Shown here: piece after piece, positions 1 to 64,000 of the stretch
How positions within the stretch are numbered: position 1 is the first letter of the stretch
Layout: each line of letters starts with the position of its first letter
Assembly (NCBI RefSeq): GCF_004365655.1
Contig: NZ_SOEO01000001.1
Span: forward strand, 930,001 to 994,000
Reading direction: 5' to 3'
From: Epilithonimonas xixisoli
GTDB taxonomy: Bacteria > Bacteroidota > Bacteroidia > Flavobacteriales > Weeksellaceae
Length of the DNA: 64,000 nucleotides
The notes under the pieces: model-generated
Databases searched by the model: none
Told to the model about the DNA's origin: nothing
What the model saw: only the letters and a program-made list of their open reading frames with translations
Position numbers and translations under genes: made by a program

Positions 1-803
1 GGAAGTCTATCATAAGACAAGCCACCGTTCAGGATTTCCTTCGAAAAGATATTGAAACCTATGGTGTTTTGAAAATTTCTGAAAAAGGAAAAGAATTCAT
101 CAGTGGAAAAACCGAACAGTCTTTTCTCATTGCAGAAGACAGGGAGTACGATCTCGTGCAGTCCAAAGCGAAAGCGGATAATGAGCAGATTCAAACCCAA
201 GCTGGGGGCGGATTGGATCAATTGTTATTTGGACAATTGAAAGATTTGCGCAAGACAGTTGCAAAGAAATATGGGATTCCGCCTTACACGGTTTTTATGG
301 ACCCAAGTTTGGAAGATATGACCGTTCAATATCCCATTACAGTAGAGGAAGTTGCTAAAATCTATGGTGTTGGCGAAGGAAAAGCACGAAAATATGGGAA
401 GGAGTTTGCGGATTTTATCAAGAAATATGTGGATGAAAATGAGATAGAAAGAACGCAGGATTTGGTAATGAAACAAGTGGCTAATAAATCCAGTCACAAG
501 GTTTTTATCATTCAAAATACCGATAAAAAAATTGATCTTGAAGATATTGCAAAAGCTAAGAATCTGAGTATGACAGAGCTTTTGTCTGAGATGGAAAGTA
601 TCATTTATCAAGGAACAAAACTCAATATCGATTATTACATCAATGAGAATTTTGATGAAGATATTGTAGAAGAATTTATGGATTTTATGAAAAATTCTGA
701 AAGCGACAGTATGAAAACTTTGCTTGCGGAATATGGTGATGATTTGACGGATGAAGAAGTTAGGATCTTAAGAATTAAGTTTATAAGTGACGTGGCGAAT
801 TAA
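1..803 (+). CDS. recQ: ATP-dependent DNA helicase RecQ, C-terminal part (5' end outside window)
   Basis: The reading frame is open from base 3 to the stop at 803, giving 266 visible residues with no start, so the gene begins upstream of the window. RecQ is a 3'-5' DNA helicase for recombination and fork repair. The first ~45 residues match the end of the winged-helix RQC domain (a run like VQDFLRKDIETYGVLKISEKG). Residues about 71-150 form an HRDC domain (DQLLFGQLKDLRKTVAKKYG, followed by VGEGKARKYG). A further ~115 residues form a C-terminal extension, as in Flavobacteriia RecQ proteins. The ATPase motor is not visible, so the call rests on RQC plus HRDC order. Another HRDC-like protein lies at 33325-33765. 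Confidence 0.88.
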   Translation, partial: KSIIRQATVQDFLRKDIETYGVLKISEKGKEFISGKTEQSFLIAEDREYDLVQSKAKADNEQIQTQAGGGLDQLLFGQLKDLRKTVAKKYGIPPYTVFMDPSLEDMTVQYPITVEEVAKIYGVGEGKARKYGKEFADFIKKYVDENEIERTQDLVMKQVANKSSHKVFIIQNTDKKIDLEDIAKAKNLSMTELLSEMESIIYQGTKLNIDYYINENFDEDIVEEFMDFMKNSESDSMKTLLAEYGDDLTDEEVRILRIKFISDVAN

Positions 804-821
804 TTTTAAAATCAAAATGAA

Positions 822-1061
822 ATGAATTCTGATTTTATTAATGAAAAAAAAGAACTTCTGCAATGGATTTCTGAATTGCAAGATGAAGAAACGATTTTGG
901 AGATTTTGAAAATCAAAAATGATTTTGAAAGTTTGGTTAAGGAGTCAAAGTCAGAATACATTGTAGCCGATGATTTTGAAGAAAGATGGGCAAAAGGTTT
1001 GACTTCTGAGCAATCTAGAGCAGAAACGAAACGTAGAATCAATGAATGGTGGGGGAAATAG
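822..1061 (+). CDS. putative antitoxin of a type II toxin-antitoxin pair
   Basis: A 79-residue acidic, helical protein without Cys or a membrane segment. It starts 18 bp after recQ and overlaps the next gene by 16 bp, the classic antitoxin-toxin arrangement. The C-terminus is Arg/Trp-rich (RRINEWWGK), as in small antitoxins whose tail wraps the toxin. I do not recognise a named antitoxin family; the role is inferred from size and from the RelE/ParE-like protein that follows. Antitoxins of this type usually neutralise the toxin and repress their own promoter, but no operator is evident here, since transcription may continue from recQ. Confidence 0.6.
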   Translation: MNSDFINEKKELLQWISELQDEETILEILKIKNDFESLVKESKSEYIVADDFEERWAKGLTSEQSRAETKRRINEWWGK

Positions 1062-1375
1062 AGGTTATTTACTCATCAAATTTTAGAGATTATGTTGATG
1101 AATTAGCTAGAATTTTATATAAAATTGGCTATTTTGGATTTTTGGAAAATGCTCATCGATATACAGATAGGATTTATGATTTTATTGATGATAATATTGA
1201 CAAACCTATCTCAAAATATTCACCTGAAAAATTCCAAAAATTCGGAAAACATTACATAAAATACAAAGCCAACGAAAACACAACTTGGTATATCTTCTTC
1301 GATAGAAAAGACAATCGTTTTCTAATCAATCATATTCTGAATAATCATTCAACCGATTTTCCAGAATTATTATAA
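1046..1375 (+). CDS. RelE/ParE-family toxin
   Basis: A 109-residue basic protein. The order of elements fits the RelE/ParE fold: an N-terminal strand (IEVIYSSNFRDYVDEL), helices carrying Tyr/Asp, then strands ending in YKANENTTWYIFFDRKD and FLINHILNNH. The family includes ribosome-dependent mRNA interferases (RelE) and gyrase inhibitors (ParE); the sequence does not say which. The start overlaps the antitoxin by 16 bp, indicating translational coupling. The glycosyltransferase gene follows after only 3 bp, so the pair sits inside a possible recQ-to-glycosyltransferase transcript. It could be an intact addiction module or a domesticated remnant; no frame damage is seen. Confidence 0.68.
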   Translation: MVGEIEVIYSSNFRDYVDELARILYKIGYFGFLENAHRYTDRIYDFIDDNIDKPISKYSPEKFQKFGKHYIKYKANENTTWYIFFDRKDNRFLINHILNNHSTDFPELL

Positions 1376-1378
1376 CAA

Positions 1379-2449
1379 ATGAAAAAATCCATTATTTTCA
1401 TATTACCAGACTTGGAAACTGGCGGCGCAGAGCGCATTGTGACCACCATTGCAAATCACCTGCCGAGAGACAAATTTTCTCCAGCTATTCTTTTGCTAAG
1501 GAAAGAAGGCGGTTATCTGGAGTTGTTGAAGTCTGATGTCGAAATTATCGACATCCAAACGCCAAGAATTCGGCATTCTCTCAAACCGATTCTATTGGAA
1601 ATCAAACGCAGAAAACCGGATATTGTGTTTTCTGGTTTCGGAGAAGTGAATGCTTACTTGTCACTCTTTATCAAACTTTTTCCCAATACAAAATTCATTG
1701 CAAGAGAAACCAATGTGGTGTCGCAACACGTTACAAGAAAAGAAATCCGATTTTTCTATAAATTCTATAATAATTACAGCAGAATCATTGCGCAAAGTAA
1801 TGATATGGAAATTGATTTGATAAAGAATTTTGACATCAAAAATAACAAATTAATTAAGATTAATAATCCTGTAGATATCAATTATATAGAAGAAAAATTA
1901 GCTGAATCCGAACGTCCAGCAGAATTTTCTCATCAGCACAAAAACGTTGTAGCCATCGGAAATCTTTCGGCTAGAAAAGGTTTTGATAACTTGCTGAAAG
2001 TTTTTACGAGACTAAAAAATCAAAATATCCTGCTTCATATTTTAGGGGACGGAAAAGATAAAGAGATGCTTTTGCAAATGAAGGAAATGCTTGGTTTGGA
2101 TCACGTCATTTTTCATGGGAAAAAGAGCAATCCGTATCAATATCTCAAGTTTGCAGATCTTTTCATTTTGTCTTCGCGGTACGAGGGTTTTCCCAATGTT
2201 CTTTTGGAAGCAGGAACGTGTGGCGTCTATTCATTGGCGAACAACTGTCCTGGTGGAATAGATGAAATCATTGTCGATCAAGTGAATGGTGAAATTTCAA
2301 ATATTGAAAGTTATGATGATTTTGCTGAAAAAATAAAGCACGCAGTTCATAGAAACAACGACAAAGAAAATATTAAAGCCTCGATAAAATCTCGTTTTTC
2401 TAAAGAAATAATCCTGAAAAAATACGAAGATCTGCTTTGGAATATTTAA
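1379..2449 (+). CDS. glycosyltransferase family 4 protein
   Basis: A 356-residue GT-B fold glycosyltransferase. The N-terminus has the group motif PDLETGGAERIV (residues ~9-20). The C-terminal half has the nucleotide-sugar domain: GNLSARKGFDNLL near residue 193, then ILGDGKDKEML, and the E-x7-E-type region SSRYEGFPNVLLEAG near residue 265. Such enzymes transfer a sugar from a nucleotide donor during LPS O-antigen, capsule or exopolysaccharide synthesis at the inner face of the cytoplasmic membrane. No other polysaccharide genes are nearby, so donor and acceptor cannot be named. It ends at a strong bidirectional terminator shared with the convergent NUDIX gene. Confidence 0.85.
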   Translation: MKKSIIFILPDLETGGAERIVTTIANHLPRDKFSPAILLLRKEGGYLELLKSDVEIIDIQTPRIRHSLKPILLEIKRRKPDIVFSGFGEVNAYLSLFIKLFPNTKFIARETNVVSQHVTRKEIRFFYKFYNNYSRIIAQSNDMEIDLIKNFDIKNNKLIKINNPVDINYIEEKLAESERPAEFSHQHKNVVAIGNLSARKGFDNLLKVFTRLKNQNILLHILGDGKDKEMLLQMKEMLGLDHVIFHGKKSNPYQYLKFADLFILSSRYEGFPNVLLEAGTCGVYSLANNCPGGIDEIIVDQVNGEISNIESYDDFAEKIKHAVHRNNDKENIKASIKSRFSKEIILKKYEDLLWNI

Positions 2450-2470
2450 GAACTTCATATCTATAAATAT

Positions 2471-2500
2471 AAAATTCCTGAATCTTACTTCAGGAATTTT
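2471..2500. terminator. bidirectional intrinsic terminator
   Basis: A perfect 12-bp stem (AAAATTCCTGAA / TTCAGGAATTTT) with a 6-nt loop and T/A tracts on both sides. It serves the glycosyltransferase on the plus strand and the NUDIX gene on the minus strand. The last codons of the NUDIX gene lie within the stem. Confidence 0.88.
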
Positions 2501-2901
2501 TCTTTTGCTAATTCGAAAACTCTTTTATCAATTGGGAGTTGAAACGGATTGTCACCATTGAGGTCAAACCATTCCGATCTTTCTATGCAAGGATCAAGAA
2601 TTAACAAGTCCTGCTCATTTAGGATTTCTGCCAGATAATAGATGGTAATCAGTTGCTCATTGTCCCGAAATCTGGAAACCAGAAAATCGTCTTGTGTGTA
2701 GAAGTGCTCTGTAACATTGATGTCAAGATTCAACTCTTCTTGGAATTCTCTTTTCAAACATTCTATCATGCTTTCCCCGAATTCCAAACCGCCACCGGGC
2801 AATTTTGTAAGAAAATCTCCTGCATATTCCTCGTGCAGCGCAAGAATTTTGTTGTCCTTAATACAAAGCGCATAAACACGAATGTTAATTTTATCGATCA
2901 T
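2485..2901 (-). CDS. NUDIX hydrolase
   Basis: A 138-residue protein of usual NUDIX length. The Nudix box is visible at about residues 36-58: GGGLEFGESMIECLKREFQE followed by EL, with the REFQEEL metal-binding glutamates in place. NUDIX enzymes hydrolyse nucleoside diphosphates linked to another group; the substrate cannot be read from this sequence. N-terminal residues (VYALCIKDNKILALHEEYAG) and the later YYLAEILN strand fit the alpha/beta/alpha sandwich. It is convergent with the glycosyltransferase. mnmD lies upstream on the same strand, 32 bp away, so mnmD and this gene may be co-transcribed. Confidence 0.88.
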   Translation of the reverse strand: MIDKINIRVYALCIKDNKILALHEEYAGDFLTKLPGGGLEFGESMIECLKREFQEELNLDINVTEHFYTQDDFLVSRFRDNEQLITIYYLAEILNEQDLLILDPCIERSEWFDLNGDNPFQLPIDKRVFELAKEKFLK

Positions 2902-2933
2902 AAAAGTGATTTGTGATGTCTAATTTAGGAAAA

Positions 2934-3608
2934 TTATTTTTTCCAGGCGTTTATCATTTCTCTTTTTCCTGGAGGACCTTGTTTTTTCTCAACTTCAAAA
3001 CCTAATTCTATCAAAAGCCTTCGCACACTACCTTTAGAAGAATATGTGGTAAGTAATCCGCTAGGTTTCATTTTGTCTGCAACGATTTCTAACAATTCCT
3101 TCTCCCAAAGGTCCGGCTGTACTCTCGCTCCGAAACAGTCAAAATAAACCAAATCAATAGGTGGCAAATCGAGATTCTTAATATTATAAAAATCACTTTT
3201 CAACTTTGTAAGAGAAAAATCTGAATCTAAACTGACGGATTTTTCCCATTCCGTTTCGTGGATTTTTAATGACAAATCTTTGACTATTTCCTTCGAAAAT
3301 AATTCTGAATAAGATAATTCTGAAGCTTCATGAAAAAAAATTGGATATTTTTCTACCCCGAAATAATTAATTTTATGATTTTTATCATTTCGCAAATATG
3401 CATCAAATGTTACCAAAACGTTAAGACCTGTTCCAAAACCTAACTCTAAAATATTAATTTCATAACTATTTATTAAATTAAGTCCATTATTAATAAATAC
3501 ATGGTTCGCCTCTTGTAATGCCCCATGTTTGGAGTGGTAAGTCTCTTCTAATCCGTTGATTAATAGTGTTTTGCTTCCGTCGCTGGTACTGATTAATTCT
3601 CTTTTCAA
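2934..3608 (-). CDS. mnmD: MnmD-type tRNA U34 methyltransferase (MnmC methyltransferase domain)
   Basis: A 224-residue stand-alone version of the N-terminal methyltransferase domain of E. coli MnmC, lacking the FAD oxidase half. That domain methylates aminomethyl-uridine at tRNA position 34 using SAM, the last step of mnm5(s2)U. The SAM-binding motif LELGFGTGLN lies near residue 55, and the characteristic IDLVYFDCFGARVQPDLWE segment near residue 148. The C-terminus contains SSKGSVRRLLIELGFEV and GPPGKREM, the family signature. It is divergent from ilvE, with about 80 bp of shared promoter DNA. A TAATTTTG -7-like box for this gene lies at 3628-3621. Confidence 0.88.
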   Translation of the reverse strand: MKRELISTSDGSKTLLINGLEETYHSKHGALQEANHVFINNGLNLINSYEINILELGFGTGLNVLVTFDAYLRNDKNHKINYFGVEKYPIFFHEASELSYSELFSKEIVKDLSLKIHETEWEKSVSLDSDFSLTKLKSDFYNIKNLDLPPIDLVYFDCFGARVQPDLWEKELLEIVADKMKPSGLLTTYSSKGSVRRLLIELGFEVEKKQGPPGKREMINAWKK

Positions 3609-3636
3609 AGTATTTTTTTACAAAATTAAACTAAAT

Positions 3637-3666
3637 TTTGATTATTGAAAAATTATTATATATTTG
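3637..3666 (+). promoter_or_regulatory. Bacteroidetes-type promoter for ilvE
   Basis: TTTG at 3637-3640, an 18-bp spacer, then TATATTTG at 3659-3666. The start codon is 25 bp downstream, giving a short leader. It matches the flavobacterial primary-sigma consensus. Confidence 0.78.
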
Positions 3667-3691
3667 TAATACCTCAACAAAAAATTAAAAA

Positions 3692-4762
3692 ATGATAATT
3701 CAAAAATCTACAAATCCAAGAATTTCTACGTTTGATCCTACAAATTTTGCATTTGGGAGTACATTCGTAGATCATATGATTATTTGTGAATACGAGAATG
3801 GAAAATGGGGGGATCTGCAATTGGTTCCTTATGGTCCAATCGGTTTTACCCCTGCAATGATGGGGGTCAATTACGGACAGGCTTGTTTTGAAGGAATGAA
3901 GGCTTACAAAGATAAGGATGATCAAATCTTCCTTTTTCGCCCGGAAAAGAACTTTGAACGTATTAACAAATCCGCAAAAAGATTAGCAATTCCTGAGATT
4001 TCGGAAGAGATATTTATGGAAGGACTGAAAGCTTTGGTGGATATTGATAGAGATTGGATTCCTCATGGAGAAGGAATGTCTCTTTATTTAAGACCACTAT
4101 TGTTTGCTACAGAAGAAGCTTTGAAAGCTAGAATTTCTGAAAAGTATATGTTTGCGATCGTTGCAACGCCAGCAAAAAATTATTACACGGCTCCGGTATC
4201 TGTTAAGATTGCAGACCACTATTCCAGAGCGGCAAGTGGAGGTGTAGGTGCTGCAAAAGCGGCAGGAAATTACGCTGCATCTTTCTACCCAACTCAATTG
4301 GCAATAGAGGAAGGCTACGAGCAAATCATCTGGACAGACGATTGTTCTCACGAGTATTTTGAAGAAAGTGGAACGATGAATGTTTTTGTGAGAATCAACG
4401 ATACCATTTATACACCGAAAACTTCAGATAAAATCTTAGATGGTGTTACCAGAGATAGTTTTATCAAGTTGGCCAAGAAAAGAGGAATTGAAGTTGTAAT
4501 TGGAGATGTAAAAGTTTCTGATGTTGTAGAAGCTCAGAAAAACGGAACTTTGAAAGAAGTTTGGGGTGTGGGAACTGCGGTTGTGACAAGTGTTTTTCAG
4601 GCTTTAGGCTATCAGGGAGAGCATTTGGTTTTGCCAACACTTTCCGATGACGAGAGCTATGCATCATTACTGAAAAATGATCTTGTGGATATCCAGACCA
4701 ATCTTGCGGAAGACACTTTCGGATGGAGAGTTTTGGTAGAAGAGCAAGTTTACAGCGTATAG
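3692..4762 (+). CDS. ilvE: branched-chain amino acid aminotransferase
   Basis: A 356-residue fold-type IV PLP aminotransferase that interconverts Leu, Ile and Val with their 2-oxo acids. The PLP lysine is in GGVGAAKAAGNYAAS (Lys189). Substrate and cofactor regions GQACFEGMKAY, LYLRPLLFAT and EESGTMNVFV are all present. Length is normal for the BCAT family. The ATG follows a good promoter by 25 bp, and a hairpin terminator closes the unit, so it is probably monocistronic. The rest of the ilv/leu pathway is not in the window. A D-amino acid or lyase function is unlikely given the BCAT-specific residues around the lysine. Confidence 0.93.
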   Translation: MIIQKSTNPRISTFDPTNFAFGSTFVDHMIICEYENGKWGDLQLVPYGPIGFTPAMMGVNYGQACFEGMKAYKDKDDQIFLFRPEKNFERINKSAKRLAIPEISEEIFMEGLKALVDIDRDWIPHGEGMSLYLRPLLFATEEALKARISEKYMFAIVATPAKNYYTAPVSVKIADHYSRAASGGVGAAKAAGNYAASFYPTQLAIEEGYEQIIWTDDCSHEYFEESGTMNVFVRINDTIYTPKTSDKILDGVTRDSFIKLAKKRGIEVVIGDVKVSDVVEAQKNGTLKEVWGVGTAVVTSVFQALGYQGEHLVLPTLSDDESYASLLKNDLVDIQTNLAEDTFGWRVLVEEQVYSV

Positions 4763-4792
4763 ATTTAAATTAATATAATTAAATTGAGAATG

Positions 4793-4817
4793 AAAACCGG
4801 AAATTGCTTCCGGTTTT
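4793..4817 (+). terminator. intrinsic terminator after ilvE
   Basis: AAAACCGGAA / TTCCGGTTTT stem with a 5-nt loop, followed by T residues. Confidence 0.85.
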
Positions 4818-4900
4818 TGTTTTTTGATAACAATTAAGTCTATTAAAATTCTTAATTTCGCAAAAGCTTTTTGATACATATCGAAGAGCAAATCGGAAAG

Positions 4901-5413
4901 ATGAAAAACTTATTTTATACATTCATTTTAGTTTTGACTGCAGCCTGTGCAAAGCAAACGCCTGTACAACAGCCTGCCGAGCTGCATCTATCTGAAAGTG
5001 AAATGGAAACTTCTAAAAACCGAACCAAAGATCTGAACAATTTGGAAAGAACCCAGATTGAAGATTGGATCAAGTTTCAGGAAGTAAAATATTACCCGAT
5101 GGGAATGAACTATTGGGTGAATATTCAAAATCTGGATCAGCAACCTCGTAAAAATAACGGTGAGATTGTTTCTTATCAATATCACATTTACGATTTTGAT
5201 AGAGTGAAACTCTACGAAACTCCGATTGCAAATAAAAATGTTCAATTTGGACGTTTCAAAGAATTGGATGCTGTAGAAGATGTGATCCGGTATTTGAAAA
5301 AAGGTGAAGAAGCAGAAATTCTTGTTCCTTCGGTTTTGGCCTATGGAACCTATGGCGACAGCAAAAAAATAACCAACGATATGCCTTTGATCATTAAGGT
5401 AAAAGTATTGTAA
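4901..5413 (+). CDS. gldI: gliding motility-associated lipoprotein GldI (FKBP-like)
   Basis: I take the ATG at 4901, which gives 170 residues and a clean lipoprotein signal: MKNLFYTFILVLTAAC, with lipidated Cys16. An upstream in-frame TTG at 4871 would bury the signal. The mature part is acidic and then carries an FKBP-like C-terminal half (VEDVIRYLKKGEEAEILVPS, then AYGTYGDSKKITNDMPL). In Flavobacterium johnsoniae, GldI is a lipoprotein similar to FKBP-type prolyl isomerases and is needed for gliding and type IX secretion. It is followed after 18 bp by another prolyl isomerase gene, so the two probably form an operon for folding exported proteins. Confidence 0.85.
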   Translation: MKNLFYTFILVLTAACAKQTPVQQPAELHLSESEMETSKNRTKDLNNLERTQIEDWIKFQEVKYYPMGMNYWVNIQNLDQQPRKNNGEIVSYQYHIYDFDRVKLYETPIANKNVQFGRFKELDAVEDVIRYLKKGEEAEILVPSVLAYGTYGDSKKITNDMPLIIKVKVL

Positions 5414-5431
5414 AGTAACGATTATAAAACA

Positions 5432-6526
5432 ATGAAAAAAATTATAGCACTTTCTATAACATTATTAACATTATTAAATTGTAAAACATTGGAAATAGAC
5501 AAAGAAGTTTATAAAGGTCTGCCAGACGGACTTTATGGAAATTTTGTAACAAGCAAAGGTGAAATTTTGGTAAAATTCGAAGATGAAAAATCTCCAGTTA
5601 CGGTTGCCAATTTTGTAGGTCTTGCAGAAGGAAAAATCGAGAACAAATCCAAGAAAAAAGGAGAGCCTTTTTATGATGGAACTATCTTCCACAGAGTGAT
5701 CAAAGATTTTATGATTCAAGGTGGAGATCCACAAGGAACTGGAATGGGAGATCCAGGATACAAATTCGGTGATGAGAAAAATGACCTTCAACACACTGGA
5801 AAAGGAATTTTATCTATGGCGAATTCTGGACCAAATACCAACGGTTCCCAATTCTTCATCACTGAGGTTGCAACGCCTTGGTTAGACGGAAGACACACTA
5901 TTTTTGGTAAAGTTGTTGGCGGTTTGCCAGTGATTGATTCTATTGCAAACGTAGAAAAAGGAGCTCAGGACAAACCGAAAACTGATATTGTTTTGACAAA
6001 AGTTGCCGTTTTCAGCAAAGGTGATGCTTACAAAAAATACGATGCTGCAAAAATCTTCGAAGAAGGTAAATCTAAAATCGAAGAAAAAAATAAAGCTTAT
6101 TTAGCTAAAGCTGAAGAGGAAAAAGCAAAAAAGTTAGCTGAGTTTGCTGCTAATCAGGAAAAATTGGTTAATGACATGAAAGCTGGAATGCAATCAACTG
6201 CTTCTGGACTTTTTTATAAAATCACGAAAACGACTGCAGGTGTAAATCCAACACCGGGACAAACTGTTGCCGTGCATTACGCTGGAAAATTGATCAACGG
6301 TGAAGAGTTTGATAATTCTTTCAAAAGAAATGCGCCAATCGATATTCCAATCGGCGTTGGACAAGTCATCAAAGGTTGGGACGAAGGGATTCTTCTATTG
6401 AAAGAAGGTGAAACTGCAACTCTATTGATTCCGCCAGCTTTAGGTTACGGAGAAAGAGGCGCAGGAGGTGTGATTCCACCAAACTCTTGGTTGGTTTTTG
6501 ATGTAGAATTGGTTAAGATTAACTAA
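5432..6526 (+). CDS. lipoprotein with fused cyclophilin and FKBP prolyl isomerase domains
   Basis: A 364-residue protein with two unrelated PPIase domains. Residues 1-17 are a lipoprotein signal (TLLTLLNC, Cys17). A cyclophilin domain follows (~37-195): FHRVIKDFMIQGGDPQGTG, GPNTNGSQFFITE and LDGRHTIFGKV. A Lys/Glu/Ala-rich helical linker (~205-245) leads to an FKBP domain (~258-364): VAVHYAGKLINGEEFDNS, VIKGWDEGILLLKEGE and GYGERGAGGVIPPNS. Both active sites look complete. Dual-family immunophilins with this order have been described in Flavobacterium. Anchored at the outer or inner membrane facing the periplasm, it would assist folding of exported proteins, consistent with its place behind gldI. 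A strong terminator follows. Confidence 0.92.
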   Translation: MKKIIALSITLLTLLNCKTLEIDKEVYKGLPDGLYGNFVTSKGEILVKFEDEKSPVTVANFVGLAEGKIENKSKKKGEPFYDGTIFHRVIKDFMIQGGDPQGTGMGDPGYKFGDEKNDLQHTGKGILSMANSGPNTNGSQFFITEVATPWLDGRHTIFGKVVGGLPVIDSIANVEKGAQDKPKTDIVLTKVAVFSKGDAYKKYDAAKIFEEGKSKIEEKNKAYLAKAEEEKAKKLAEFAANQEKLVNDMKAGMQSTASGLFYKITKTTAGVNPTPGQTVAVHYAGKLINGEEFDNSFKRNAPIDIPIGVGQVIKGWDEGILLLKEGETATLLIPPALGYGERGAGGVIPPNSWLVFDVELVKIN

Positions 6527-6547
6527 TCAAACATTATAGATAAAAAA

Positions 6548-6578
6548 GGAGCGAAAATTAAATTCGCTCCTTTTTTTT
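6548..6578 (+). terminator. intrinsic terminator after the gldI operon
   Basis: GGAGCGAA / TTCGCTCC stem with a 7-nt loop, followed by eight T; it also has A residues upstream and may work for the convergent gene. Confidence 0.88.
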
Positions 6579-6589
6579 GTTCATTGGAT

Positions 6590-6829
6590 TTAGTTTGCAA
6601 CTTTTGTACGGCAACACTTGCTTTCAAACTCAGATTTGATTTTATTTTTTAGTTCGGAGTAATCTTCATCACTCAAAGTTCTGATTCTGTCTGCGAAACC
6701 AAAAGGTGTTCTTTCCTTCACATCGTATTCGTCAAAAATCCCTTTTACGAATGCTTTTCTTCTTTGTGCTTTTTTAGCGATAACTGCTATTACGGCCAAT
6801 CCTGCGATTGCCAAAATTCCTTTTTTCAT
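6590..6829 (-). CDS. small membrane-anchored protein of unknown function
   Basis: A 79-residue protein. Residues 4-18 (GILAIAGLAVIAVIA) form one hydrophobic helix, followed at once by KKAQRRK, so the rest is probably cytosolic. The soluble part ends in an acidic helix and ESKCCRTKVAN with two adjacent Cys. I do not recognise a family. The basic start, length and clean ATG argue for a real gene, and it is convergent with the gldI operon across a terminator. Confidence 0.6.
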   Translation of the reverse strand: MKKGILAIAGLAVIAVIAKKAQRRKAFVKGIFDEYDVKERTPFGFADRIRTLSDEDYSELKNKIKSEFESKCCRTKVAN

Positions 6830-6948
6830 TATTTTAAAATTTTACGTTTTACATTTAGGAAGACGCTAACTGGTTTGGTTTACTTTAAAATATTTTTTTA
6901 GGTTAATGACAGATTCTATTAATATAATCGGAATTAGGCTTTCTAATT

Positions 6949-6981
6949 TTTGTTTTTCAAGCTTTGAATTTATTAAATTTG
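6949..6981 (+). promoter_or_regulatory. promoter for the J-domain gene, 4 nt from its start codon
   Basis: TTTG at 6949-6952, a 21-bp spacer, then TAAATTTG at 6974-6981. The GTG start at 6986 is separated by only 4 nt, so the transcript is predicted to begin at or next to the start codon. Confidence 0.75.
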
Positions 6982-6985
6982 TTCT

Positions 6986-7636
6986 GTGAAGGATTACTAT
7001 TACTTTCTCGGAATTCCTCAAAATGCTTCTGCAGAAGACATCAAAAAAGCCTATCGAAAACTCTCTCTGAAGTATCATCCGGATAAGAATGAGAACGATG
7101 ACTTTTTCTCGGATCGTTTTAAGGAAATCAAAGAAGCTTATGAAACTTTGATGGATGCGGGAAGAAGAAAGTTGTACGACCGAAATCTTTCCAGCCAGCA
7201 GAGAAATGTGAAAAGCATTCTACCACCGAAAATCAAGAATTTTTCTGCGAGTAAAATTCGTGCGAAAGCAGGCGAAGAAATTACCGTTTATTGGAATACT
7301 TATGATGCAGATTTGGTGAAGATAATACCTTTCGGATTGGAGAAGCCCAACGGTGAAAGGACCATTAGAATTAAAGAATTTGACTCTCAAGGGAAATTTC
7401 AGATTTTGCTCCACGCTACGAATACTGTGCTTCATAAAACCATAGTTCAAGGAATTACGATTACAGAATTGGCGGAAAGTCAATCGGATTCTTTTGAGAA
7501 AGAAACGTTGAGCAATTCGACAAATACCTACCAACAAACGCAAAAAAAAGAAACCAAATCACAAAGATTGGTTTCTCTCATTATATTTTTAGCATTGGTT
7601 GCTATGATTATTGTATGGCTGTTAGCTGATTTTTAA
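6986..7636 (+). CDS. J-domain protein with C-terminal membrane anchor
   Basis: A 216-residue protein starting at GTG. Residues 1-65 are a complete J domain: [20 protein letters not shown], the HPD triad at 31-33, and the helix III/IV region [18 protein letters not shown] domains stimulate DnaK ATPase. The Gly/Phe linker, zinc finger and substrate domains of DnaJ are absent, so this is a class C co-chaperone. Residues ~75-150 form a beta-rich module with regularly spaced Val/Ile ([21 protein letters not shown]), and residues ~194-214 are a membrane helix, so the J domain is N-terminal and likely cytosolic. The promoter abuts the GTG, which supports this start. Its 3' end overlaps the convergent Cys-rich ORF by 15 bp. 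Confidence 0.85.
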
Positions 7637-7774
7637 TCTGCCCGGACATTTTTTACAACGTTTTCCTTTTTTAAATTTTTTACAACATTTTTTCTTGTCA
7701 CAATACATCATTTCGTCATTTCTGAAAGCTGGCGCGAGTGGTGCAATTTTGAATGCTATAACTTGTGGAATCAT
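7622..7774 (-). CDS. 50-residue Cys/Lys-rich small protein
   Basis: I found this ORF by reading the minus strand; it runs from ATG at 7774 to TAA at 7622. The N-terminal half is neutral ([19 protein letters not shown]). The second half is packed with Cys and Lys: [18 protein letters not shown], then KKCPG. Five Cys in CxxxxCC-x8-CxxC spacing suggest metal binding or disulfides, and the charge is strongly basic. A well-formed promoter sits just upstream, which supports a real gene. An alternative start at Met22 or Met23 would give ~28 residues containing only the Cys/Lys module. I do not know its function; a zinc-binding or nucleic-acid-binding peptide is only a guess. Confidence 0.6.
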
Positions 7775-7779
7775 AGCTG

Positions 7780-7809
7780 CAAATATAAGTTAATTTAGAA
7801 TAAATACAA
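7780..7809 (-). promoter_or_regulatory. promoter for the Cys/Lys-rich small ORF
   Basis: Read on the minus strand: TTG (7809-7807), a 19-bp spacer, then TATATTTG (7787-7780). The ATG at 7774 is 5 nt away, so the message may be leaderless or may use Met22/23. Confidence 0.68.
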
Positions 7810-7866
7810 ATAGAAAATTAATTTTTTGTTATTTTATCCACAATGCTTTCAGAGAGTTATCGGAGA

Positions 7867-8535
7867 TTATTTTAAATAAGGCGCCATCACTTTTGTCCAA
7901 AGCTTATAACCTTCGGGTTTCATATGAAGCATATCATCCAGAAAAATATCGGTGCGGACTTTTCCTTCTGAATCATTCATGATCTCAGTAATATCAATGT
8001 ATTCTGCGCGCTTTTGAGTTTTAAGATAAGATTCTATCATCTGATTGACTTCCTTTACAATTGGCCAAAATTGCTGACGGCTTGGAGAAAGTTTAATGGA
8101 AACATAAGCAACTGGAACTCTCGGATATTTCTGGCGAATCTTCCTGAAAAATGTTTTAAATCTTTCGAAAACTTCTGCTGCAGTTGGATTATCCGTCGCT
8201 ACGTCATTTTCTCCGCAATAGATAATAATTTGTCTCGGTTTGTAAGGATCCAAAAGGTCATCTGCATAATAATTCAAATCCAGTAATCTTGACCCGCCAA
8301 AAGCACGATTGACAATGTTTTTGTTAGGAAAATATTCATTCACATCTTTCCAATACGTGAAAGAAGAACTTCCCACCAAAAGTATTGGTTTTTTAGAAAT
8401 CGGATTTTCTTTATTAATTTTTTTAAATTCCTGAACTTCTTTCCAAAATGGTTTTTCCTGACCGAAAAACAAGAGAGAGTTGAGAATAAAAGCTAGGAAT
8501 AGAATTCTTTGGAAAAGGTGTTTGTTCAATTTCAT
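7867..8535 (-). CDS. SGNH/GDSL-family hydrolase, exported
   Basis: I place the start at 8535 (MKLNKHLFQRILFLAFILNS), which begins directly with a signal peptide ending near FFGQEK; an in-frame ATG at 8559 adds eight residues. The 222-residue protein has all four SGNH blocks: VGSSSFTYW (nucleophile Ser), FGGSRLLD (Gly), YCGENDVATD (Asn) and DDMLHMKPEGY (Asp and His). These enzymes are esterases or lipases acting on lipid or carbohydrate acyl esters. Export to the periplasm or surface is predicted. The acyl substrate is not evident. It is the last gene of the minus-strand group, and a terminator separates it from the nuclease cluster. Confidence 0.86.
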   Translation of the reverse strand: MKLNKHLFQRILFLAFILNSLLFFGQEKPFWKEVQEFKKINKENPISKKPILLVGSSSFTYWKDVNEYFPNKNIVNRAFGGSRLLDLNYYADDLLDPYKPRQIIIYCGENDVATDNPTAAEVFERFKTFFRKIRQKYPRVPVAYVSIKLSPSRQQFWPIVKEVNQMIESYLKTQKRAEYIDITEIMNDSEGKVRTDIFLDDMLHMKPEGYKLWTKVMAPYLK

Positions 8536-8564
8536 TTTTAAATTTTTTTGAAGTTTCAAGGTAC

Positions 8565-8592
8565 AAAAAAACAGTTGCTTTTGGCAACTGTT
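8565..8592 (-). terminator. intrinsic terminator downstream of the first endonuclease gene
   Basis: AACAGTTGC / GCAACTGTT stem with a 5-nt loop; on the minus strand it is followed by T residues. Confidence 0.82.
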
Positions 8593-8620
8593 CCTTGGGT
8601 TTTATAATTTGTTAAGAGTA

Positions 8621-9685
8621 TTAATCAACAATAAATTTAGTGTTCAATTCTCCCGTTTTCAAGATGTAAACACCTTTTGGCAAATTTTTCAAAGTCAATG
8701 TATTTCCATTTTGGAAGGGATTCTCAATCGTTTGTACGTTTTGTCCAACCGTATTGTAGATGAATGCTTTTTTGAATTGTTTCAAATCTTTGTCACCAGT
8801 CACAGTAATTGTGCTTCCTTTCACAGGATTTGGAGCAATTTGTAGATTTTTAGAGAAAGAAGCATCATCCACAGCCATCACAGTTCCCCAGATTTGCGCA
8901 ATATATTCTGGATGATCTACAAATGGGTTTCTGTTTTTTTGATAGTTGTAAACCGCATTGTTTCTGTCGATTTCTTTCAGAGAAACAGGATCTTGCTGAT
9001 GCCATCTCAACAACATGTTTAAGAAAGGTTCTTTGAAAACTTTGGTTTTAGATCCATCATACATGTCGTAAACAAAACTCTGAATTTCGTTTTCATAACG
9101 TGTAGCAAAATAGAAATAGATTCTGGCAATATCACCTTTAAACTCATTGATTGGTTCGAAAACAATTCCGCCATAGCCATTTAGTTTACTGTTTCCCAAT
9201 TTAGAGCCGTTTTTTGAAGTCCAGCTTGCAGTTCCCACTTCACCATAAGGATAGTTACTTCTTTTTCCGTTGACTTGATAATCCGTTGCTAATAGATGAT
9301 GATAGTCATTATGCATCGGCGTTCTATCATCAAACGTAGATTTAGGAATTGTGTGTTCTCTGTTGTAGCAAGTTCCTTCAGGACCATTTGATGAACCACA
9401 CTGATCTGTTACGATTGTATAATTGTAAGGATCTGTACCTGTCGGATTTTCGGAATAAATATCCATAACAGAGTTATCATTCTCATAGTATTTATCTCTG
9501 TCCGCCGTAGCGAAAACTACCCAGTTGTAGTTTTTGTCTTGATGACCGTTTGTAACAATGTCTCTAAGTTTTGTTTTTAAAGGGAAACCTGTGAGACCAG
9601 TTGTTTGGCTGTAATAACCTGTTGGGATTTGGGCATTCATAAAACCCGAAAAACCAACTAAAAGTAAAAGAATAGATTTTTTCAT
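8621..9685 (-). CDS. secreted endonuclease I family protein with type IX sorting domain (paralog 1)
   Basis: A 354-residue protein. Residues 1-18 are a signal peptide (LLLLVGFSGFMNAQ). The catalytic part is the endonuclease I / NucM family: CYNREHTIPKS with the catalytic His, then NDYHHLLATDYQVNGKRSN and FEPINEFKGDIARIYFYF. Metal-dependent enzymes of this family cut DNA non-specifically. Residues ~280-354 are a type IX secretion C-terminal sorting domain (IAPNPVKGS to LKNLPKGVYILKTGE), so the enzyme should be released or attached at the cell surface. Likely roles are nutrient acquisition from extracellular DNA or biofilm DNA turnover. It has its own promoter-like motif and terminator. Confidence 0.92.
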   Translation of the reverse strand: MKKSILLLLVGFSGFMNAQIPTGYYSQTTGLTGFPLKTKLRDIVTNGHQDKNYNWVVFATADRDKYYENDNSVMDIYSENPTGTDPYNYTIVTDQCGSSNGPEGTCYNREHTIPKSTFDDRTPMHNDYHHLLATDYQVNGKRSNYPYGEVGTASWTSKNGSKLGNSKLNGYGGIVFEPINEFKGDIARIYFYFATRYENEIQSFVYDMYDGSKTKVFKEPFLNMLLRWHQQDPVSLKEIDRNNAVYNYQKNRNPFVDHPEYIAQIWGTVMAVDDASFSKNLQIAPNPVKGSTITVTGDKDLKQFKKAFIYNTVGQNVQTIENPFQNGNTLTLKNLPKGVYILKTGELNTKFIVD

Positions 9686-9703
9686 TTCAAGAAAAATTAT
9701 TTA

Positions 9704-9717
9704 GGGCGACTAAGGTA
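9704..9717 (-). promoter_or_regulatory. promoter-like TACCTTAGTCGCCC motif upstream of endonuclease paralog 1
   Basis: On the minus strand TACCTTAGTCGCCC precedes the ATG by 18 nt, with TTTG 16 bp further upstream. Close variants precede paralog 2 and the MnmA-like gene. It differs from the usual TAnnTTTG box. Confidence 0.5.
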
Positions 9718-9832
9718 TAAAATATATTAATAGCAAAAGTAATGAGTTCTTAACAAGGTAGAAGATTCTTTATAATTATATTGATTTTATTCTTGTTAAA
9801 ATGGTTAATGGAAATTATTTACTTATGAAATA

Positions 9833-9863
9833 AAAAAAAGACAGAAAATAATTCCTGTCTTTT
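9833..9863 (-). terminator. intrinsic terminator after endonuclease paralog 2
   Basis: AAAAGACAG / CTGTCTTTT stem with a 10-nt loop. The loop and stem are identical to the terminator at 11114-11141. Confidence 0.82.
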
Positions 9864-9884
9864 AGCTATGATAATTTTTATTAA

Positions 9885-10967
9885 TTAATCGATAATAAAC
9901 TTGGTGTTTAATTCTCCAGTTTTTAGGATATAAACGCCTTTTGGTAAATTATTAAGTTTAATTGTATTTCCGTTTTGGAAAGGATTTTCAATTGTTTGAA
10001 CATTTTGACCAATCATATTATAGATCATTGCCGTTTTGAATTGTTTCAAATCCTTGTCGCCAGAAACAGAAATTACATTTCCTTTCACAGGATTTGGTGC
10101 GATGCTCAAATTTTTAGAAAAGTTAGCATCATCCACAGCAAGTGGAGAAGTTCCCCAAATACTAGTAACCCATTCTGGATGATCGATGAAAGGGTTTCTA
10201 TTTTTTTGATATAGATATGCAGAATTATTTCGATCGATTTCTTTTTGAGAAACAGGATCTTGCTGATGCCAAAGTAAAAGAATGTTTAGTTCCCAAGTTA
10301 CAAGACCTTGATTAACATTACTTGTGTTTAGAATGTTACCACTAGAAAAACCAGAAAGTTGACTCTGATAACGTGTTACAAAATACAAAAGGCATCTTGC
10401 AATATCTCCCTTGAACTCATTGATAGGCTCAAAAACAGAACCACTGTATGTAGAGCCTGGCGTTGCGTTAGGTCCTACTTTTCCACCATTTTTAGAAGTG
10501 TAGCTAGGATTGTTCACTCTACCAAACGGATAGTTGCTTCTCATTCCATTCACTTTACCATCTGTAGGCAGAACGTGATGGATGTCACTTCTCATTGGTA
10601 GTCTTTGATTGAATAAACTTTGAGGAACAGTATGTTCTTTATTATAACAGTCGCCCTCAACAGAGTAGTTTCCACATTTTTTTTGACCAAAATTATAATT
10701 GTAAGGATCTGCGCCAGATGGATTCTCAGAGTAAATATCAAGAACGGTGTTATCCTTTTCATAATATTTATCAGCATCACTGGAAGGATATTGGCTATCT
10801 AAATCATCATAAGAATGCTGGCTGTAACCCGCTGTGATGATTTGGGATAATTTTGTTTTCAACGGATATCCAGTAAGTCCGGATGTGCCGTCGTAATAAC
10901 CTGTAGGAATCTGGGCATTCGCAAAGCCGAAGAATCCAGTCATTAAAATAAGGATAGATTTTTTCAT
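9885..10967 (-). CDS. secreted endonuclease I family protein with type IX sorting domain (paralog 2)
   Basis: A 360-residue paralog of the previous gene with the same plan: signal peptide (ILMTGFFGFANAQ), endonuclease I core (CYNKEHTVPQSLFNQRLPMR, then SDIHHVLPTDGKVNGMRSN and FEPINEFKGDIARCLLYF), and a type IX sorting domain. The sorting domain is nearly identical to that of paralog 1 (DKDLKQFK, GQNVQTIENPFQNGNT, LPKGVYILKTGELNTKF), while the core is more divergent. This points to tandem duplication with faster change or recombination in the catalytic part. The active-site His and metal ligands are retained, so both should be active. Confidence 0.92.
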   Translation of the reverse strand: MKKSILILMTGFFGFANAQIPTGYYDGTSGLTGYPLKTKLSQIITAGYSQHSYDDLDSQYPSSDADKYYEKDNTVLDIYSENPSGADPYNYNFGQKKCGNYSVEGDCYNKEHTVPQSLFNQRLPMRSDIHHVLPTDGKVNGMRSNYPFGRVNNPSYTSKNGGKVGPNATPGSTYSGSVFEPINEFKGDIARCLLYFVTRYQSQLSGFSSGNILNTSNVNQGLVTWELNILLLWHQQDPVSQKEIDRNNSAYLYQKNRNPFIDHPEWVTSIWGTSPLAVDDANFSKNLSIAPNPVKGNVISVSGDKDLKQFKTAMIYNMIGQNVQTIENPFQNGNTIKLNNLPKGVYILKTGELNTKFIID

Positions 10968-10979
10968 TTGAAATAATTA

Positions 10980-10993
10980 GGGCGCTAAAGGTA
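10980..10993 (-). promoter_or_regulatory. promoter-like TACCTTTAGCGCCC motif upstream of endonuclease paralog 2
   Basis: A close variant of the 9704-9717 motif, ending 12 nt before the ATG; TTG lies 15 bp upstream of it on the minus strand. Confidence 0.48.
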
Positions 10994-11110
10994 TAAAATT
11001 AATTAAACCAATGGTGTTATTAATTATTAACATAGGAGTTGTTAAGAAATAAAATTCGATATGTTTTATTTGCTTAAAATGTAATAGATAGTTAAGGTGA
11101 GTAATAAAAT

Positions 11111-11141
11111 AAAAAAAGACAGAAAATAATTCCTGTCTTTT
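11111..11141 (-). terminator. intrinsic terminator after endonuclease paralog 3
   Basis: AAAAGACAG / CTGTCTTTT hairpin identical in stem and loop to that at 9836-9863, showing that the terminator was copied along with the gene. Confidence 0.82.
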
Positions 11142-11162
11142 TTAAATTATAAATTTTACCTA

Positions 11163-12173
11163 TTAGTCAATAATTAATTTGGTGTTTAATTCTCCCGCTT
11201 TCAAGATATAAACTCCTTTTGGTAAATTTTTCAGTATAATTTTCTGATTATTTTTTACATTGCTTATAGTTTGAACCAATTGACCAGTCAAATTATAAAT
11301 TTTAACCTCTGCATCATTGCTAATCCCATTGATGAAAAGTTCATTGTTTCTTACAGGATTTGGATATACTGATATTATTTTGTTTGTAACTTCACCAGTA
11401 GCTAAAATTGTGTTTGGCCAAGTATTCTGAGCTTTCGGTCCGCCCCAGATTACGGTAGCAAGATATGGATTATCTATAAACGGGTTTCTATTTTTCTGTA
11501 CGCCAAAGAAATGGTTGTTTCTTTGGATTTCAAATGCTGATACGGGATCTTCTGCATTCCATTTTAACAAAATATCAGCCATATCTGCTGAATAAGTAAA
11601 TGGGCCTTTAGTAACATTTTTCGGTAAACATTGTGTAGGATACCTTACATAAGTGTACATTATGATTCTTGCAATATCACCTTTCCATTCGTCCCCAGGA
11701 AACCAACCTCCGTTGGTTGCATAAGCTGTCGCTCCTGATCCATCGGCAAAAAATAAATTTCCTCTGTTGCTATTTAATTGTATATCAGAAGGTCTTAAAT
11801 GATGTCCATCTGAGCCAGCGCCAGATTGTCCCAATGCAGGAGTTCCTAAAGATTGTGCGAAAACGTGTTCTCTGTTCCAGCCACTTTCTGGGTTGGCCGC
11901 GCGACTTCTTTGGTGAATTCCTGAAGTCTGTGAACCATAAACTAACAAAATGTTATTCGGAACAGCAGGATCTTTGTCGCTAATTTTTAACTCATCTCGT
12001 AATTGAGAGTAACTGATTTTCACAGTATGGGTATTTGTAATCAACGTAGTAAGTTGTGTTTTTAGAGCATTACCTGTTTTTGTAAAATCAATTCCGTTGT
12101 AATACGACGGTGCGGTTTGTGCAAATATTACGATTGAAGTAATGATTGCTAAAAATGATAGTTTTATTTTCAT
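11163..12173 (-). CDS. secreted endonuclease I family protein with type IX sorting domain (paralog 3)
   Basis: A 336-residue, more divergent member of the trio. It has a signal peptide (LSFLAIITSIVIFAQT), an endonuclease I core (WNREHVFAQS, DGHHLRPSDIQLNSNRGN, EWKGDIARIIMYTYVRY) and a type IX sorting domain (VYPNPVRNNELFINGI ... LPKGVYILKAGELNTKLI). The last residues are shared with paralogs 1 and 2, although the middle of the sorting domain differs. It begins 13 bp after the stop of the MnmA-like gene and so is probably expressed from that gene's promoter. DNA hydrolysis outside the cell is the expected role. Confidence 0.9.
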   Translation of the reverse strand: MKIKLSFLAIITSIVIFAQTAPSYYNGIDFTKTGNALKTQLTTLITNTHTVKISYSQLRDELKISDKDPAVPNNILLVYGSQTSGIHQRSRAANPESGWNREHVFAQSLGTPALGQSGAGSDGHHLRPSDIQLNSNRGNLFFADGSGATAYATNGGWFPGDEWKGDIARIIMYTYVRYPTQCLPKNVTKGPFTYSADMADILLKWNAEDPVSAFEIQRNNHFFGVQKNRNPFIDNPYLATVIWGGPKAQNTWPNTILATGEVTNKIISVYPNPVRNNELFINGISNDAEVKIYNLTGQLVQTISNVKNNQKIILKNLPKGVYILKAGELNTKLIID

Positions 12174-12186
12174 ATTAAAATTGTTT

Positions 12187-12729
12187 TTAGATGTTTATTG
12201 TTGCTAAAAAGGTCTCGTTGTGATAAATGCTTGCATTCTTATATTTATAGATATTAATGGATTCCGGAAATTCTAAAAATAATTCCTCTTTATCGTAATA
12301 AAGCTTTACATTATCTAATAAATATTCTTCATCAAAATAAACTTTCACAACTACAGGTTCAAAATTATTATTTAAAAAGAATGTATCTGTATCTTCTAAT
12401 TGTAAATCTTTTTTTAAAATTCTAAGTACTTTAACTAAAAGCCCAGGATGGTTATTTCCCGCTCCAACAAATATTCTGTTTTCATTTTGATCTATTGAAA
12501 TTACATACAATGGCAATTGATGTCCGCCACTTGATGTTTTTCTTCGTTGACCTAATTTAAAATTTTCAATTCCTTGGTGTCCACCAATCAATATACCATC
12601 AAATAGATCGTATGTTTTGGGAGTTGAATACCAAATTAATTCTTCTTTTTTGGTCAAAAAATTAAGAACATCTTCATTATACAATGATGATGAGGCAAGT
12701 ATTTCTACAATTTGTCCTTTGTCTTTCAT
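12187..12729 (-). CDS. stand-alone protein resembling the C-terminal part of tRNA 2-thiouridylase MnmA
   Basis: A 180-residue protein. Residues ~45-110 read like the central and C-terminal region of MnmA: GGHQGIENFKLGQRRK corresponds to the MnmA G-H-x-G-I-x-x-(Y/F)-T-I-G-Q-R-K block, and LPLYVISIDQNENRIFVGAG followed by NNHPGLL to the strand after it. The remainder would be the beta-barrel. The MnmA PP-loop ATPase domain with its GMSGGVDSS motif and two catalytic Cys is absent, and the protein contains no Cys. It therefore cannot thiolate tRNA by itself. It could bind tRNA, partner a full MnmA elsewhere, or be a retained fragment. It has its own promoter motif and leads endonuclease paralog 3. 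Confidence 0.6.
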   Translation of the reverse strand: MKDKGQIVEILASSSLYNEDVLNFLTKKEELIWYSTPKTYDLFDGILIGGHQGIENFKLGQRRKTSSGGHQLPLYVISIDQNENRIFVGAGNNHPGLLVKVLRILKKDLQLEDTDTFFLNNNFEPVVVKVYFDEEYLLDNVKLYYDKEELFLEFPESINIYKYKNASIYHNETFLATINI

Positions 12730-12771
12730 TTCTTAAAGCCCTTTATCAGTTATTCTATAATAATGAGAAAC

Positions 12772-12785
12772 GGGCGACTAAGTTA
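12772..12785 (-). promoter_or_regulatory. promoter-like TAACTTAGTCGCCC motif upstream of the MnmA-like gene
   Basis: Third occurrence of the motif found at 9704 and 10980, here 42 nt before the ATG, with TTTG 17 bp upstream on the minus strand. Confidence 0.5.
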
Positions 12786-12809
12786 ATAAAAAAACGAATA
12801 CGCAAATTT

Positions 12810-14012
12810 TTATTTTTCAGTCAGATAGCGTTTGTTGATTTTTGAAAACAAGAAAGAAATCGTAACTCCAAAGAACATTGCCACAGCGGAAACAATGAAA
12901 TAATTGAAGAGTTCTATCTTCACAGGGAAAGCCAGATTCTCGCTTGCTCGGAAAAACCCGGTTTTTATCTGAACAAAAGAAATAGCAGATCCAATTATCA
13001 ACCCGCAAAGCACTCCAAAGAAAACAATCAACAATCCTGTGAAGAAATAAGTCAGCCTCAAATCTCTTTTGCTAAAACCTAAAGCAATCAAAGATTTAGC
13101 TTGATCCTTTTTATCCAGTTGGAGAATCGTGATTGCGCCAGCCAAATTGAAAGTTGTAATGAAAATCACCAAACCAAAAATCAGATAGATCATCAACTTT
13201 TCAGTATTGATCATTTTCCAAAAAGCCGCATTTTCCTCAGATTTTGTGTTGACGATGATTTTATTTCCAAATTCTTGCGTCAGTTTTGATTTGATAAGAT
13301 TAGAATTTGCTGGATTTTTCAGTTTGATAACAATTTGATAGCAAGCTGATTTCGGCAATCCCAAAAGTTCCTGAGCCAATTCCAAAGGTGAAACGATATA
13401 ATTATCCAACTGGTCATTTCCGGGAAAAATCCCGCTCACATAGATGTCTTTTTTGTTGAAAATATCATTTTCCTGTTGGATGATTCCTTTTCCTGGTTTC
13501 GGCATCAAGATCGTTGCAAAATCCTGAGTAGAGTTCACAGGAAGTGATAGTCGGTTGTCCAAACCATTTTCCATAATGACTTCATTATTGTATTTGAAGT
13601 CCGGATATTTCCCGTAGAAAACACTTTCATTGATAGGATTCACTTGTATGTAGGCCGAATCTACGCCTCGCAAATAGGCAATTTCACCATTATCTTTGTA
13701 GCCGAGATAGACCTTTTCCTCAATCACTTTTGAAAAATGAGAGATCTCAGAATTATTCTTTAGAGATTGACTTATTTTATCAATTTCAGGAAGTACTTTT
13801 CCTGTTTTGCTTTTTATCGTAAGATCCGCGTGAAGATTGGCGATCATATCCTTATTAAGTTCCTCCAAACCAGAAAAAACCGAAATAATAATGAACATAG
13901 CCGCCACCGCTGCAACCATAGCAAACGCCGCAAGCCACGTGATAAACGTCACTGCCGTACTTCCTTTTTTGGAAATCAGGTATCGGGATGCTATGTAAAA
14001 AGCATTTTTCAA
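12810..14012 (-). CDS. LolC/LolE-type ABC transporter permease (FtsX superfamily)
   Basis: A 400-residue inner-membrane protein with the MacB/LolCE layout: one N-terminal membrane helix (~18-45), a large periplasmic domain (~50-265), then three helices near 272-300, 318-345 and 365-392. LYLIFGLVIFITTFNLAGAI-type residues open the FtsX domain (here IYLIFGLVIFITTFNLAGAI), followed by ALGFSKRDLR, the coupling helix. LolC/E permeases extract lipoproteins from the inner membrane for delivery to the outer membrane, which suits a genome rich in lipoproteins. The partner ATPase LolD is not adjacent. It lies 12 bp after rbfA, so the two are likely co-transcribed. Confidence 0.85.
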   Translation of the reverse strand: MKNAFYIASRYLISKKGSTAVTFITWLAAFAMVAAVAAMFIIISVFSGLEELNKDMIANLHADLTIKSKTGKVLPEIDKISQSLKNNSEISHFSKVIEEKVYLGYKDNGEIAYLRGVDSAYIQVNPINESVFYGKYPDFKYNNEVIMENGLDNRLSLPVNSTQDFATILMPKPGKGIIQQENDIFNKKDIYVSGIFPGNDQLDNYIVSPLELAQELLGLPKSACYQIVIKLKNPANSNLIKSKLTQEFGNKIIVNTKSEENAAFWKMINTEKLMIYLIFGLVIFITTFNLAGAITILQLDKKDQAKSLIALGFSKRDLRLTYFFTGLLIVFFGVLCGLIIGSAISFVQIKTGFFRASENLAFPVKIELFNYFIVSAVAMFFGVTISFLFSKINKRYLTEK

Positions 14013-14024
14013 ACTCGCGAAAAA

Positions 14025-14384
14025 TTAAAGAATTGGATTGTCGCCTTCGCCTTTCAGCTCTCTTTCGATGCGTTCTACATCGTCCAGACTTGTGTCAATA
14101 TAAAAAGCCAACTGCGGAATGATTCGCACTTGTTTACCCATCTTTTGTCCGATGTAATTGCGGTAAAAAGAATTGTTGGTATTGATTTCCTTCAAAATTG
14201 GTTGGCGCAAATCCGCAGGGAAGATGCTAAGATATATTTTTGCGATGCTAAGATCCGCTGTCACTTTCACATCAGAAACCGAAACCAAAAAGCTCTGTTT
14301 GCTTTCTGATGCCTGTTTGCGGAAGATTTCCGCCATATCTTCCTGAATGATCTGTGCTACTTTTCGTTGTCTGTTACTTTCCAT
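14025..14384 (-). CDS. rbfA: ribosome-binding factor A
   Basis: I choose the ATG at 14384 (MESNRQRKVAQIIQEDMAEI), the canonical RbfA start; an upstream ATG at 14429 adds 15 residues that would overlap the promoter. The 119-residue protein has the KH-like fold: VSVSDVKVTADLSIAKIYLS, and later RIIPQLAFYIDTSLDDVERI. RbfA matures the 5' end of 16S rRNA in the 30S subunit and matters in the cold. It precedes the LolC/E permease on the same strand. No nusA/infB neighbours are present, as is common in this group. Confidence 0.93.
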   Translation of the reverse strand: MESNRQRKVAQIIQEDMAEIFRKQASESKQSFLVSVSDVKVTADLSIAKIYLSIFPADLRQPILKEINTNNSFYRNYIGQKMGKQVRIIPQLAFYIDTSLDDVERIERELKGEGDNPIL

Positions 14385-14392
14385 AAATGTTG

Positions 14393-14400
14393 CAAATTTA
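14393..14400 (-). promoter_or_regulatory. -7 box upstream of rbfA
   Basis: TAAATTTG on the minus strand, 8 nt before the chosen ATG at 14384. No clear TTTG is seen at the proper distance upstream. Confidence 0.55.
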
Positions 14401-14469
14401 GTGTTTTTGTTTTGATTTTTGGGAAGCAATTTCGGCTGAGAATGAAGCTTTTGATATTATTAGTTCTTA

Positions 14470-14555
14470 GGGCAGCTTTATCCGCCTTCCGTTCCCAATC
14501 TTTTTGCCTTGGCTTTTCCAGCCACAAAAAAGGATTTCCACTCAAGTCGGGCTGC
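14470..14555. repeat. dispersed palindromic element, copy A (86 bp)
   Basis: Bounded by GGGCAGC and GGGCTGC. The left arm contains TCCGCCTTCC, the right arm GGATTTCC and TCAAGTCGGGCTGC. The centre can pair: AATCTTTTTG with CAAAAAAGGATT, then TGGCT with AGCCA. The flank GCAGCTTCGCAAA is shared with copy C. Other copies are at 39398-39502 and 56253-56356. Confidence 0.8.
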
Positions 14556-14760
14556 AGCTTCGCAAAGTTCAAACATTTCAATTTCAATCAAATATTTGTC
14601 AATAGTTGAACTTCTCTTATCAATTTCAAAGAGACGAAGTCTCGAAATATTGGTAGAAAATTAATAAAGACCAAGACTCAAAGGTGCGAAGCTCCGACAT
14701 ATTTTTTAAGAATATAATTCTCGAATTAGCCATTTAAATTAATATTTATTGTAAAAAATA
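14556..14760. other. non-coding interval between the esterase and rbfA
   Basis: No convincing gene. Two small hairpins with GAA loops are present: GAGAC-GAA-GTCTC at 14631-14643 and GGTGC-GAA-GCTCC near 14683-14695. The latter sits in GC-richer DNA within otherwise AT-rich sequence and may be further repetitive DNA. Confidence 0.5.
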
Positions 14761-15891
14761 TTATTCCATCAACCAAATCAAACTCGCCTTCAATTCACGT
14801 TTCCAATAGCTTTCTGTATGTGTTCCGTCTTCATCTATTTTCACAAAGATATTCTTTTCCGGAACCGATTTCTTTAATAATAATTTTTCCACGTTTTCAA
14901 TTTCCGGAGCCATAGTTTCATCCTCATTTTTTCCTGCTACAAAATAGAATTTAGAATTCTTGAGATTATTTTTTCTAATGTTCAAATATTTTTTCAAATC
15001 CGCCGAAACAAACCAAAAAGCCGGACTGAAAATTCCCGCTTTTCCAAAAACAGACGGATATTTTGCCGAAGCATAAAGCGAAATCAATCCGCCCATCGAA
15101 CTTCCCATAATCAAAGTTTTTGAAGCTTGCTTTTCGGTTCTGTAAGTTTTATCGATGTAAGGTTTCAGCGTTTTTGCAAGAAATTCTACGTACAAATCGC
15201 CTTCGCCAATAGTTTTATATTTCTCATTATTCCAAGGTGAATATTCTGCCAATCGTTTTTCTCCGCCATTATCAATTCCGATGACGATTGCGGATTTTCC
15301 GGTTTCTTTATAGAGTTCGTTCAGGGTTTCGTCAACGCTCCATTCTCCGGAAAAACTTGTGAACTCATCGAAGAGATTTTGTCCATCGTGCATATAGATC
15401 ACGGGATATTTTTTCTTCGAAGTTTCATAATCGGGTGGGAGATATATCCAGATTTTTCGAGTCGTTTTAAGTTGTGGAATATTGAAGTTCTCATTCAATA
15501 TTTTCACATTTGAAGTTGCTGTATGAATTTTTTCTTTCGGTGAACTCCAGTTTTTTACTTCCAGATTTAGGGTTTGAATTTTCTCGGGATTTTCCAAAAT
15601 TCGGTTTGGGATTCCGTTTCCGTTTTCATCGGTTTCGGAAAAATCCCAACTTCCTTTCGTGATTTTATATTCGATTTTTTGAGTTTGATTTGGAATTGTC
15701 AAACTATAAAAACCATTATTGTCTTTCTTAAATTCAAATTGAGAATCATCCGCTTTCCATCCATTAAGATTGGAAGCCAAATATAATTTCGCATTTTCCT
15801 CCGTGTTTTGAGGAAGTTTAGTTATCCGAAATGTGATTTGTGATTGCACTGCGATAAAGAACAATGTAAAGATTAAAGCCAGATTTTTCAT
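14761..15891 (-). CDS. exported putative esterase (esterase D/Fes-like alpha/beta hydrolase) with N-terminal beta-sandwich domain
   Basis: The ATG at 15891 gives 376 residues starting with a signal peptide (MKNLALIFTLFFIAVQSQ); an upstream ATG at 15918 adds nine non-signal residues. Residues ~20-105 look like an early-set/carbohydrate-binding-type domain (LYLASNLNGWKADDSQFEF). The hydrolase domain follows: IWIYLPPDYE, PVIYMHDGQNLFDE, nucleophile elbow GSSMGGL, and DEDGTHTESYWKRE with the catalytic His. The family includes ferric-siderophore esterases, feruloyl esterases and S-formylglutathione hydrolases; the secreted form here suggests a siderophore or carbohydrate ester substrate. It is divergent from pepP. 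Confidence 0.85.
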   Translation of the reverse strand: MKNLALIFTLFFIAVQSQITFRITKLPQNTEENAKLYLASNLNGWKADDSQFEFKKDNNGFYSLTIPNQTQKIEYKITKGSWDFSETDENGNGIPNRILENPEKIQTLNLEVKNWSSPKEKIHTATSNVKILNENFNIPQLKTTRKIWIYLPPDYETSKKKYPVIYMHDGQNLFDEFTSFSGEWSVDETLNELYKETGKSAIVIGIDNGGEKRLAEYSPWNNEKYKTIGEGDLYVEFLAKTLKPYIDKTYRTEKQASKTLIMGSSMGGLISLYASAKYPSVFGKAGIFSPAFWFVSADLKKYLNIRKNNLKNSKFYFVAGKNEDETMAPEIENVEKLLLKKSVPEKNIFVKIDEDGTHTESYWKRELKASLIWLME

Positions 15892-15984
15892 AAAAGTAAA
15901 AGTAATAATTTGTCTCACATCTTTGGATTTATATTTTATGAAAAATTTAAGCCTTAATTTTAATTTTAATCTTTTTAGGTTTTG

Positions 15985-15992
15985 TAAATTTG
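15985..15992 (+). promoter_or_regulatory. -7 box upstream of pepP
   Basis: TAAATTTG, 62 nt before the ATG at 16055. No clear TTTG lies at the expected spacing. Confidence 0.5.
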
Positions 15993-16054
15993 GAACGCTT
16001 TAATTGATGTTTATTCGATCAACCAAAGCCTAATATCTAATATCTATTTTTAAA

Positions 16055-17350
16055 ATGACAACAAAATACGAACAAATCCCAAGTTCACTTTTCGTAAAAA
16101 ACAGAAAGAAATTTGCCGAAAAACTATTACCAAAATCTTTGGCAGTTTTCAATTCCAATGATATTTATCCCATCAGCGCCGATTCCACGATGCCTTTTCA
16201 GCAACACCGCGATATTTTTTATCTGAGTGGTGTAGATCAGGAAGAAAGTATTTTGGTGATTTTCCCAGACGCTTATTTGGAGGAGAATCGTGAGATTTTG
16301 TTCTTGAGAGAAACCAACGAACACATTGCAGTTTGGGAAGGCGAAAAATTAGATAAAAATCAAGCGTTTGAAACTTCGGGAATCAAAACTGTTTATTGGC
16401 TAAGCGACTTCGATAAAGTCTTTAAGTCATTGATGTACGAAGCTGAAAATGTTTATCTTAATAAAAACGAACATTATAGAAATGCTGTAGAAACTGAGCT
16501 CCGAGAAGACCGTTTTATCAAAAAAATCAAAGCGGATTTCCCGATGCACAATTATAAAAGAAGCAATCCAATCTTACAACGTTTGAGAAGCATCAAAGAA
16601 CCCGAAGAATTGGCTTTGATTCAAAATGCTTGTAACATCACAGAAAAGGGAATTCGAAGATTGCTAAGTTTCATCAAACCAAATGTTTGGGAATACGAAA
16701 TTGAAGCGGAATTGATCCACGAATTTGTGAGAAACAGAAGCAAAGGTTTTGCCTACACGCCAATCATCGCAAGTGGAAATAATGCGAATGTTTTGCATTA
16801 CATCGCAAATAATATGCAATGCAAAGATGGCGACGTGATTCTTTTGGATGTTGGTGCAGAATATGCGAATTATTCCTCAGATTTAACGCGTACAATTCCG
16901 GTAAACGGAAGATATTCTGAAAGACAAAAGAAAGTTTACAACGCTGTTTTGAAATGCAAAGAGGAAGCGGAAGATCGTTTGGTTGCTGGTAATAACTGGT
17001 ACAGATTCCACAAAGAAATGGGAGAGGTTTACACTTCGGAATTGCTTCAATTAGGTTTGATAGACAAAGCGGATGTTCAGAATGAAGACCCAAAATGGCC
17101 GGCTTACAAGAAGTTTATGATGCACGGAACATCTCATCATATGGGATTGGACACGCACGATTACGGAATTTTGACCGATGATTTTGTGGAAAATATGGTC
17201 TTTACAAACGAGCCTGGATTCTATATTCCTGTCGAAGGTTTTGGCGTAAGAATCGAGGATGATTATGTGATCCAAGAAACTGGAAAACCATTTAATATGA
17301 TGGCCAACATTCCAATTACAGTAGAAGAAATTGAAGATTTGATGAATTAA
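16055..17350 (+). CDS. pepP: Xaa-Pro aminopeptidase (aminopeptidase P)
   Basis: A 431-residue M24B metallopeptidase that removes N-terminal residues before proline. The N-terminal domain (residues 1-165) has the aminopeptidase P pattern, including FQQHRDIFYLSGVDQEES. The pita-bread catalytic domain carries the five metal ligands: LLDVGAEYANYSSDLTRT (two Asp), HGTSHHMGLDTHDYG (His), FTNEPGFYIP (Glu) and VRIEDDYVI (Glu). Length is normal. No signal peptide is seen, so it is probably cytosolic. Two hairpin terminators follow in the convergent interval before the carboxylesterase gene. Confidence 0.94.
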   Translation: MTTKYEQIPSSLFVKNRKKFAEKLLPKSLAVFNSNDIYPISADSTMPFQQHRDIFYLSGVDQEESILVIFPDAYLEENREILFLRETNEHIAVWEGEKLDKNQAFETSGIKTVYWLSDFDKVFKSLMYEAENVYLNKNEHYRNAVETELREDRFIKKIKADFPMHNYKRSNPILQRLRSIKEPEELALIQNACNITEKGIRRLLSFIKPNVWEYEIEAELIHEFVRNRSKGFAYTPIIASGNNANVLHYIANNMQCKDGDVILLDVGAEYANYSSDLTRTIPVNGRYSERQKKVYNAVLKCKEEAEDRLVAGNNWYRFHKEMGEVYTSELLQLGLIDKADVQNEDPKWPAYKKFMMHGTSHHMGLDTHDYGILTDDFVENMVFTNEPGFYIPVEGFGVRIEDDYVIQETGKPFNMMANIPITVEEIEDLMN

Positions 17351-17371
17351 AAAATTGAATTAAAATATATG

Positions 17372-17402
17372 AATCCGCAGTTTTTATAATTGCGGATTTT
17401 TT
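17372..17402 (+). terminator. intrinsic terminator after pepP
   Basis: AATCCGCA / TGCGGATT stem followed by a T run. Confidence 0.82.
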
Positions 17403-17424
17403 ATGATAAGTATGTGTGTAAAAA

Positions 17425-17453
17425 AGCCCGCTTATGTTTTATATAAGAGGGCT
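17425..17453 (-). terminator. hairpin terminator of the minus-strand carboxylesterase unit
   Basis: AGCCC-G-CTTAT paired with ATAAG-A-GGGCT (one mismatch). The A run on its plus-strand left becomes a T run on the minus strand. Confidence 0.72.
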
Positions 17454-17518
17454 CATTGTTTAACAAATTTTTAATTCATTCGTGTTGTGGATATGATAAC
17501 GCAAATTGGATGCCAAGA

Positions 17519-18157
17519 TTATTTTTTGAAAAAATCCATCAGATCCAGATAATTCTTTTGGTTCACACCGTGTCCACTCATATATTCTCGGAAAGAGAAA
17601 TAAGCGCTCAAATCATAAAGCAAATCCGCTCCTTTTTTTCCCCATTCGAAAGGAATAATCGCGTCGTCTGTTCCGTGCGAAACGAAGAAACGCAATTTTT
17701 CAATTTTCTTTTTGTCCTTTACCAAGTTCTTCAACATTTTTTCCTCTGGGAAAGCGCTTAAACAAGCGATTTTTGAGAACAAATCTGGATACTGTAAAGC
17801 CAAAGAATAAACAATAATTCCACCTTGGCTGAAACCACAAAGATGAGTCGGGTTGTTGGTCAATCCATATCTGTTGGTTACTTTTAGGATGTTTTCCATT
17901 ACTAATTTTACGGCTTCGTTTCCTTCATTTTCTTCAAGGAAATTTTCTGGACTGTTGAAGTCAATTTCAAACCAGGCAAATCCGCCATAACTTGAATCAT
18001 TTGGAGCGCGGAAACTCACGACCAACCAATCTTCTGGCAAAGTCGGAACGAAGTTGAACAAATCCTCTTCATTACTTCCGTAGCCGTGTAGCATAAACAG
18101 AATTGGCGTTTTTGAGGTGATATTTTGAGGTTCTCTTACGAGGTATTTTAAATCCAT
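17519..18157 (-). CDS. phospholipase/carboxylesterase family alpha/beta hydrolase
   Basis: A 212-residue serine hydrolase. LFMLHGYGSNEEDL is the oxyanion-hole strand, CGFSQGGIIVYSLALQYPDL the nucleophile elbow (Ser in GFSQG), SHGTDDAIIP carries the acid Asp, and MSGHGVNQ the catalytic His. The fold and size match the YpfH/acyl-protein thioesterase-like family. No signal peptide is seen. Natural substrates are probably short or medium acyl esters. It is 13 bp downstream of tyrS on the same strand and so is likely expressed from the tyrS promoter. Confidence 0.86.
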   Translation of the reverse strand: MDLKYLVREPQNITSKTPILFMLHGYGSNEEDLFNFVPTLPEDWLVVSFRAPNDSSYGGFAWFEIDFNSPENFLEENEGNEAVKLVMENILKVTNRYGLTNNPTHLCGFSQGGIIVYSLALQYPDLFSKIACLSAFPEEKMLKNLVKDKKKIEKLRFFVSHGTDDAIIPFEWGKKGADLLYDLSAYFSFREYMSGHGVNQKNYLDLMDFFKK

Positions 18158-18170
18158 TTTTTATTAAAAA

Positions 18171-19466
18171 TTAATTGACAGAAACAATGAAATAATTCTT
18201 CTTTCCTTTTTGAATTAATAAGAATTTCCCATCAATTAAATCATTTTCCGAAACTGAATAATCTTCTCCAACCTTAGTTTTATTAATAGAAATTGAGTTT
18301 CCAGCTAATTCTCTTTTAGCTTCGCCTTTAGATTTTAGGAAACCTGTTTTTTCAGAAATCAAATCAATAATGTTAGCTCCAATCGTTTCTGATTTTGACA
18401 ATTCTTTTTGAGGAACACCGTCAAAAACCTGAAGGAATAATTCTTCATCCAAACTAACCAAATCTTCTGCAGTTGACTGTCCAAAAAGGATTTGAGAAGC
18501 TTTCAATGCTTTTTCAAATTCTTCTTTCCCGTGAACCCAAATCGTTACTTCTTCTGCCAATTTCTTTTGAAGTTTCCATTCGTGCGTTGCTAATTTATGT
18601 TCTTCGATTAAAGCTTCTATTTCCTCTTTTGGAAGGAAAGTATAGAATTTGATAAATCTTTCTGCGTCAGCATCAGTTGCGTTTCGCCAAAATTGGTAGA
18701 ATTTGTAAGGCGACGTTTTCTTGGCATCCAACCAATAATTCTCTCCACTTTCTGACTTTCCGAATTTCGATCCGTCTGCTTTTGTAATCAAAGGAACAGT
18801 CAATGCGTAAGCTTCGCCTTGTGCTTTTCTACGGATCAGTTCTGTTCCGGTCGTGATATTTCCCCATTGGTCAGAACCTCCCATTTGAAGTTTCACGCCT
18901 TCGTTTTGGTAAAGGTGAAGGTAATCGTAACCTTGTAAAAGCTGGTAAGTAAACTCCGTAAAACTCATCCCGTCCACGCCAGAATCTCCGGAGAAACGCT
19001 TCTTTACGGAATCTTTTGCCATCATATAATTCACAGTGATGTGCTTTCCAATATTTTTAGCAAAATCAAGGAAAGTGAAATTCTTCATCCAATCGTAATT
19101 GTTGACAAGAATCGCCTTGTTGTCGCCATCGCCATCAAATTCTAGGAATCTTGATAATTGGTTTTTCAGACAATCCACGTAATAGAGTAGCGTCTCCTCA
19201 CTCAAAAGATTACGTTCTGCAGATTTGCCGGAAGGATCACCAATCATTCCTGTCGCACCTCCAACCAAGGCAATCGGCTGATGACCGTGTTGCTGGAAGT
19301 GGGCTAAGATTTTGATTTGGATAAGGCTTCCGATATGCAAAGAATCCGCAGTTGGGTCAAACCCAATGTAAGCTTTTGTCATTTCTTTATCCAGTTGATC
19401 TTCCGTTCCCGGCGTCATATCAGAAAAAAGTCCGCGCCATTTTAGCTCTTCGATAAATGCATTCAT
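18171..19466 (-). CDS. tyrS: tyrosyl-tRNA synthetase
   Basis: A 431-residue class I synthetase that charges tRNA-Tyr. The HIGH-like motif is in [13 protein letters not shown] (~35-47), the tyrosine pocket in [19 protein letters not shown] and [16 protein letters not shown], and the KMSKS equivalent is KFGKSESG (~233-240). The C-terminal 65 residues form an S4 RNA-binding domain ([20 protein letters not shown]). Full length and intact. A -7-like TATCTTTG lies at 19493-19486 on the minus strand, about 20 nt upstream. I saw no T-box or leader ORF upstream. Confidence 0.96.
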
Positions 19467-19715
19467 TGTCTTAAAAAATTTCGTGCAAAGATAAGGATTT
19501 GAAGTGGTAGTTCATTTCCGGATTTGAAATTATTATTTTTAGAATTACTATTGCTTTGAACTTTTAAGTCAATGAAATGATTTTTATAAAAACTTTTCTA
19601 ATTTTAAGTTATTTTTGTGGTGTTCTTGAATTTTTGAATCGTATTAATATAAATATTCAGCTTAATTTTTTACTGTAGGAATTCAAGGTTTACATTAATT
19701 AAAATAAATCCAGCA

Positions 19716-20258
19716 ATGAAAATCACAGAAGAGAACCAAGAAAAACTCAGCGTTTTAGAAAAAATTGCCAATGGAATCATCTGGTGGGTAGGTTCTATTC
19801 AGTCGTTGGTTTTCCATACAATTTTCTTTATCATATCTTTTGCTTTGCCGATTTTCAATATCGTTGAGTTCGAACATATGTTATTGGTTCTCACGACTGT
19901 TGTTTCGTTAGAAGCGATTTATTTGGCGATTTTCATCCAAATGTCTGTCAATAAAAGTACAGAACATATCGAGGATTTGAAGGAAGATGTAAATGAAATC
20001 CAAGAAGATATTGATGAAATCCAGGAAGACATCGAAGAAATCCAGGAAGATGTAGAGGAAATTCAAGAAGATATTGACGAAATTCAGGAAGATGTTGAAG
20101 AAATCAACGAGGACGATGACGACGAAGACCACAGCGAACGTGCCAGAACGGTAATGTTGAAAAGTAAAGTTTCCAATAATAAAAACGACATCAAGAACTT
20201 AAAAGATAAAATCAAAGAACTTGAAGGTTTGATTGAAAGTTTGAAAAAAGAAGAGTAG
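19716..20258 (+). CDS. membrane protein with two TM helices and an acidic heptad-repeat coiled coil
   Basis: A 180-residue protein. Residues ~31-50 and ~54-76 are membrane helices (HTIFFIISFALPIFNIV and LLVLTTVVSLEAIYLAIFIQ), a pattern close to DUF1003 or low-affinity iron permease-like proteins. Residues 91-132 are six uninterrupted heptads of the form D-(I/V)-x-E-I-(Q/N)-E, followed by an acidic patch (DDDDEDH) and a second Lys/Glu-rich helix. The heptads place Ile/Val at a/d positions, so a long coiled coil is predicted on one side of the membrane. The function is unknown; oligomeric scaffold or metal-related roles are guesses. Confidence 0.68.
   Translation: MKITEENQEKLSVLEKIANGIIWWVGSIQSLVFHTIFFIISFALPIFNIVEFEHMLLVLTTVVSLEAIYLAIFIQMSVNKSTEHIEDLKEDVNEIQEDIDEIQEDIEEIQEDVEEIQEDIDEIQEDVEEINEDDDDEDHSERARTVMLKSKVSNNKNDIKNLKDKIKELEGLIESLKKEE
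19986..20111 (+). repeat. six tandem 21-bp units coding for coiled-coil heptads
   Basis: Exactly 6 x 21 bp within the preceding gene. Units encode DVNEIQE, DIDEIQE, DIEEIQE, DVEEIQE, DIDEIQE and DVEEINE. Synonymous changes between units show that the array is not brand new, but copy number could still vary. Confidence 0.85.
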
Positions 20259-20260
20259 TG

Positions 20261-20285
20261 TGTCAGTTTGAGGCTCTCGAAGACC
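20261..20285 (+). repeat. short dispersed repeat directly after a stop codon, copy 1
   Basis: TGTCAGTTTGAGG followed by CTCTCGAAGACC starts two bases after the coiled-coil gene stop. A close copy lies at 56214-56237, immediately after the DAHP synthase gene stop. Confidence 0.5.
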
Positions 20286-20293
20286 AATAAAAA

Positions 20294-21406
20294 CTACAAT
20301 TCCAATTTCAGAATCTTCTCCATCTGTTTCTGATTCACACTTTCCGGAATATTCCTAAAAACAAAATTCCGAAGTCCAGTCAAGTTTTCCCATTGCGCAA
20401 CTTTCCCAAGCGTCCAACTCATTTTCACAATGTGATTGACTTTTGATTTTCTGATTTTTTCGAATTGATAAAAAACTTTATTCCAATCTTTTTCAGTTTC
20501 TAAAAGTTTTCCGATGATGTAAGCATCTTCCACCGCTTGGCAACCGCCTTGTCCCATATTTGGGGTTGTGGCGTGTGCAGAATCTCCAATCAAACAAAGG
20601 TTTTCAGCTGTCCAATTTTCTATTGGTTTTAGGTCGATGATGTCATTCAGAATGATATTTTCTTTCGAAGTTTTACCAATCATTTCCAAAATATCAGGAT
20701 GAAATTCTTTAAATGTTTCTAATAAATCAATGTCCTTAGAATAGAATTTCTCGTTCACCAACGCGTACCAATACAAAGTATTTTCCTTAATCTTCACAAA
20801 GCCGAAACGTTTTCCTTTTCCCCACATTTCGTAAGCATTGTGGCTGTATTTTTCTGGGATTTCTTTAGTTAGAATGCCTCGCCAACATTTTTGTTTGGCT
20901 TCTCGTATTTCGCCAGATTTTAGGATTTGGTTTCGAATCAAAGATTTCACTCCGTCAGCTCCGAAGATGATTTCGCTTTCGATTTCAGTTTTGTCTTCAA
21001 AAGTCAAATGGTAATTTTCTTTTTTCTCAATTGTCGAAAGACGTTTATTTAGAATGATGTTTTCTGAAATATTCTCGCTCAAGACTTTTTGAAGTTCTGC
21101 TCTGTGAATCGCAATATTGCAAACATTGTATTTGCTCTCAAGTTTCAGAACGTCGGTTTTTGAAATCGTTTTAAGATTTTCATCAGTGATAATTAAAGCT
21201 TGCATTTTGGTTCCTGCATTCTCGATTTTCTCTTTCAATCCGAGTTTGTCGAAGATCTGCATTGCATTTCCAGCCATTGCAATTCCAGCTCCGACGGGTT
21301 TTATTTCCGGCGCACTTTCATAGATTTTGAAATCGATGTGGTGTTGCTTCAGAACATTTCCCAAAGTCAAACCGCCAATTCCGCCACCGATAATTGAGAT
21401 GCTCAT
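20294..21406 (-). CDS. FAD-dependent monooxygenase (PHBH-fold)
   Basis: A 370-residue flavoprotein hydroxylase. The N-terminal dinucleotide motif is SIIGGGIGGLTLGNVL, the DG motif is FGADGVKSLIRNQ (~150), and the GD motif is LCLIGDSAHATTPNMGQGGC (~275), all in family order. Such enzymes use NAD(P)H and O2 to hydroxylate aromatic or polyketide substrates; TetX-like and salicylate-hydroxylase-like members exist and the substrate cannot be told here. It overlaps nothing and starts 1 bp after the lipoprotein gene upstream (21408), so the two are probably co-transcribed. No signal or membrane anchor is seen. Confidence 0.87.
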   Translation of the reverse strand: MSISIIGGGIGGLTLGNVLKQHHIDFKIYESAPEIKPVGAGIAMAGNAMQIFDKLGLKEKIENAGTKMQALIITDENLKTISKTDVLKLESKYNVCNIAIHRAELQKVLSENISENIILNKRLSTIEKKENYHLTFEDKTEIESEIIFGADGVKSLIRNQILKSGEIREAKQKCWRGILTKEIPEKYSHNAYEMWGKGKRFGFVKIKENTLYWYALVNEKFYSKDIDLLETFKEFHPDILEMIGKTSKENIILNDIIDLKPIENWTAENLCLIGDSAHATTPNMGQGGCQAVEDAYIIGKLLETEKDWNKVFYQFEKIRKSKVNHIVKMSWTLGKVAQWENLTGLRNFVFRNIPESVNQKQMEKILKLEL

Positions 21407-21407
21407 A

Positions 21408-21998
21408 TTATTTCATATTTTTCAATTCGTTCAGCAATTGATTTTGTTTATTAATAAACTGATTCAGACTATCAGTATTCAGAGGATGAGCTTTCTGATA
21501 TTTTTCAATTTCAGGAATTGTTCTTCTGATTTTTAAAGCCTGATAAAAACTAAAAATTCTATTGTTATTAAGTCTGACTTGTTTTTTAAGTTCCTCGAGT
21601 TTATTTTTATTTACACTAAACTTGTCTGAACTATTTTCTACAAGTCCGAGAATTTCTTTTCTCATAATAGAATCTTGAATTGATTTTGCACTATTCTTTG
21701 CTAATAAGTAGTAATCATCTGAATTACTGACAATATCACTATTAATATTCTTTAATATTTTACCATCATTTTGTATTGAATTAATTTTTTCATCAAGTTT
21801 TTGAAGTTCAGCATCATTCTTTAGTAATTCCGAATAGATTCCATTTAAAATATCCTGGCTTTTGCTCATCCTTTTTATTGAAAAATTGGATTCTGTATTT
21901 TCTGCAGCCTTTTCAACAATTTCATTCTTATCAGAATTATTTTCTTTACAAGAATAAACGGACAAAATAAGAGAAAGGAATAAGAAAGTTTTTTTCAT
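21408..21998 (-). CDS. lipoprotein of unknown function, helical
   Basis: I choose the ATG at 21998 (MKKTFLFLSLILSVYSC), giving 196 residues with lipid-attachment Cys17; an ATG at 22019 adds seven residues before the signal. The mature protein is almost entirely charged helix, with periodic Leu/Ile (NDAELQKLDEKINSIQNDGK, later NKNKLEELKKQVRLNNN), suggesting a coiled-coil periplasmic protein. I do not recognise a family. It directly precedes the FAD monooxygenase on the same strand with a 1-bp gap, a link without an obvious functional sense. Confidence 0.65.
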   Translation of the reverse strand: MKKTFLFLSLILSVYSCKENNSDKNEIVEKAAENTESNFSIKRMSKSQDILNGIYSELLKNDAELQKLDEKINSIQNDGKILKNINSDIVSNSDDYYLLAKNSAKSIQDSIMRKEILGLVENSSDKFSVNKNKLEELKKQVRLNNNRIFSFYQALKIRRTIPEIEKYQKAHPLNTDSLNQFINKQNQLLNELKNMK

Positions 21999-22040
21999 AG
22001 TTAATATCGCTTTTAACAAAGTTAATTATTAAAACAAAAA

Positions 22041-22064
22041 AAGCAAGACCAAAAAGTCTTGCTT
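22041..22064 (-). terminator. intrinsic terminator after rpoD
   Basis: AAGCAAGAC / GTCTTGCTT stem; on the minus strand it is followed by a T-rich run. Confidence 0.82.
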
Positions 22065-22084
22065 CAATTATATTAAAATTATCA

Positions 22085-22124
22085 AAAATTGGTTTTGCCC
22101 CAACCCTAAAGGGAACCCAATTTT
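22085..22124. repeat. palindromic intergenic sequence downstream of rpoD
   Basis: AAAATTGG pairs with CCAATTTT, and inside it CCCT-AA-AGGG forms a second stem. The core GCCCCAACCCTAAAGGG is GC-rich against AT-rich surroundings and resembles short repeats common in Bacteroidetes intergenic DNA. Confidence 0.5.
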
Positions 22125-22132
22125 ACTAATTT

Positions 22133-22999
22133 TTATTTTCCAAGGTAAGATTTCAATATCTTACTTCTTGTATTGTGTTTCAATCTTTTGATTGCTTTTT
22201 CTTTGATCTGACGAACTCTCTCTCTCGTAAGGTCAAAAGTTTCACCGATTTCTTCAAGAGTCATTGGATGTTTTCCGTTCAATCCGAAATACAATCTTAC
22301 CAAATCCGCCTCTCTTGGCGTCAAAGTTTGAAGCGCTCTTTCGATTTCGATTTGTAGAGATTCCAACATCAAATCTTTATCTGGACTTGGAGATTCACCC
22401 GAACGCAAAACGTCATAAAGGTTAGAATCTTCACCTTCCACAAGTGGCGCATCCATCGATAGGTGACGACCACTGTTTTTCATAGATTCCTTGATGTCTT
22501 CCTCGCTCATATCCAGAACTTCTGCCAATTCTTCCGGAGAAGGTGGTCTTTCGTTCTCTTGCTCCAAGTGAGCATAAGCTTTGTTGATCTTGTTGATAGA
22601 ACCAATCTTATTCAATGGCAATCTTACAATTCTCGACTGCTCTGCCAAAGCCTGCAAAATCGATTGACGAATCCACCAAACAGCGTAGGAGATAAATTTG
22701 AAACCTCTCGTCTCATCATATCTTTTCGCCGCTTTCATTAGACCAAGATTTCCTTCGTTGATTAGATCGGGAAGAGAAAGTCCTTGATTTTGATACTGTT
22801 TAGAAACCGAAACCACGAAACGTAAGTTGGCTTTGATCAATTTCTCCAACGCAGCTCTGTCGCCAGCGCGGATTCTCTGAGCCAAATCTACCTCCTCGTC
22901 AGCGGTAATCAATTCAACTTTTCCAATCTCTTGCAGATACTTGTCTAGTGATGCGGTTTCCCTGTTGGTAACCTGTTTTGTAATTTTTAATTGTCTCAT
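22133..22999 (-). CDS. rpoD: primary RNA polymerase sigma factor (RpoD/SigA)
   Basis: A 288-residue housekeeping sigma factor that directs RNA polymerase to the TAnnTTTG promoters seen in this window. Region 1.1 and the large non-conserved insert are absent, as is usual in Bacteroidetes. Region 1.2 begins at [20 protein letters not shown]; region 2 includes [40 protein letters not shown] and AVWWIRQSI; region 3 follows ([17 protein letters not shown]); region 4 has [17 protein letters not shown] and the helix-turn-helix [20 protein letters not shown]. The gene is complete. A terminator and a palindromic repeat follow it. Confidence 0.96.
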
Positions 23000-23107
23000 T
23001 ATAAAAACCTCATTCTGTTAGGTTGCATTATATTATACGATCACAACATCAAAAAGGTTACAAATATTTTATTAATGAAACAATTTTATGAGAATATTAT
23101 GAAATGT

Positions 23108-24559
23108 TTATTTGCAAGTAGCATATTCTTTTGCGATTTGAATCAAATCATTCACATCCTTGATGTTAAAGTTTTTCTTTTTGATGTCATCTGCCAATTC
23201 TTTACAAGTCTTCAGATAATCTATCAGTCTGTTTGCTTCTGTATCATCAGAACTTCTGTCTAGCATCAGACCTTTATCTTCTTTATCAATTTTCACAACG
23301 AATTTTTCTTTTTCTACAGGATCTTGAAGAATTTGGATGCCTTTGTCTTCATAAATTAAAGTGTAGAAATACGCATTGTTAAAACTAAGATCGTTGATGT
23401 TTGTAAGCTTTTTCATCGCCTCACCTTTCACTCCCAAACCGATATAACACGTTTCTCCATTTTCTGTCTCGATACAGAATTTGGCACCAGAAGAAGCATT
23501 GATGGTTTTGGTTCTTGGTTGTTTTTTCTCATTGTTATATTTTACCATCAATCTTTGACCGAATTTGTCTGCGTAATCTGTGGGCAACACATCGCCAGTT
23601 CTATCAATGTCAAGTTTTTGAAAATAGATCGTCAAACTTCCTGTCATTTTCTTCCCATCTTTGTCTATCACGTAGCCATCGGTATTGTAGATGTTTGCAG
23701 ATCTAACTTTTGCGTCTGCAATTTTAGCGTCTAAGATTTGACCTCTTAAAGTTTTTGCTTGATGTCCCAGCATATAACCTTCTGCCATCAGGACGGCTAG
23801 AAACTCTTCACCAAAAGCTGGATCTCCTCTTAAATATGATTTTGCGGCATTGTAATAGAAAGTTTTGTCATCATAAGTTTCAACCTTATATTTTTTAAAG
23901 CCTTCTTTTTCATTTTTGACAGTGGCAATTCTGTTTTTGTCCAAATCGAAAACCTGTATGCAATTATTAGTATCAAAGGCGCTGCATTGTCCAAATTCTA
24001 TTCTTCCAATAACTTTTCTAACGCTCATGTTTTGGGTTCCAATAATATCTTGTCCTGAGATTGCCGGTGCAACACTCATTTTGATAGAATTAATTTTAGT
24101 TGCTCTTTCTTGGGCTCTTTGTATTTCCTGAGCTGCAACATTGTTAACTTCTGCGCTGGTATTATTGAAAAGTTTGTCTAATGCCGTTTTATCTACACCA
24201 TTTTTTGTGAAAACACCATATTTTACTGTAAGATTATGTGTAATGATATTCTGCACACTGAAAGAAGCTTTTAAAACCTCATGTTGGATTGTGGCTTTTT
24301 GAGTTCCATCTCCCGAAATCACCTCCAAATATTGTAATGGTTGCGCACTGGAAACCTGCGCAAGTCCTTTAAAGTCTACTGTGAAAAGTTTTTCTCCTGC
24401 TAAATTGAAATACTCGTAATGATCACGGTAAGGATTTTTTATGGTAGCAGCAGGCGTTCCATCAATTAAGATTTGATCTTTCTTGATTTTGACATCTTGA
24501 GAAAAAACTTTAATAGAACAAATAAAAATCAAAATAAATGTAAAGCTTCTAAGTTTCAT
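23108..24559 (-). CDS. exported protein of unknown function
   Basis: I choose the ATG at 24559, giving 483 residues that begin with a signal peptide (MKLRSFTFILIFICSIKVFS); the longer ORF start at 24628 would place 23 residues before it. No Cys follows the cleavage site, so it is probably a soluble periplasmic or secreted protein. The N-terminal part is beta-rich (VKIKKDQILIDGTPAATIKN), with a later LIYEDKGIQILQDPVEKEKF segment and a helical C-terminus. There is no type IX sorting domain. I do not recognise a family. A TATATTTG -7 box lies at 24581-24574, 14 nt upstream, which supports this start. Confidence 0.66.
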   Translation of the reverse strand: MKLRSFTFILIFICSIKVFSQDVKIKKDQILIDGTPAATIKNPYRDHYEYFNLAGEKLFTVDFKGLAQVSSAQPLQYLEVISGDGTQKATIQHEVLKASFSVQNIITHNLTVKYGVFTKNGVDKTALDKLFNNTSAEVNNVAAQEIQRAQERATKINSIKMSVAPAISGQDIIGTQNMSVRKVIGRIEFGQCSAFDTNNCIQVFDLDKNRIATVKNEKEGFKKYKVETYDDKTFYYNAAKSYLRGDPAFGEEFLAVLMAEGYMLGHQAKTLRGQILDAKIADAKVRSANIYNTDGYVIDKDGKKMTGSLTIYFQKLDIDRTGDVLPTDYADKFGQRLMVKYNNEKKQPRTKTINASSGAKFCIETENGETCYIGLGVKGEAMKKLTNINDLSFNNAYFYTLIYEDKGIQILQDPVEKEKFVVKIDKEDKGLMLDRSSDDTEANRLIDYLKTCKELADDIKKKNFNIKDVNDLIQIAKEYATCK

Positions 24560-24668
24560 AGGTTTGTTTTTTTCAAATATACATGAATTATACAATGGAT
24601 TTAATTGGAAATCAATTATTCTTAACAAAAATTAAGTATTCAAAATTCTTTGTATCAATTCTAATTGT

Positions 24669-24676
24669 TATTTTTG
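24669..24676 (+). promoter_or_regulatory. -7 box 4 nt before the gldD start codon
   Basis: TATTTTTG ends at 24676 and the ATG begins at 24681. A TTTG at 24649-24652 is 16 bp upstream, somewhat close. A leaderless message is predicted. Confidence 0.62.
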
Positions 24677-24680
24677 CGGA

Positions 24681-25259
24681 ATGTTTAAAAATCTGATCAG
24701 AGTTTTCATAGGCTTATCACTTTTCTCCTGCGGCAAAGAACCGGTTCCAAAACCGAAAGGAGATCTGCGTTTGGAATATCCAACTCCGAAATATCTGAAT
24801 TTTTCTGCACCGTGCGATTACTCATTTGACTATTCAGATTTTGCAAAAGTCAAAGATGCAAAACAGTCTTGCTGGTACAATTTGTCTTATCCTGGGATGA
24901 AGGCAAACGTTTTCATTACTTATTTCCCCATCAAAAATGATTTTGATCTTCACGTGAAAGAAGTGGAGAAGATGGTTTACGAGCACACAATCAAGGCAAG
25001 TTCTATCGACACGAAATCTTTCGCGTATCCAGAGAAAAATGTTTACGGAAATTTCTACGAATTGAAGGGGCAATCGGCTTCAAACATTCAGTTTTTTGTG
25101 ACAGATAGTACGAGACATTTTGTAACCGGAAATTTATATTTCAATTCCCGTCCGCGTCCGGATTCTTTGGCGCCGGCTGTGGATTACATCAAAAAAGACC
25201 TTTTGCATTTGATCGATTCTTTTGAATGGAATAAGAATGACAATCAAAGCAAGAAATAA
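24681..25259 (+). CDS. gldD: gliding motility lipoprotein GldD
   Basis: A 192-residue lipoprotein with signal MFKNLIRVFIGLSLFSC (Cys17). The mature sequence matches the GldD pattern: KGDLRLEYPTPKYLNFSAPC, then YDFSYSDFAKV-type acidic stretch, SCWYNLSYPGMKANVFITYF, and the terminal FNSRPRPDSLAPAVDYIKKD. In Flavobacterium johnsoniae, GldD is needed for gliding and for type IX secretion; its biochemical role is unknown. The -7 box abuts the ATG, so the message may lack a leader. It is followed by a PfkB kinase gene 70 bp downstream. Confidence 0.88.
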   Translation: MFKNLIRVFIGLSLFSCGKEPVPKPKGDLRLEYPTPKYLNFSAPCDYSFDYSDFAKVKDAKQSCWYNLSYPGMKANVFITYFPIKNDFDLHVKEVEKMVYEHTIKASSIDTKSFAYPEKNVYGNFYELKGQSASNIQFFVTDSTRHFVTGNLYFNSRPRPDSLAPAVDYIKKDLLHLIDSFEWNKNDNQSKK

Positions 25260-25329
25260 TAAAAAATATAATCAATATAAAAAACTTCGGACATCCATCT
25301 TTGGACTTCCGACATAAAAAACTTAAATT

Positions 25330-26250
25330 ATGAAATTACTAGCAGTAGGAACTGTAGCATTTGATGCCATCGAAACACCTTTTGGAAAAACAGATAAAAT
25401 TCTTGGTGGTGCAGCCACTTACATCGGACTTGCGGCTTCGGCTTTGGATACAGACGTAAGTTTGGTTTCCGTGATCGGAGGCGATTTTCCTCAAGAATAT
25501 CTGGATATGATGACTTCAAAAAACATCAATGTAGATGGGGTAGAAATGGTGAAAGAAGGGAAAACTTTCTTCTGGAGTGGAAAATACCACAACGATCTAA
25601 ACTCCAGAGATACTTTGGTGACAGAACTTAATGTTTTAGCAGATTTTGACCCGAAAGTTCCTGAGCATTCTTCTGAAGCAGAGGTTCTTTTGTTAGGAAA
25701 TCTAGATCCTGTAGTTCAATTGTCAGTTTTGGAAAGAATGAAAACGCAGCCAAAATTGGTGATTCTTGATACCATGAATTTCTGGATGGACATCGCTTGG
25801 GACAACTTGATGAAAGTGATTGCTAAAACAGACGTTATCACCATCAATGACGAAGAAGCAAGACAACTTTCCGGAGAATATTCTTTGGTGAAAGCGGCTA
25901 AGAAGATCCACACTTTGGGTCCAAAATATGTGATCATCAAAAAAGGAGAACACGGCGCATTGCTTTTCCACGACGGAAAAATCTTCGCGATTCCTGCTTT
26001 GCCTTTGGAAGAAGTTTTTGATCCAACCGGAGCTGGAGACACTTTCGCTGGAGGTTTTGCATCTTACTTGACGAAAAAAGGAGATTTCAGTTTTGAAAGT
26101 ATGAAAACGGCAATCATCGTTGGAAGTGCAATGGCATCTTTCACGGTGGAGAAATTCGGGACAGAAAGAATCGAAAACGTGACAAAAGCAGAATTGAGCG
26201 AGAGAATCAACCAATTCAAAGAGCTTACGACTTTCGAATCTGTGATTTAA
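25330..26250 (+). CDS. PfkB-family sugar/nucleoside kinase
   Basis: A 306-residue ribokinase-fold enzyme. The N-terminal substrate motif is GGAATYIGLAASALDTDVSL, with VSVIGGDFPQEYL, and the C-terminal catalytic signature DPTGAGDTFAGGFASYL (anion hole and catalytic Asp) lies near residue 233. It phosphorylates an alcohol group on a sugar, nucleoside or sugar phosphate using ATP; the family is too broad to name a substrate. The unusual GTVAFDAIETPFG start, without the double-Gly loop of ribokinase, resembles a Bacteroidetes subgroup. The 70-bp gap before it contains an imperfect CGGAcatCC/GGActTCCG hairpin. Confidence 0.86.
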   Translation: MKLLAVGTVAFDAIETPFGKTDKILGGAATYIGLAASALDTDVSLVSVIGGDFPQEYLDMMTSKNINVDGVEMVKEGKTFFWSGKYHNDLNSRDTLVTELNVLADFDPKVPEHSSEAEVLLLGNLDPVVQLSVLERMKTQPKLVILDTMNFWMDIAWDNLMKVIAKTDVITINDEEARQLSGEYSLVKAAKKIHTLGPKYVIIKKGEHGALLFHDGKIFAIPALPLEEVFDPTGAGDTFAGGFASYLTKKGDFSFESMKTAIIVGSAMASFTVEKFGTERIENVTKAELSERINQFKELTTFESVI

Positions 26251-26308
26251 ATTTAACTTAATTCCAATTTATAACTCCAAAGAAGAGTTGTAATTATTCA
26301 TATTAAAA

Positions 26309-28144
26309 ATGAAAAAAAATATTTTTCCGATTGTTTTGGCTTTTGCCTCACAAATGGCTTTTTCGCAATATCTAATCGTAGGGAAGGACAGCATCTCTGT
26401 CAAAGATTACATCAGAGACAATAAATACGGTCTGGAAACCAATGGTCCGGACAAGTCTGTGAATTCTACAGTGGAGTTTCTACTTTTGCAACAATTAGCA
26501 AAGGAGAAAAAAGCGGATACACTTAATTTTTTCGTCAATTCTATCAATCAGAAAATGTCTGAGTTGAGAGAAGAAAAGTTCTACCCAAAGCCTGTTTCAG
26601 AGCCTTTGCTTCAGGATTTTGTAAACTCCAATCAAAAGGAAATACAGATTTCACTTTTCATAAAAGAGAAAAAAGCTGACGATAAAACCGATTATAAAAA
26701 ACTTTATAATGACGTAAAATCCGGGAAAATGACAATGGACGATTTTCTGGCAAAAAACTCTACACCAGATGCTTCCAAACCATTCTATATAAAACCGGGA
26801 ATGTTGGATTACAAGCTTTATCAGGAGATTAAAAATGTGCCTGCTAATTCTTACACCACTTTCATAGATAGACCAAACATTGTTGGTTTTGCAAAAGTTT
26901 TGAATACCAGACCAAGTTTGGGTTACATTATTTTCGGTGTTTTATCGATTCCGAATGATGCCAATTACGAAGCTACAAAAGCCAAAATCTATAAAGAATT
27001 GGAATCTGGGAAGAAATTTCAGGCAGTTGTGAAGGAGTTTGGATCTACGGAAGAAGAGAAAAATTCTGGTGGCGCTGTGATGGGATCTCCAATTTTGCCG
27101 GATGAAGTTTATGAAGCTTTCAAAGGTCAGAAAAAAGATTTCTACACGAAGCAGCCGATTCTTTTCAATGATAAATATTTTATTTTTAATATTTATAACA
27201 TGGAACCTTACACGCTGAATGACGCCAACCGCAAGTTCTTCCAAAAAGAAATGCTGTCCACCAGTTATGGCGAAGAAGTGACTTCCAGATTGGTAGAATG
27301 GTTGAAAACTCAGAATAAATATACAGAAACAGCTGATTTTGCAGAGTTGAAAAAGTCTTATCAAAGTTATCTGAATCCAAAGAATCCAAAAGCCATGCTT
27401 TTCACTTACGGGAAAAACAGTGTAACGTACGAAGATCTTAAAAAAGCGATAGACGGACAATACAAAAATCTGGAACAAATGCCAACCAATCAATGGTCTG
27501 AGCTTTTGAATCATCAGTCTCAGCAATATATTGTGGGAGTTTATGCCAAGAATTTTGAGAATCTTCCGGATGTGAAACCTGAGGTGGATGAACTTAGAAA
27601 AAATCTACTTTCTGAATATATATTCTCAGAATATCTGAAAGGCGAAGTTAAAAACAATCCTCAACTTTTTACAGAATATTACAACGAGAACAAAGCCAAA
27701 TTTGTTTGGGAAAAGCGCGCTGAAACAAGAGCCGCAGTAATCTCTGATCCAAAATTGCTAAAGGAAATCGAAAAGGAAATCAAAGATCCTAAAAAATGGG
27801 AAGCGCTGAAAACCAAATTCAAAAACCAGGTGAATGATAAGAACAAGGTTTTGGTTCATTTTGAGGAAGGAAAAATCCAGGAATCTTCTGATATATTCAA
27901 AAAGAACAACGTACCTTTCAAAAAGGGGACATTCACAACCAAGATTTCTGACCGCGATGTGGTCGTTGCAATAGATGCACTTTTGCCGGAACAGCAGATG
28001 ACACAAGAGGAATCTCAGGAAGATATGACAGATGGCGTGACAGAAAAAGTGTTGCAAAAAACAATCGCAGAACAACGCGCGAAAACAAAAATAGAAATTC
28101 AGCCCGCTTTTATGGCAGAACTGAATAAAAATTTTAAGAAATAA
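26309..28144 (+). CDS. periplasmic peptidylprolyl isomerase, PpiC/parvulin type
   Basis: A 611-residue exported foldase. Residues 1-20 are a signal peptide (IFPIVLAFASQMAFSQ). A parvulin-type rotamase domain spans about residues 205-300: YIIFGVLSIPNDANYEATKA, SGGAVMGSPILPDEVYEAF. Further parvulin-like or chaperone regions follow, with a long helical C-terminus (EKVLQKTIAEQRAKTKIEIQ). The architecture is SurA/PpiD-like, suggesting a chaperone for outer membrane and type IX cargo proteins. It is followed 65 bp later by a second enzyme of the same class, the two forming a foldase pair. Confidence 0.82.
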   Translation: MKKNIFPIVLAFASQMAFSQYLIVGKDSISVKDYIRDNKYGLETNGPDKSVNSTVEFLLLQQLAKEKKADTLNFFVNSINQKMSELREEKFYPKPVSEPLLQDFVNSNQKEIQISLFIKEKKADDKTDYKKLYNDVKSGKMTMDDFLAKNSTPDASKPFYIKPGMLDYKLYQEIKNVPANSYTTFIDRPNIVGFAKVLNTRPSLGYIIFGVLSIPNDANYEATKAKIYKELESGKKFQAVVKEFGSTEEEKNSGGAVMGSPILPDEVYEAFKGQKKDFYTKQPILFNDKYFIFNIYNMEPYTLNDANRKFFQKEMLSTSYGEEVTSRLVEWLKTQNKYTETADFAELKKSYQSYLNPKNPKAMLFTYGKNSVTYEDLKKAIDGQYKNLEQMPTNQWSELLNHQSQQYIVGVYAKNFENLPDVKPEVDELRKNLLSEYIFSEYLKGEVKNNPQLFTEYYNENKAKFVWEKRAETRAAVISDPKLLKEIEKEIKDPKKWEALKTKFKNQVNDKNKVLVHFEEGKIQESSDIFKKNNVPFKKGTFTTKISDRDVVVAIDALLPEQQMTQEESQEDMTDGVTEKVLQKTIAEQRAKTKIEIQPAFMAELNKNFKK

Positions 28145-28181
28145 TTATAACTAATAATAAAGCGGAATAGGCGGATAATCC

Positions 28182-28189
28182 TAATTTTG
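28182..28189 (+). promoter_or_regulatory. -7 box upstream of the SurA-like gene
   Basis: TAATTTTG, 20 nt before the ATG at 28210, indicating a separate promoter for the second PPIase gene. Confidence 0.55.
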
Positions 28190-28209
28190 CAGCTTAATAA
28201 ATAAAAATA

Positions 28210-29589
28210 ATGTCGAAATACACAAAATGTCTTTTTCTCTTGTCCTTATTCGTTTTCCTTTTCACAGGGAAACTATCAGCTCAATTGCAAAAAGGACAGC
28301 TTATAGATGGAATTGCAGCGGTAATTGGTGATGAAATCGTGCTGGAGTCTGACATCAAGGATCAGGAAAACTACGCGAAGCAGCAAGGTGCCAATGTAGG
28401 AGATAAATGCGATTTTATGGAGAGTATTCTTAATAATAAATTGCTAATCTACGAAGCCAAAAAAGATACATTGATTGAGAACAGAAGTGCAGCCATCAAA
28501 GAAATGGCAGGGAATAAATATACCCAGATTCTAGGACAGTTCCCAGATGAGAAAGCAATGCTTGCGGCTTATAAATTCAGAACATCGTACGAGATGAAAA
28601 CGGCGATAGAGAAGATAGATGCTGACAACTATTACGGACAGGCAAAGTACGGAAGAATCACAGAGAAAGCGGATGTAACGCCAAATGAGGTGACGGATTT
28701 TTACAACCAATTCAAATTCCAGTTGCCAAATGTGAAGGACGAAGTTTCATTATCAAAAATCAGTATTTTCCCAAAAATATCATCGGCTCACAGAAAAGAA
28801 ATTATTGATAAGCTTAATAAAATAAAAGAAGACATCAAGAAAGGTGAAAGCTTTGAAAGCCAAGCCAGAATCTATTCCGAAGACGAAGGTTCTGCTGCAT
28901 TGGGCGGACTTTACAAGAATATCAACGTGGGACAAATGGTAAAACCTTTTGAAGCTGCGGCGCTTAATCTCCAGGAAAACGAGATTTCTGATCCTGTAGA
29001 ATCTGAGTACGGCTATCACTTGATCCAACTCATCAAAAGAAACGGAAAGAAGTACGACGCAAGACACATTCTTATCAAAAATACGCCAAACGCCAGTGAA
29101 ATATCGGCTGCTAAAAAAGAATTAGACAGTATCAGAACTTTGATTTTGGCTAACAAAATTACGTTTAAGGATGCCGCGTTCAAATATTCTGATGACAAAA
29201 GCAACAAGTTCTCTGCGGGAATTATGACCAACAATCAGGATGGTTCTGACAGATTAGAAAAGCTAAACCTGGATCCAACGATTTCTTACCAAATTGCAGG
29301 TCTTAAGAAAAACGATATCACAGAACCTTTCCAACAGGAAGATCAGCAAAAAAGAAAAATGATGAGCATCATTCAAGTTAATGAAATCATTGATGCGCAC
29401 CAACTGGAACTTTCTACAGATTACGAAAGAGTGAAGGAAATGGCGCTCAACAAGAAGAAAAACGAAATTGTTGAAAAATGGGTGAATGCAAAAATCCCGT
29501 CCATCTTTATCTCATTGGATGACAAATACAAAGACTGCAAATTCCACAGCAACTGGCTAAAAGGAAATGTAGTGACTACAGCGAAATAA
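28210..29589 (+). CDS. SurA-like periplasmic chaperone/peptidylprolyl isomerase
   Basis: A 459-residue protein with signal peptide (CLFLLSLFVFLFTGKLSAQ). The SurA N-terminal start is clear: GIAAVIGDEIVLESDIKDQE. Two parvulin domains follow, near residues 175-275 (VSLSKISIFPKISSAHRKEI, GSAALGGLYKNINVGQMVKP, SEYGYHLIQLIKRNGK) and 280-375 (YDARHILIKNTPNASEISAA, KFSAGIMTNNQDGSD). SurA delivers outer membrane proteins to the BAM complex. Its pairing with the 611-residue PPIase upstream suggests division of labour in the periplasm. A terminator follows immediately. Confidence 0.88.
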   Translation: MSKYTKCLFLLSLFVFLFTGKLSAQLQKGQLIDGIAAVIGDEIVLESDIKDQENYAKQQGANVGDKCDFMESILNNKLLIYEAKKDTLIENRSAAIKEMAGNKYTQILGQFPDEKAMLAAYKFRTSYEMKTAIEKIDADNYYGQAKYGRITEKADVTPNEVTDFYNQFKFQLPNVKDEVSLSKISIFPKISSAHRKEIIDKLNKIKEDIKKGESFESQARIYSEDEGSAALGGLYKNINVGQMVKPFEAAALNLQENEISDPVESEYGYHLIQLIKRNGKKYDARHILIKNTPNASEISAAKKELDSIRTLILANKITFKDAAFKYSDDKSNKFSAGIMTNNQDGSDRLEKLNLDPTISYQIAGLKKNDITEPFQQEDQQKRKMMSIIQVNEIIDAHQLELSTDYERVKEMALNKKKNEIVEKWVNAKIPSIFISLDDKYKDCKFHSNWLKGNVVTTAK

Positions 29590-29615
29590 GCTGTATAATT
29601 TTATAAAATAAAAAA

Positions 29616-29643
29616 GGATGAGTGTTTTGCTCATCCTTTTTTT
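29616..29643 (+). terminator. intrinsic terminator after the SurA-like gene
   Basis: GGATGAG / CTCATCC stem with a 7-nt loop and a T run. Confidence 0.87.
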
Positions 29644-29664
29644 GTTTTGATTTTTTGAATAAAA

Positions 29665-30003
29665 TTATTCCGGTTTTACAATCTTGAATTCCGAGATTTT
29701 CCCATCCCATTTTTCATTGTAAGTAGAAAATTCGATAGAAGTGATTTGTCCCATCGTCACATCGATGACGTAGCTCAAACCTTCCTTCAAACCTTTGATT
29801 TCGATGTTTTCGCCATTGCTGAAAAGTGCATTGGTGTCATCCAATTCATTACTGAAATCAACATATTCAAGATTGACGTTCAAACCTTCGCCTGTTGATT
29901 TTCTTTCGGAAACTTTCAAGAATGGAATATGAGATTGCAATTGCGGATATTTTGCCGTTAAACATTCTAATAATGATAATTCTAGGTCGTTTAATTCTTG
30001 CAT
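29665..30003 (-). CDS. small acidic protein of unknown function
   Basis: A 112-residue protein beginning MQELNDLELSLLECLTAKYP. It has an N-terminal helix and then alternating hydrophobic strands (SERKSTGEGLNVNLEYVDFS, IEIKGLKEGLSYVIDVTMGQ), suggesting a small alpha/beta or beta-barrel protein. There is no signal, membrane helix or recognised motif. It is 56 bp downstream of the MBL hydrolase gene on the same strand and may share its transcript. The convergent SurA-like gene ends at a terminator between them. Confidence 0.6.
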   Translation of the reverse strand: MQELNDLELSLLECLTAKYPQLQSHIPFLKVSERKSTGEGLNVNLEYVDFSNELDDTNALFSNGENIEIKGLKEGLSYVIDVTMGQITSIEFSTYNEKWDGKISEFKIVKPE

Positions 30004-30058
30004 AGTCAGCTTCTATTAGAATTTGTAAATTAAGTAATTCTATTTTGAAATGAAATAA

Positions 30059-31150
30059 TTATTTTAAATTTTTCCACCATCCCGTAAACTTCTGATTTGC
30101 ATCAGTTAAACTCATTTTTTCGCCAATCATCGGTGTGCAGATTCGGAAGTTTTTGTCTTTGCAGTTTTCAGTAACTTTTTCCAATGGCTCATCCCAAGCG
30201 TGGTTAGCAAGAGAGAATTTCCCAGAGTGGACGGGCAAAACATTTTTAGCGCCAAGATCTTCCATAACCTTCGAAAATTCCTCTGGCAAAGTATGGATGT
30301 ATTTCCACTTTTCATTATACTGTCCATTTTCCAGAATTGCCCAGTCAAAAGGCCCGAATTTTTCTCCGATTTCTTTAAAATGAAAATCATAACCGCTGTC
30401 GCCACCGATGAAGATTTTCTGAGTCGGCGTTTCCAAAACGAAGGAAGACCAAAGCGTCGTATTTCTCTTGAAAAGTCTTCCTGAAAAATGTCGGGCTGGG
30501 GTAGAAGTGATCTTAAATCCATTAGAAGAAAAATCCTCATACCAATCCAATTCCGTGATTTGATTTTCCTTATAATCCCATCTTTCGAAATGCGCGCCAA
30601 CACCCAATCCACAAATCACTTGCTTCACTTTTGGTTGCAATTCTTTCACAGTTTTATAATCCAAATGATCGTAATGATCGTGCGAAATAATCAAAAAATC
30701 AATCTCAGGAAAATCTTCTGTGGTGTAAATATCCGCTCCAGCAAAGGCTTTCGTAGTTCCAGGAATCGGCGATGCGTTGCCACTGAAAACAGGATCTACC
30801 AAAAATCGCTTTCCATCAATCTGAAAATAGTAGGAAGAATGTCCCATCCAAACCATAAAATTCTCTGTGATTGGCTGGCTTTTCAAATCGGTTTTTACGC
30901 TTGGGATTTTGTGGTCTGGTGTTTTGTTTGGCGTTTTATCGGTCAGGAATTCCCACATCACTTGTCGCATCGTGAAGCCTTCTGCCACGGATGGCGTGAT
31001 GCTGAGATTCTGGAAAGTTCCGTCTTTGTAATTGGGCGATTTTTTCAGTCGTTCCAATCGCTTTCCTTTGATGGAACCGCCGAAAATCGGATGATTGAAT
31101 ATCAAAATGATCACAGCTAACAGACCAACAACAGCGAGATATTTGTACAT
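30059..31150 (-). CDS. MBL-fold metal-dependent hydrolase (NAPE-PLD/UlaG-like)
   Basis: A 363-residue metallo-beta-lactamase-fold protein. Residues 2-19 are a hydrophobic N-terminal helix (KYLAVVGLLAVIILIFNHP), so it is membrane-anchored or exported. The zinc motif is LIISHDHYDHLDY (~163), later ligands are in PARHFSGR and FIGGDSGYDFHFKEIG, and the C-terminal LPVHSGKFSLANHAWDEPLE is typical of the N-acyl-phosphatidylethanolamine phospholipase D-like branch. Substrate is likely a phospholipid or a phosphate/lactone ester; sequence alone does not decide. Upstream on the same strand is a zinc-ribbon protein, 48 bp away. Confidence 0.86.
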   Translation of the reverse strand: MYKYLAVVGLLAVIILIFNHPIFGGSIKGKRLERLKKSPNYKDGTFQNLSITPSVAEGFTMRQVMWEFLTDKTPNKTPDHKIPSVKTDLKSQPITENFMVWMGHSSYYFQIDGKRFLVDPVFSGNASPIPGTTKAFAGADIYTTEDFPEIDFLIISHDHYDHLDYKTVKELQPKVKQVICGLGVGAHFERWDYKENQITELDWYEDFSSNGFKITSTPARHFSGRLFKRNTTLWSSFVLETPTQKIFIGGDSGYDFHFKEIGEKFGPFDWAILENGQYNEKWKYIHTLPEEFSKVMEDLGAKNVLPVHSGKFSLANHAWDEPLEKVTENCKDKNFRICTPMIGEKMSLTDANQKFTGWWKNLK

Positions 31151-31198
31151 AATTTTTTCTGAATGAGACGGTTTGAAAATTGATTTACTTTAAAATAA

Positions 31199-31555
31199 TT
31201 AATCAATCGTTTTTTTGACAATCAAAATCCACTCATTGTCCAAGATTTTGTAACCTTGATCATAAACGAAAAAATATTGCGAACCATTTTTGTAAGTTAC
31301 GATTTGTGTCACATAGTCAAAATCGAAATCGGCGCTTTGCAACTTCAGTTTTGTGATTTTCGTTTTGCCTTCGCTATTGTATTCGGCTAGGATTCGGTAG
31401 TTCTTGCGGAGTCTGTTGTTCACATTCCGCATATAGTTGGTCGAGTTTTTATTCTGCTTGTTGTTGAAGGCATTTCGGCAAGCATCGGAGCAGAATTTCT
31501 TGTCGGATCTACCGATGATCTTGTCGCCACATTCTGGGCAGGTTTGGGTTTCCAT
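31199..31555 (-). CDS. zinc-ribbon protein of unknown function
   Basis: A 118-residue protein. CPECGDKIIGRSDKKFCSDA followed by CRN gives two knuckles (CxxC and CxxxC) that should bind zinc. The middle is basic (NNRLRKNYRILAEYN), and the C-terminal half is beta-rich (VTQIVTYKNGSQYFFVYDQG). The layout suggests a small nucleic-acid-binding or regulatory protein; its exact role is unknown. No signal or membrane segment. It sits between the MBL hydrolase gene and an inverted-repeat element at 31605-31739. Confidence 0.7.
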   Translation of the reverse strand: METQTCPECGDKIIGRSDKKFCSDACRNAFNNKQNKNSTNYMRNVNNRLRKNYRILAEYNSEGKTKITKLKLQSADFDFDYVTQIVTYKNGSQYFFVYDQGYKILDNEWILIVKKTID

Positions 31556-31604
31556 TGGTGTGTTTTTATAAATTAAAATAGTTTTTTAAATAATGAAAAT
31601 CATT

Positions 31605-31739
31605 AACCACAAAAGTCACAAAAGAAATTGGTTAAAATATTTCTGCAAAAAAGCAATAAATTAACAATCTAAAAGCATTTTCTTTTTTGAACTTTTGTAA
31701 AGCTTAAAAAGAAAAAAAACTTTTGTGACTTTTGTGGTT
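31605..31739. repeat. 135-bp element with perfect 20-bp terminal inverted repeats
   Basis: The left end at 31605-31624 is AACCACAAAAGTCACAAAAG, and its exact reverse complement occupies 31720-31739. Each arm contains a tandem CACAAAAG. The 95-bp AT-rich interior has a GTTAA/TTAAC pair and no ORF. It fills the gap between two minus-strand genes and looks like a MITE- or REP-type element. Confidence 0.72.
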
Positions 31740-31745
31740 TCAAAA

Positions 31746-32273
31746 TCATTTCAAATTCACTTTTTTCTTAATCAATTTTCCATTTCCTTCACTCATATCT
31801 TTTTCCAAATAAAAAATTTGGTTTTTCTCACGAAAGATTTTATTTTGTAAATCATCCTTGCTAATTCCGTCACAACCAGTCGGAATCAAAAATCTATCGA
31901 CAATTTTTTTCCAATTTCCGTTGATATTAGAATAAGTTTCCATCGCGTAGGTGCAACCGTTCATTGGAGATTGGTAGATTGATATTTCGTCGATTCCATC
32001 GCGGTTCAGATCACCTTCGTTGATTAGGATGAGTTCGCAACAGCCAGCTTTTATTGGTTTTAATTTCTTATCAGAAAACCGAATTTCATATTCTGCTGGC
32101 GTTCCGTCTTCGATGGGATTTCCTTTCGCTTCTTTAGTTTTGATGACGCTTGCGATAACTTTTTTTCCATTTCCAAGAAAATTCCCTTCAATTTTCTCTC
32201 CGATTTTTTTGTTCGTCGTAGTTTGACCAAAAGTGAAAATTCCGATTGTCATTAAGATTAAAGTCAATTTCAT
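31746..32273 (-). CDS. exported protein of unknown function
   Basis: I choose the ATG at 32273 (MKLTLILMTIGIFTFGQTTT), giving 175 residues with a signal peptide; the longer ORF adds 17 residues before it. The mature protein is beta-rich, with EIRFSDKKLKPIKAGCCELI and a possible calcium-type loop EGDLNRDGIDEISIYQSP, which resembles FG-GAP/VCBS or EF-hand-like D-x-N-x-D-G repeats. Four Cys in total could form disulfides. I do not recognise a family. A further lipoprotein gene starts 10 bp upstream, so the two form an operon. Confidence 0.63.
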   Translation of the reverse strand: MKLTLILMTIGIFTFGQTTTNKKIGEKIEGNFLGNGKKVIASVIKTKEAKGNPIEDGTPAEYEIRFSDKKLKPIKAGCCELILINEGDLNRDGIDEISIYQSPMNGCTYAMETYSNINGNWKKIVDRFLIPTGCDGISKDDLQNKIFREKNQIFYLEKDMSEGNGKLIKKKVNLK

Positions 32274-32283
32274 ATCGCAGATT

Positions 32284-32748
32284 TTATTTTTTATTAAGAA
32301 CCAAACTATCGCTGAATTTCTCAATCTTCATTGTCAATATTTTCGGTTTAGCGAAACGTTCGATTGGCGCTTCACAAGTTCCGGTTCTTGTGATGCTTTC
32401 GATTTGAAATTTGATTTCAGATTTGTCAACAAATTTATATTTTCCATCGATGGAGGTGAAGCAGTCATTCCCACATTCCCAACTGTTGTAACTCCTGAAT
32501 TTTTCCTTGTCCGTAAATTCAATCGCAGAAAAATTCCAAATGAGCGCCGTGTCATTTTTCTTATTTAAAATAAATTGTTTCTCACCGATTTCATATCCAA
32601 TCAGTTTTTCATCCTTGATGAGCCAAGTTGTATTAACTAGATAATTCTCATAATTTCTGACAACAGTTTTCTCGTTTTTCTTTTCGCAATTGATTAGAAA
32701 AGTTAAGGTGAGAAAAGAGTAGAGTAAGGTTTGGATACTTTTTATCAT
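32284..32748 (-). CDS. lipoprotein of unknown function
   Basis: The ATG at 32748 gives 154 residues with a lipoprotein signal ending at Cys (SFLTLTFLINCEKKNEKT). An upstream ATG in frame at 32886 would add 46 residues and bury the signal, so I reject it. The mature sequence is likely a small beta-barrel of the lipocalin or META type (LVNTTWLIKDEKLIGYEIG, NSWECGNDCFTSIDGKYKFV). Cys residues in CGNDC could bond. It is followed closely by the exported protein at 31746. The function is unknown. Confidence 0.65.
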   Translation of the reverse strand: MIKSIQTLLYSFLTLTFLINCEKKNEKTVVRNYENYLVNTTWLIKDEKLIGYEIGEKQFILNKKNDTALIWNFSAIEFTDKEKFRSYNSWECGNDCFTSIDGKYKFVDKSEIKFQIESITRTGTCEAPIERFAKPKILTMKIEKFSDSLVLNKK

Positions 32749-32924
32749 CTGGATTTTGTTTAAATCAAATGTATAAAATCCTTCCCAATTACAAACGATT
32801 ACAAACGGATATAAATACTTTTCTACCGAATACTGTTTTCTTTTTGATGAAAATTTGCAACAGAAAATCAAGCGAAAGACGAACACTACTTGGTTTTAAA
32901 AGTTTAATTCAAAAATTTAATATT

Positions 32925-33257
32925 ATGTCTTTAAGAAACAAAGTGACACTTATTGGTCACACAGGAAAAGAAGTAGAAATTTTCAATTACGAAAATGGTA
33001 ACAAGCAAGCAACGGTTTCAATTGCTACCAATGATTACTACACCAAAGCCAATGGCGAGAAAGTAGAAGAAACACAATGGCACAATTTGGTTGCTTATGG
33101 CAAAACTGCCGAAGTGATGGAAAAGTATATGCCCAAAGGCAAAGAAATCGCTATCGAAGGAAAACTAACTTACAGATCATACGATGACAAAGATGGGGTA
33201 AAACGAATGATAACCGAAATCCGTGTGGAAGAATTGGTTCTTTTGGGTTCCAAATAA
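32925..33257 (+). CDS. ssb: single-stranded DNA-binding protein
   Basis: The ATG at 32925 gives a 110-residue OB-fold protein, MSLRNKVTLIGHTGKEVEIF; the longer ORF from 32769 is rejected since it runs through the upstream gene's promoter region. Motifs NKQATVSIATNDYYTKANGE, ETQWHNLVAYGKTAEVMEKY, PKGKEIAIEGKLTYRSYDDK and TEIRVEELVLLG match bacterial SSB. It lacks the long disordered tail and the DDxxF-type terminal hexapeptide that recruits replication partners, so this may be a secondary, short SSB. It covers single-stranded DNA in replication or repair. Confidence 0.86.
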   Translation: MSLRNKVTLIGHTGKEVEIFNYENGNKQATVSIATNDYYTKANGEKVEETQWHNLVAYGKTAEVMEKYMPKGKEIAIEGKLTYRSYDDKDGVKRMITEIRVEELVLLGSK

Positions 33258-33270
33258 TCTACATTATTCA

Positions 33271-33305
33271 AACCTTGGCAAGTCAAAAACTTGTCAGGGT
33301 TTTTC
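33271..33305 (+). terminator. intrinsic terminator after ssb
   Basis: A 13-bp stem with two G-T wobbles (AACCTTGGCAAGT / ACTTGTCAGGGTT) and a 5-nt loop, followed by T. Confidence 0.82.
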
Positions 33306-33324
33306 ATTTTAAAATTTCAATGTG

Positions 33325-33765
33325 ATGAAAGTTAAAATATTTAAAATAAGAGTTTCAGAGGAGTTTTTAGAATCAGATCAGGAGTTAATCAACAATTTTC
33401 TTGCGCAATCTGAAGTCTTGCACACCAATTCAAAATTAATTGAAGAGGAAATCAATTATTGGTCTGTCCTAATTTCTTATGAGGAAAAAAAGTTGAAAAA
33501 CATTTCAAGCAAAGCAATTCCAATATCCGAAGATGAACTCTCGGAAGAAGAAACGATCATCTATAATAAGTTGAAGGATTGGCGATCGGAAAAAGCGAAG
33601 GAAACTCAATTACCAGCTTATATAATTTTTCATAATGCGCATCTGGTGTCAATTGCAAGATACAAACCGAATAATTTGGAAGACTTGGAACAAATCAACG
33701 GATTGGGCAAATCCAAAACAGAAAAGTATGGTGCTGAAATAATAGAAGTTTTAGAAAATGCTTAA
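33325..33765 (+). CDS. HRDC domain-containing protein
   Basis: The ATG at 33325 is chosen over the adjacent GTG at 33322. The 146-residue protein has a first part of unknown fold (KVKIFKIRVSEEFLESDQEL) and an HRDC domain at about residues 75-145: EETIIYNKLKDWRSEKAKET, LPAYIIFHNAHLVSIARYKP, then NGLGKSKTEKYGAEIIEVLE. HRDC domains bind nucleic acid and usually occur on RecQ helicases or RNase D; here the domain has no helicase or nuclease attached. It may be a nucleic-acid adaptor. RecQ with its own HRDC lies at the left edge of the window. The gene follows ssb, separated by a terminator. Confidence 0.78.
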   Translation: MKVKIFKIRVSEEFLESDQELINNFLAQSEVLHTNSKLIEEEINYWSVLISYEEKKLKNISSKAIPISEDELSEEETIIYNKLKDWRSEKAKETQLPAYIIFHNAHLVSIARYKPNNLEDLEQINGLGKSKTEKYGAEIIEVLENA

Positions 33766-33914
33766 CATTCATTTGAATATGATATTATTCCTTGTTGTGT
33801 TTTATTTTTTTTAGCTTAAAATATTTTATATTAATCATCAGTAAACCCTGTGAGCTTGTGTTTAAAAAATTATCATTTCTAGAGATATTAAGATAAAAAT
33901 AACATTTCCAAAGA

Positions 33915-33943
33915 TTGATATTCTAATTTATCTCTTATTTTTG
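33915..33943 (+). promoter_or_regulatory. promoter for ppc, 4 nt from its start codon
   Basis: TTG at 33915-33917, an 18-bp spacer, then TATTTTTG at 33936-33943. The ATG starts at 33948, so a leaderless transcript is predicted. Confidence 0.66.
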
Positions 33944-33947
33944 TTAG

Positions 33948-36494
33948 ATGCTAAACGATCAGAAAATTGAAAAATTCAGGCAAATTGTAGAGAATAAATT
34001 TCAAATCTACAACTCGCTCTTTATGAGTTTGCCATATGATAAAATGACAAACATTGGAATGTTGTTGCCTTTTCTTTACGAAGAAAGTAAGGATGGTTAC
34101 AATGTCGGGAAGTCTCCGGAAGAGATTGTGGAGGAGTTTTTCCAAAAACATACGGAACTGGAAACCGAGGATCAAAAACTGGAATTGCTTTTCAAAATCA
34201 TACAATACATAGAAAGACAAGTCGTATTGTTTGACAGTATAGAAGACGCCGCTTTCCAACAATTGCATAAAGAAAGTGACTCCGGAACGGTTCTCAACCT
34301 CTACGAAAGAGCAACGCAGGAACATCATCTCACAGCCATTCGTAAGAAGATGGATGACTTCGGGATTAAGATTGTTTTCACGGCGCACCCAACGCAGTTT
34401 TATCCAAATGCAGTTCAGAGAATTATCCACGATTTGCGCGATGCTATTATCAATGATTCTGTGACGCAGATTGATACTTTGCTTCAGCAATTAGGAAAAA
34501 CACCTTTTGTGAATAAGGAAAGACCAACACCTTTGGATGAAGCGATGAGCATCATTTATTATCTGAGATACGTTTACTATCAAAGTATTGGCGAGCTTTA
34601 CCGAAAAATAAAACAAGTTTACGGAACGTCGAATTTTACGCCAAATCCGGATATTATTCAGTTGGGATTCTGGCCAGGCGGAGATCGAGACGGGAATCCT
34701 TTCGTAACGGCTGACATCACAATGAAAGTGGCGGAAGAATTGAGGATTTCTATCCTGAAAGATTACTACGGCCATTTGAAAATCGTAAGACGGAGATTGA
34801 GTTTTCGTGGCGTTTCGGCTGTTCTGGAGCAATTGAGCAAAAAACTCTACGCTTCTATTTTCCAAAAAGACAGCAGAATCTCGGCACAAGAAATTATTGC
34901 CCGATTGGACGAGGCAGAAAAAATACTGAAAGAAGAACACAACTCGCTTTTCATAGATGTGTTGGATGATTTCCGAGACAGAGTCAAGATTTTTGGGACG
35001 CATTTTGCAACTTTGGATATTCGTCAGGATAGTAGAATTCATCAAAATGTGATTGATGATATATTCAAAAAAATAATTGATGGAAATGTTGATGAAAGAA
35101 CCGACGATGAGAAAATCGATTTGCTTTTGGATTCCGGAATTGTTTTGAATCCAGACGATTTTGATGATGAGATGACCTGTGAAACGTTGAAAAGTGTTTA
35201 CAACATCAAAACCATTCAGGAAAGCAATGGCGAGCGCGGAATGCATCGCTACATCATTTCCAACTCAGACGAAGTGAAAGATGTGATGAACGTCTATGCG
35301 ATGATGAAACTTTGTGGCTATGCGGATGATGAAATCAACATCGATATTGTTCCGCTTTTTGAAACGATGGAAGGTCTTGATAAATCAGAAGAAGTGATGA
35401 AAACCTTATACAACCATCCGGTTTACAAAAAACATATTGCCAGACGAAACAATAAACAAATCATTATGCTAGGTTTCTCAGACGGAACCAAAGATGGCGG
35501 TTACCTGAAGGCAAACTGGCAAATCTATACATCGAAAGAAAAATTAACCAAAATCTCCGAAGATAATAACATCAAAGTTGTTTTCTTCGACGGTAGAGGC
35601 GGACCTCCAGCAAGAGGTGGCGGAAAAACCCACGATTTCTACGCGTCTCAAGGAAAAACAATTGCCAACAACCAAATCGAATTGACGATCCAAGGACAAA
35701 CCATTACAAGTGTTTTTGGAAATAAGGATCAGGCAAAGTTTAATTTTGAACAATTGCTGACGGCAGGAATCGAAAATGATGTTTTCAAAAGCATCAAAAA
35801 AGATTTGAACGAAAAGGAAAGAAAACTGATTTCAGAATTAGCGAATATCAGCTATCAAACCTATTCCGATTTGAAAGCGCATCCAATGTTTGTCCCTTAC
35901 TTGCAGGAAATGAGTACATTGGAATATTATGGAAGAACCAACATCGGAAGCCGACCAAGCAAGCGAGGCGCCGGTTCTGAACTGAAGTTTGAAGATCTGC
36001 GTGCCATTCCATTTGTAGGATCTTGGGCACAACTGAAACAGAATGTTCCTGGATTCTTTGGATTTGGCTCAGCGCTCAAAAAATTGAAAGAGGAAGGCAG
36101 ATTTGATGAAATCAAAGAACTTTACAAAGGTTCGGATTTTTTCAAAACATTGGTTCTCAACTCGATGATGAGTATGAATAAAACTTACTTCCCGCTGACT
36201 TATTATATGAGAAATAATGAAAAGTTCGGAGAGTTTTGGAATATTCTCTTCGCTGAATTTTCATTGTCAAAAGAAATGATGCTGGAACTGACAAACTATA
36301 AAATCTTGATGCAGGAAGAACCAATCAACAGAAAATCCATCAAAATACGCGAGAAAATTGTGTTGCCACTTCTCAGCATTCAGCAATATGCACTGATGAA
36401 AATCCAAAAAGGAGAAGGCAACCGCGAAGCTTATGAAAAGCTGGTGATGCGATCTCTTTTTGGAAATATCAATGCAAGTAGAAATTCCGCTTAA
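33948..36494 (+). CDS. ppc: phosphoenolpyruvate carboxylase
   Basis: An 848-residue enzyme that carboxylates PEP to oxaloacetate, refilling the TCA cycle. Key sites: FTAHPTQFYPN (~144-154, the catalytic His loop), GFWPGGDRDGNPFV (~231, PEP/metal binding), FSDGTKDGGYLKANWQIY (~522) and FFDGRGGPPARGGGKTHDFY (~552). The family usually has HPTE rather than the HPTQ seen here; the rest of the catalytic residues look intact. Length is normal for the bacterial type. The promoter abuts the ATG, and a terminator closes the unit. Together with sucAB in this window it supports central carbon flux. Confidence 0.94.
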   Translation: MLNDQKIEKFRQIVENKFQIYNSLFMSLPYDKMTNIGMLLPFLYEESKDGYNVGKSPEEIVEEFFQKHTELETEDQKLELLFKIIQYIERQVVLFDSIEDAAFQQLHKESDSGTVLNLYERATQEHHLTAIRKKMDDFGIKIVFTAHPTQFYPNAVQRIIHDLRDAIINDSVTQIDTLLQQLGKTPFVNKERPTPLDEAMSIIYYLRYVYYQSIGELYRKIKQVYGTSNFTPNPDIIQLGFWPGGDRDGNPFVTADITMKVAEELRISILKDYYGHLKIVRRRLSFRGVSAVLEQLSKKLYASIFQKDSRISAQEIIARLDEAEKILKEEHNSLFIDVLDDFRDRVKIFGTHFATLDIRQDSRIHQNVIDDIFKKIIDGNVDERTDDEKIDLLLDSGIVLNPDDFDDEMTCETLKSVYNIKTIQESNGERGMHRYIISNSDEVKDVMNVYAMMKLCGYADDEINIDIVPLFETMEGLDKSEEVMKTLYNHPVYKKHIARRNNKQIIMLGFSDGTKDGGYLKANWQIYTSKEKLTKISEDNNIKVVFFDGRGGPPARGGGKTHDFYASQGKTIANNQIELTIQGQTITSVFGNKDQAKFNFEQLLTAGIENDVFKSIKKDLNEKERKLISELANISYQTYSDLKAHPMFVPYLQEMSTLEYYGRTNIGSRPSKRGAGSELKFEDLRAIPFVGSWAQLKQNVPGFFGFGSALKKLKEEGRFDEIKELYKGSDFFKTLVLNSMMSMNKTYFPLTYYMRNNEKFGEFWNILFAEFSLSKEMMLELTNYKILMQEEPINRKSIKIREKIVLPLLSIQQYALMKIQKGEGNREAYEKLVMRSLFGNINASRNSA

Positions 36495-36537
36495 GGCACG
36501 AAACAAGATAAAATTAGAAGAATCAAGTTAAAAATGA

Positions 36538-36566
36538 AACCTCTCAAATTACTGAGAGGTTTTTTG
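36538..36566 (+). terminator. intrinsic terminator after ppc
   Basis: AACCTCTCA / TGAGAGGTT stem with a 6-nt loop and a T run. Confidence 0.86.
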
Positions 36567-36590
36567 TCGATTTAAGCGAATAATTTTAAA

Positions 36591-37361
36591 TCAAGATAAA
36601 TTGTTTTGAGATTGATTGAAAAAATAAGGTCGCAAAATATCTTCAAAATTGTACAGGCCGTTCAGTTTATTTTTAAGATTTTCTGCTACGAACAAAGCGC
36701 CACTTCCAAACGCTTCTCTCGAAATAGATTCGTGAACCAACCGAACCGTCTGATATGGAAATCCAAAGATAACTTCGTGTTTTCCAACAATTCCGCCAGC
36801 TCTCACCGAATTGATGCTTTCTGTTTCCACATCCAAAACTTCTGCAATTTTCACAGCAGTTCCCGATACACCAGACTTTGCTTTGAAATGTTCTTCAATA
36901 ACTTCTATGTCCACGCCAGGCGCAATACTTTTCAATAACGATGAGGCAAATAAGAGATAATTAACACCCAAAGTAATGTTGGGTGACCAAAAAACTACAG
37001 TGTCGCCGGCAAGTTCTTTTAGAAATTTCGTTTCATTTTCTCCATAATGCGAAATGGCGGAAATGATTTTAATTTTTTTTTGAGAAACGATTTTGCCGTA
37101 AGAGTAAATGCTTTTTTTATTAGAAAAATCGATTATGAAATCTACTTGATGGTCTGTCAATAATTTTTCCAAATCTGTGGTCTGCTGAGAATAAATCATC
37201 GCAAGGTCCGAAACCGAAATTCCCAATACGTCTTTTGCAGAGAGATTTTCCATCTTTTCGCTGTTTCGAAGCACCCATTCCAGAGAGAAATCCGGATGCT
37301 GGAGAATCACATTGGCAACCGCTTTTCCAGCCTTCCCAAATCCTATTAATCCTATTTTCAT
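36591..37361 (-). CDS. DapB-like 4-hydroxy-tetrahydrodipicolinate reductase family protein
   Basis: A 256-residue NAD(P)-binding reductase. The N-terminal dinucleotide motif is KIGLIGFGKAGKAV. The C-terminal domain has the DapB signature EEHFKAKSGVSGTAVKIAE, with the SGTA substrate loop, and SVRAGGIVGKHEVIFGFPYQ. The IDFSNKKSIYSYGKIVSQKK region also aligns with DapB, but the usual G-T-T-G cofactor loop that follows reads SAISHYG here, and the middle motif is SPNITLGVNY. DapB makes the tetrahydrodipicolinate precursor of lysine and peptidoglycan. Given the altered loop it may be a second, diverged paralog, so I give no symbol. Confidence 0.72.
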   Translation of the reverse strand: MKIGLIGFGKAGKAVANVILQHPDFSLEWVLRNSEKMENLSAKDVLGISVSDLAMIYSQQTTDLEKLLTDHQVDFIIDFSNKKSIYSYGKIVSQKKIKIISAISHYGENETKFLKELAGDTVVFWSPNITLGVNYLLFASSLLKSIAPGVDIEVIEEHFKAKSGVSGTAVKIAEVLDVETESINSVRAGGIVGKHEVIFGFPYQTVRLVHESISREAFGSGALFVAENLKNKLNGLYNFEDILRPYFFNQSQNNLS

Positions 37362-37763
37362 AATTACTTACTTTTTAGATATATTTAATTATTAATTTCG
37401 AATTCTTAACATCAGTAAGGTACAATAAATAAAATAAATGCTATTTAACATCCATTCTAACTGATAAAAAGAACTTAAGAAATTCTATTTTTAATTTTAG
37501 ATCATAAGAAGTTTTACTTTGTAACAGAATTTGATTCCAATCAAAATAATAAAAAGTGCGATCAAAAAAACACACTCAAAAATTGAAACGAGGTTTTTAT
37601 GAATCTTAAAACAGAAACTTAAATCTTTTAACATGACTTTTTCTTTTAGTCATTTCTTTTTGAATTTAAAATGAATATTTGTTTTTAGTAATCTTAAAAT
37701 TCCTAATGCAAATCCTTTGTAATGGCATAACTTCTGATAAGTAATCCACATCAAATTACAACT
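37362..37763. other. 402-bp interval without a convincing gene
   Basis: AT-rich DNA between divergent genes. The only recognisable structure is a decayed copy (37577-37624) of the terminator and frr 3' end found at 38726-38774. No CAAAnnTA/TAnnTTTG promoter with good spacing was identified. Confidence 0.55.
37577..37624. repeat. decayed partial copy of the 38726-38774 terminator region
   Basis: AAAATTGAAACGAGGTTTTT and, a few bases on, AAAACAGAAACTTAAA match the DNA around 38726-38774, with an interruption and a lost left hairpin arm. The match stops near the end of frr. Confidence 0.6.
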
Positions 37764-38156
37764 ATGGGACTACAATTACAATTGGCGCAATGCGATACAT
37801 GCAATGGATATTCTTCTTCAACAGTTTTAAATCCTAAGGATCTGACCCACCCACAAATCATTGATCATTATTTTTATCACGGAGAACCTTGGTTTACTTT
37901 GGACCAGAAGACATTTGATCAATCTGTCAAACATTGTAACACTAATGTTCGGATAATTGATTTTGACGAACATGTGGAAGATGATGAGAAATATTGTAAT
38001 TGTGGTGATGGCAAGAAATTAAATATAGAATCTGCATCAATATTCACGGATAAAAAAAAGATAAGTGAGTACATAGATCAAGATATTTATTTTTATGACC
38101 TTTATATCACTTGCCAAAATTTTTATCAAGATTTTTCAACGCGTAAGGTAATTTGA
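37764..38156 (+). CDS. small Cys-containing protein of unknown function
   Basis: A 130-residue acidic protein starting MGLQLQLAQCDTCNGYSSST. It has a CxxC near the N-terminus (CDTC) and a second Cys cluster YCNCGDGK near residue 77, a pattern that might bind a metal ion; other Cys lie at HCNTN and TCQNF. It is rich in Tyr, Phe and Asp near the C-terminus (DQDIYFYDLYITCQNFYQDF). No signal or membrane helix. I do not recognise a family, and its surroundings are non-coding or hypothetical. Confidence 0.55.
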   Translation: MGLQLQLAQCDTCNGYSSSTVLNPKDLTHPQIIDHYFYHGEPWFTLDQKTFDQSVKHCNTNVRIIDFDEHVEDDEKYCNCGDGKKLNIESASIFTDKKKISEYIDQDIYFYDLYITCQNFYQDFSTRKVI

Positions 38157-38246
38157 AATTTGATTTTCAGAAGTTTTTAAAATTAAGCCTTCAGGATTTT
38201 CTTTTGATCATTTGCTTTATGGCAAACATTTAACGATTCTAATTAA

Positions 38247-38702
38247 ATGGCTCAATTTGTGCAAATGCAATTACTACAAAATCAATCCAATATGTACAAG
38301 AAAATACTTGCAGGTCTGGGTGGCGCAATTGCCCTCAATCTATTACACGAAATCATCAGAAACAATTTCGACAATGTTCCAGAAGTAAATAAAGTAGGAG
38401 AGGAAGCTCTGAATAAAAGTCTAGAGAAAGTCGATCTCAAAATTACAGATAAAGATCAGTTCTATTTAGCGACGCTCGCAGGAGATGTTATTAGTAATGG
38501 CGTCTATTATGCATCTACGGCGACCAGCGGTTTCAATATCGTCTCAGGACTTGCTGCTGGAATAGGTGCTGTTGTACTTCCAAAAAATATGGGACTCGAT
38601 GATTCACCTGTTGCAGAAACCACTCAGAAAAAGATAATGACAGTCGGCTATTATTTATTTGGCGCAATAGTAACTAAGCTCATCTACGATAGAATCAAAT
38701 AA
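38247..38702 (+). CDS. small membrane protein of unknown function
   Basis: A 151-residue protein. After a short Gln-rich start comes MYKKILAGLGGAIALNLLHE (from residue 16), so translation may start at 38292 instead of 38247. Hydrophobic segments lie at ~20-35, ~95-112 (SGFNIVSGLAAGIGAVVLP) and ~131-146 (IMTVGYYLFGAIVTKLIY), giving two or three membrane passes. The family is not recognised. It ends at a bidirectional terminator shared with the convergent frr gene. Confidence 0.6.
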   Translation: MAQFVQMQLLQNQSNMYKKILAGLGGAIALNLLHEIIRNNFDNVPEVNKVGEEALNKSLEKVDLKITDKDQFYLATLAGDVISNGVYYASTATSGFNIVSGLAAGIGAVVLPKNMGLDDSPVAETTQKKIMTVGYYLFGAIVTKLIYDRIK

Positions 38703-38713
38703 CAGAATAAAAA

Positions 38714-38746
38714 AACCTCGTTCAGAAAATTGAAACGAGGTTTTTT
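38714..38746. terminator. bidirectional terminator between the membrane protein gene and frr
   Basis: AACCTCGTT / AACGAGGTT stem flanked by A and T runs on both sides. Confidence 0.84.
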
Positions 38747-38768
38747 ATTACAATTCCAAAACAGAAAC

Positions 38769-39323
38769 TTAAACTTTCAAGATTTCAGCTTCTTTTACTT
38801 TCAGAAGTTCGTCAGATTTTCTTACAAAAGCATCCGTCAATTCTTGGATGTCTTTTTCAACACCTTTTATCAGATCCTCAGCGATTCCTTCCAGTCTTTT
38901 CAATTCCTTGTTACCTTCCTGTCTTGCATTTCGGATGGTAACTTTGGTTTGATCGGTTTCGCCTTTTGCTTGTTTCGCAAGGTCACGTCTTCTTTCCTCG
39001 GTCAAAGGCGGAACGTTGATGATGATCACATCACCATTGTTAGAAGGTGCAAATCCAAGATTGGAGTTCACGATTCCCTTTCCGATAGCACCCAGCGCAG
39101 TTCTGTCCCAAGGTTGGATAGAAAGCGTCATTGCATCTACCACAGACACGTTGGCAACCTGACTTAGTGGCGTTGGTGCGCCATAATAATCCACCATTAC
39201 ATCCTGAACCATAGACGTAGAAGCACGTCCGGCTCTGATCTTTTGAAAAGCGTGTTCCAAATGCTTGATTGCAGCATCCATCTCTTGCTTTACGGAGGCT
39301 ACAATGAGTTCTAATTCTTCCAT
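38769..39323 (-). CDS. frr: ribosome recycling factor
   Basis: The ATG at 39323 (MEELELIVASVKQEMDAAIK) gives 184 residues, the standard length; the longer ORF from 39353 adds ten. The hallmark AFQKIRAGRASTSMVQDVMV region lies near residue 25, and DVIIINVPPLTEERRRDLAK near 112. The C-terminal helix ends DELLKVKEAEILKV. RRF, with EF-G, splits post-termination ribosomes. It is directly downstream of pyrH on the same strand, the common pyrH-frr pairing, but separated here by copy B of a palindromic element. Confidence 0.95.
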   Translation of the reverse strand: MEELELIVASVKQEMDAAIKHLEHAFQKIRAGRASTSMVQDVMVDYYGAPTPLSQVANVSVVDAMTLSIQPWDRTALGAIGKGIVNSNLGFAPSNNGDVIIINVPPLTEERRRDLAKQAKGETDQTKVTIRNARQEGNKELKRLEGIAEDLIKGVEKDIQELTDAFVRKSDELLKVKEAEILKV

Positions 39324-39397
39324 TGTATATTTAAAATTTGATAATTGACACATTATTTATAATTGATAAACGATAATTTATGATTGATATTTTTTTT

Positions 39398-39502
39398 GGG
39401 CAGCTATTTCCGCCTTCCACTCCCGCTTTTTTTTGAAAAATTCCAACCCTCGAAATCCCCAGCTTATTTTTCAAAAAAAGAGCTCCGTTCAAGTCGGGCT
39501 GC
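39398..39502. repeat. dispersed palindromic element, copy B (105 bp)
   Basis: Bounded by GGGCAGC and GGGCTGC. The outer arms match copies A and C (TTCCGCCTTCCACTCCC and TTCAAGTCGGGCTGC), but the centre differs: GCTTTTTTTTGAAAAA pairs with TTTTTCAAAAAAAGAGC. It lies between pyrH and frr, inside their likely operon. Confidence 0.8.
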
Positions 39503-39566
39503 GAAAAGATTCAACATTCCAAATAAAATTGAAGATTTGAATCATCTATCAACCATCAAAAATCTT

Positions 39567-40274
39567 TTACATATTCACGAGCGTTCCGACAGTTTCTCCG
39601 TCGATAAGTCTTTCCAAGTTACCTTCCTTGTTCATATCGAAAACGATGATTGGCAATTTGTTCTCGTGACTTAGTGTGAAAGCAGTCATATCCATTACTT
39701 TCAGGTTTTTCTCAAACACTTCGTCAAAAGACAAACTGTTGAATTTCACTGCGTCTGCATTTTTCTCAGGATCGCTGTCGTAGATTCCGTCAACTCTGGT
39801 TCCTTTCAGGATCACGTCTGCATCAATTTCGATGGCTCTCAATGTTGCAGCAGTATCAGTCGTGAAATATGGATTTCCAGTTCCAGCGCCAAATATTACA
39901 ACACGTCCTTTTTCAAGATGACGAACTGCTTTTCTTTTGATAAATGGTTCAGCCACTTTGTCCATTTCGATAGCAGATTGCAATCTCGTGATGATTCCTG
40001 CATCTTCCAAAGCGCCTTGCAAAGCCATTCCGTTGATTACAGTTGCCAGCATTCCCATATAATCGCCTTGAACTCTGTCCATTCCTTTTGCAGCGCCAGC
40101 CAATCCTCTGAAAATATTTCCACCACCAATTACGATTGCCACTTCGCAGCCTTTGTCAACTACTTTTTTAATCTCGACTGCATATTCTTTCAGCCTGTCG
40201 TTGTCGATTCCGTATTGGCGTTCTCCCATTAGTGCTTCACCACTCAGTTTCAGAAGGATTCTTTTGTATTTCAT
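39567..40274 (-). CDS. pyrH: UMP kinase
   Basis: A 235-residue amino-acid-kinase-fold enzyme that phosphorylates UMP. Visible motifs: [15 protein letters not shown] at the N-terminus, [17 protein letters not shown] near residue 47, [17 protein letters not shown], and [20 protein letters not shown] near residue 134, with [16 protein letters not shown]. Bacterial UMP kinase is hexameric and regulated by GTP and UTP. It leads the pyrH-frr unit, and a TATATTTG -7 box lies about 46 nt upstream of its start. Length and motifs are normal. Confidence 0.96.
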
Positions 40275-40320
40275 CTATTTTGTAATTACTTTTTGATTTT
40301 TATTTCAAATTTTGACTGTG

Positions 40321-40328
40321 CAAATATA
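40321..40328 (-). promoter_or_regulatory. -7 box upstream of pyrH
   Basis: TATATTTG on the minus strand, 46 nt before the ATG at 40274. The -33 element is not clear. Confidence 0.6.
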
Positions 40329-40376
40329 ATGAAAGGAAAAGAATTACGTTAATGAAAAAGATAGTAGTCCAAAAAT

Positions 40377-40406
40377 TTTGATAAGCATCAAAATAGATTA
40401 TTTTTG
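40377..40406 (+). promoter_or_regulatory. promoter for porQ
   Basis: TTTG at 40377-40380, an 18-bp spacer, then TATTTTTG at 40399-40406. It overlaps the TTG at 40404, which rules out that codon as the translation start. Confidence 0.7.
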
Positions 40407-40424
40407 CAAAGCCAAAAAACAGTG

Positions 40425-41420
40425 TTGAAGAAGTTTTACAATCTATTTTTTATCGCAATCTCTGGTGTGGTTTTTTCTCAAACGGGAACCACGGTTTACC
40501 AGTTCCTGAATATTCCCATCTCTCCAAGACAAGCTGTTTTGGGTGATGCCGTATCCGTCCGTGATTATGATGTCAATTTTACGGCCGCAAATCCGGCGCT
40601 TATGAATCTAGAAATGGATCAAATGCTTTCCGTGAATTATGCCTCTTATTTGGCAGATACAAAAATAGGAAGCATCAGTTACGTTCGTGATTTGGAATTT
40701 GGACATTTGGTTTCCTTCAATGCCAGATATATGGATTATGGATCGATGCCGAGAACTGACGAAAATTCTAATATCAATGGCGATTTTTCTGCGATGGATG
40801 CTTCTGTTGGACTTGGCTACGCTTACCAGTTCGAAGATAATTGGACGATAGGTGCCAACGTTAATTACATCACTTCAAAAATTGATACTTATTCCTCTTC
40901 TGCAATTGCGGCAACTGCCGGTGTGACTTATTATTTTGATAAGAGTAATGAAACTTTGGCTTTGGTTTTCAGGAATTTTGGTTATCAAATTCAACCTTAT
41001 AATGGTGTTCGGGAAAAACTGCCTTTCCGTGTAGATCTTGGATATACGAAAATTTTGGATCAGTTTCCTGCTGCATTGACGATTACGGCACACGATCTTC
41101 AGCAATTCAATATTTCTGCAGAGACAGATATTAATGGACAGCCTACCAAATTTGGAAGGAAAGTCTTGGATCACATATCTCTAGGTGCGGAGTTGTTTCC
41201 TGGTCAGGCTTTTAATATCAGATTTGGATATAATGTGAAAAGAGGTGGGGAATTGGCAGTTTTGGACCAGAGAAGTTTCAGTGGATTGTCCGCAGGTTTC
41301 AGTTTGAAGATTTCTTCTTTCAGATTTGATTATTCTCATATGCGTTATCACAATGCTTCCAATGTCAATATGATTGGCCTTACAATGGATTTGATTGAAC
41401 TGAGCGGAAATAGAAGATAA
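40425..41420 (+). CDS. porQ: type IX secretion system protein PorQ
   Basis: I choose TTG at 40425, which yields the signal peptide MKKFYNLFFIAISGVVFSQ; GTG at 40422 is an alternative, and there is no usable ATG. The ~331-residue mature protein is an outer-membrane beta-barrel of the PorQ/PorV type: YQFLNIPISPRQAVLGDAVS near the start, NFTAANPALMNLEMDQMLSV, then repeated aromatic strands ending SNVNMIGLTMDLIELSGNRR. In Porphyromonas and flavobacteria, PorQ acts in the type IX attachment complex. It fits the three nucleases with type IX sorting domains in this window. cmk follows. Confidence 0.87.
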   Translation: MKKFYNLFFIAISGVVFSQTGTTVYQFLNIPISPRQAVLGDAVSVRDYDVNFTAANPALMNLEMDQMLSVNYASYLADTKIGSISYVRDLEFGHLVSFNARYMDYGSMPRTDENSNINGDFSAMDASVGLGYAYQFEDNWTIGANVNYITSKIDTYSSSAIAATAGVTYYFDKSNETLALVFRNFGYQIQPYNGVREKLPFRVDLGYTKILDQFPAALTITAHDLQQFNISAETDINGQPTKFGRKVLDHISLGAELFPGQAFNIRFGYNVKRGGELAVLDQRSFSGLSAGFSLKISSFRFDYSHMRYHNASNVNMIGLTMDLIELSGNRR

Positions 41421-41516
41421 ACTAGAAGCTCAAAAAAATAGTATTCAAATTCAGGAACTAAGATTTAATTTCTTAATCTTTCAAATGATTATAATGTCAA
41501 AAGTCTCAAAATTTTT

Positions 41517-41524
41517 TAATTTTG
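41517..41524 (+). promoter_or_regulatory. -7 box 4 nt before the cmk start codon
   Basis: TAATTTTG ends at 41524 and the ATG begins at 41529. No convincing -33 element, but the same 4-nt spacing is seen at four other genes. Confidence 0.58.
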
Positions 41525-41528
41525 TGTT

Positions 41529-42206
41529 ATGACAAAAAAACCGGTAATCGCGATCGACGGATTTTCATCCACGGGAAAAAGTTCCATTTCTAAAATCATT
41601 GCAAAAAAATTAGGTCTCATCCATATGGACACAGGCGCACTTTACCGAGGTGTGACTTACTTTGCACTTCAGAATTGTACCGATGAAAACCGAAACATCG
41701 ATATTCAAAAACTAATTACCAATCTGTCACAAGTAAAATTGGAATTTCAAAACATTGATGGCGAGCTCCAGTTATTTCTAAATGGTAAAAACATCAACAG
41801 AGAAATCCGTTTTCCTCAAGTTTCCGACAATGTGAGTCAAGTAGCAAAAGAAGCGGATGTGCGTAATTATCTTTTGAAAACTCAGCGAGATATTGCGGAA
41901 AAGGGTGGTGTGATAATGGATGGCAGAGATATCGGAACAGTTGTCCTTCCAAATGCGGATTACAAATTTTTTATGACAGCAAGTCAGGATGAACGTGCCA
42001 GAAGACGTTTCCTGGAATTAGAATTGGCAGGCGAAAAAACCGACATCGAAACCGTGAAACAAAACTTAATCTCACGAGACAAAATCGATAGCGAAAGAGA
42101 GGTTTCTCCTTTGAAACAAGCAGATGACGCTATTCTCATTGATAACACAAATATCAATAAAGAAGAAACCATTGGCTTGATTTTGTCCTCTATCAAAAAG
42201 TTTTAA
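41529..42206 (+). CDS. cmk: cytidylate kinase
   Basis: A 225-residue P-loop kinase that phosphorylates CMP and dCMP. The Walker A is IDGFSSTGKSSISKIIAKKL, the substrate pocket follows (HMDTGALYRGVTYFALQN), then DGRDIGTVVLPNADYKFFMT, and the lid Arg residues are in DERARRRFLELE. Size is normal. It sits 108 bp after porQ, the well-known porQ-cmk gene order in Bacteroidetes, but carries its own -7 box against the start codon. Confidence 0.95.
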   Translation: MTKKPVIAIDGFSSTGKSSISKIIAKKLGLIHMDTGALYRGVTYFALQNCTDENRNIDIQKLITNLSQVKLEFQNIDGELQLFLNGKNINREIRFPQVSDNVSQVAKEADVRNYLLKTQRDIAEKGGVIMDGRDIGTVVLPNADYKFFMTASQDERARRRFLELELAGEKTDIETVKQNLISRDKIDSEREVSPLKQADDAILIDNTNINKEETIGLILSSIKKF

Positions 42207-42294
42207 CAAAATTTTAAGAAGCCAATTCTTCTTTTGGCATTTTAGTTGTAAATTCACAAGTATCATTATACATTAACTTAAAAAATCATAAATA

Positions 42295-42672
42295 ATGTCA
42301 AAAAAATCAAATTCAGGAGCAGTATTAGCTGCATTATTAGCAGGCGCTGCAACAGGTGTAATTTTAGGTTTGCTTTATGCACCAGAAGAAGGTAAAGAAA
42401 CCAGAAAAAAAATCAAAGACAAAGCTAACGACTTGAAAGACAAAGCTGTTGACGAGTATGGAAGAACCTCCGAAATCGTAAAAGATAAATATTCTGAAGT
42501 TTCTCACAACGTAAAAGACAAGTACAACTCTTTGTCATCTACTGTGAAAGAAACTGCTAGCAATGTAGCTTCTACAGTAAAAGACAGCTATGATAAATAT
42601 AAAGATCAGATTGTTTCCAAAACGTCTGATGTTGTAAAAGACGTAGAAACAGAATTGGACGGTTTGAAATAA
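42295..42672 (+). CDS. YtxH domain-containing protein
   Basis: A 125-residue protein. Residues 9-30 are a membrane helix with the YtxH signature (LAALLAGAATGVILGLLYAP, then EEGKETRKKIKDKAND). The rest is a long amphipathic helix of about 11-residue repeats rich in Lys, Val and Ser (VKDKYSEVSHNVKDKYNSLS), like LEA or general stress proteins. It heads a three-gene envelope cluster, with a holin-like and a hypothetical protein after it, although a strong terminator lies between. A role in envelope or osmotic stress is plausible. Confidence 0.82.
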   Translation: MSKKSNSGAVLAALLAGAATGVILGLLYAPEEGKETRKKIKDKANDLKDKAVDEYGRTSEIVKDKYSEVSHNVKDKYNSLSSTVKETASNVASTVKDSYDKYKDQIVSKTSDVVKDVETELDGLK

Positions 42673-42696
42673 AAACCTCAAATTTTTAGTTTTTCG

Positions 42697-42727
42697 AAAA
42701 GGAATTTAGTTTCTAAATTCCTTTTTT
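42697..42727 (+). terminator. intrinsic terminator after the YtxH gene
   Basis: A 13-bp stem AAAAGGAATTTAG / CTAAATTCCTTTT with a 3-nt loop and a T run. Confidence 0.88.
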
Positions 42728-42766
42728 TGTAAATAAATGTGTAATTTTATATTTAACAAGACTCAT

Positions 42767-43075
42767 ATGATTGATATTATAAAAGATTATACGTCCAAAC
42801 GGCTCGATCTGGTAAAACTCCAGTTGACGGAAAAATCCTCTCTGTCAGCAGGAATTATTGCTTTTTTATCCATTGTTCTGATTGCTTTTTCATTCTTTAT
42901 TATTTTGTTCAATTTTGGAATTGCTTTCCTTATTGGGCAATCTATGGGAAATATTGGGCATGGATTTCTGATCGTAGCTGGATTTTATTTTATAGTGATG
43001 ATTGCTGTATTTTTCATGAAAAAAGCAATTGTGAAATCTGTAGCAAATCAAGTAATAGACTTTCTAAACAAATAA
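42767..43075 (+). CDS. phage-holin-like membrane protein (DUF1469/holin 3_6 type)
   Basis: The ATG at 42767 (MIDIIKDYTSKRLDLVKLQL) gives 102 residues; the earlier ATG at 42737 adds ten. The start is an amphipathic helix, then come two membrane helices, about 28-55 (AGIIAFLSIVLIAFSFFIIL) and 62-85 (FLIVAGFYFIVMIAVFFMKK), separated by a Gly-rich turn. This is the layout of the holin-superfamily III proteins that accompany YtxH-type proteins in non-phage contexts. There are no lysis or phage genes nearby, so an envelope role is likelier than lysis. Confidence 0.76.
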   Translation: MIDIIKDYTSKRLDLVKLQLTEKSSLSAGIIAFLSIVLIAFSFFIILFNFGIAFLIGQSMGNIGHGFLIVAGFYFIVMIAVFFMKKAIVKSVANQVIDFLNK

Positions 43076-43078
43076 GTT

Positions 43079-43573
43079 ATGGCCACTAATTATACTAATC
43101 TTGATGAACTTAGAAGTCAGAAAAGACTTTTGAAAGAGGAAATAGGTGGATTGGAAGACCTATTGACTTTCAAAAGTAAAAAAGACAGTCTAAGTGTAAT
43201 GACAAACGGACTGACAGACAAATTCCTGAAAGAAACTGAAGATGAAGATGGTGAAAAATCCTTAGCTTTGGATACGCAGAACATCATGAGAGAAATCTCC
43301 GCAGGGATGAAGGAAACCGCTTCCAAAAGAACTGTAATGGGTCTGGCAAATGACAGCGTGCAATCTGGATTGCTGGAAACTACTCTCAAAATGGGAACTG
43401 TAGCGCTGGTAGGTAATTTCGCAAAAAAAAGTGTGATGAATAAAAATTGGAAAAGAAAAGCATTAGGCCTTGCCCTAATCTATGTTGCGCCTTACGCGTT
43501 GAGATTTCTCCGTAAAAAACTGGATGAATATCAAAGAAACAAAACCGCTTCTAGCTTAGAAAAATTGATTTAA
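43079..43573 (+). CDS. protein of unknown function in the YtxH/holin-like cluster
   Basis: A 164-residue protein starting 3 bp after the holin-like gene, which indicates co-translation. The first part is charged and helical (LDELRSQKRLLKEEIGGLED). A hydrophobic stretch near residue 131 (ALGLALIYVAPYALRFL) may be a membrane helix, flanked by KKSVMNKNWKRK and RKKLDEYQRNK. It would tether a cytosolic coil to the membrane, similar to its neighbours. No family is recognised. Confidence 0.65.
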   Translation: MATNYTNLDELRSQKRLLKEEIGGLEDLLTFKSKKDSLSVMTNGLTDKFLKETEDEDGEKSLALDTQNIMREISAGMKETASKRTVMGLANDSVQSGLLETTLKMGTVALVGNFAKKSVMNKNWKRKALGLALIYVAPYALRFLRKKLDEYQRNKTASSLEKLI

Positions 43574-43597
43574 TTCTTAAGCTAAGATTAATGACCA

Positions 43598-44326
43598 TTA
43601 TTTTTTAGAAAAAATCTCTCCAAGGATAATTCCCGCAGACATAGAAACGTTTAAGCTTTCTGTGGATTGGGAATTTCCAAATCTTGGGATGGTAATCATT
43701 TTTGTAATAAGATCTTCCGTGGAAGGTCTTATTCCGTTTCCTTCATTCCCAAAAACCAATGAAAACTTCTCCGGAAATTGTGTTTCATAGATGTTTTCGC
43801 CATTCATATCGGTTCCTAAAATCGGGTGCTTATATTCTTTGAAATAATCTTCAAGATCGGTGTAAAAAACATTGACTCTGAGGAAAGACCCCATTGTCGC
43901 TTGGATAACTTTCGGATTGTAAACATCTACAGTATCATTGCTGCAAATGATTTGCTCAATCCCAAACCAATCTGCCAATCTTATAATTGTACCTAGATTC
44001 CCAGGATCCTGAATCCCGTCCAAAATCAATTGAATAGAAACATCTTTCAGAATCTTGTCTTCAGGGATTTTGCAAACCGCAACAGAATCTTTCGGATGTT
44101 GCAGAAAACTGATTTTTTTGAGATCATTGGGCAAGATTTTTTCGATTTCCTGCGTTGTGAAAGTAATATTTTCTGGTTCTACAGAATATAGGTTTTCAAT
44201 TTCGTAGTCAGAGTCGGGTAGTTCTTTTATAATTTTATTACCTTCAACTAAAAACAAATTGTATTTTTGCCTGTATTTCTTTTTGTCCAGAGATTGTATA
44301 ATCTTTATAGTATGAGCCGTAAGCAT
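43598..44326 (-). CDS. TrmH/SpoU-family RNA 2'-O-methyltransferase
   Basis: I choose the ATG at 44326 (MLTAHTIKIIQSLDKKKYRQ), giving 242 residues; the start at 44353 adds nine. The protein has the SpoU substrate-binding N-terminal part and the trefoil-knot SAM domain: LILDGIQDPGNLGTIIRLAD (motif 1), LVFGNEGNGIRPS (motif 2) and IPRFGNSQSTESLNVSMSAG (motif 3). It 2'-O-methylates tRNA or rRNA; the target cannot be told. Its 5' end overlaps the divergent tamL-like gene by 15 bp, and a TATTTTTG -7 box lies inside that gene. Confidence 0.87.
   Translation of the reverse strand: MLTAHTIKIIQSLDKKKYRQKYNLFLVEGNKIIKELPDSDYEIENLYSVEPENITFTTQEIEKILPNDLKKISFLQHPKDSVAVCKIPEDKILKDVSIQLILDGIQDPGNLGTIIRLADWFGIEQIICSNDTVDVYNPKVIQATMGSFLRVNVFYTDLEDYFKEYKHPILGTDMNGENIYETQFPEKFSLVFGNEGNGIRPSTEDLITKMITIPRFGNSQSTESLNVSMSAGIILGEIFSKK
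44262..44269 (+). promoter_or_regulatory. -7 box for the tamL-like gene, inside trmH
   Basis: TATTTTTG on the plus strand, 42 nt before the ATG at 44312 and within the trmH coding region. Confidence 0.58.
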
Positions 44327-46906
44327 ATCAACAAATATTTTCAAAAATATCATATATTTTCCTACGCCGCAATTTTAAGTGTCATTTTGTATGCGTGTAA
44401 TGTCACGAAGAAAGTTCCAGATGGGGAATATCTTCTTACAAAAAACAAATTTCAGTTTGTAGATGGCAAAGTTCATGCAGATGAGATCGAAGATATGGTG
44501 GCGCAGAAACCGAACAAGAAAACGCTAATGGTTTTGCCTTTAGGATTGTTGTTTTACAATGCTGCGAATCCAAAGTACGATACCATTCTGAAAGAGTATA
44601 TGACTTATCCCAGCGAGATGAGAAATCAGAAACTTCGGGATTCACTTTTTGTCAAATACGAACGTCCAGAATATGTAGGTAAAAACCTTTTTTGGAATCG
44701 TTTTTTTCATACCGTTGGACAGGCACCCGTTATCTTTAGCGATGCGAAAACCAAGCAAAGTGAGAAAAGTATTAATAATAGATTAGTCAATCGTGGCTAT
44801 TGGGATTCTGAAGTGAAAACGAATGTCAAAAAAGATTCTGCTTCCAAAAAAGCCGAAGTAGAATATGTCATTACGCACAAAGATCCTACGCACATCAAAG
44901 AATATTATTATCATATTCCAGATCCAAACATTCGCTCGCTTTACGAATCCCGACTAGATAAAAGTCTTGTCAGAAAAGGTCAGGTTTTGGATGAGACGGT
45001 TTTGGAAAAAGAAATTACAAGAATTAATGATCTTGCGAAGGAAGCTGGTTATTATAAATTTAATAATGACAATCAGGATATCTATTTCGTAGCAGATTCT
45101 TTGAGAAGCAGAAAAGATGTTCCAGTGGTGATGAACATTCATAAAGATTCTCTGGATACGCCTTATCGAAAAGCAACGCTTGGAAAAATATCTGTGTCTG
45201 TTGTCAATAATATTAATAATATCAACCGACTGAAAATAAAAGACAGCATCCGAGGCATTCAAATCAGTAGAAACAACAGAAAATATGACTCAATTTCTCT
45301 TTGGCGACCAATTACCATAAAACCTGGTGATCTTTATAAACAATCGGACTTAGATCTTACGCGAAGAAACTTGATTGCGATGAATAATTTCACCATTCTC
45401 AAAGCATCTGATGAACTTAGAAAAAATGGAACGCCTGCAGAGAGAGACAGCATCATAGATGTAGAATATATTCTGAAACCGCTGCCAAAGTATGAGTTCA
45501 ATATTGCCACAGATGTTCATTATTCTCAGATTCTTAATTTTGGGTTTTCTCCTTCTGTAGATCTTACGACGCGTAATGTTTTCGGTGGTGCAGAGAATTT
45601 GATTACAAGTTTTTCTGGCATCGTAGGAACTACAAAAGATCCCAAAAATCCTGATGCATTTTTCAATGCGTACGAATTGTCGGCTCAGGCTTCTTTGCAA
45701 TTTCCAAGACTGTTGGTTCCGTTCAAAAATTACTGGAAACTGGTTCCCAAGAGATATTCGCCAACCACAAGCTTGAATCTTGGAGCCTCTATCCAAAATA
45801 ATATTGGATTGGGAAGAATCAACTTCAACACAAGTCTGTCCTACAATGCCAATGTTAAAGATGGGCTGGTACAACATAGATTGACGCTATTCAATACGCA
45901 ACTAAGTCTTACCCAAAACAAAGACAGGTATTACGAATATTTTCCGGGAGATAATGACATTCGGAAAAATATATTCAATCTCTATGAAGCCAGCAATCCT
46001 GGGATTAATCAAAATGACTATTCCTTTGATGAATTTTCAGCTCTCCTTTTGGGAGACACAGCTTTCATAAACAATTTGATTAATTCTGACAGGAATTTGC
46101 TTTACAATTTCATGCAGTCGATTTACAACAAGGAGCGCCAGACCCAAGATGTTATTATTTCTTCTATCATTTATAATTATACGTATAACGAGATAGGGAA
46201 GAAGGAATATGTGAATCCGTTTTCCTTCATCGGAAAAGTAGAATTGGCAGGTAATTTTTTGAATTTAATAACTAAAAAAGAAGAGAATTACCTTGTTTAT
46301 GGAAATACGAAAACCATCTTCAAAATTCCGTTTTCTCAGTTTATCAAATTTGATTTGGATTTTAGAAAATATTTTACATTTTTTAATGATAGAGCAAAAC
46401 CGCATACATTGGCAATCAGACAATTTATGGGGATCGGAATTCCTTATGGAAACTCCAGCGAGATGCCATTTGTAAGGTCCTATTTCAACGGAGGTGCGTA
46501 CGACATCCGAGCTTGGATGGCGTTTGGCGGTTTGGGTCCTGCAGATTCTCAGTTGGATGAGCGAGTGCGTTCCTATGCGATGGACAATTTGAAGCTTACA
46601 ACCAGTGTAGAATACCGTGTTCCGCTTACCGATATGTTTGAAACCGCTATTTTTACAGATGCCGGAAATATCTGGGGACTCAAGGATAATGGATTTGGAG
46701 ATCAGTTCAAATTCAGAAAGTTCATTAGCCAAATGGGTGTGGGAAGTGGTTTTGGAATCCGTATGAACATTGCTTATGTAAATCTGAGATTGGATATGGC
46801 TTACAAAATGTACGATCCAAACCGTCCGCAAGGAGACCGTTGGGTAGTAGATAAAATCAAGCCTCTGAAACCAACTATTAATTTTGCCATCGGTTATCCA
46901 TTCTAA
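44312..46906 (+). CDS. tamL: BamA/TamA-family outer membrane lipoprotein (TamL-like)
   Basis: The ATG at 44312 (MSRKHINKYFQKYHIFSYAA) gives 864 residues. A lipoprotein signal ends ILSVILYACN, with the lipid Cys near residue 29. VPDGEYLLTKNKFQFVDGK starts the POTRA-like periplasmic region (~35-380), and the C-terminal ~450 residues form an Omp85 beta-barrel: YEFNIATDVHYSQILNFGFS and GGAYDIRAWMAFGGLGPADS (the VRGF-like lid motif), ending with an outer-membrane terminal strand (KPTINFAIGYPF). Bacteroidetes TamL replaces TamA as the partner of TamB for envelope biogenesis. The overlapped 5' end with trmH is unusual. Confidence 0.85.
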   Translation: MSRKHINKYFQKYHIFSYAAILSVILYACNVTKKVPDGEYLLTKNKFQFVDGKVHADEIEDMVAQKPNKKTLMVLPLGLLFYNAANPKYDTILKEYMTYPSEMRNQKLRDSLFVKYERPEYVGKNLFWNRFFHTVGQAPVIFSDAKTKQSEKSINNRLVNRGYWDSEVKTNVKKDSASKKAEVEYVITHKDPTHIKEYYYHIPDPNIRSLYESRLDKSLVRKGQVLDETVLEKEITRINDLAKEAGYYKFNNDNQDIYFVADSLRSRKDVPVVMNIHKDSLDTPYRKATLGKISVSVVNNINNINRLKIKDSIRGIQISRNNRKYDSISLWRPITIKPGDLYKQSDLDLTRRNLIAMNNFTILKASDELRKNGTPAERDSIIDVEYILKPLPKYEFNIATDVHYSQILNFGFSPSVDLTTRNVFGGAENLITSFSGIVGTTKDPKNPDAFFNAYELSAQASLQFPRLLVPFKNYWKLVPKRYSPTTSLNLGASIQNNIGLGRINFNTSLSYNANVKDGLVQHRLTLFNTQLSLTQNKDRYYEYFPGDNDIRKNIFNLYEASNPGINQNDYSFDEFSALLLGDTAFINNLINSDRNLLYNFMQSIYNKERQTQDVIISSIIYNYTYNEIGKKEYVNPFSFIGKVELAGNFLNLITKKEENYLVYGNTKTIFKIPFSQFIKFDLDFRKYFTFFNDRAKPHTLAIRQFMGIGIPYGNSSEMPFVRSYFNGGAYDIRAWMAFGGLGPADSQLDERVRSYAMDNLKLTTSVEYRVPLTDMFETAIFTDAGNIWGLKDNGFGDQFKFRKFISQMGVGSGFGIRMNIAYVNLRLDMAYKMYDPNRPQGDRWVVDKIKPLKPTINFAIGYPF
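44342..44372 (-). promoter_or_regulatory. promoter for trmH, inside the tamL-like gene
   Basis: Minus strand: TTG (44372-44370), a 20-bp spacer, TATTTTTG (44349-44342), 15 nt before the ATG at 44326. Confidence 0.63.
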
Positions 46907-46921
46907 AATTTATCTTTATCC

Positions 46922-47956
46922 ATGAGACTTGTCAAGTTTATCGTTATTATCATTTTGTGTCTTTTCGGGATCTATTCTATCTCTATGAATTTTGTGGATG
47001 AGAGCAAGAGTTTTGTGCATCATTCCGAGATCGATTATCCTGTGGATCGTGTTTTTCCTCAGTTCAATAATCTTCAGAACTTCACCACTTGGAATGATTT
47101 CTTTAATGAAAAAGATAATATCAGTTACAATTTTTTCAGTCCGTACGAAGGCATTGGAAGTGCGATGAAGTTTTCGGATAAGAAGAATGATGATTTCGGA
47201 GATTTGTTCATCCGATATTCCAATCCCAACAGAACTTTGCGTTATCAGCTTTTTGAAGGCGATAGCGAGAATCCTTATTTGATTGATGTCAAATTCATTC
47301 CTTCTGGCAACAAAACCAAAATGATTTGGAATATTCACACCCCAAAAAGAAGCTATCTGGAAAGATCTCTCAATTTGGTTGCAGAAGATTTTTTTGTAGA
47401 AAATATTGATAAAAGTATGAAAAATCTCTATCTGCTTTTAGGCAACAAAGTCAACAAAGATCAAATCTTGGCTTCTGTAAAATATGATAGCGTGATGGTG
47501 GAAAACAGAGAGGGTGGACTGCTTCTTGGCGTGAATGTAAGTGCCAGAAATACCAAGGATATTCTCTTCAAAAATGTGATTATGAATCACAACAAGGTTC
47601 TCAATTTCGTTAAATCCGATCTTGCAAAGAAAGACGATGAGTTTGGTACGCCCGTACTGATGACAAATCCAGCCAATCTTAAAGACAAAGAAGTTTCTTA
47701 TTTCTACGGTGTTCCGCTTTCCAAAAGAACTTCTGTGAGCGACAATAATTTTAATTTCCAAACCATCAATCCTTCCAAGATGTATGTGATTTATTATCAA
47801 GGCAATTACACCGGTCGCATCAAAAACATTCAGGAGCTGGTAAAAAAAGCAAAGAAAGATACCTTAAGAAATGGCCAGCTAATGGAGGAATTCTTGGAAG
47901 AGCCTGCTGAAAATCAAGATGTAAAGCTGAAATTATCTTTGCCGGTTTACAGATAG
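46922..47956 (+). CDS. membrane-anchored SRPBCC-domain protein with GyrI-like C-terminal part
   Basis: A 344-residue protein starting 15 bp after the tamL-like gene. Residues 4-20 form a membrane anchor (VKFIVIIILCLFGIYSI). The first domain (~28-180) has the START/SRPBCC pattern of hydrophobic ligand-binding proteins (VHHSEIDYPVDRVFPQFNNL, then WNDFFNEKDN). The second half (~205-344) resembles a GyrI/SOUL-type effector-binding domain (VMVENREGGLLLGVNVSARN, MYVIYYQGNYTGRIKN). A ligand-binding role at the membrane is likely, and the tight spacing suggests co-transcription with the tamL-like gene. Confidence 0.75.
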   Translation: MRLVKFIVIIILCLFGIYSISMNFVDESKSFVHHSEIDYPVDRVFPQFNNLQNFTTWNDFFNEKDNISYNFFSPYEGIGSAMKFSDKKNDDFGDLFIRYSNPNRTLRYQLFEGDSENPYLIDVKFIPSGNKTKMIWNIHTPKRSYLERSLNLVAEDFFVENIDKSMKNLYLLLGNKVNKDQILASVKYDSVMVENREGGLLLGVNVSARNTKDILFKNVIMNHNKVLNFVKSDLAKKDDEFGTPVLMTNPANLKDKEVSYFYGVPLSKRTSVSDNNFNFQTINPSKMYVIYYQGNYTGRIKNIQELVKKAKKDTLRNGQLMEEFLEEPAENQDVKLKLSLPVYR

Positions 47957-48028
47957 TTTATCTGACAAATATCATGTATATTTACGGGAATAAATCGTTT
48001 GATTGAATGCTAATCCACAAAAAATTAG

Positions 48029-48036
48029 TAAATTTG
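48029..48036 (+). promoter_or_regulatory. -7 box upstream of sucA
   Basis: TAAATTTG, 46 nt before the ATG at 48083. TTTG at 47998-48001 is 27 bp upstream, farther than usual. Confidence 0.48.
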
Positions 48037-48082
48037 GTCGCAATTATTTAATCGTAAATATTTTAACAGATAATCTGTAATA

Positions 48083-50893
48083 ATGGATAAATTTTCATTT
48101 CTAAATGCGGTACATGCTCAGCTGATTGATGATATGTACGAGCAGTACAAAAAATACCCCGATGCATTAGAACCTTCTTGGAAAGCTTTTTTCCAAGGTT
48201 TCGATTTTGCTTTAGAAAACTATAGCGAAGATGATTCGTATTCTTCGGCGCCTTCTAATTCTGCTCCAGTTCAATACGCACAACAAGCTGTTGCAAACAA
48301 TGCGGTTTCAGAAGATATTACAAAAGAATTTAAGGTGGTAAACCTTATCAATGCTTACAGATCAAGAGGTCACCTTTTCACAAAAACTAATCCTGTAAGA
48401 GAAAGAAGACATCATTTCCCTACGCTGGAGTTAGAAAACTTCGAATTGTCAAAAGAGGATTTGAATAAGAAATTTAATTCTGCGACACAAACCGGAATGC
48501 CTGGTCCTGCAACTTTGCAAGAGATCATCACACATTTGGAAAACATCTATTGTGATTCTATCGGTGTGGAATATATGCACATCCAAAATGTTGAGGAGAA
48601 GAAGTGGATTATGGAATGGGTGAATGTTAACGAAAACCATCCAAATCTTTCTGCTCAGGAAAAAACAGAAATCCTTTTCAAATTAAACCAAGCGGTGGCG
48701 TTTGAAAATTATCTTCATACAAAATTCGTAGGTCAGAAACGTTTTTCTCTTGAGGGAGGCGAATCTTTGATTCCTGCACTTGACCAATTGATTACTCGTT
48801 CTTCTCAATTAGGTGTTGACGAAGTGGTTCTTGGAATGGCGCACAGAGGACGTCTGAATGTTTTGACTAATGTTTTCCAAAAGTCTTACAAACAGATTTT
48901 CTCAGAATTTGAAGGGAAAGAATTTGAAGAAGACGTTTTCTCTGGTGACGTTAAATATCACTTGGGATCTTCTAAAAAAATCACTACTGCAAACGGCGAA
49001 GAAGTTAGAATTAATTTAACGCCTAATCCATCACACTTGGAAACTGTAGCTGCGCTTGTAGAAGGAATCTGCAGAGCAAAAGTTGACAACGTTTACAAAG
49101 ATGATTACTCCAAAGTTTTACCAATCGTGATTCACGGTGATGGCGCAATTGCTGGTCAAGGTATTGTTTATGAGATCGCTCAGATGATGAATCTTGAAGG
49201 TTACAGAACGGGTGGAACAGTTCATATTGTTGTTAATAATCAAGTATCTTTCACAACCAATTATTTGGATGCAAGATCATCTGTTTATTGTACAGATATT
49301 GCAAAAGTGACGGATTCTCCAGTGATGCACATCAATGCTGATGATGTAGAAGCTGTAGTTCACGCCATCAGATTTGCAGCAGATTTCCGTGCTAAGTTTG
49401 GTAAAGATGTTTACATCGATCTTCTTGGATATAGAAAATATGGACATAACGAAGGTGATGAGCCAAGATTTACACAGCCAAACCTTTACAAATTAATCTC
49501 AAAACACAAAAATCCGAGAGAGATTTACAAAGATCTTTTGATTAAGGAAAATGTGGTTTCTGACGAAGTCTTGACTAAGATGGAGAAGGAATTCAAAGGT
49601 TTGTTGGATGAGGATTTTGACGCTTCCAAAGAAATCGAGAGAAATACGATGGACGTCTTTATGAAAGATGACTGGACGGATTTCCCGATCGGTGGAAAAG
49701 GTTGTGTTTCAAACTCCGATGTTGATACAACTTACGACCTTGAAAAACTGAAGGAACTTGCTATTAAAATTTCTACACTTCCTGCAGATAAAAAATTCAT
49801 TAATAAAATCACCCGTCTTTTCGATAACAGAGTGAAGATGGTGGAAAATAATTCTTTGGATTGGGCTGTAGCAGAGCTTTTGTCTTACGCTACACTTCTT
49901 ACCGAAGGTTACAACGTAAGGATTTCTGGAGAAGATGTGGAAAGAGGAACTTTCTCTCACCGTCACGCAGTTGTGAAAACTGAAGATACAGAGGAAGAAT
50001 ATATCCCATTGAGACACGTAAACGATCAAAGATTTGATGTTTACAATTCTCATCTATCAGAATATGGTGTTCTGGGATTTGATTATGGTTATGCGATGGC
50101 GGCGCCTAAAACATTGACAATTTGGGAAGCTCAGTTTGGAGATTTCACAAACGGAGCGCAAATTATTGTAGATCAATATTTGGTTGCTGCTGAGGAAAAA
50201 TGGAAAATCCAAAACGGAATGGTGATGATGTTGCCTCACGGGTCAGAAGGTCAAGGTGCGGAGCACTCTTCTGCAAGACTTGAGAGATTCCTGACGCTTT
50301 CTGCAAACGAAAATATCATTGTTGCAAACATTACTTCTCCTGCGAATTATTTCCATTTGTTGAGAAGACAGATGAAATTCGGGTTCAGAAAACCATTGGT
50401 AATTATGACTCCTAAATCTCTATTGAGACATCCAAAAGTTGTTTCTCCATTAGAAGATTTGGCAACCGGAAGTTTCCAACCAATTTTGGATGATCCAACG
50501 GCTGATCCAGCAAAAGTGGAAAGAGTTGTACTTTGTACAGGTAAATTATATTACGATCTTTTGGCTAAGAAAGAAGAATTGAATGATGATAAAGTAGCCT
50601 TGATAAGACTTGAGCAAGTTTATCCATTAAACTTCGAAAAAGTTCAGGCTATTTTTGATAAATATAAAAACAGAAAAGACCTAATCTGGGCTCAGGAAGA
50701 ACCAGAAAATATGGGAGCTTGGAGTTTTATTTTGAGAAACTTTAGAAACACAGATATTCAGTTGATTTCTCCGGTTGCGAGCGGAACGCCAGCTCCAGGA
50801 AGTCACAAGATGTTCGAGAAAAATCAGACGAAGATTATCAATTCTGTTTTTCAATGTAATGATGAGCCTGCAAAAAGACCAGTTACAGCTTAA
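48083..50893 (+). CDS. sucA: 2-oxoglutarate dehydrogenase E1 component
   Basis: A 936-residue thiamine diphosphate enzyme of the TCA cycle. The N-terminal E2-docking motif appears early (SFLNAVHAQLIDDMYEQYKK, PSWKAFFQGF). The ThDP core includes VLGMAHRGRLNVLTNVFQKS (~254), VIHGDGAIAGQGIVYEIAQM (~352) with the GDG-Nx-type metal motif, and NNQVSFTTNYLDARSSVYCT. The C-terminal part has MMLPHGSEGQGAEHSSARLE (~717) and ICPVY-like RLEQVYPLNFEK. It works with E2 from the next gene and E3 (not in the window) to form succinyl-CoA. Length is normal. A 66-bp gap separates it from sucB. Confidence 0.96.
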   Translation: MDKFSFLNAVHAQLIDDMYEQYKKYPDALEPSWKAFFQGFDFALENYSEDDSYSSAPSNSAPVQYAQQAVANNAVSEDITKEFKVVNLINAYRSRGHLFTKTNPVRERRHHFPTLELENFELSKEDLNKKFNSATQTGMPGPATLQEIITHLENIYCDSIGVEYMHIQNVEEKKWIMEWVNVNENHPNLSAQEKTEILFKLNQAVAFENYLHTKFVGQKRFSLEGGESLIPALDQLITRSSQLGVDEVVLGMAHRGRLNVLTNVFQKSYKQIFSEFEGKEFEEDVFSGDVKYHLGSSKKITTANGEEVRINLTPNPSHLETVAALVEGICRAKVDNVYKDDYSKVLPIVIHGDGAIAGQGIVYEIAQMMNLEGYRTGGTVHIVVNNQVSFTTNYLDARSSVYCTDIAKVTDSPVMHINADDVEAVVHAIRFAADFRAKFGKDVYIDLLGYRKYGHNEGDEPRFTQPNLYKLISKHKNPREIYKDLLIKENVVSDEVLTKMEKEFKGLLDEDFDASKEIERNTMDVFMKDDWTDFPIGGKGCVSNSDVDTTYDLEKLKELAIKISTLPADKKFINKITRLFDNRVKMVENNSLDWAVAELLSYATLLTEGYNVRISGEDVERGTFSHRHAVVKTEDTEEEYIPLRHVNDQRFDVYNSHLSEYGVLGFDYGYAMAAPKTLTIWEAQFGDFTNGAQIIVDQYLVAAEEKWKIQNGMVMMLPHGSEGQGAEHSSARLERFLTLSANENIIVANITSPANYFHLLRRQMKFGFRKPLVIMTPKSLLRHPKVVSPLEDLATGSFQPILDDPTADPAKVERVVLCTGKLYYDLLAKKEELNDDKVALIRLEQVYPLNFEKVQAIFDKYKNRKDLIWAQEEPENMGAWSFILRNFRNTDIQLISPVASGTPAPGSHKMFEKNQTKIINSVFQCNDEPAKRPVTA

Positions 50894-50959
50894 TAAAATT
50901 AATAAACTATAAAGAATAGCAATCTTAGGATTGTTCTGAAATTAAAAACAAATATTAGT

Positions 50960-52195
50960 ATGTCAATATTAGAAATGAAAGTTCCTTCACCAGGAGAATC
51001 TATCACAGAAGTAGAAATTGCAACGTGGCTAGTACAAGATGGTGATTACGTAGAAAAAGACCAGCCAATTGCAGAAGTAGATTCTGACAAGGCAACTTTG
51101 GAACTTCCTGCTGAACAAAGTGGAATCATTACTTTGAAAGCAGAAGAAGGAGAAGTGGTGCAAGTTGGTCAGGTGGTTTGCCTTATCGATATGGATGCGG
51201 CAAAACCAGCAGGAAGTGCAGCTCCAGCTGAAACTCCTAAAGAAGAACCAAAAGCTGAAGTGAAAAAAGAAGAAGCGCCTGCTCCAAAAGTAGAAGCTGC
51301 TAAAACTGAAACTTACGCTGCTCAAACGCCTTCTCCAGCTGCTAAAAAAATCCTTGACGAAAAAGGAATTGCTCCAAGTCAAGTTCAGGGTTCTGGCAGA
51401 GATGGCAGAATTACAAAAGACGATGCTGTTACTGCTTCTGTTCCTGCAATGGGAACTTCAACTGGCGGAAACAGAGCTCAATCGACTACAAAACTTTCAG
51501 TTCTTAGAAGAAAGATTGCTGCAAGATTGGTTTCAGTTAAAAATGAAACAGCGATGTTGACGACTTTCAACGAAGTTGATATGTCAGAAATCTTCAGAAT
51601 CAGAAAACAATACAAAGAAGAATTTGCTGCAAAACACGGAATTGGACTTGGATTTATGTCTTTCTTCACAAAAGCTGTGACTAGAGCATTAAAACTTTAC
51701 CCAGATGTGAATGCTTCTATCGATGGAGATTTCAAAATCAATTATGACTTTGCAGATATTTCTATCGCAGTTTCAGGACCAAAAGGTTTGATGGTTCCAG
51801 TTCTTAGAAATGCAGAAAATATGTCTCTAAGAGGTGTTGAAGCAAACATCAAAGACCTTGCTTTAAAAGTAAGAGACGGAAAAATCACAGTTGATGAGAT
51901 GACGGGTGGAACTTTCACTATTACAAATGGTGGAACTTTCGGTTCTATGATGTCAACGCCGATTATCAACCCGCCACAATCTGCAATCTTGGGAATGCAC
52001 AACATTATCCAAAGACCAGTTGCTGTTGACGGACAAGTGGTAATCAGACCAATGATGTACGTTGCAATGTCTTATGACCACAGAATCATCGACGGAAAAG
52101 AATCCGTAGGTTTCTTGGTAGCCGTAAAAGAAGCAATCGACAATCCAGTAGAATTCCTAATGGATGGCGACGAGAGAAAAGCTTTGGAATTGTAA
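50960..52195 (+). CDS. sucB: dihydrolipoyllysine succinyltransferase (2-oxoglutarate dehydrogenase E2)
   Basis: A 411-residue E2 protein. The lipoyl domain spans residues 1-78 with the modified Lys in [12 protein letters not shown] (~44). A Pro/Ala/Lys/Glu-rich flexible linker follows (~80-118), then a peripheral-subunit-binding domain ([20 protein letters not shown], ~122-158) and a catalytic core (~180-411) ending with [20 protein letters not shown], whose HRxxDG motif holds the catalytic His and Asp. It forms the core of the complex with SucA. It is followed by a hairpin terminator, so sucAB form a two-gene operon without E3. Confidence 0.96.
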
Positions 52196-52218
52196 TTAAT
52201 TTCATCGATATAAAATTA

Positions 52219-52254
52219 AAAAGAGAACAATTTTTTTTGCTCTCTTTTTTTATT
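52219..52254 (+). terminator. intrinsic terminator after sucAB
   Basis: AAAGAGA / TCTCTTT stem with an AT-rich loop and a long T run. Confidence 0.75.
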
Positions 52255-52279
52255 ATATTTATTTCCTAAAACACATATT

Positions 52280-52807
52280 ATGGATCATATGGAAATTTTT
52301 TTCGAATCACCTTTATACAAAAAGGCAGAGGAAATAGACGACACGCTAAATTCTATCGCTAAACTCATTCCAGAAAGGAAAGTTTTTTTTATTTTTATGA
52401 ATGGGCTGATTCTCAAGGCAAGCGGTAGAATAACAAGTAACTTAATTAAGGCGCAGGATAGCAACCGCTATGATCGAAAGATGCATTGTGCAGCATTGGT
52501 TAGAAGTTCTTGTTTAGAAGTTTCAGGTTTAGGTGAAGAATTTCGTAAACGAGGTTTTTCTGATAGCAAATATTTCAGTATTGTAGATCGGCAAATAGAA
52601 GAATTTAGAATTCTTTTTCTAGAGTGGGTCGCTACTTTTGACACCAAACAGTTTATTACCGATAGATGGGGTATTTTTAATCCACCGGGAATTTCTATTG
52701 ATCACATACAAAATCCAGAAGATATTGCCCATTTGCTAGCCGAAGATGAAGATGACAGCAATGACGACGGTCTTATGGATAAACTTCTCGGAAACGATGA
52801 TGATTAA
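52280..52807 (+). CDS. acidic protein of unknown function
   Basis: A 175-residue protein with a predicted all-helical core and an acidic tail (EDEDDSNDDGLMDKLLGNDD). The middle reads GLILKASGRITSNLIKAQDS and SSCLEVSGLGEEFRKRGFSD, and there is a WGIFNPPGISIDHI segment, possibly a helical bundle. No signal or membrane segment. A family is not recognised. The tail may bind partners or cations. It sits between sucAB and dnaX, with its own short upstream gap after a terminator. Confidence 0.58.
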   Translation: MDHMEIFFESPLYKKAEEIDDTLNSIAKLIPERKVFFIFMNGLILKASGRITSNLIKAQDSNRYDRKMHCAALVRSSCLEVSGLGEEFRKRGFSDSKYFSIVDRQIEEFRILFLEWVATFDTKQFITDRWGIFNPPGISIDHIQNPEDIAHLLAEDEDDSNDDGLMDKLLGNDDD

Positions 52808-52974
52808 TAAAAAGCTTTATATTCTTGAGAAAATAATTTGTTTATAATTTTTAGGGAATTTTGCGCCTCAATTTTTATAGGCAGAAGATTTGTCTTTATC
52901 ATATATTAACCTTAAAGTTAATTTAACTCAGAAATAATCTGGCAAAACCATTTCCAAAATTCACAATTAATCCT

Positions 52975-52982
52975 TACTTTTG
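52975..52982 (+). promoter_or_regulatory. -7 box 4 nt before the dnaX start codon
   Basis: TACTTTTG ends at 52982 and the ATG starts at 52987. The -33 element is unclear, but the spacing equals that of ppc, cmk, gldD and the J-domain gene. Confidence 0.55.
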
Positions 52983-52986
52983 AGCA

Positions 52987-54069
52987 ATGGAAAATTTCAT
53001 AGTATCCGCACGCAAGTACCGTCCGCAAGAGTTTGACACTGTTGTTGGGCAATCGCACGTTACCGATACTTTGGAACACGCCATCGATGAAAGTCAATTG
53101 GCTCAGGCTTTGCTTTTTTGCGGACCAAGAGGTGTAGGTAAAACAACTTGCGCCAGAATCCTTGCCCGTAAAATCAATGAAAAATCCGGCGCTGCAGATG
53201 ATGATGGATTTGCATTTAACATTTATGAATTAGATGCCGCGTCCAACAACTCAGTTGACGACATCCGCGAGTTGATTGATCAAGTAAGATTTGCACCTCA
53301 AGTCGGAAAGTATAAAGTTTATATTATCGATGAGGTTCATATGTTGTCTCAGGCAGCTTTCAACGCATTCCTGAAAACTTTGGAAGAACCGCCAGCCCAC
53401 GCTATTTTCATCTTAGCAACGACTGAGAAACACAAAATCATTCCGACAATTCTTTCCAGATGTCAAATCTATGATTTCAAAAGAATTACGATTGAAGATA
53501 TTCAGGAGCATTTGAGAAAAATTGCTGATAAGGAAAGCATCACTTACGAAGATGATGCGCTTTATTTAATTGCTCAGAAAGCGGATGGAGCGTTGAGAGA
53601 TGCTTTATCTATTTTTGATAGACTAAGTACTTTTTCTCAGAAGAATATAACGCTCGAAAAAGCGGCGGAAGTTCTCAATATTTTAGATTACGACCAATAT
53701 CTTAAAATAGCTGATTTAGCTAAGGGAAATGATATTCCAGGTGTTTTGACTGCGTTCGACGAAATCGTGAAAAAAGGTTTTGACCCACATATCTTCATTG
53801 CCGGACTGGGAAATCATTTCCGTGATTTGATGATGGCTCAGAATCCAAAAACTTTGAACCTAATCGAAGTTGGAGAAAAAACAAAATCCAAATTTGCCGA
53901 GCAATCCCAAAAATGGAAAGCTCAGGAATTGATAGATGGTATCGAGATTTGTAATTTCGCCGACATCAATTATAAAAATTCCAAAAATCCACGTTTGACT
54001 GTTGAGATTGCCTTGATGCAATTATCAAGTCTCACTGCAGGTTTGGAAGCTAAAAAAAAAAGTTCTTAA
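52987..54069 (+). CDS. dnaX: DNA polymerase III subunit gamma (short dnaX product)
   Basis: A 360-residue clamp-loader ATPase ending right after a run of ten A. The AAA+ core is complete: Walker A FCGPRGVGKTTCARILARKI (~45), Walker B YIIDEVHMLSQAAFNAFLKT (~117), sensor 1 FILATTEKHKIIPTILSRCQ and the SRC motif, plus the sensor 2 region DGALRDALSIFDRLSTF. The Cys zinc motif usually found between Walker A and B seems to be absent (only LARKINEKSGAADDDGFAFN), as in several Bacteroidetes. The reading frame stops at TAA 54067-54069, five codons after AAA-AAA-AAA starts, while the natural tau C-terminus lies in the -1 frame. Confidence 0.88.
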   Translation: MENFIVSARKYRPQEFDTVVGQSHVTDTLEHAIDESQLAQALLFCGPRGVGKTTCARILARKINEKSGAADDDGFAFNIYELDAASNNSVDDIRELIDQVRFAPQVGKYKVYIIDEVHMLSQAAFNAFLKTLEEPPAHAIFILATTEKHKIIPTILSRCQIYDFKRITIEDIQEHLRKIADKESITYEDDALYLIAQKADGALRDALSIFDRLSTFSQKNITLEKAAEVLNILDYDQYLKIADLAKGNDIPGVLTAFDEIVKKGFDPHIFIAGLGNHFRDLMMAQNPKTLNLIEVGEKTKSKFAEQSQKWKAQELIDGIEICNFADINYKNSKNPRLTVEIALMQLSSLTAGLEAKKKSS

Positions 54070-54095
54070 TATTAGCGCCACTTCTTGAAGCTAAT
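54052..54095 (+). promoter_or_regulatory. candidate frameshift/slippage signal in dnaX
   Basis: A run of ten A at 54052-54061, read as AAA AAA AAA A in frame, then nine bases, then a hairpin at 54071-54095. ATTAG pairs with CTAAT, and inside it CTTC-TT-GAAG forms a second stem (or ATTAGC with GCTAAT). The zero-frame stop TAA is at 54067-54069. Slipping one base back enters the long tau frame. Confidence 0.65.
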
Positions 54096-54701
54096 CTGAT
54101 ACAAGACTCAAGTAAAAAGACTCAAGAGTCAAAATCAGCAACAAAAGAACCAACAACTGACAACCAACAACCATCAACCAAAGTATCTTTCGAAGAACCA
54201 AAAAAGGTGATTCAGAAAGCATCTGAACCTATTGCTAGAACTTCTTCGAATTCTCAATTCAGTATCAAAGCAGCTCTGGAGAAAAAGGAGGAAATTATAA
54301 AAGATGAATTTGCGGAAATCAAAGATGAAAATCTTCCTTCCAACCATTTCTCTCAAACAGATGTGGATAGAGAATGGGATATTTTTCTCAAGAATCTCTC
54401 CAGAACAAATACTTTCGTTTACAACGCCATCAGCAGTTTTAAATTAGAAAAAACAGATGAGCATCAGATCACGGTCAAGTATTCTTCCGAATTTGCAAAG
54501 TCAGAATTTGATAGGATTAGCCCAGAGTTTTTTAATCATTTCAGGCATAAAGTAAATAATTTTAAATTCGAAATTGATTATGTTACTGATTTGTCAATCA
54601 AAAAAGAAGTGATGACTAAACGGAAAATCTTCGAAAAGTTTGTGGAAATCAATCCGCTTTTGAAAGATTTAGATGATTTGATGAGATTCGATTTGACTTA
54701 A
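54060..54701 (+). CDS. dnaX: C-terminal extension of DnaX tau in the -1 frame
   Basis: From base 54060 the -1 frame is open without a stop to 54701, giving 213 residues. It is entered after AAKKK and continues K-F-L-I-L-A-P-L-L-E. It then has a Ser/Gln/Lys-rich linker (TKEPTTDNQQPSTKVSFEEP) and a C-terminal domain with SQTDVDREWDIFLKNLSRTN, VYNAISSFKLEKTDEHQITV and NPLLKDLDDLMRFDL, resembling the tau domain V that binds polymerase alpha. The total tau would be 571 residues, the expected length. An internal ATG at 54207 could start a separate protein, but the continuous frame argues for one gene. Confidence 0.78.
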   Translation, partial: KFLILAPLLEANLIQDSSKKTQESKSATKEPTTDNQQPSTKVSFEEPKKVIQKASEPIARTSSNSQFSIKAALEKKEEIIKDEFAEIKDENLPSNHFSQTDVDREWDIFLKNLSRTNTFVYNAISSFKLEKTDEHQITVKYSSEFAKSEFDRISPEFFNHFRHKVNNFKFEIDYVTDLSIKKEVMTKRKIFEKFVEINPLLKDLDDLMRFDLT

Positions 54702-54768
54702 TTAAAAACATTTATCACTTAATGTAAAATTAATGCAACAATCATAGTTCTCATTTCCCATTAATTTA

Positions 54769-54776
54769 TATATTTG
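54769..54776 (+). promoter_or_regulatory. -7 box for the aromatic leader / DAHP synthase transcript
   Basis: TATATTTG. Predicted start of transcription about 54781-54783, giving a 350-nt leader before the DAHP synthase ATG. No clear TTTG at -33. Confidence 0.6.
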
Positions 54777-54781
54777 TTCAA

Positions 54782-54844
54782 GATTTCGATGAAAATAATC
54801 GAAATCAATTAACCCAATCAAGCTAAAAAGCCTTCCAGTAAGGC
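54782..54844 (+). promoter_or_regulatory. two hairpins in the 5' untranslated region before the leader ORF
   Basis: GATTTCGA (54782-54789) pairs with TCGAAATC (54799-54806). GCCTT-CCAGT-AAGGC occupies 54830-54844 and ends 8 nt before the leader ATG. Both are perfect stems. Confidence 0.5.
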
Positions 54845-54852
54845 ATTAATAA

Positions 54853-54981
54853 ATGGAATCAATCCAATTTCCATATCTTTCAACTTTTGCATCTGCCGAG
54901 TATTTTGGTGGATCATTTAGCTATTTTGGATCTTATTATAGAAATTTTAGAAACTATTACCGATTTTATTGGTTTAGCTAA
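54853..54981 (+). CDS. putative aromatic-rich leader peptide (42 residues)
   Basis: A short ORF found by reading the gap before the DAHP synthase gene, ATG at 54853 to TAA at 54979-54981. Of 42 residues, 8 are Phe, 8 Tyr and 1 Trp, and none is Lys, although AT-rich DNA would favour Lys, Ile and Asn. The last 15 residues contain nine aromatics (RNYYRFYWFS at the end). Placement after a -7 box and before an aromatic biosynthesis enzyme suggests that ribosome stalling at Phe/Tyr codons senses charged tRNA and controls transcription or translation downstream. A toxic or membrane microprotein is a weaker alternative. Confidence 0.65.
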   Translation: MESIQFPYLSTFASAEYFGGSFSYFGSYYRNFRNYYRFYWFS

Positions 54982-55029
54982 CTAAGTTTCTTTCTCAAAA
55001 ATTTTGTGGAATATTTCAGATTTCCGCAA
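54949..55029 (+). promoter_or_regulatory. candidate attenuator structures
   Basis: AGAAACT (54949-54955, within codons 33-35 of the leader) pairs with AGTTTCT (54985-54991), enclosing the last aromatic codons. A second hairpin, TTGTGGAA (55004-55011) with TTCCGCAA (55022-55029, one wobble), follows. T-rich runs lie at 55041-55045 and 55053-55058, but no textbook terminator was found, so the mechanism is open. Confidence 0.4.
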
Positions 55030-55132
55030 CTCATTTAAAGTTTTTAAACGTTATTTTTTGGAAAAGAATTATAAATCAACATTTATAACAGATATACTAT
55101 TGCATTAATTTAAAATATATAAAATTAAAAAT

Positions 55133-56212
55133 ATGAACCTTAATGAATTAAAAAACGATTGGATCAACGACTTCGCAAATCCAATGATCATCGCAGGACC
55201 TTGTAGCGCAGAAAGCGAATCTCAAATGCTTGGAACCGCAAAAAGGCTGAAAGAAAGTGGCGCGCAGATCTCCGCTTTCCGTGCAGGAATTTGGAAACCG
55301 AGAACAAAACCAAATGGTTTCGAAGGTGTAGGCGTTATTGGTCTCAACTGGCTGAAAAAAGTGAAAGAAGAATACGGTTTCAAAACAGCGACTGAAGTTG
55401 CAAATGCGCACCACGTTTTCGCAGCGTTGGAAGCTGACGTTGACATCCTTTGGATTGGCGCACGTTCTACAGTAAATCCTTTCACGGTTCAAGAAATTGC
55501 TCAGGCATTAAGAGGAACAAACAAACCGATTTTGGTGAAAAATCCAGTAAATCCAGATTTGGCACTTTGGATTGGCGCTTTGGAAAGATTGTTAGGTCAA
55601 GGGATTGAGAATGTTGGTGCGATCCACAGAGGTTTTTCCACTTACCAAAAAACAAAATACAGAAATATCCCGAACTGGCAGATTGCTTTGGATTTCAAAA
55701 ATCAGTTCCCGAATATCCCATTATTTATCGATCCGTCTCACATTTGTGGGAACAGAACTGGTTTGGCTGGCGTTTCGCAAGAAGCTTTCAACGTTGGTTA
55801 CCAAGGGGCAATTATAGAAAGTCACGAGGATCCGGATAACGCTTGGAGCGACGCTTCTCAGCAGATTACGCCAGAAGTTTTGGCGGAAATGATCAACAAT
55901 CTTCAGGTTCGTAATTCCGATATCTCTGGTTATGAGGACGAGATGGGAAAACACCGAACGCTTATCAGCGATATGGATTTCCAGTTGATCGAATTGTTAT
56001 CGCAAAGAATGAAAATTTCTGAAAAGATCGGAAGTCTGAAAAAAGAAAACAACATCGCCATTTTCCAGCCAGAGCGTTGGAAAGTGATCACAGAATATGC
56101 GAACCAAAAAGCAAGCGAAACCGGAATGTCTCAGGAATTCATCGAGAAAGTTTTCAAAGCGATTCACGAAGAAAGCATCGAGGTTCAGAATAATATTATG
56201 ATTGATAGATAA
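55133..56212 (+). CDS. bifunctional DAHP synthase / chorismate mutase
   Basis: A 359-residue fusion of two enzymes of aromatic amino acid synthesis. Residues 1-265 are a DAHP synthase of the AroA(G)/KDO8P type: MIIAGPCSAESESQMLGTAK, AGIWKPRTKPNGFEGVGVIG, IGARSTVNPFTVQEIAQALR, LVKNPVNPDLALWIGAL and IDPSHICGNRTGL. Residues ~275-355 are an AroQ-type chorismate mutase: DFQLIELLSQRMKISEKIGS, then IFQPERWKVITEYANQKASE. The first starts the shikimate pathway from PEP and erythrose 4-phosphate; the second makes prephenate for Phe and Tyr. The mutase domain often makes the synthase sensitive to prephenate. The long leader with an aromatic ORF adds a likely second layer of control. Confidence 0.93.
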   Translation: MNLNELKNDWINDFANPMIIAGPCSAESESQMLGTAKRLKESGAQISAFRAGIWKPRTKPNGFEGVGVIGLNWLKKVKEEYGFKTATEVANAHHVFAALEADVDILWIGARSTVNPFTVQEIAQALRGTNKPILVKNPVNPDLALWIGALERLLGQGIENVGAIHRGFSTYQKTKYRNIPNWQIALDFKNQFPNIPLFIDPSHICGNRTGLAGVSQEAFNVGYQGAIIESHEDPDNAWSDASQQITPEVLAEMINNLQVRNSDISGYEDEMGKHRTLISDMDFQLIELLSQRMKISEKIGSLKKENNIAIFQPERWKVITEYANQKASETGMSQEFIEKVFKAIHEESIEVQNNIMIDR

Positions 56213-56213
56213 T

Positions 56214-56237
56214 TGTCAGTCTGAGTTTCTCGAAGAC
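56214..56237 (+). repeat. short dispersed repeat directly after a stop codon, copy 2
   Basis: TGTCAGTCTGAG followed by TTTCTCGAAGAC begins two bases after the DAHP synthase stop. It matches 20261-20285 with a few changes, in the same relation to the gene end. Confidence 0.5.
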
Positions 56238-56252
56238 TTAGAAAAATAATTT

Positions 56253-56356
56253 GGGCAGCTTTTCCGCCTTCCACTCCCAATCTTTTTTGCAGACGATTTC
56301 AGTTTAAATAGAACTTTAATTCACGCAAAAAAGGATTTCCGTTCAAGTCGGGCTGC
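56253..56356. repeat. dispersed palindromic element, copy C (104 bp)
   Basis: Bounded by GGGCAGC and GGGCTGC. TTTTCCGCCTTCCACTCCC forms the left arm and GGATTTCCGTTCAAGTCGGG the right. The centre stem is CTTTTTTGC with GCAAAAAAGG around an AT-rich loop. It lies upstream of the terminator at 56434, so it is probably part of the DAHP synthase 3' untranslated RNA. Confidence 0.8.
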
Positions 56357-56433
56357 AGCTTCGCAAAATTTGAACATTTGTTTTTTCATTCAACATTGGT
56401 CAAAAATAAAACATTTGCAAAATGTAAAAATAT

Positions 56434-56466
56434 CCCTTTCAGAATTCAAACTCTGAAAGGGTTTTT
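56434..56466 (+). terminator. intrinsic terminator of the DAHP synthase unit
   Basis: CCCTTTCAGA / TCTGAAAGGG stem with an 8-nt loop and a T run. Confidence 0.88.
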
Positions 56467-56489
56467 CATTTAAAAACAGATAAAAGCTT

Positions 56490-56497
56490 TAACTTTG
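56490..56497 (+). promoter_or_regulatory. -7 box for rsgA
   Basis: TAACTTTG, 20 nt before the TTG start at 56518. The -33 element is weak. Confidence 0.55.
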
Positions 56498-56517
56498 CAA
56501 AACATAAAATCTATTTT

Positions 56518-57444
56518 TTGAAAGGAATCATCATAAAATCTACAGGAAGCTGGTACCAAGTTTTAGAAGAGAAAGCTAAAACGGTTTACGAAGCCAGAAT
56601 CCGAGGCAAATTTAAACTGATCAAAACCAGACTTACAAATCCGCTTGCAGTAGGAGATGAAGTGGAATTTTCTTTGGAGCAAGATGATGTGGCCTGGATT
56701 ACCAAGATTTTTCCGAAAAGAAATTATCTCATCAGAAAATCGGTCAACCTTTCCAAAGAAGCGCATATTATTGCTTCGAATGTAGATATTGCCTGTTTCA
56801 TTTATACTTTGAAATTCCCTGAAACATCATTAGGATTTTTGGATCGTTTTCTTGCTTGTTGCGAAGCTTATAATATTAAGCCTTTGATACTGTTCAACAA
56901 AATGGATACTTTGAATGACGAAGAAAAAGAAATCGTAGAAAACATCGAAGCAATGTATCAAAACATCGGTTACGACACTTTGAATATCTCATCTTACACA
57001 AAACTCAATCTTAATTTTTTGATTGATAAGATTAAAGATAAAACGTCTGTTTTCTTCGGACATTCCGGTTGTGGAAAATCAACTTTGGTGAATGCGATGC
57101 AGCCAGATCTTCATATCAAAACAGGTGAGATCTCAGAATCTGTTTTGAAAGGAAAGCATACGACGACTTTTGCGCAGATGCATTTTTGGGATTTTGGTGG
57201 TTCGGTGATAGATACGCCAGGCGTTCGGGAGTTTGCAATGATTGATGTTCAAAAAGAAGAAATTCAACATTACTTTCCAGAGATTTTCGAAGTAGGAAGA
57301 AATTGCAAATACCACAACTGTATGCACATCAATGAACCGAAATGTGAAGTCGTGAACGGTTTGGAAACTGGAGAAATAGAGGAGACAAGATACTTCACAT
57401 ATCTAAAACTGATGGAAGAAGCAGAAGAGATGAATCAAAACTAA
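56518..57444 (+). CDS. rsgA: ribosome small subunit-dependent GTPase A
   Basis: A 308-residue circularly permuted GTPase that checks late 30S assembly. It starts at TTG; the sequence KGIIIKSTGSWYQVLEEKAK is the normal RsgA beginning, so no ATG fits better. After an OB domain (LAVGDEVEFSLEQDDVAWIT), the G motifs come in permuted order: G4 LILFNKMD (~123), G1 FFGHSGCGKSTLVNAM (~178) and G3 IDTPGVREF (~222). The C-terminal zinc domain is CKYHNCMHINEPKCEVVNGL (~262). Its own -7 box lies after a strong terminator, so it is separate from the aromatic gene. Confidence 0.94.
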   Translation: MKGIIIKSTGSWYQVLEEKAKTVYEARIRGKFKLIKTRLTNPLAVGDEVEFSLEQDDVAWITKIFPKRNYLIRKSVNLSKEAHIIASNVDIACFIYTLKFPETSLGFLDRFLACCEAYNIKPLILFNKMDTLNDEEKEIVENIEAMYQNIGYDTLNISSYTKLNLNFLIDKIKDKTSVFFGHSGCGKSTLVNAMQPDLHIKTGEISESVLKGKHTTTFAQMHFWDFGGSVIDTPGVREFAMIDVQKEEIQHYFPEIFEVGRNCKYHNCMHINEPKCEVVNGLETGEIEETRYFTYLKLMEEAEEMNQN

Positions 57445-57448
57445 AAAG

Positions 57449-57479
57449 AAAGTCCTGTAAAATATTTTTACAGGACTTT
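57449..57479. terminator. bidirectional terminator between rsgA and the porin gene
   Basis: A 14-bp perfect stem AAAGTCCTGTAAAA / TTTTACAGGACTTT with a 3-nt loop and flanking T/A runs. Confidence 0.9.
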
Positions 57480-57501
57480 TTTATATTTAAAGTGAAAATT
57501 C

Positions 57502-58914
57502 TTAGAATTTCCACCCAACAGTCACAAAGAAATTACTTCTGTTGTTTTTAACTTTCGAAACAGCATAAGCATCACTATTCACATCAAATCCACCATTGAA
57601 ATATCCGGTATTATAATCCACATTTCCTTGTAGGAATGGACTGGAATATTCAGATGAAATGTTTTGATAAGATGCATCGATGTAAAAGGATTGGAAATCA
57701 TAACCTATACCTGCACCGAAAGTGTTTCTTTTTCCCATAATCAAATTAGAGTAAGATTGATCCGACATAGTGCCATTGTCATTGTAAGCCAATAAAGATA
57801 GATTATCAAAGCTGTTTCCCTGGTAAGCATATCCGCCTCTCAGTCGGAACGCGTTGATTCTATATTCTGCACCCACACGGACTTCCGAAGCATTCTTGTA
57901 AGCGTCATCGAAGAAATTATTCAATTCCACTTCTGCATCTCCATACTCTTTGTACTTAGGTTTGCTGATTCCTTGAACAAAATCGACGTTTATAGCAAAA
58001 TTTTTGTTGGGAACAAATGCTGCACTTAAAGTGGCTTTCATCGGTGTCGAGAATTTTCTGTCTTCACCGTAAGTTCTATCGTCTTGGTTAAAGTTGTATT
58101 GGCTGTAAACTCTATCCATTCTCCACCAAGTTGGCGTTTCTAAAGCAGCACCCACACGAAACTGATTTCCGACTTTTGCAATTACCCCAAAGTTAGCAGA
58201 GAATCCGTCTGCGTTTTCTTCATAACCTGTATATTGTTTGGAGTAAGGCAAACTTGTATTGTCATAATCGGATAAAAATTGAGCATTATCAAATTGTCTC
58301 AAAAATGAAGTATGGAAATTAAGCCCAGCTCCGAAATACAATTTGTTTTCATAATTTGCACCCACTGCAAAATTCATTTTTGATTGGTCGCCATACCTGT
58401 CATAAGCGTGACCTTGATAGGTATAATTAATGACTTTATCCGGCAAAGAAAAATTATCTACAATTTTGATATTTTGATTTCCTGCAGATTCGGTATAATT
58501 ATCCAAAGATCGAGTAGAGTAGTTGACTCCAACGTTGATGAATTTCCATTTGGAATTGAGATCATTCAAATTAATTGTCAAAACACCTCCTGTATTATTA
58601 AGATCTGTATTATTCAATTTATAATTTGAAGATCTGCCGGCAAGTGTCGTCGTATTTTTGTTACTATTCACTCCCAGCGTCAAGTTCAAATCACTGGTGA
58701 TAAAAACCCCGATACCCGCCGGATTGACATTAGCCGAAGAAATATCACCACCTAGAGCTCCGATAGATCCTGCCATCGCATTGTATTTGGCAGTTCCGTT
58801 GATTGGATTCGAAGAATAGACATCCACTGTATTTGTAATTACCGAAACATCCTGAGCTTGTAAATAAACAAATGAAACCGGAATGCTGAGCAGTAATAAA
58901 GTTTTTTTTAGCAT
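57502..58914 (-). CDS. outer membrane transport protein of the OmpP1/FadL type
   Basis: A 470-residue protein with signal peptide (LLLLSIPVSFVYLQAQD). The start of the mature part, NPINGTAKYNAMAGSIGALG then GDISSANVNPAGIGVF, matches the N-terminal hatch of Bacteroidetes OmpP1/FadL-like porins. The rest is a series of amphipathic aromatic-rich strands (NFAVGANYENKLYFGAGLNF, INAFRLRGGYAYQGNSFDNL), ending with a Phe-terminal strand FFVTVGWKF. Such proteins take up hydrophobic compounds or fatty acids across the outer membrane. Substrate is unknown. It is convergent with rsgA. Confidence 0.84.
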   Translation of the reverse strand: MLKKTLLLLSIPVSFVYLQAQDVSVITNTVDVYSSNPINGTAKYNAMAGSIGALGGDISSANVNPAGIGVFITSDLNLTLGVNSNKNTTTLAGRSSNYKLNNTDLNNTGGVLTINLNDLNSKWKFINVGVNYSTRSLDNYTESAGNQNIKIVDNFSLPDKVINYTYQGHAYDRYGDQSKMNFAVGANYENKLYFGAGLNFHTSFLRQFDNAQFLSDYDNTSLPYSKQYTGYEENADGFSANFGVIAKVGNQFRVGAALETPTWWRMDRVYSQYNFNQDDRTYGEDRKFSTPMKATLSAAFVPNKNFAINVDFVQGISKPKYKEYGDAEVELNNFFDDAYKNASEVRVGAEYRINAFRLRGGYAYQGNSFDNLSLLAYNDNGTMSDQSYSNLIMGKRNTFGAGIGYDFQSFYIDASYQNISSEYSSPFLQGNVDYNTGYFNGGFDVNSDAYAVSKVKNNRSNFFVTVGWKF

Positions 58915-58945
58915 TTTTATATGAAATGTTGTTTAAAATTAAAAA

Positions 58946-60043
58946 TTATCTTCTTCCACCGCCACCGCCGGATCTCATTCCGCCGCCGCCAGAAGAACCT
59001 CCAGATCTCATTCCACCTCCGGAATTGAATCCTCCTCCAGAATTTCCTGATCTTGTTGGTGCTACATAAGTATCATTTCTGTAACCGCCACTTGGCTGTG
59101 TATTTCTGAATCCGCCATTGTTATTAGGTGAAGTTCTTACGCCACCATTGTTTGGATAATTTTGTCGGATTCCGCCGTTGTTTGGATAGTTCTGTCTGAT
59201 GCCACCATTTTGTCTGATGCCTGTATTGTTTTGATTGATTCTATTACCATTATTAGAATTTCTGAATCCGTCATTCATGGTTCTCAATCCACTGTTTCTA
59301 GTTCCAACTTCATTTCTGATATCTCTGTTTGGACGGAAACCTGTTGAGTTAATTGCATTGAAAGGTCCAGAAGTTCTGTTTCCAACTCTGTTTTGAGAAA
59401 TCATCCCATTGAGTCTTCCGCCATTAGCTCCAGATCTGTTGTAAATAATTGTATTGTGGTGACCGCCCCAATATCCGCCTCCATAATAACCTCCCCAGCC
59501 ATAGTTCCAGAACGGATCATAGAATCCACCGCCCCAGCCCCAAGGTGAGTAGAATGAGTTGCCCCATCCCCAGCCGAATCCCATGCCCCAACCCATCGAG
59601 TTGAAACCACTATTCCAGCCCCAGCCATAGTAAGGATATCCCCAACCGCCAAAACCTCCCCAGCCGTAGCCCATTCCCATTCCGCCCCAACCCCAGTTGT
59701 TGAAACTAGAGTAGTTTGTTTCTGTTCCTGTGAAATTTCCCCAGTCAGAATCGCTACTTAGCGCGTATCGGTTATTTTGGTCTTGAACGTTTTGTTGATT
59801 GTTATCATAGATGCTAGGATAAGTATCTTGATAATTATAATAATTGTCAACTTGATTGTTGTAATTGCCAGAATAGGTACCAGCTGGCAAAGAATCCTTG
59901 TTCGGGTCGTAGTAAACGCCGTCTGTTTCTGAATAACCACCGGTGTAGATAACACAAGAAGTTAATAGAAAGCTGCTGGAAATCAATATCAAACCTTTTG
60001 ATTTGATGAAATTGAATAAGCTTTTATTGTTGATATTTTTCAT
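58946..60043 (-). CDS. Gly/Trp/Asn-rich low-complexity lipoprotein
   Basis: The ATG at 60043 (MKNINNKSLFNFIKSKG) gives 365 residues; the start at 60094 adds 17. A lipoprotein signal ends LLTSC. The mature protein has three zones: a Tyr/Asn-rich acidic part (~35-95), a Trp/Gly/Tyr part (~105-190, e.g. GWGGMGMGYGWGGFGGWGY) and an Arg/Asn/Gly part with a near-perfect duplication (GGIRQNYPNN twice) and an RSGG-rich tail. Such proteins are common in Flavobacteriia outer membranes; the role is unknown, possibly surface or matrix. It shares a divergent region with proS. Confidence 0.66.
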   Translation of the reverse strand: MKNINNKSLFNFIKSKGLILISSSFLLTSCVIYTGGYSETDGVYYDPNKDSLPAGTYSGNYNNQVDNYYNYQDTYPSIYDNNQQNVQDQNNRYALSSDSDWGNFTGTETNYSSFNNWGWGGMGMGYGWGGFGGWGYPYYGWGWNSGFNSMGWGMGFGWGWGNSFYSPWGWGGGFYDPFWNYGWGGYYGGGYWGGHHNTIIYNRSGANGGRLNGMISQNRVGNRTSGPFNAINSTGFRPNRDIRNEVGTRNSGLRTMNDGFRNSNNGNRINQNNTGIRQNGGIRQNYPNNGGIRQNYPNNGGVRTSPNNNGGFRNTQPSGGYRNDTYVAPTRSGNSGGGFNSGGGMRSGGSSGGGGMRSGGGGGRR

Positions 60044-60066
60044 TTTATGAGATGTATTAAGTTTCC

Positions 60067-60074
60067 TATATTTG
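60067..60074 (+). promoter_or_regulatory. -7 box upstream of proS
   Basis: TATATTTG, 116 nt before the ATG at 60191, implying a leader of about 110 nt. No -33 TTTG is clear. Confidence 0.5.
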
Positions 60075-60190
60075 CATTTCTTAAAAGAAACCAAATTTTA
60101 TACCATTTAAATATTATAAATACGTGTAAAATTAGGCTTTTTATTTAGATTAGAAAGTTTAAAAAAAGTTAAAATCATATCAAAAAATTT

Positions 60191-61666
60191 ATGGCAAAAT
60201 TAACATCAAGAGCAGAAGATTATAGCAAATGGTATAATGAATTGGTTGTTAAAGCGGATTTAGCAGAGAATTCTGGCGTGAGAGGTTGTATGGTAATAAA
60301 ACCGTACGGCTATGCAATTTGGGAAAAAATGCGTGACGAGATGGATAAGAAATTCAAAGAAACGGGTCACCAAAATGCTTACTTTCCTCTTTTTGTTCCC
60401 AAAAGCTTGTTCGAAGCAGAAGAAAAAAATGCAGAAGGTTTTGCCAAAGAATGCGCAGTAGTAACGCATTACAGATTGAAAAATGATCCCGACAATCCAG
60501 GTAAACTAATCGTAGATCCAGATGCAAAATTGGAAGAAGAGTTAATTGTACGTCCAACTTCTGAGGCGATTATTTGGAATACTTATAAGAATTGGGTTCA
60601 GTCTTACAGAGATTTACCGATTTTGATTAACCAATGGGCAAATGTTGTAAGATGGGAAATGAGAACCAGATTGTTCCTTAGAACCGCGGAATTTTTGTGG
60701 CAAGAAGGGCACACCGCTCACGCCACAAAAGATGAAGCCATCGAAGAAACAGAAAAAATGCTGGAAGTTTATGCAAAATTCGCAGAAGAATTTATGGCAA
60801 TTCCAGTAATCCGTGGAATCAAATCTCCGTCAGAAAGATTTGCCGGTGCAGATGAAACTTATTGTATCGAAGCTATGATGCAAGACGGAAAAGCTTTGCA
60901 GGCCGGAACTTCTCATTTCTTGGGTCAGAATTTTGGAAAAGCTTTTGATGTGAAATTCACAACTAAAGAAGGAAAAATCGAATATACTTGGGGAACTTCT
61001 TGGGGAACTTCAACAAGATTAATCGGAGCTTTGATTATGACGCATTCTGATGATCTTGGATTGGTTTTGCCTCCAACTTTGGCTCCAATTCAAGTCGTGA
61101 TTGTTCCTATTTTTAAAGGAGAAGAACAGTTGGCAGAAATCAGTAAAGTGGCTTTGGATATTCAAGCTAAATTGAGAGCTAGAGGAATTTCCGTTAAATT
61201 TGATGATGATACTCAGAACAAACCAGGTTGGAAATTTGCTGAATATGAACTGAAAGGTGTTCCGTTGAGAATTGCAATGGGACCAAGAGATTTGGAAAAC
61301 AAAACAGTTGAATTAGCAAGAAGAGACAACTTGACCAAAGAATCTGTTTCTGTAGAAGGTTTGGACACTTATATCGAGGAATTGCTCAAAACGATTCAAA
61401 ACGATATTTATACCAAAGCTTTGACTTTCCGCGAAGAAAATATGACTAAGGTAGATTCTTATGACGAGTTCAAAAAAGTTTTGGAAGAAAAAGGTGGATT
61501 CATTCTCGCACATTGGGATGGAACGGAAGAAGAGGAAGAGCAAATCAAGCAAGAGACAAAAGCCACCATCAGGTGTATTCCTTTGAATAATGAGCAAGAA
61601 GATGGCATTTCTCTGATAACTGGGAAACCTTCCAAACAAAGAGTTGTGTTTGCAAAAGCGTATTAA
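60191..61666 (+). CDS. proS: prolyl-tRNA synthetase (eukaryote/archaea-like form)
   Basis: A 491-residue class II synthetase that charges tRNA-Pro. Motif 1 region: [20 protein letters not shown]; motif 2: [20 protein letters not shown] with [10 protein letters not shown]; motif 3: [20 protein letters not shown]. The anticodon-binding domain follows (~285-390), then a C-terminal domain (~410-491) that in this form replaces the bacterial editing insertion, ending RVVFAKAY. The lack of the INS editing domain and the length fit the archaeal/eukaryotic type used by Bacteroidetes. It ends at a strong terminator. Confidence 0.95.
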
Positions 61667-61684
61667 AAATAAAATTTCTATATC

Positions 61685-61717
61685 AAATCCGAAGAACTTC
61701 TTCGGATTTTTTTTGTC
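61685..61717 (+). terminator. intrinsic terminator after proS
   Basis: AAATCCGAAG / CTTCGGATTT stem with a 5-nt loop and a long T run. Confidence 0.87.
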
Positions 61718-61839
61718 TCTAATTTTTTGTTGAAGTTAAATGATAATCTGTTAAAGTTTTATTAAAATTATCAATAATGAAAATTTGTGGATTAATATTT
61801 GGTAACATTACAATACATCAAACAATAAAATAAACTATT

Positions 61840-63165
61840 ATGTCAACTAACCTTATCGACCTTATCAAAGGTCAGCTGGGACCGGCAACGGTTTCTCAAA
61901 CTGCAACTCAATTAGGCGAGAGCGAATCTGGAATTTCAAAAGCTATTTCTGCATTATTGCCTGCCGTGGTAGGTGGATTTGTTAATAGCAATGCACAATC
62001 TGAATTGTTTAGCACAGTGAAGGATGCTGCAACCTCTGGCGTTTTGTCCAATCTTTTGGGGAATTTGGAAGGAAGTGATTCTGTAATTTCAAAAATTCTA
62101 AGCTTGATTTTCGGCGATGGAGACAAGCTGGCTGCCATTACAAATTCGGTTTCCGAATATGCAGGCATCAAAAATGAAGCTACAAACTCTGTTTTGAATC
62201 TTGTAACTGGCGCAACAGCTGGAACTATCGGGCGATATGCGGTAGATCACAATTTGGATGTTTCATCTTTTGGAAATCTAATGAACGATCAAAAATCAAA
62301 TCTTGCTTCTCTTTTGCCTGCAGGATTTAGTTTTGCTTCATTAGGCTTAGGGAATTGGTTTGGATCTATGGACGCAGCTCCGGTGAATGTAATTCCAGAA
62401 GTGAATCAAACGCCGATCGTAGATGTGAATCCCACAACCCCTGTTACCGAGAAACCAATTGTAACAGAAACTCCAAAAGTAGATGTGACAAGAAGCGGAA
62501 CTACACACGAAATCGTTTCTGATAACAGTTCTGGTGGTAGCATTTGGAAGTGGCTTTTACCATTGCTTTTATTATTGTTATTAGGCTGGTTTTTCTGGAA
62601 ACAATGTGATAAAAAAGCAGAACCAATGCCAGTAACAACGGTTGACTCTACAGCAACAGTTTCTGATTCTACAAATCCAGCAGTTGACTCTGTGACGTTT
62701 CAAAGAGAAACCATTATGGTGACATTGCCAAGTGGAAAAACGCTTCAAGCTTACAAAGGCGGAATCGAGGATCAAATGGTGAATTTCTTAAAATCTGACG
62801 AATACAAGAATTCTACTGAAGCACAATTAAAAGACAGATGGTTCAATTTTGACAATTTGAATTTTGAATTCGGAAACTCAAAACTAACTCCTGAATCTCA
62901 AGTTCAATTGGAAAATCTTAAAATGATCTTGGCAGAATTCCCAGATGCTAAAATTAAAATTGGGGCTTACACAGATAAAAAAGGTGATGAAGCTGTTAAC
63001 TTAAAATTGTCTGGAGAAAGAGCAGCGGTTGTAAAATCCTCTCTTAATTCTGCTCAAGTATTAGAGGCGGAAGGATACGGTTCCAAATTTGCAAAAGTTT
63101 CTGCCGATGCTACTGACAAAGAAAGAGAATCTGATAGAAAAACTGCAGTAAGATTTACCAAGTAA
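61840..63165 (+). CDS. DUF937 plus OmpA-like domain membrane protein
   Basis: A 441-residue protein. Residues 1-170 look like a DUF937 domain: MSTNLIDLIKGQLGPATVSQ, SGISKAISALLPAVVGGFVN. A Pro/Thr/Val linker (~180-225) leads to a single membrane helix (IWKWLLPLLLLLLLGWFFWK, ~231-250). The C-terminal part (~340-441) is an OmpA-type peptidoglycan-binding domain (FNFDNLNFEFGNSKLTPESQ, IKIGAYTDKKGDEAVNLKLS, ERAAVVKSSL). The topology puts the OmpA domain in the periplasm and the DUF937 domain in the cytoplasm, so it may link the cell wall with an internal partner. It is followed by a terminator and the mntH promoter. Confidence 0.82.
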   Translation: MSTNLIDLIKGQLGPATVSQTATQLGESESGISKAISALLPAVVGGFVNSNAQSELFSTVKDAATSGVLSNLLGNLEGSDSVISKILSLIFGDGDKLAAITNSVSEYAGIKNEATNSVLNLVTGATAGTIGRYAVDHNLDVSSFGNLMNDQKSNLASLLPAGFSFASLGLGNWFGSMDAAPVNVIPEVNQTPIVDVNPTTPVTEKPIVTETPKVDVTRSGTTHEIVSDNSSGGSIWKWLLPLLLLLLLGWFFWKQCDKKAEPMPVTTVDSTATVSDSTNPAVDSVTFQRETIMVTLPSGKTLQAYKGGIEDQMVNFLKSDEYKNSTEAQLKDRWFNFDNLNFEFGNSKLTPESQVQLENLKMILAEFPDAKIKIGAYTDKKGDEAVNLKLSGERAAVVKSSLNSAQVLEAEGYGSKFAKVSADATDKERESDRKTAVRFTK

Positions 63166-63186
63166 ATTTTTGTTTAAATTAAATAT

Positions 63187-63217
63187 AAAACTGTCAAGAG
63201 ATTGACAGTTTTTTTAT
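63187..63217 (+). terminator. intrinsic terminator after the OmpA-domain gene
   Basis: AAAACTGTCAA / TTGACAGTTTT stem with a 4-nt loop and a T run. Confidence 0.88.
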
Positions 63218-63223
63218 TGTTAA

Positions 63224-63255
63224 TTTGCAGGTTAAGTAGAGTATAACTATTTTTG
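63224..63255 (+). promoter_or_regulatory. promoter for mntH
   Basis: TTTG at 63224-63227, a 20-bp spacer, then TATTTTTG at 63248-63255, an excellent Bacteroidetes consensus match. Confidence 0.8.
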
Positions 63256-63272
63256 TTAGTCTAATCTAACAA
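63253..63272 (+). promoter_or_regulatory. candidate metal-responsive operator at the mntH start site
   Basis: TTGTTAG-TCTAAT-CTAACAA, a perfect 7-bp inverted repeat with TTAG-T-CTAA inside. It overlaps the end of the -7 box and the predicted transcription start. The TTAG/CTAA content is like operators of the DtxR/MntR family. Confidence 0.6.
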
Positions 63273-63281
63273 TACGAAATA

Positions 63282-64000
63282 TTGAATCAATTTAATCATA
63301 ACAGAGGTTGGCGAAAAGAGAAGAGTTCCAACTCTCTTCAGGAGTCTTTTGCCAGCGTTCATATTCCGAAAGACGGAAGCTTCAAGAAGAAACTATTTGC
63401 CTATATGGGACCTGGATTGCTCATTGCAGTAGGTTATATGGATCCGGGGAATTGGGCGACAGATATTGCAGGTGGAGCGCAGTTTGGCTATGCTTTGCTC
63501 TCTGTGGTTTTGATTTCAAATCTGTTTGCAATTCTTTTGCAGCATTTGTCTGTAAAATTGGGAGTTGTGGCAGAGCGGGATTTGGCGCAGGCGTGTAAAG
63601 ATCATTTTCATCCTGTGGTCAATTTTATTCTTTGGATTTTCTGCGAAATTGCCATTGCTGCGTGTGATTTGGCAGAAGTGATAGGTTCGGCAATCGCTCT
63701 TAATCTTTTATTTGGAATACCACTCAGTTGGGGTGTTGTGATTACGATTGTCGATGTTTTTCTGATTTTATTCCTTCAGTCACGCGGTTTTCGCTACATA
63801 GAAAGTATTGTTGGAGGTTTGATATTAATTATTTTTATAGCATTTTTTTACGAAATATTTCTAAGTCAGCCAGAGGTTTTCCCGATGTTGCAAGGTTTGA
63901 TTCCTCAGAAAGAAATCATCACCAATCCATCGATGTTATATATTGCCATCGGAATTTTGGGTGCTACGGTAATGCCTCACAATCTCTATCTTCATAGTAG
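63282..64000 (+). CDS. mntH: NRAMP-family Mn2+/Fe2+ transporter MntH (3' end outside window)
   Basis: The frame is open from 63270 to the window end; I choose TTG at 63282, the first possible start after the promoter (MNQFNHNRGWRKEK). About 239 residues are visible. NRAMP signatures are clear: GPGLLIAVGYMDPGNWATDI in helix 1 with the DPGN metal motif, GAQFGYALLSVVLISNLFAI, CEIAIAACDLAEVIGSAIAL, and near the edge GILGATVMPHNLYLHS, where MPH is the helix 6 metal site. It is a proton-coupled divalent metal importer of the inner membrane. The operator at the start site suggests repression by metal. The remaining helices are missing only because the window stops. Confidence 0.93.
   Translation, partial: MNQFNHNRGWRKEKSSNSLQESFASVHIPKDGSFKKKLFAYMGPGLLIAVGYMDPGNWATDIAGGAQFGYALLSVVLISNLFAILLQHLSVKLGVVAERDLAQACKDHFHPVVNFILWIFCEIAIAACDLAEVIGSAIALNLLFGIPLSWGVVITIVDVFLILFLQSRGFRYIESIVGGLILIIFIAFFYEIFLSQPEVFPMLQGLIPQKEIITNPSMLYIAIGILGATVMPHNLYLHS

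Follow-up and report, generated by a model that had tools for sequence, protein, structure and literature searches.

A conserved aromatic-rich leader ORF upstream of the DAHP synthase/chorismate mutase gene of Epilithonimonas and Chryseobacterium: a candidate Phe/Tyr sensor without a textbook terminator

The window analyzed here is a 64,000-nucleotide stretch of an Epilithonimonas genome (Epilithonimonas xixisoli, NCBI RefSeq assembly GCF_004365655.1, contig NZ_SOEO01000001.1; own genome G000). Between dnaX and the gene for a bifunctional DAHP synthase/chorismate mutase (DAHPS/CM), it contains a short ORF whose predicted peptide, MESIQFPYLSTFASAEYFGGSFSYFGSYYRNFRNYYRFYWFS, has 8 Phe, 8 Tyr, 1 Trp and zero Lys, with nine aromatics among its last fifteen codons. 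The locus raises the question of whether this ORF is a leader that senses aromatic amino acids on behalf of the downstream gene and, if so, how the signal would be read out. The two features concerned are:

54853–54981, + strand: leader ORF, 42 codons plus stop, with 17 aromatic codons
55133–56212, + strand: bifunctional DAHPS/CM gene (Pfam PF00793, 7.7e-39, and PF01817, 4.3e-22, both above cut-off)

The initial annotation, made from the sequence alone, had described this 42-codon, aromatic-rich ORF at 54853–54981 upstream of DAHPS/CM, and its residue counts and position were reproduced. The leader stop is separated by 151 nt from the ATG at 55133. The DAHPS/CM gene scores below the cut-offs of the NCBIfam models listed, and a search of the window leader peptide against Pfam and NCBIfam matched no family. 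Dinucleotide shuffles of the intergenic region produced an ORF with at least 17 F/Y/W in 25 of 5000 cases, and an ORF of at least 30 aa with at least 40% aromatics in 5 of 5000. Among the six-frame ORFs of 30–60 aa in the window (n = 505), two have at least 17 aromatics and one, the leader ORF itself, has at least 40%. By composition alone, such an ORF is unusual yet possible, and the shuffles leave room for chance; it is the comparison with relatives that settles its reality and bears out the earlier remark that the composition looks selected.

A leader is present at this position in all 110 loci of Epilithonimonas, Chryseobacterium and g32 (one further genus, with two loci) that had enough upstream DNA, and it lies 137–183 nt upstream of the DAHPS/CM gene. 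The 110 loci, 78 from named genomes and many of the others from the same genomes fetched again, comprise 92 unique sequences. Two rows with 147 nt of upstream DNA each (L011 and L094) were dropped, as was one from another genus without the leader (L078, on the contig of L148). The leader of one Chryseobacterium locus (L146, genome G182) is decayed and marginal, with an E value of 0.011 against the leader profile. A diverged leader also occurs within Chryseobacterium (L144, G154), and these two loci offer natural variants that could help to show what the element requires. None of 37 loci sampled across 17 other genera in the family carries the leader (best E 0.079; six controls at 3e-16 or better), and in many of these loci the ORF list has dnaX ending a short way before the DAHPS/CM gene. 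A profile built from 29 leaders (A1) was searched against 296 Flavobacteriales genomes and matched 36 of them at E ≤ 1.1e-8, with one hit per genome, in Epilithonimonas (7) and Chryseobacterium (29) and in no other genus. Thirty-five of the 36 hits are within about 310 nt upstream of a DAHPS/CM match; the coordinates of the remaining one (G072) are not listed. Matches in 12 further genomes have E values of 0.002 at best. Since the leader is present in all checked loci of the three genera and absent from 17 others, it probably arose once, in the ancestor of Epilithonimonas, Chryseobacterium and g32. Its ancestral site would have been in front of a gene that is often close to dnaX elsewhere in the family.

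At this same position, the aromatic content is kept among relatives while the sequence drifts, as would be expected if the earlier reading of the locus were correct. With starts picked by a script that brings each ORF as close as possible to 43 codons, the 91 leaders (L146 excluded) have 41–49 codons and 12–20 aromatics per peptide. The dN/dS of the whole leader is 0.63 in Epilithonimonas plus g32 and 0.39 in Chryseobacterium; the C-terminal part gives 0.29 and 0.11 respectively, and the N-terminal part, which is weakly constrained, 0.78 and 0.57. Along a minimum spanning tree of the 91 leaders, 33 of the 121 single-base non-synonymous changes that touch aromatic codons are Phe–Tyr swaps, 2.5 times the 13.3 expected neutrally (P 6e-7). 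The substitution pattern indicates that aromatic class counts for more than the exact residue, and the selection suggests that the ORF is translated. Thus far the locus appears to have what an attenuator has at its 5' end, a short ORF rich in codons for the products ahead of a biosynthetic gene.

Two features are predicted upstream of the leader ORF:

54769–54776, + strand: −7 promoter element TATATTTG, of the Bacteroidetes type TAnnTTTG, assigned by motif only
54782–54806, + strand: hairpin GATTTCGAT / ATCGAAATC, given by folding, close to the predicted transcript start

TAnnTTTG is presumably the Bacteroidetes −7 box. The element TATATTTG, already noted ahead of the leader ORF by the initial annotation, was confirmed at 54769–54776, 67 nt downstream of the dnaX end, and a transcript would start near 54780. 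All 92 unique loci have a TAnnTTTG motif, mostly TATATTTG or TATCTTTG, no more than 110 nt from the start of the leader, and thus a promoter upstream of the leader ORF, as in attenuators, is predicted at the level of the motif in each of them. By eye, relatives seem to carry a hairpin of different sequence at the equivalent of 54782–54806. A second promoter at TTTTTTG..TATAATG was considered and rejected, as no TAnnTTTG was seen by eye at a fitting spacing. Another hairpin, GCCTTCCAGTAAGGC, is located at 54830–54844, just upstream of the leader start; this region has other sequences in Epilithonimonas relatives, with the pairing seemingly kept (by eye), and on the − strand the hairpin has a terminator-like score and is followed by TTTTT.

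The end of the leader and the sequence directly after it can form a hairpin, H1, with a smaller hairpin inside:

54940–54950, + strand: H1 5' arm (segment 1), AGAAATTTTAG, covering leader codons R-N-F-R
54982–54991, + strand: H1 3' arm (segment 2), immediately following the stop codon of the leader
54959–54973, + strand: H1b, small hairpin inside H1 (ACCGAT/ATTGGT), covering codons Y-R-F-Y-W

The initial annotation had placed the final codons inside a potential hairpin, and pairing counts together with synonymous recoding show H1 to be under selection. The hairpin itself therefore stands; the 5' arm given for it, 54949–54955, does not, since relatives favor the pairing of 54940–54950 with 54982–54991, and the 7-bp match of 54949–54955 is possible in the window and lost in, for example, L002. 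Three alignments were used (A2, 91 loci; A3, 25 loci; A4, 65 loci). L146 was left out of A2 and later counts, and L144 out of A4 and the ensemble folding of H3 (see below). Pairs were counted within Chryseobacterium alone (A4); the full-set alignment A2 misplaces one of the downstream hairpins, H2, between the two clades. In the 64 distinct Chryseobacterium rows, H1b is paired in 98.0% of cells, and H1, H1b, H2, the weak T repeat and H4 (see below) taken together reach 95.7% paired cells, with 39 cells changed on both sides. None of 500 alignment shuffles, which ignore relatedness, matched the joint pairing, the double-changed cells or the covariation score, and three of 500 matched each of two other measures.

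For each of 91 loci, the H1 region (leader end and 25 nt more) was compared with 60 synonymous recodings that kept the peptide and sampled codons according to their use in the downstream genes; it was more stable than the mean of these recodings in 90. The z score is below −1 in 89 of the 91 (mean −2.17; window −1.3), the loci being related and not 91 independent tests. H1 is more stable than the recodings and therefore is not a mere by-product of the peptide. Moreover, in L055, L068, L071 and L073, where RNFR is replaced by RSSE or RSSG, a bulge-less H1 is kept (by eye). The best H1 pair (A2 columns 27:69) was also followed on the gene tree (89 loci with matchable flank), where its two sides change 12 and 9 times; about 2.7 of 7 supported independent pairs co-change and none is opposed, which is not significant (p 0.25). 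H1 would correspond to the 1:2-type hairpin over the regulatory codons of an attenuator, with the tree test of that one pair falling short of significance.

Downstream of H1, three further structures are predicted before the gene:

55004–55029, + strand: H2 hairpin TTGTGGAA / TTCCGCAA, arms 55004–55011 with 55022–55029, covarying in relatives
54988–55001, + strand: H3 5' arm, TTCTTTCTCAAAAA, overlapping the H1 3' arm
55055–55068, + strand: H3 3' arm, T tract plus AAAGAA
55069–55088, + strand: H4, AT-only palindrome TTATAAAT/ATTTATAA, 98.2% of cells paired

H2 shows double changes in five of its seven pairs in Chryseobacterium, and per-sequence folding of the 25 Epilithonimonas/g32 loci, with no pair counts, gives compensating forms; like H1, it appears to be under selection. 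H3, a candidate for the 2:3-type helix of an attenuator, would compete with H1, as the two share bases 54988–54991. In Chryseobacterium, H3 is 97.7% paired with two double-changed cells, and 7 of its 14 pairs never vary. When the 3' arm is shifted by −2 or −3 columns, the covariation score becomes 0.051 or 0.040, compared with 0.027 for H3 itself, and the paired cells drop to 76.2% or 61.6%. The case for H3 is thus one of conservation of both arms in non-coding sequence, not of covariation. Ensemble folding of 90 loci formed 2.16 of the six pairs of the upper H3 helix with the leader free and 3.91 of six with the leader masked, an energy-model prediction on AT-rich RNA that needs to be read with caution. 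Masking raised H3 by at least one pair in 58 of the 90 loci and lowered it by as much in six. The masked state mimics a ribosome waiting at the Tyr/Phe codons; with a ribosome on the stop codon, where it would cover segment 2, H3 is absent by construction. The H4 palindrome is kept in the leader-bearing genera. A pairing of CCUUU with a downstream AAAGG, noticed by eye in some Chryseobacterium, was dropped as not general. The leader region matched no Rfam family at the gathering threshold, and the sole match at E ≤ 1 was to a snoRNA, unrelated and on the opposite strand (E 0.93); thus no known Rfam riboswitch or T-box is recognized here.

The core reading of the region as a Phe/Tyr-sensing leader is well supported by comparison. 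In its fuller form, which we consider probable, it is a cis-acting leader of the DAHPS/CM gene that senses charged tRNA-Phe and tRNA-Tyr, and perhaps tRNA-Trp, through the alternative of H1 and H3, its readout most likely being elongation or transcript survival. The translation, stalling, direction of switching and readout that we infer would run as follows. A promoter of its own immediately downstream of dnaX would drive the leader transcript. Once the leader had been translated to its end and the ribosome had gone, its last codons and the post-stop segment would form H1. A ribosome waiting at the terminal Tyr/Phe codons (YYRFYW) would instead block H1 and leave segment 2 free to pair, as H3, with the T-tract segment located some 55 nt downstream, next to H4, and H3 would be the state that permits expression of the gene. 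The readout would lie between leader and gene, in transcript elongation or survival, through a factor-dependent or non-canonical stop or through RNA decay.

This scheme resembles ribosome-mediated attenuation, but the sequence lacks the intrinsic terminator that an attenuator has before its structural gene. The remark in the initial annotation that no textbook terminator is visible agrees with scans of the window and of relatives: no terminator-like site was found on the + strand in window 54600–55300. Of the attenuation reading proposed at the outset, the conserved aromatic leader and the selected hairpin hold; a textbook terminator-type attenuator is not supported. The nearest candidate is:

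55032–55059, + strand: weak AU-rich inverted repeat plus T6 tract, tested as a terminator

It is unlikely, though more plausible than the other alternatives considered below, that this repeat or H2 acts as a weak AT-rich terminator missed by standard rules, and that the locus is an ordinary transcription attenuator. The T6 tract does follow the AU repeat, four pairs of which are paired in 91.4% of cells in Chryseobacterium, and the same genome contains a textbook trp attenuator. However, the repeat before T6 is worth just 0 to −3.9 kcal/mol in the 25 Epilithonimonas/g32 loci, and 0 in 11 of them including the window. The scan from leader to gene returned a terminator candidate in 12 of 91 loci, in none of them with a T run after it; these candidates consist of H2 followed by ATTCCTTT or TCTCATTT, and in 7 of the 91 loci the hairpin is at least as strong as −6 kcal/mol. 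The same scan, used as a control, found a terminator at least as strong as −10.8 kcal/mol in 18 of the 20 pheA leaders of Flavobacteriaceae, and one of −15.0 kcal/mol in the genome's own trp leader. The T6 tract was rejected as a textbook terminator on the stem energies and this controlled scan.

Arrest by the nascent peptide, of the TnaC/Erm type, is improbable. Here the conserved end YRNFRxYYRFYW would stall the ribosome from within the exit tunnel, perhaps with a free aromatic ligand. The non-aromatic C-terminal residues R, N, R and R are largely kept, in line with the dN/dS of 0.11–0.29. RNA pairing accounts for part of this conservation, however, as H1 and H1b hold the same bases; the four loci with RSSE or RSSG in place of RNFR retain H1, and Phe and Tyr interchange above expectation.

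Control of translation is more doubtful still. Bacteroidetes lean on A-rich start regions, and the T tract might pair with that of the gene unless sequestered by H3; the T tract is complementary to the A tract, both being conserved, and leader masking raises accessibility by more than 0.02 in 32 of 88 loci (lowering it in 14). The mean predicted accessibility of the start region is nevertheless nearly equal in the three states (0.60, 0.62 and 0.61; 88 loci with matchable flank), and readout by occlusion of the start region was set aside on this almost absent mean difference. The distance from H4 to the start codon also differs among relatives, and together these two observations disfavor a simple translational lock. 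Lastly, a small working protein or a DNA operator or promoter region, rather than a translation sensor, is very improbable: the peptide is conserved and H4 is palindromic in DNA and RNA alike, but the peptide has a weakly constrained N-terminus and, in the window, the absence of family matches noted above, and the H4 pattern, tried as the operator of a regulon, occurs at 4 genome sites against 4 for its control, while the H3/H4 core finds in the genome the leader itself plus three matches at 3 mismatches and none closer.

The Phe/Tyr-sensing leader favored here can be compared with several known systems. In all 20 Flavobacteriaceae loci examined (L211–L230), the pheA operon likewise has a small leader ORF rich in Phe and Tyr ahead of its aromatic branch genes, with the DAHPS/CM orthologue downstream. 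The gene order is pheA, aminotransferase, tyrA, DAHPS/CM in 19 of the 20, and L222 has pheA alone before DAHPS/CM; gene names are based on Pfam matches in L216 and for pheA of L222, and on likeness by eye in the other loci. In contrast to the window leader, that leader precedes pheA rather than DAHPS/CM, has 19–40 codons (23–27 in 18 of 20; e.g. MIATIYNWNFFYFFFYFFKRGTGLL), encodes a peptide without visible likeness to the one described here, and, in 18 of the 20 loci, has a strong terminator behind it. No aromatic-rich small ORF was found in the 1.5 kb upstream of the window genome's own pheA. The genome's own trp leader, MKTMNNNWWWLSNSLSGLKDLSVF, is located before trpE (L232, reverse strand, 1250–1324; approximately 597629–598072 of C1, − strand). 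As here, a biosynthetic gene is preceded by a leader ORF, in this case with the sensed codon repeated (WWW); unlike here, a textbook terminator of −15 kcal/mol and a T run follow. Because trpE has a Trp leader with a strong terminator, the Epilithonimonas lineage seems to use leader attenuation.

The phe, his and trp attenuators of Proteobacteria have codons for the end product in the leader ORF and alternative RNA pairing that includes the last codons. Both properties recur here; the differences are that the 3:4 terminator is missing and the C-terminal leader sequence is conserved. The Bacteroid-trp motif is linked to trp leader peptides. It is listed as RF01692, a predicted cis-regulatory element of Bacteroidetes, in Table 1 of Weinberg et al. 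2010 (PMC2864571), whereas the window leader region matches no Rfam family at threshold. For Flavobacterium psychrophilum, a transcriptome study reports strong indications that leader peptides attenuate amino acid operons; it also describes structured elements, shared with other genera, ahead of pheA and hisG (PMC9723704). For Bacteroides thetaiotaomicron, small ORFs in long 5' UTRs have been described as reminiscent of attenuation leader peptides; the example given precedes a hypothetical protein, and no aromatic leader appears in the text covered (PMC7366714).

The novelty for Flavobacteriia suggested by the initial annotation is accordingly narrower, leader-peptide attenuation having already been suspected in F. 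psychrophilum (PMC9723704); among the matches listed from open-licence full-text literature, there is no description of the leader reported here. Beyond the sensing itself, we tentatively suggest that a new RNA module, in which H1 alternates with the long-range A-tract/T-tract helix H3 and is accompanied by H4, may have arisen with the aromatic leader in the Chryseobacterium-Epilithonimonas lineage, where DAHPS/CM stands behind dnaX, and that its readout could dispense with a terminator. Such a readout would contrast with the textbook attenuators of the own trp and the Flavobacteriaceae pheA leaders. In Bacteroidetes, where few cis-regulatory mechanisms of amino acid genes have been worked out, the system would add a leader-peptide switch that is conserved and easy to test. 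Should its readout prove to be something other than an intrinsic terminator, it would show how such leaders operate in a phylum whose translation initiation is unusual. There is also a natural contrast to draw on, since two families of the same order have unlike Phe/Tyr leaders before the same metabolic branch.

Two other observations were made in the window. The dnaX gene (52987–54701) is split between two frames at an A tract (54052–54061), where ten A are followed by G; the first frame meets a stop two codons later, and the −1 frame runs to the end. This layout is shared by 9 of 14 relatives checked, the other five giving no motif match, and programmed slippage or frameshifting (tau/gamma) is likely. 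An ORF at 58946–60094 on the − strand has, by eye, a lipoprotein-like start and a long Gly/Trp/Tyr-rich stretch.
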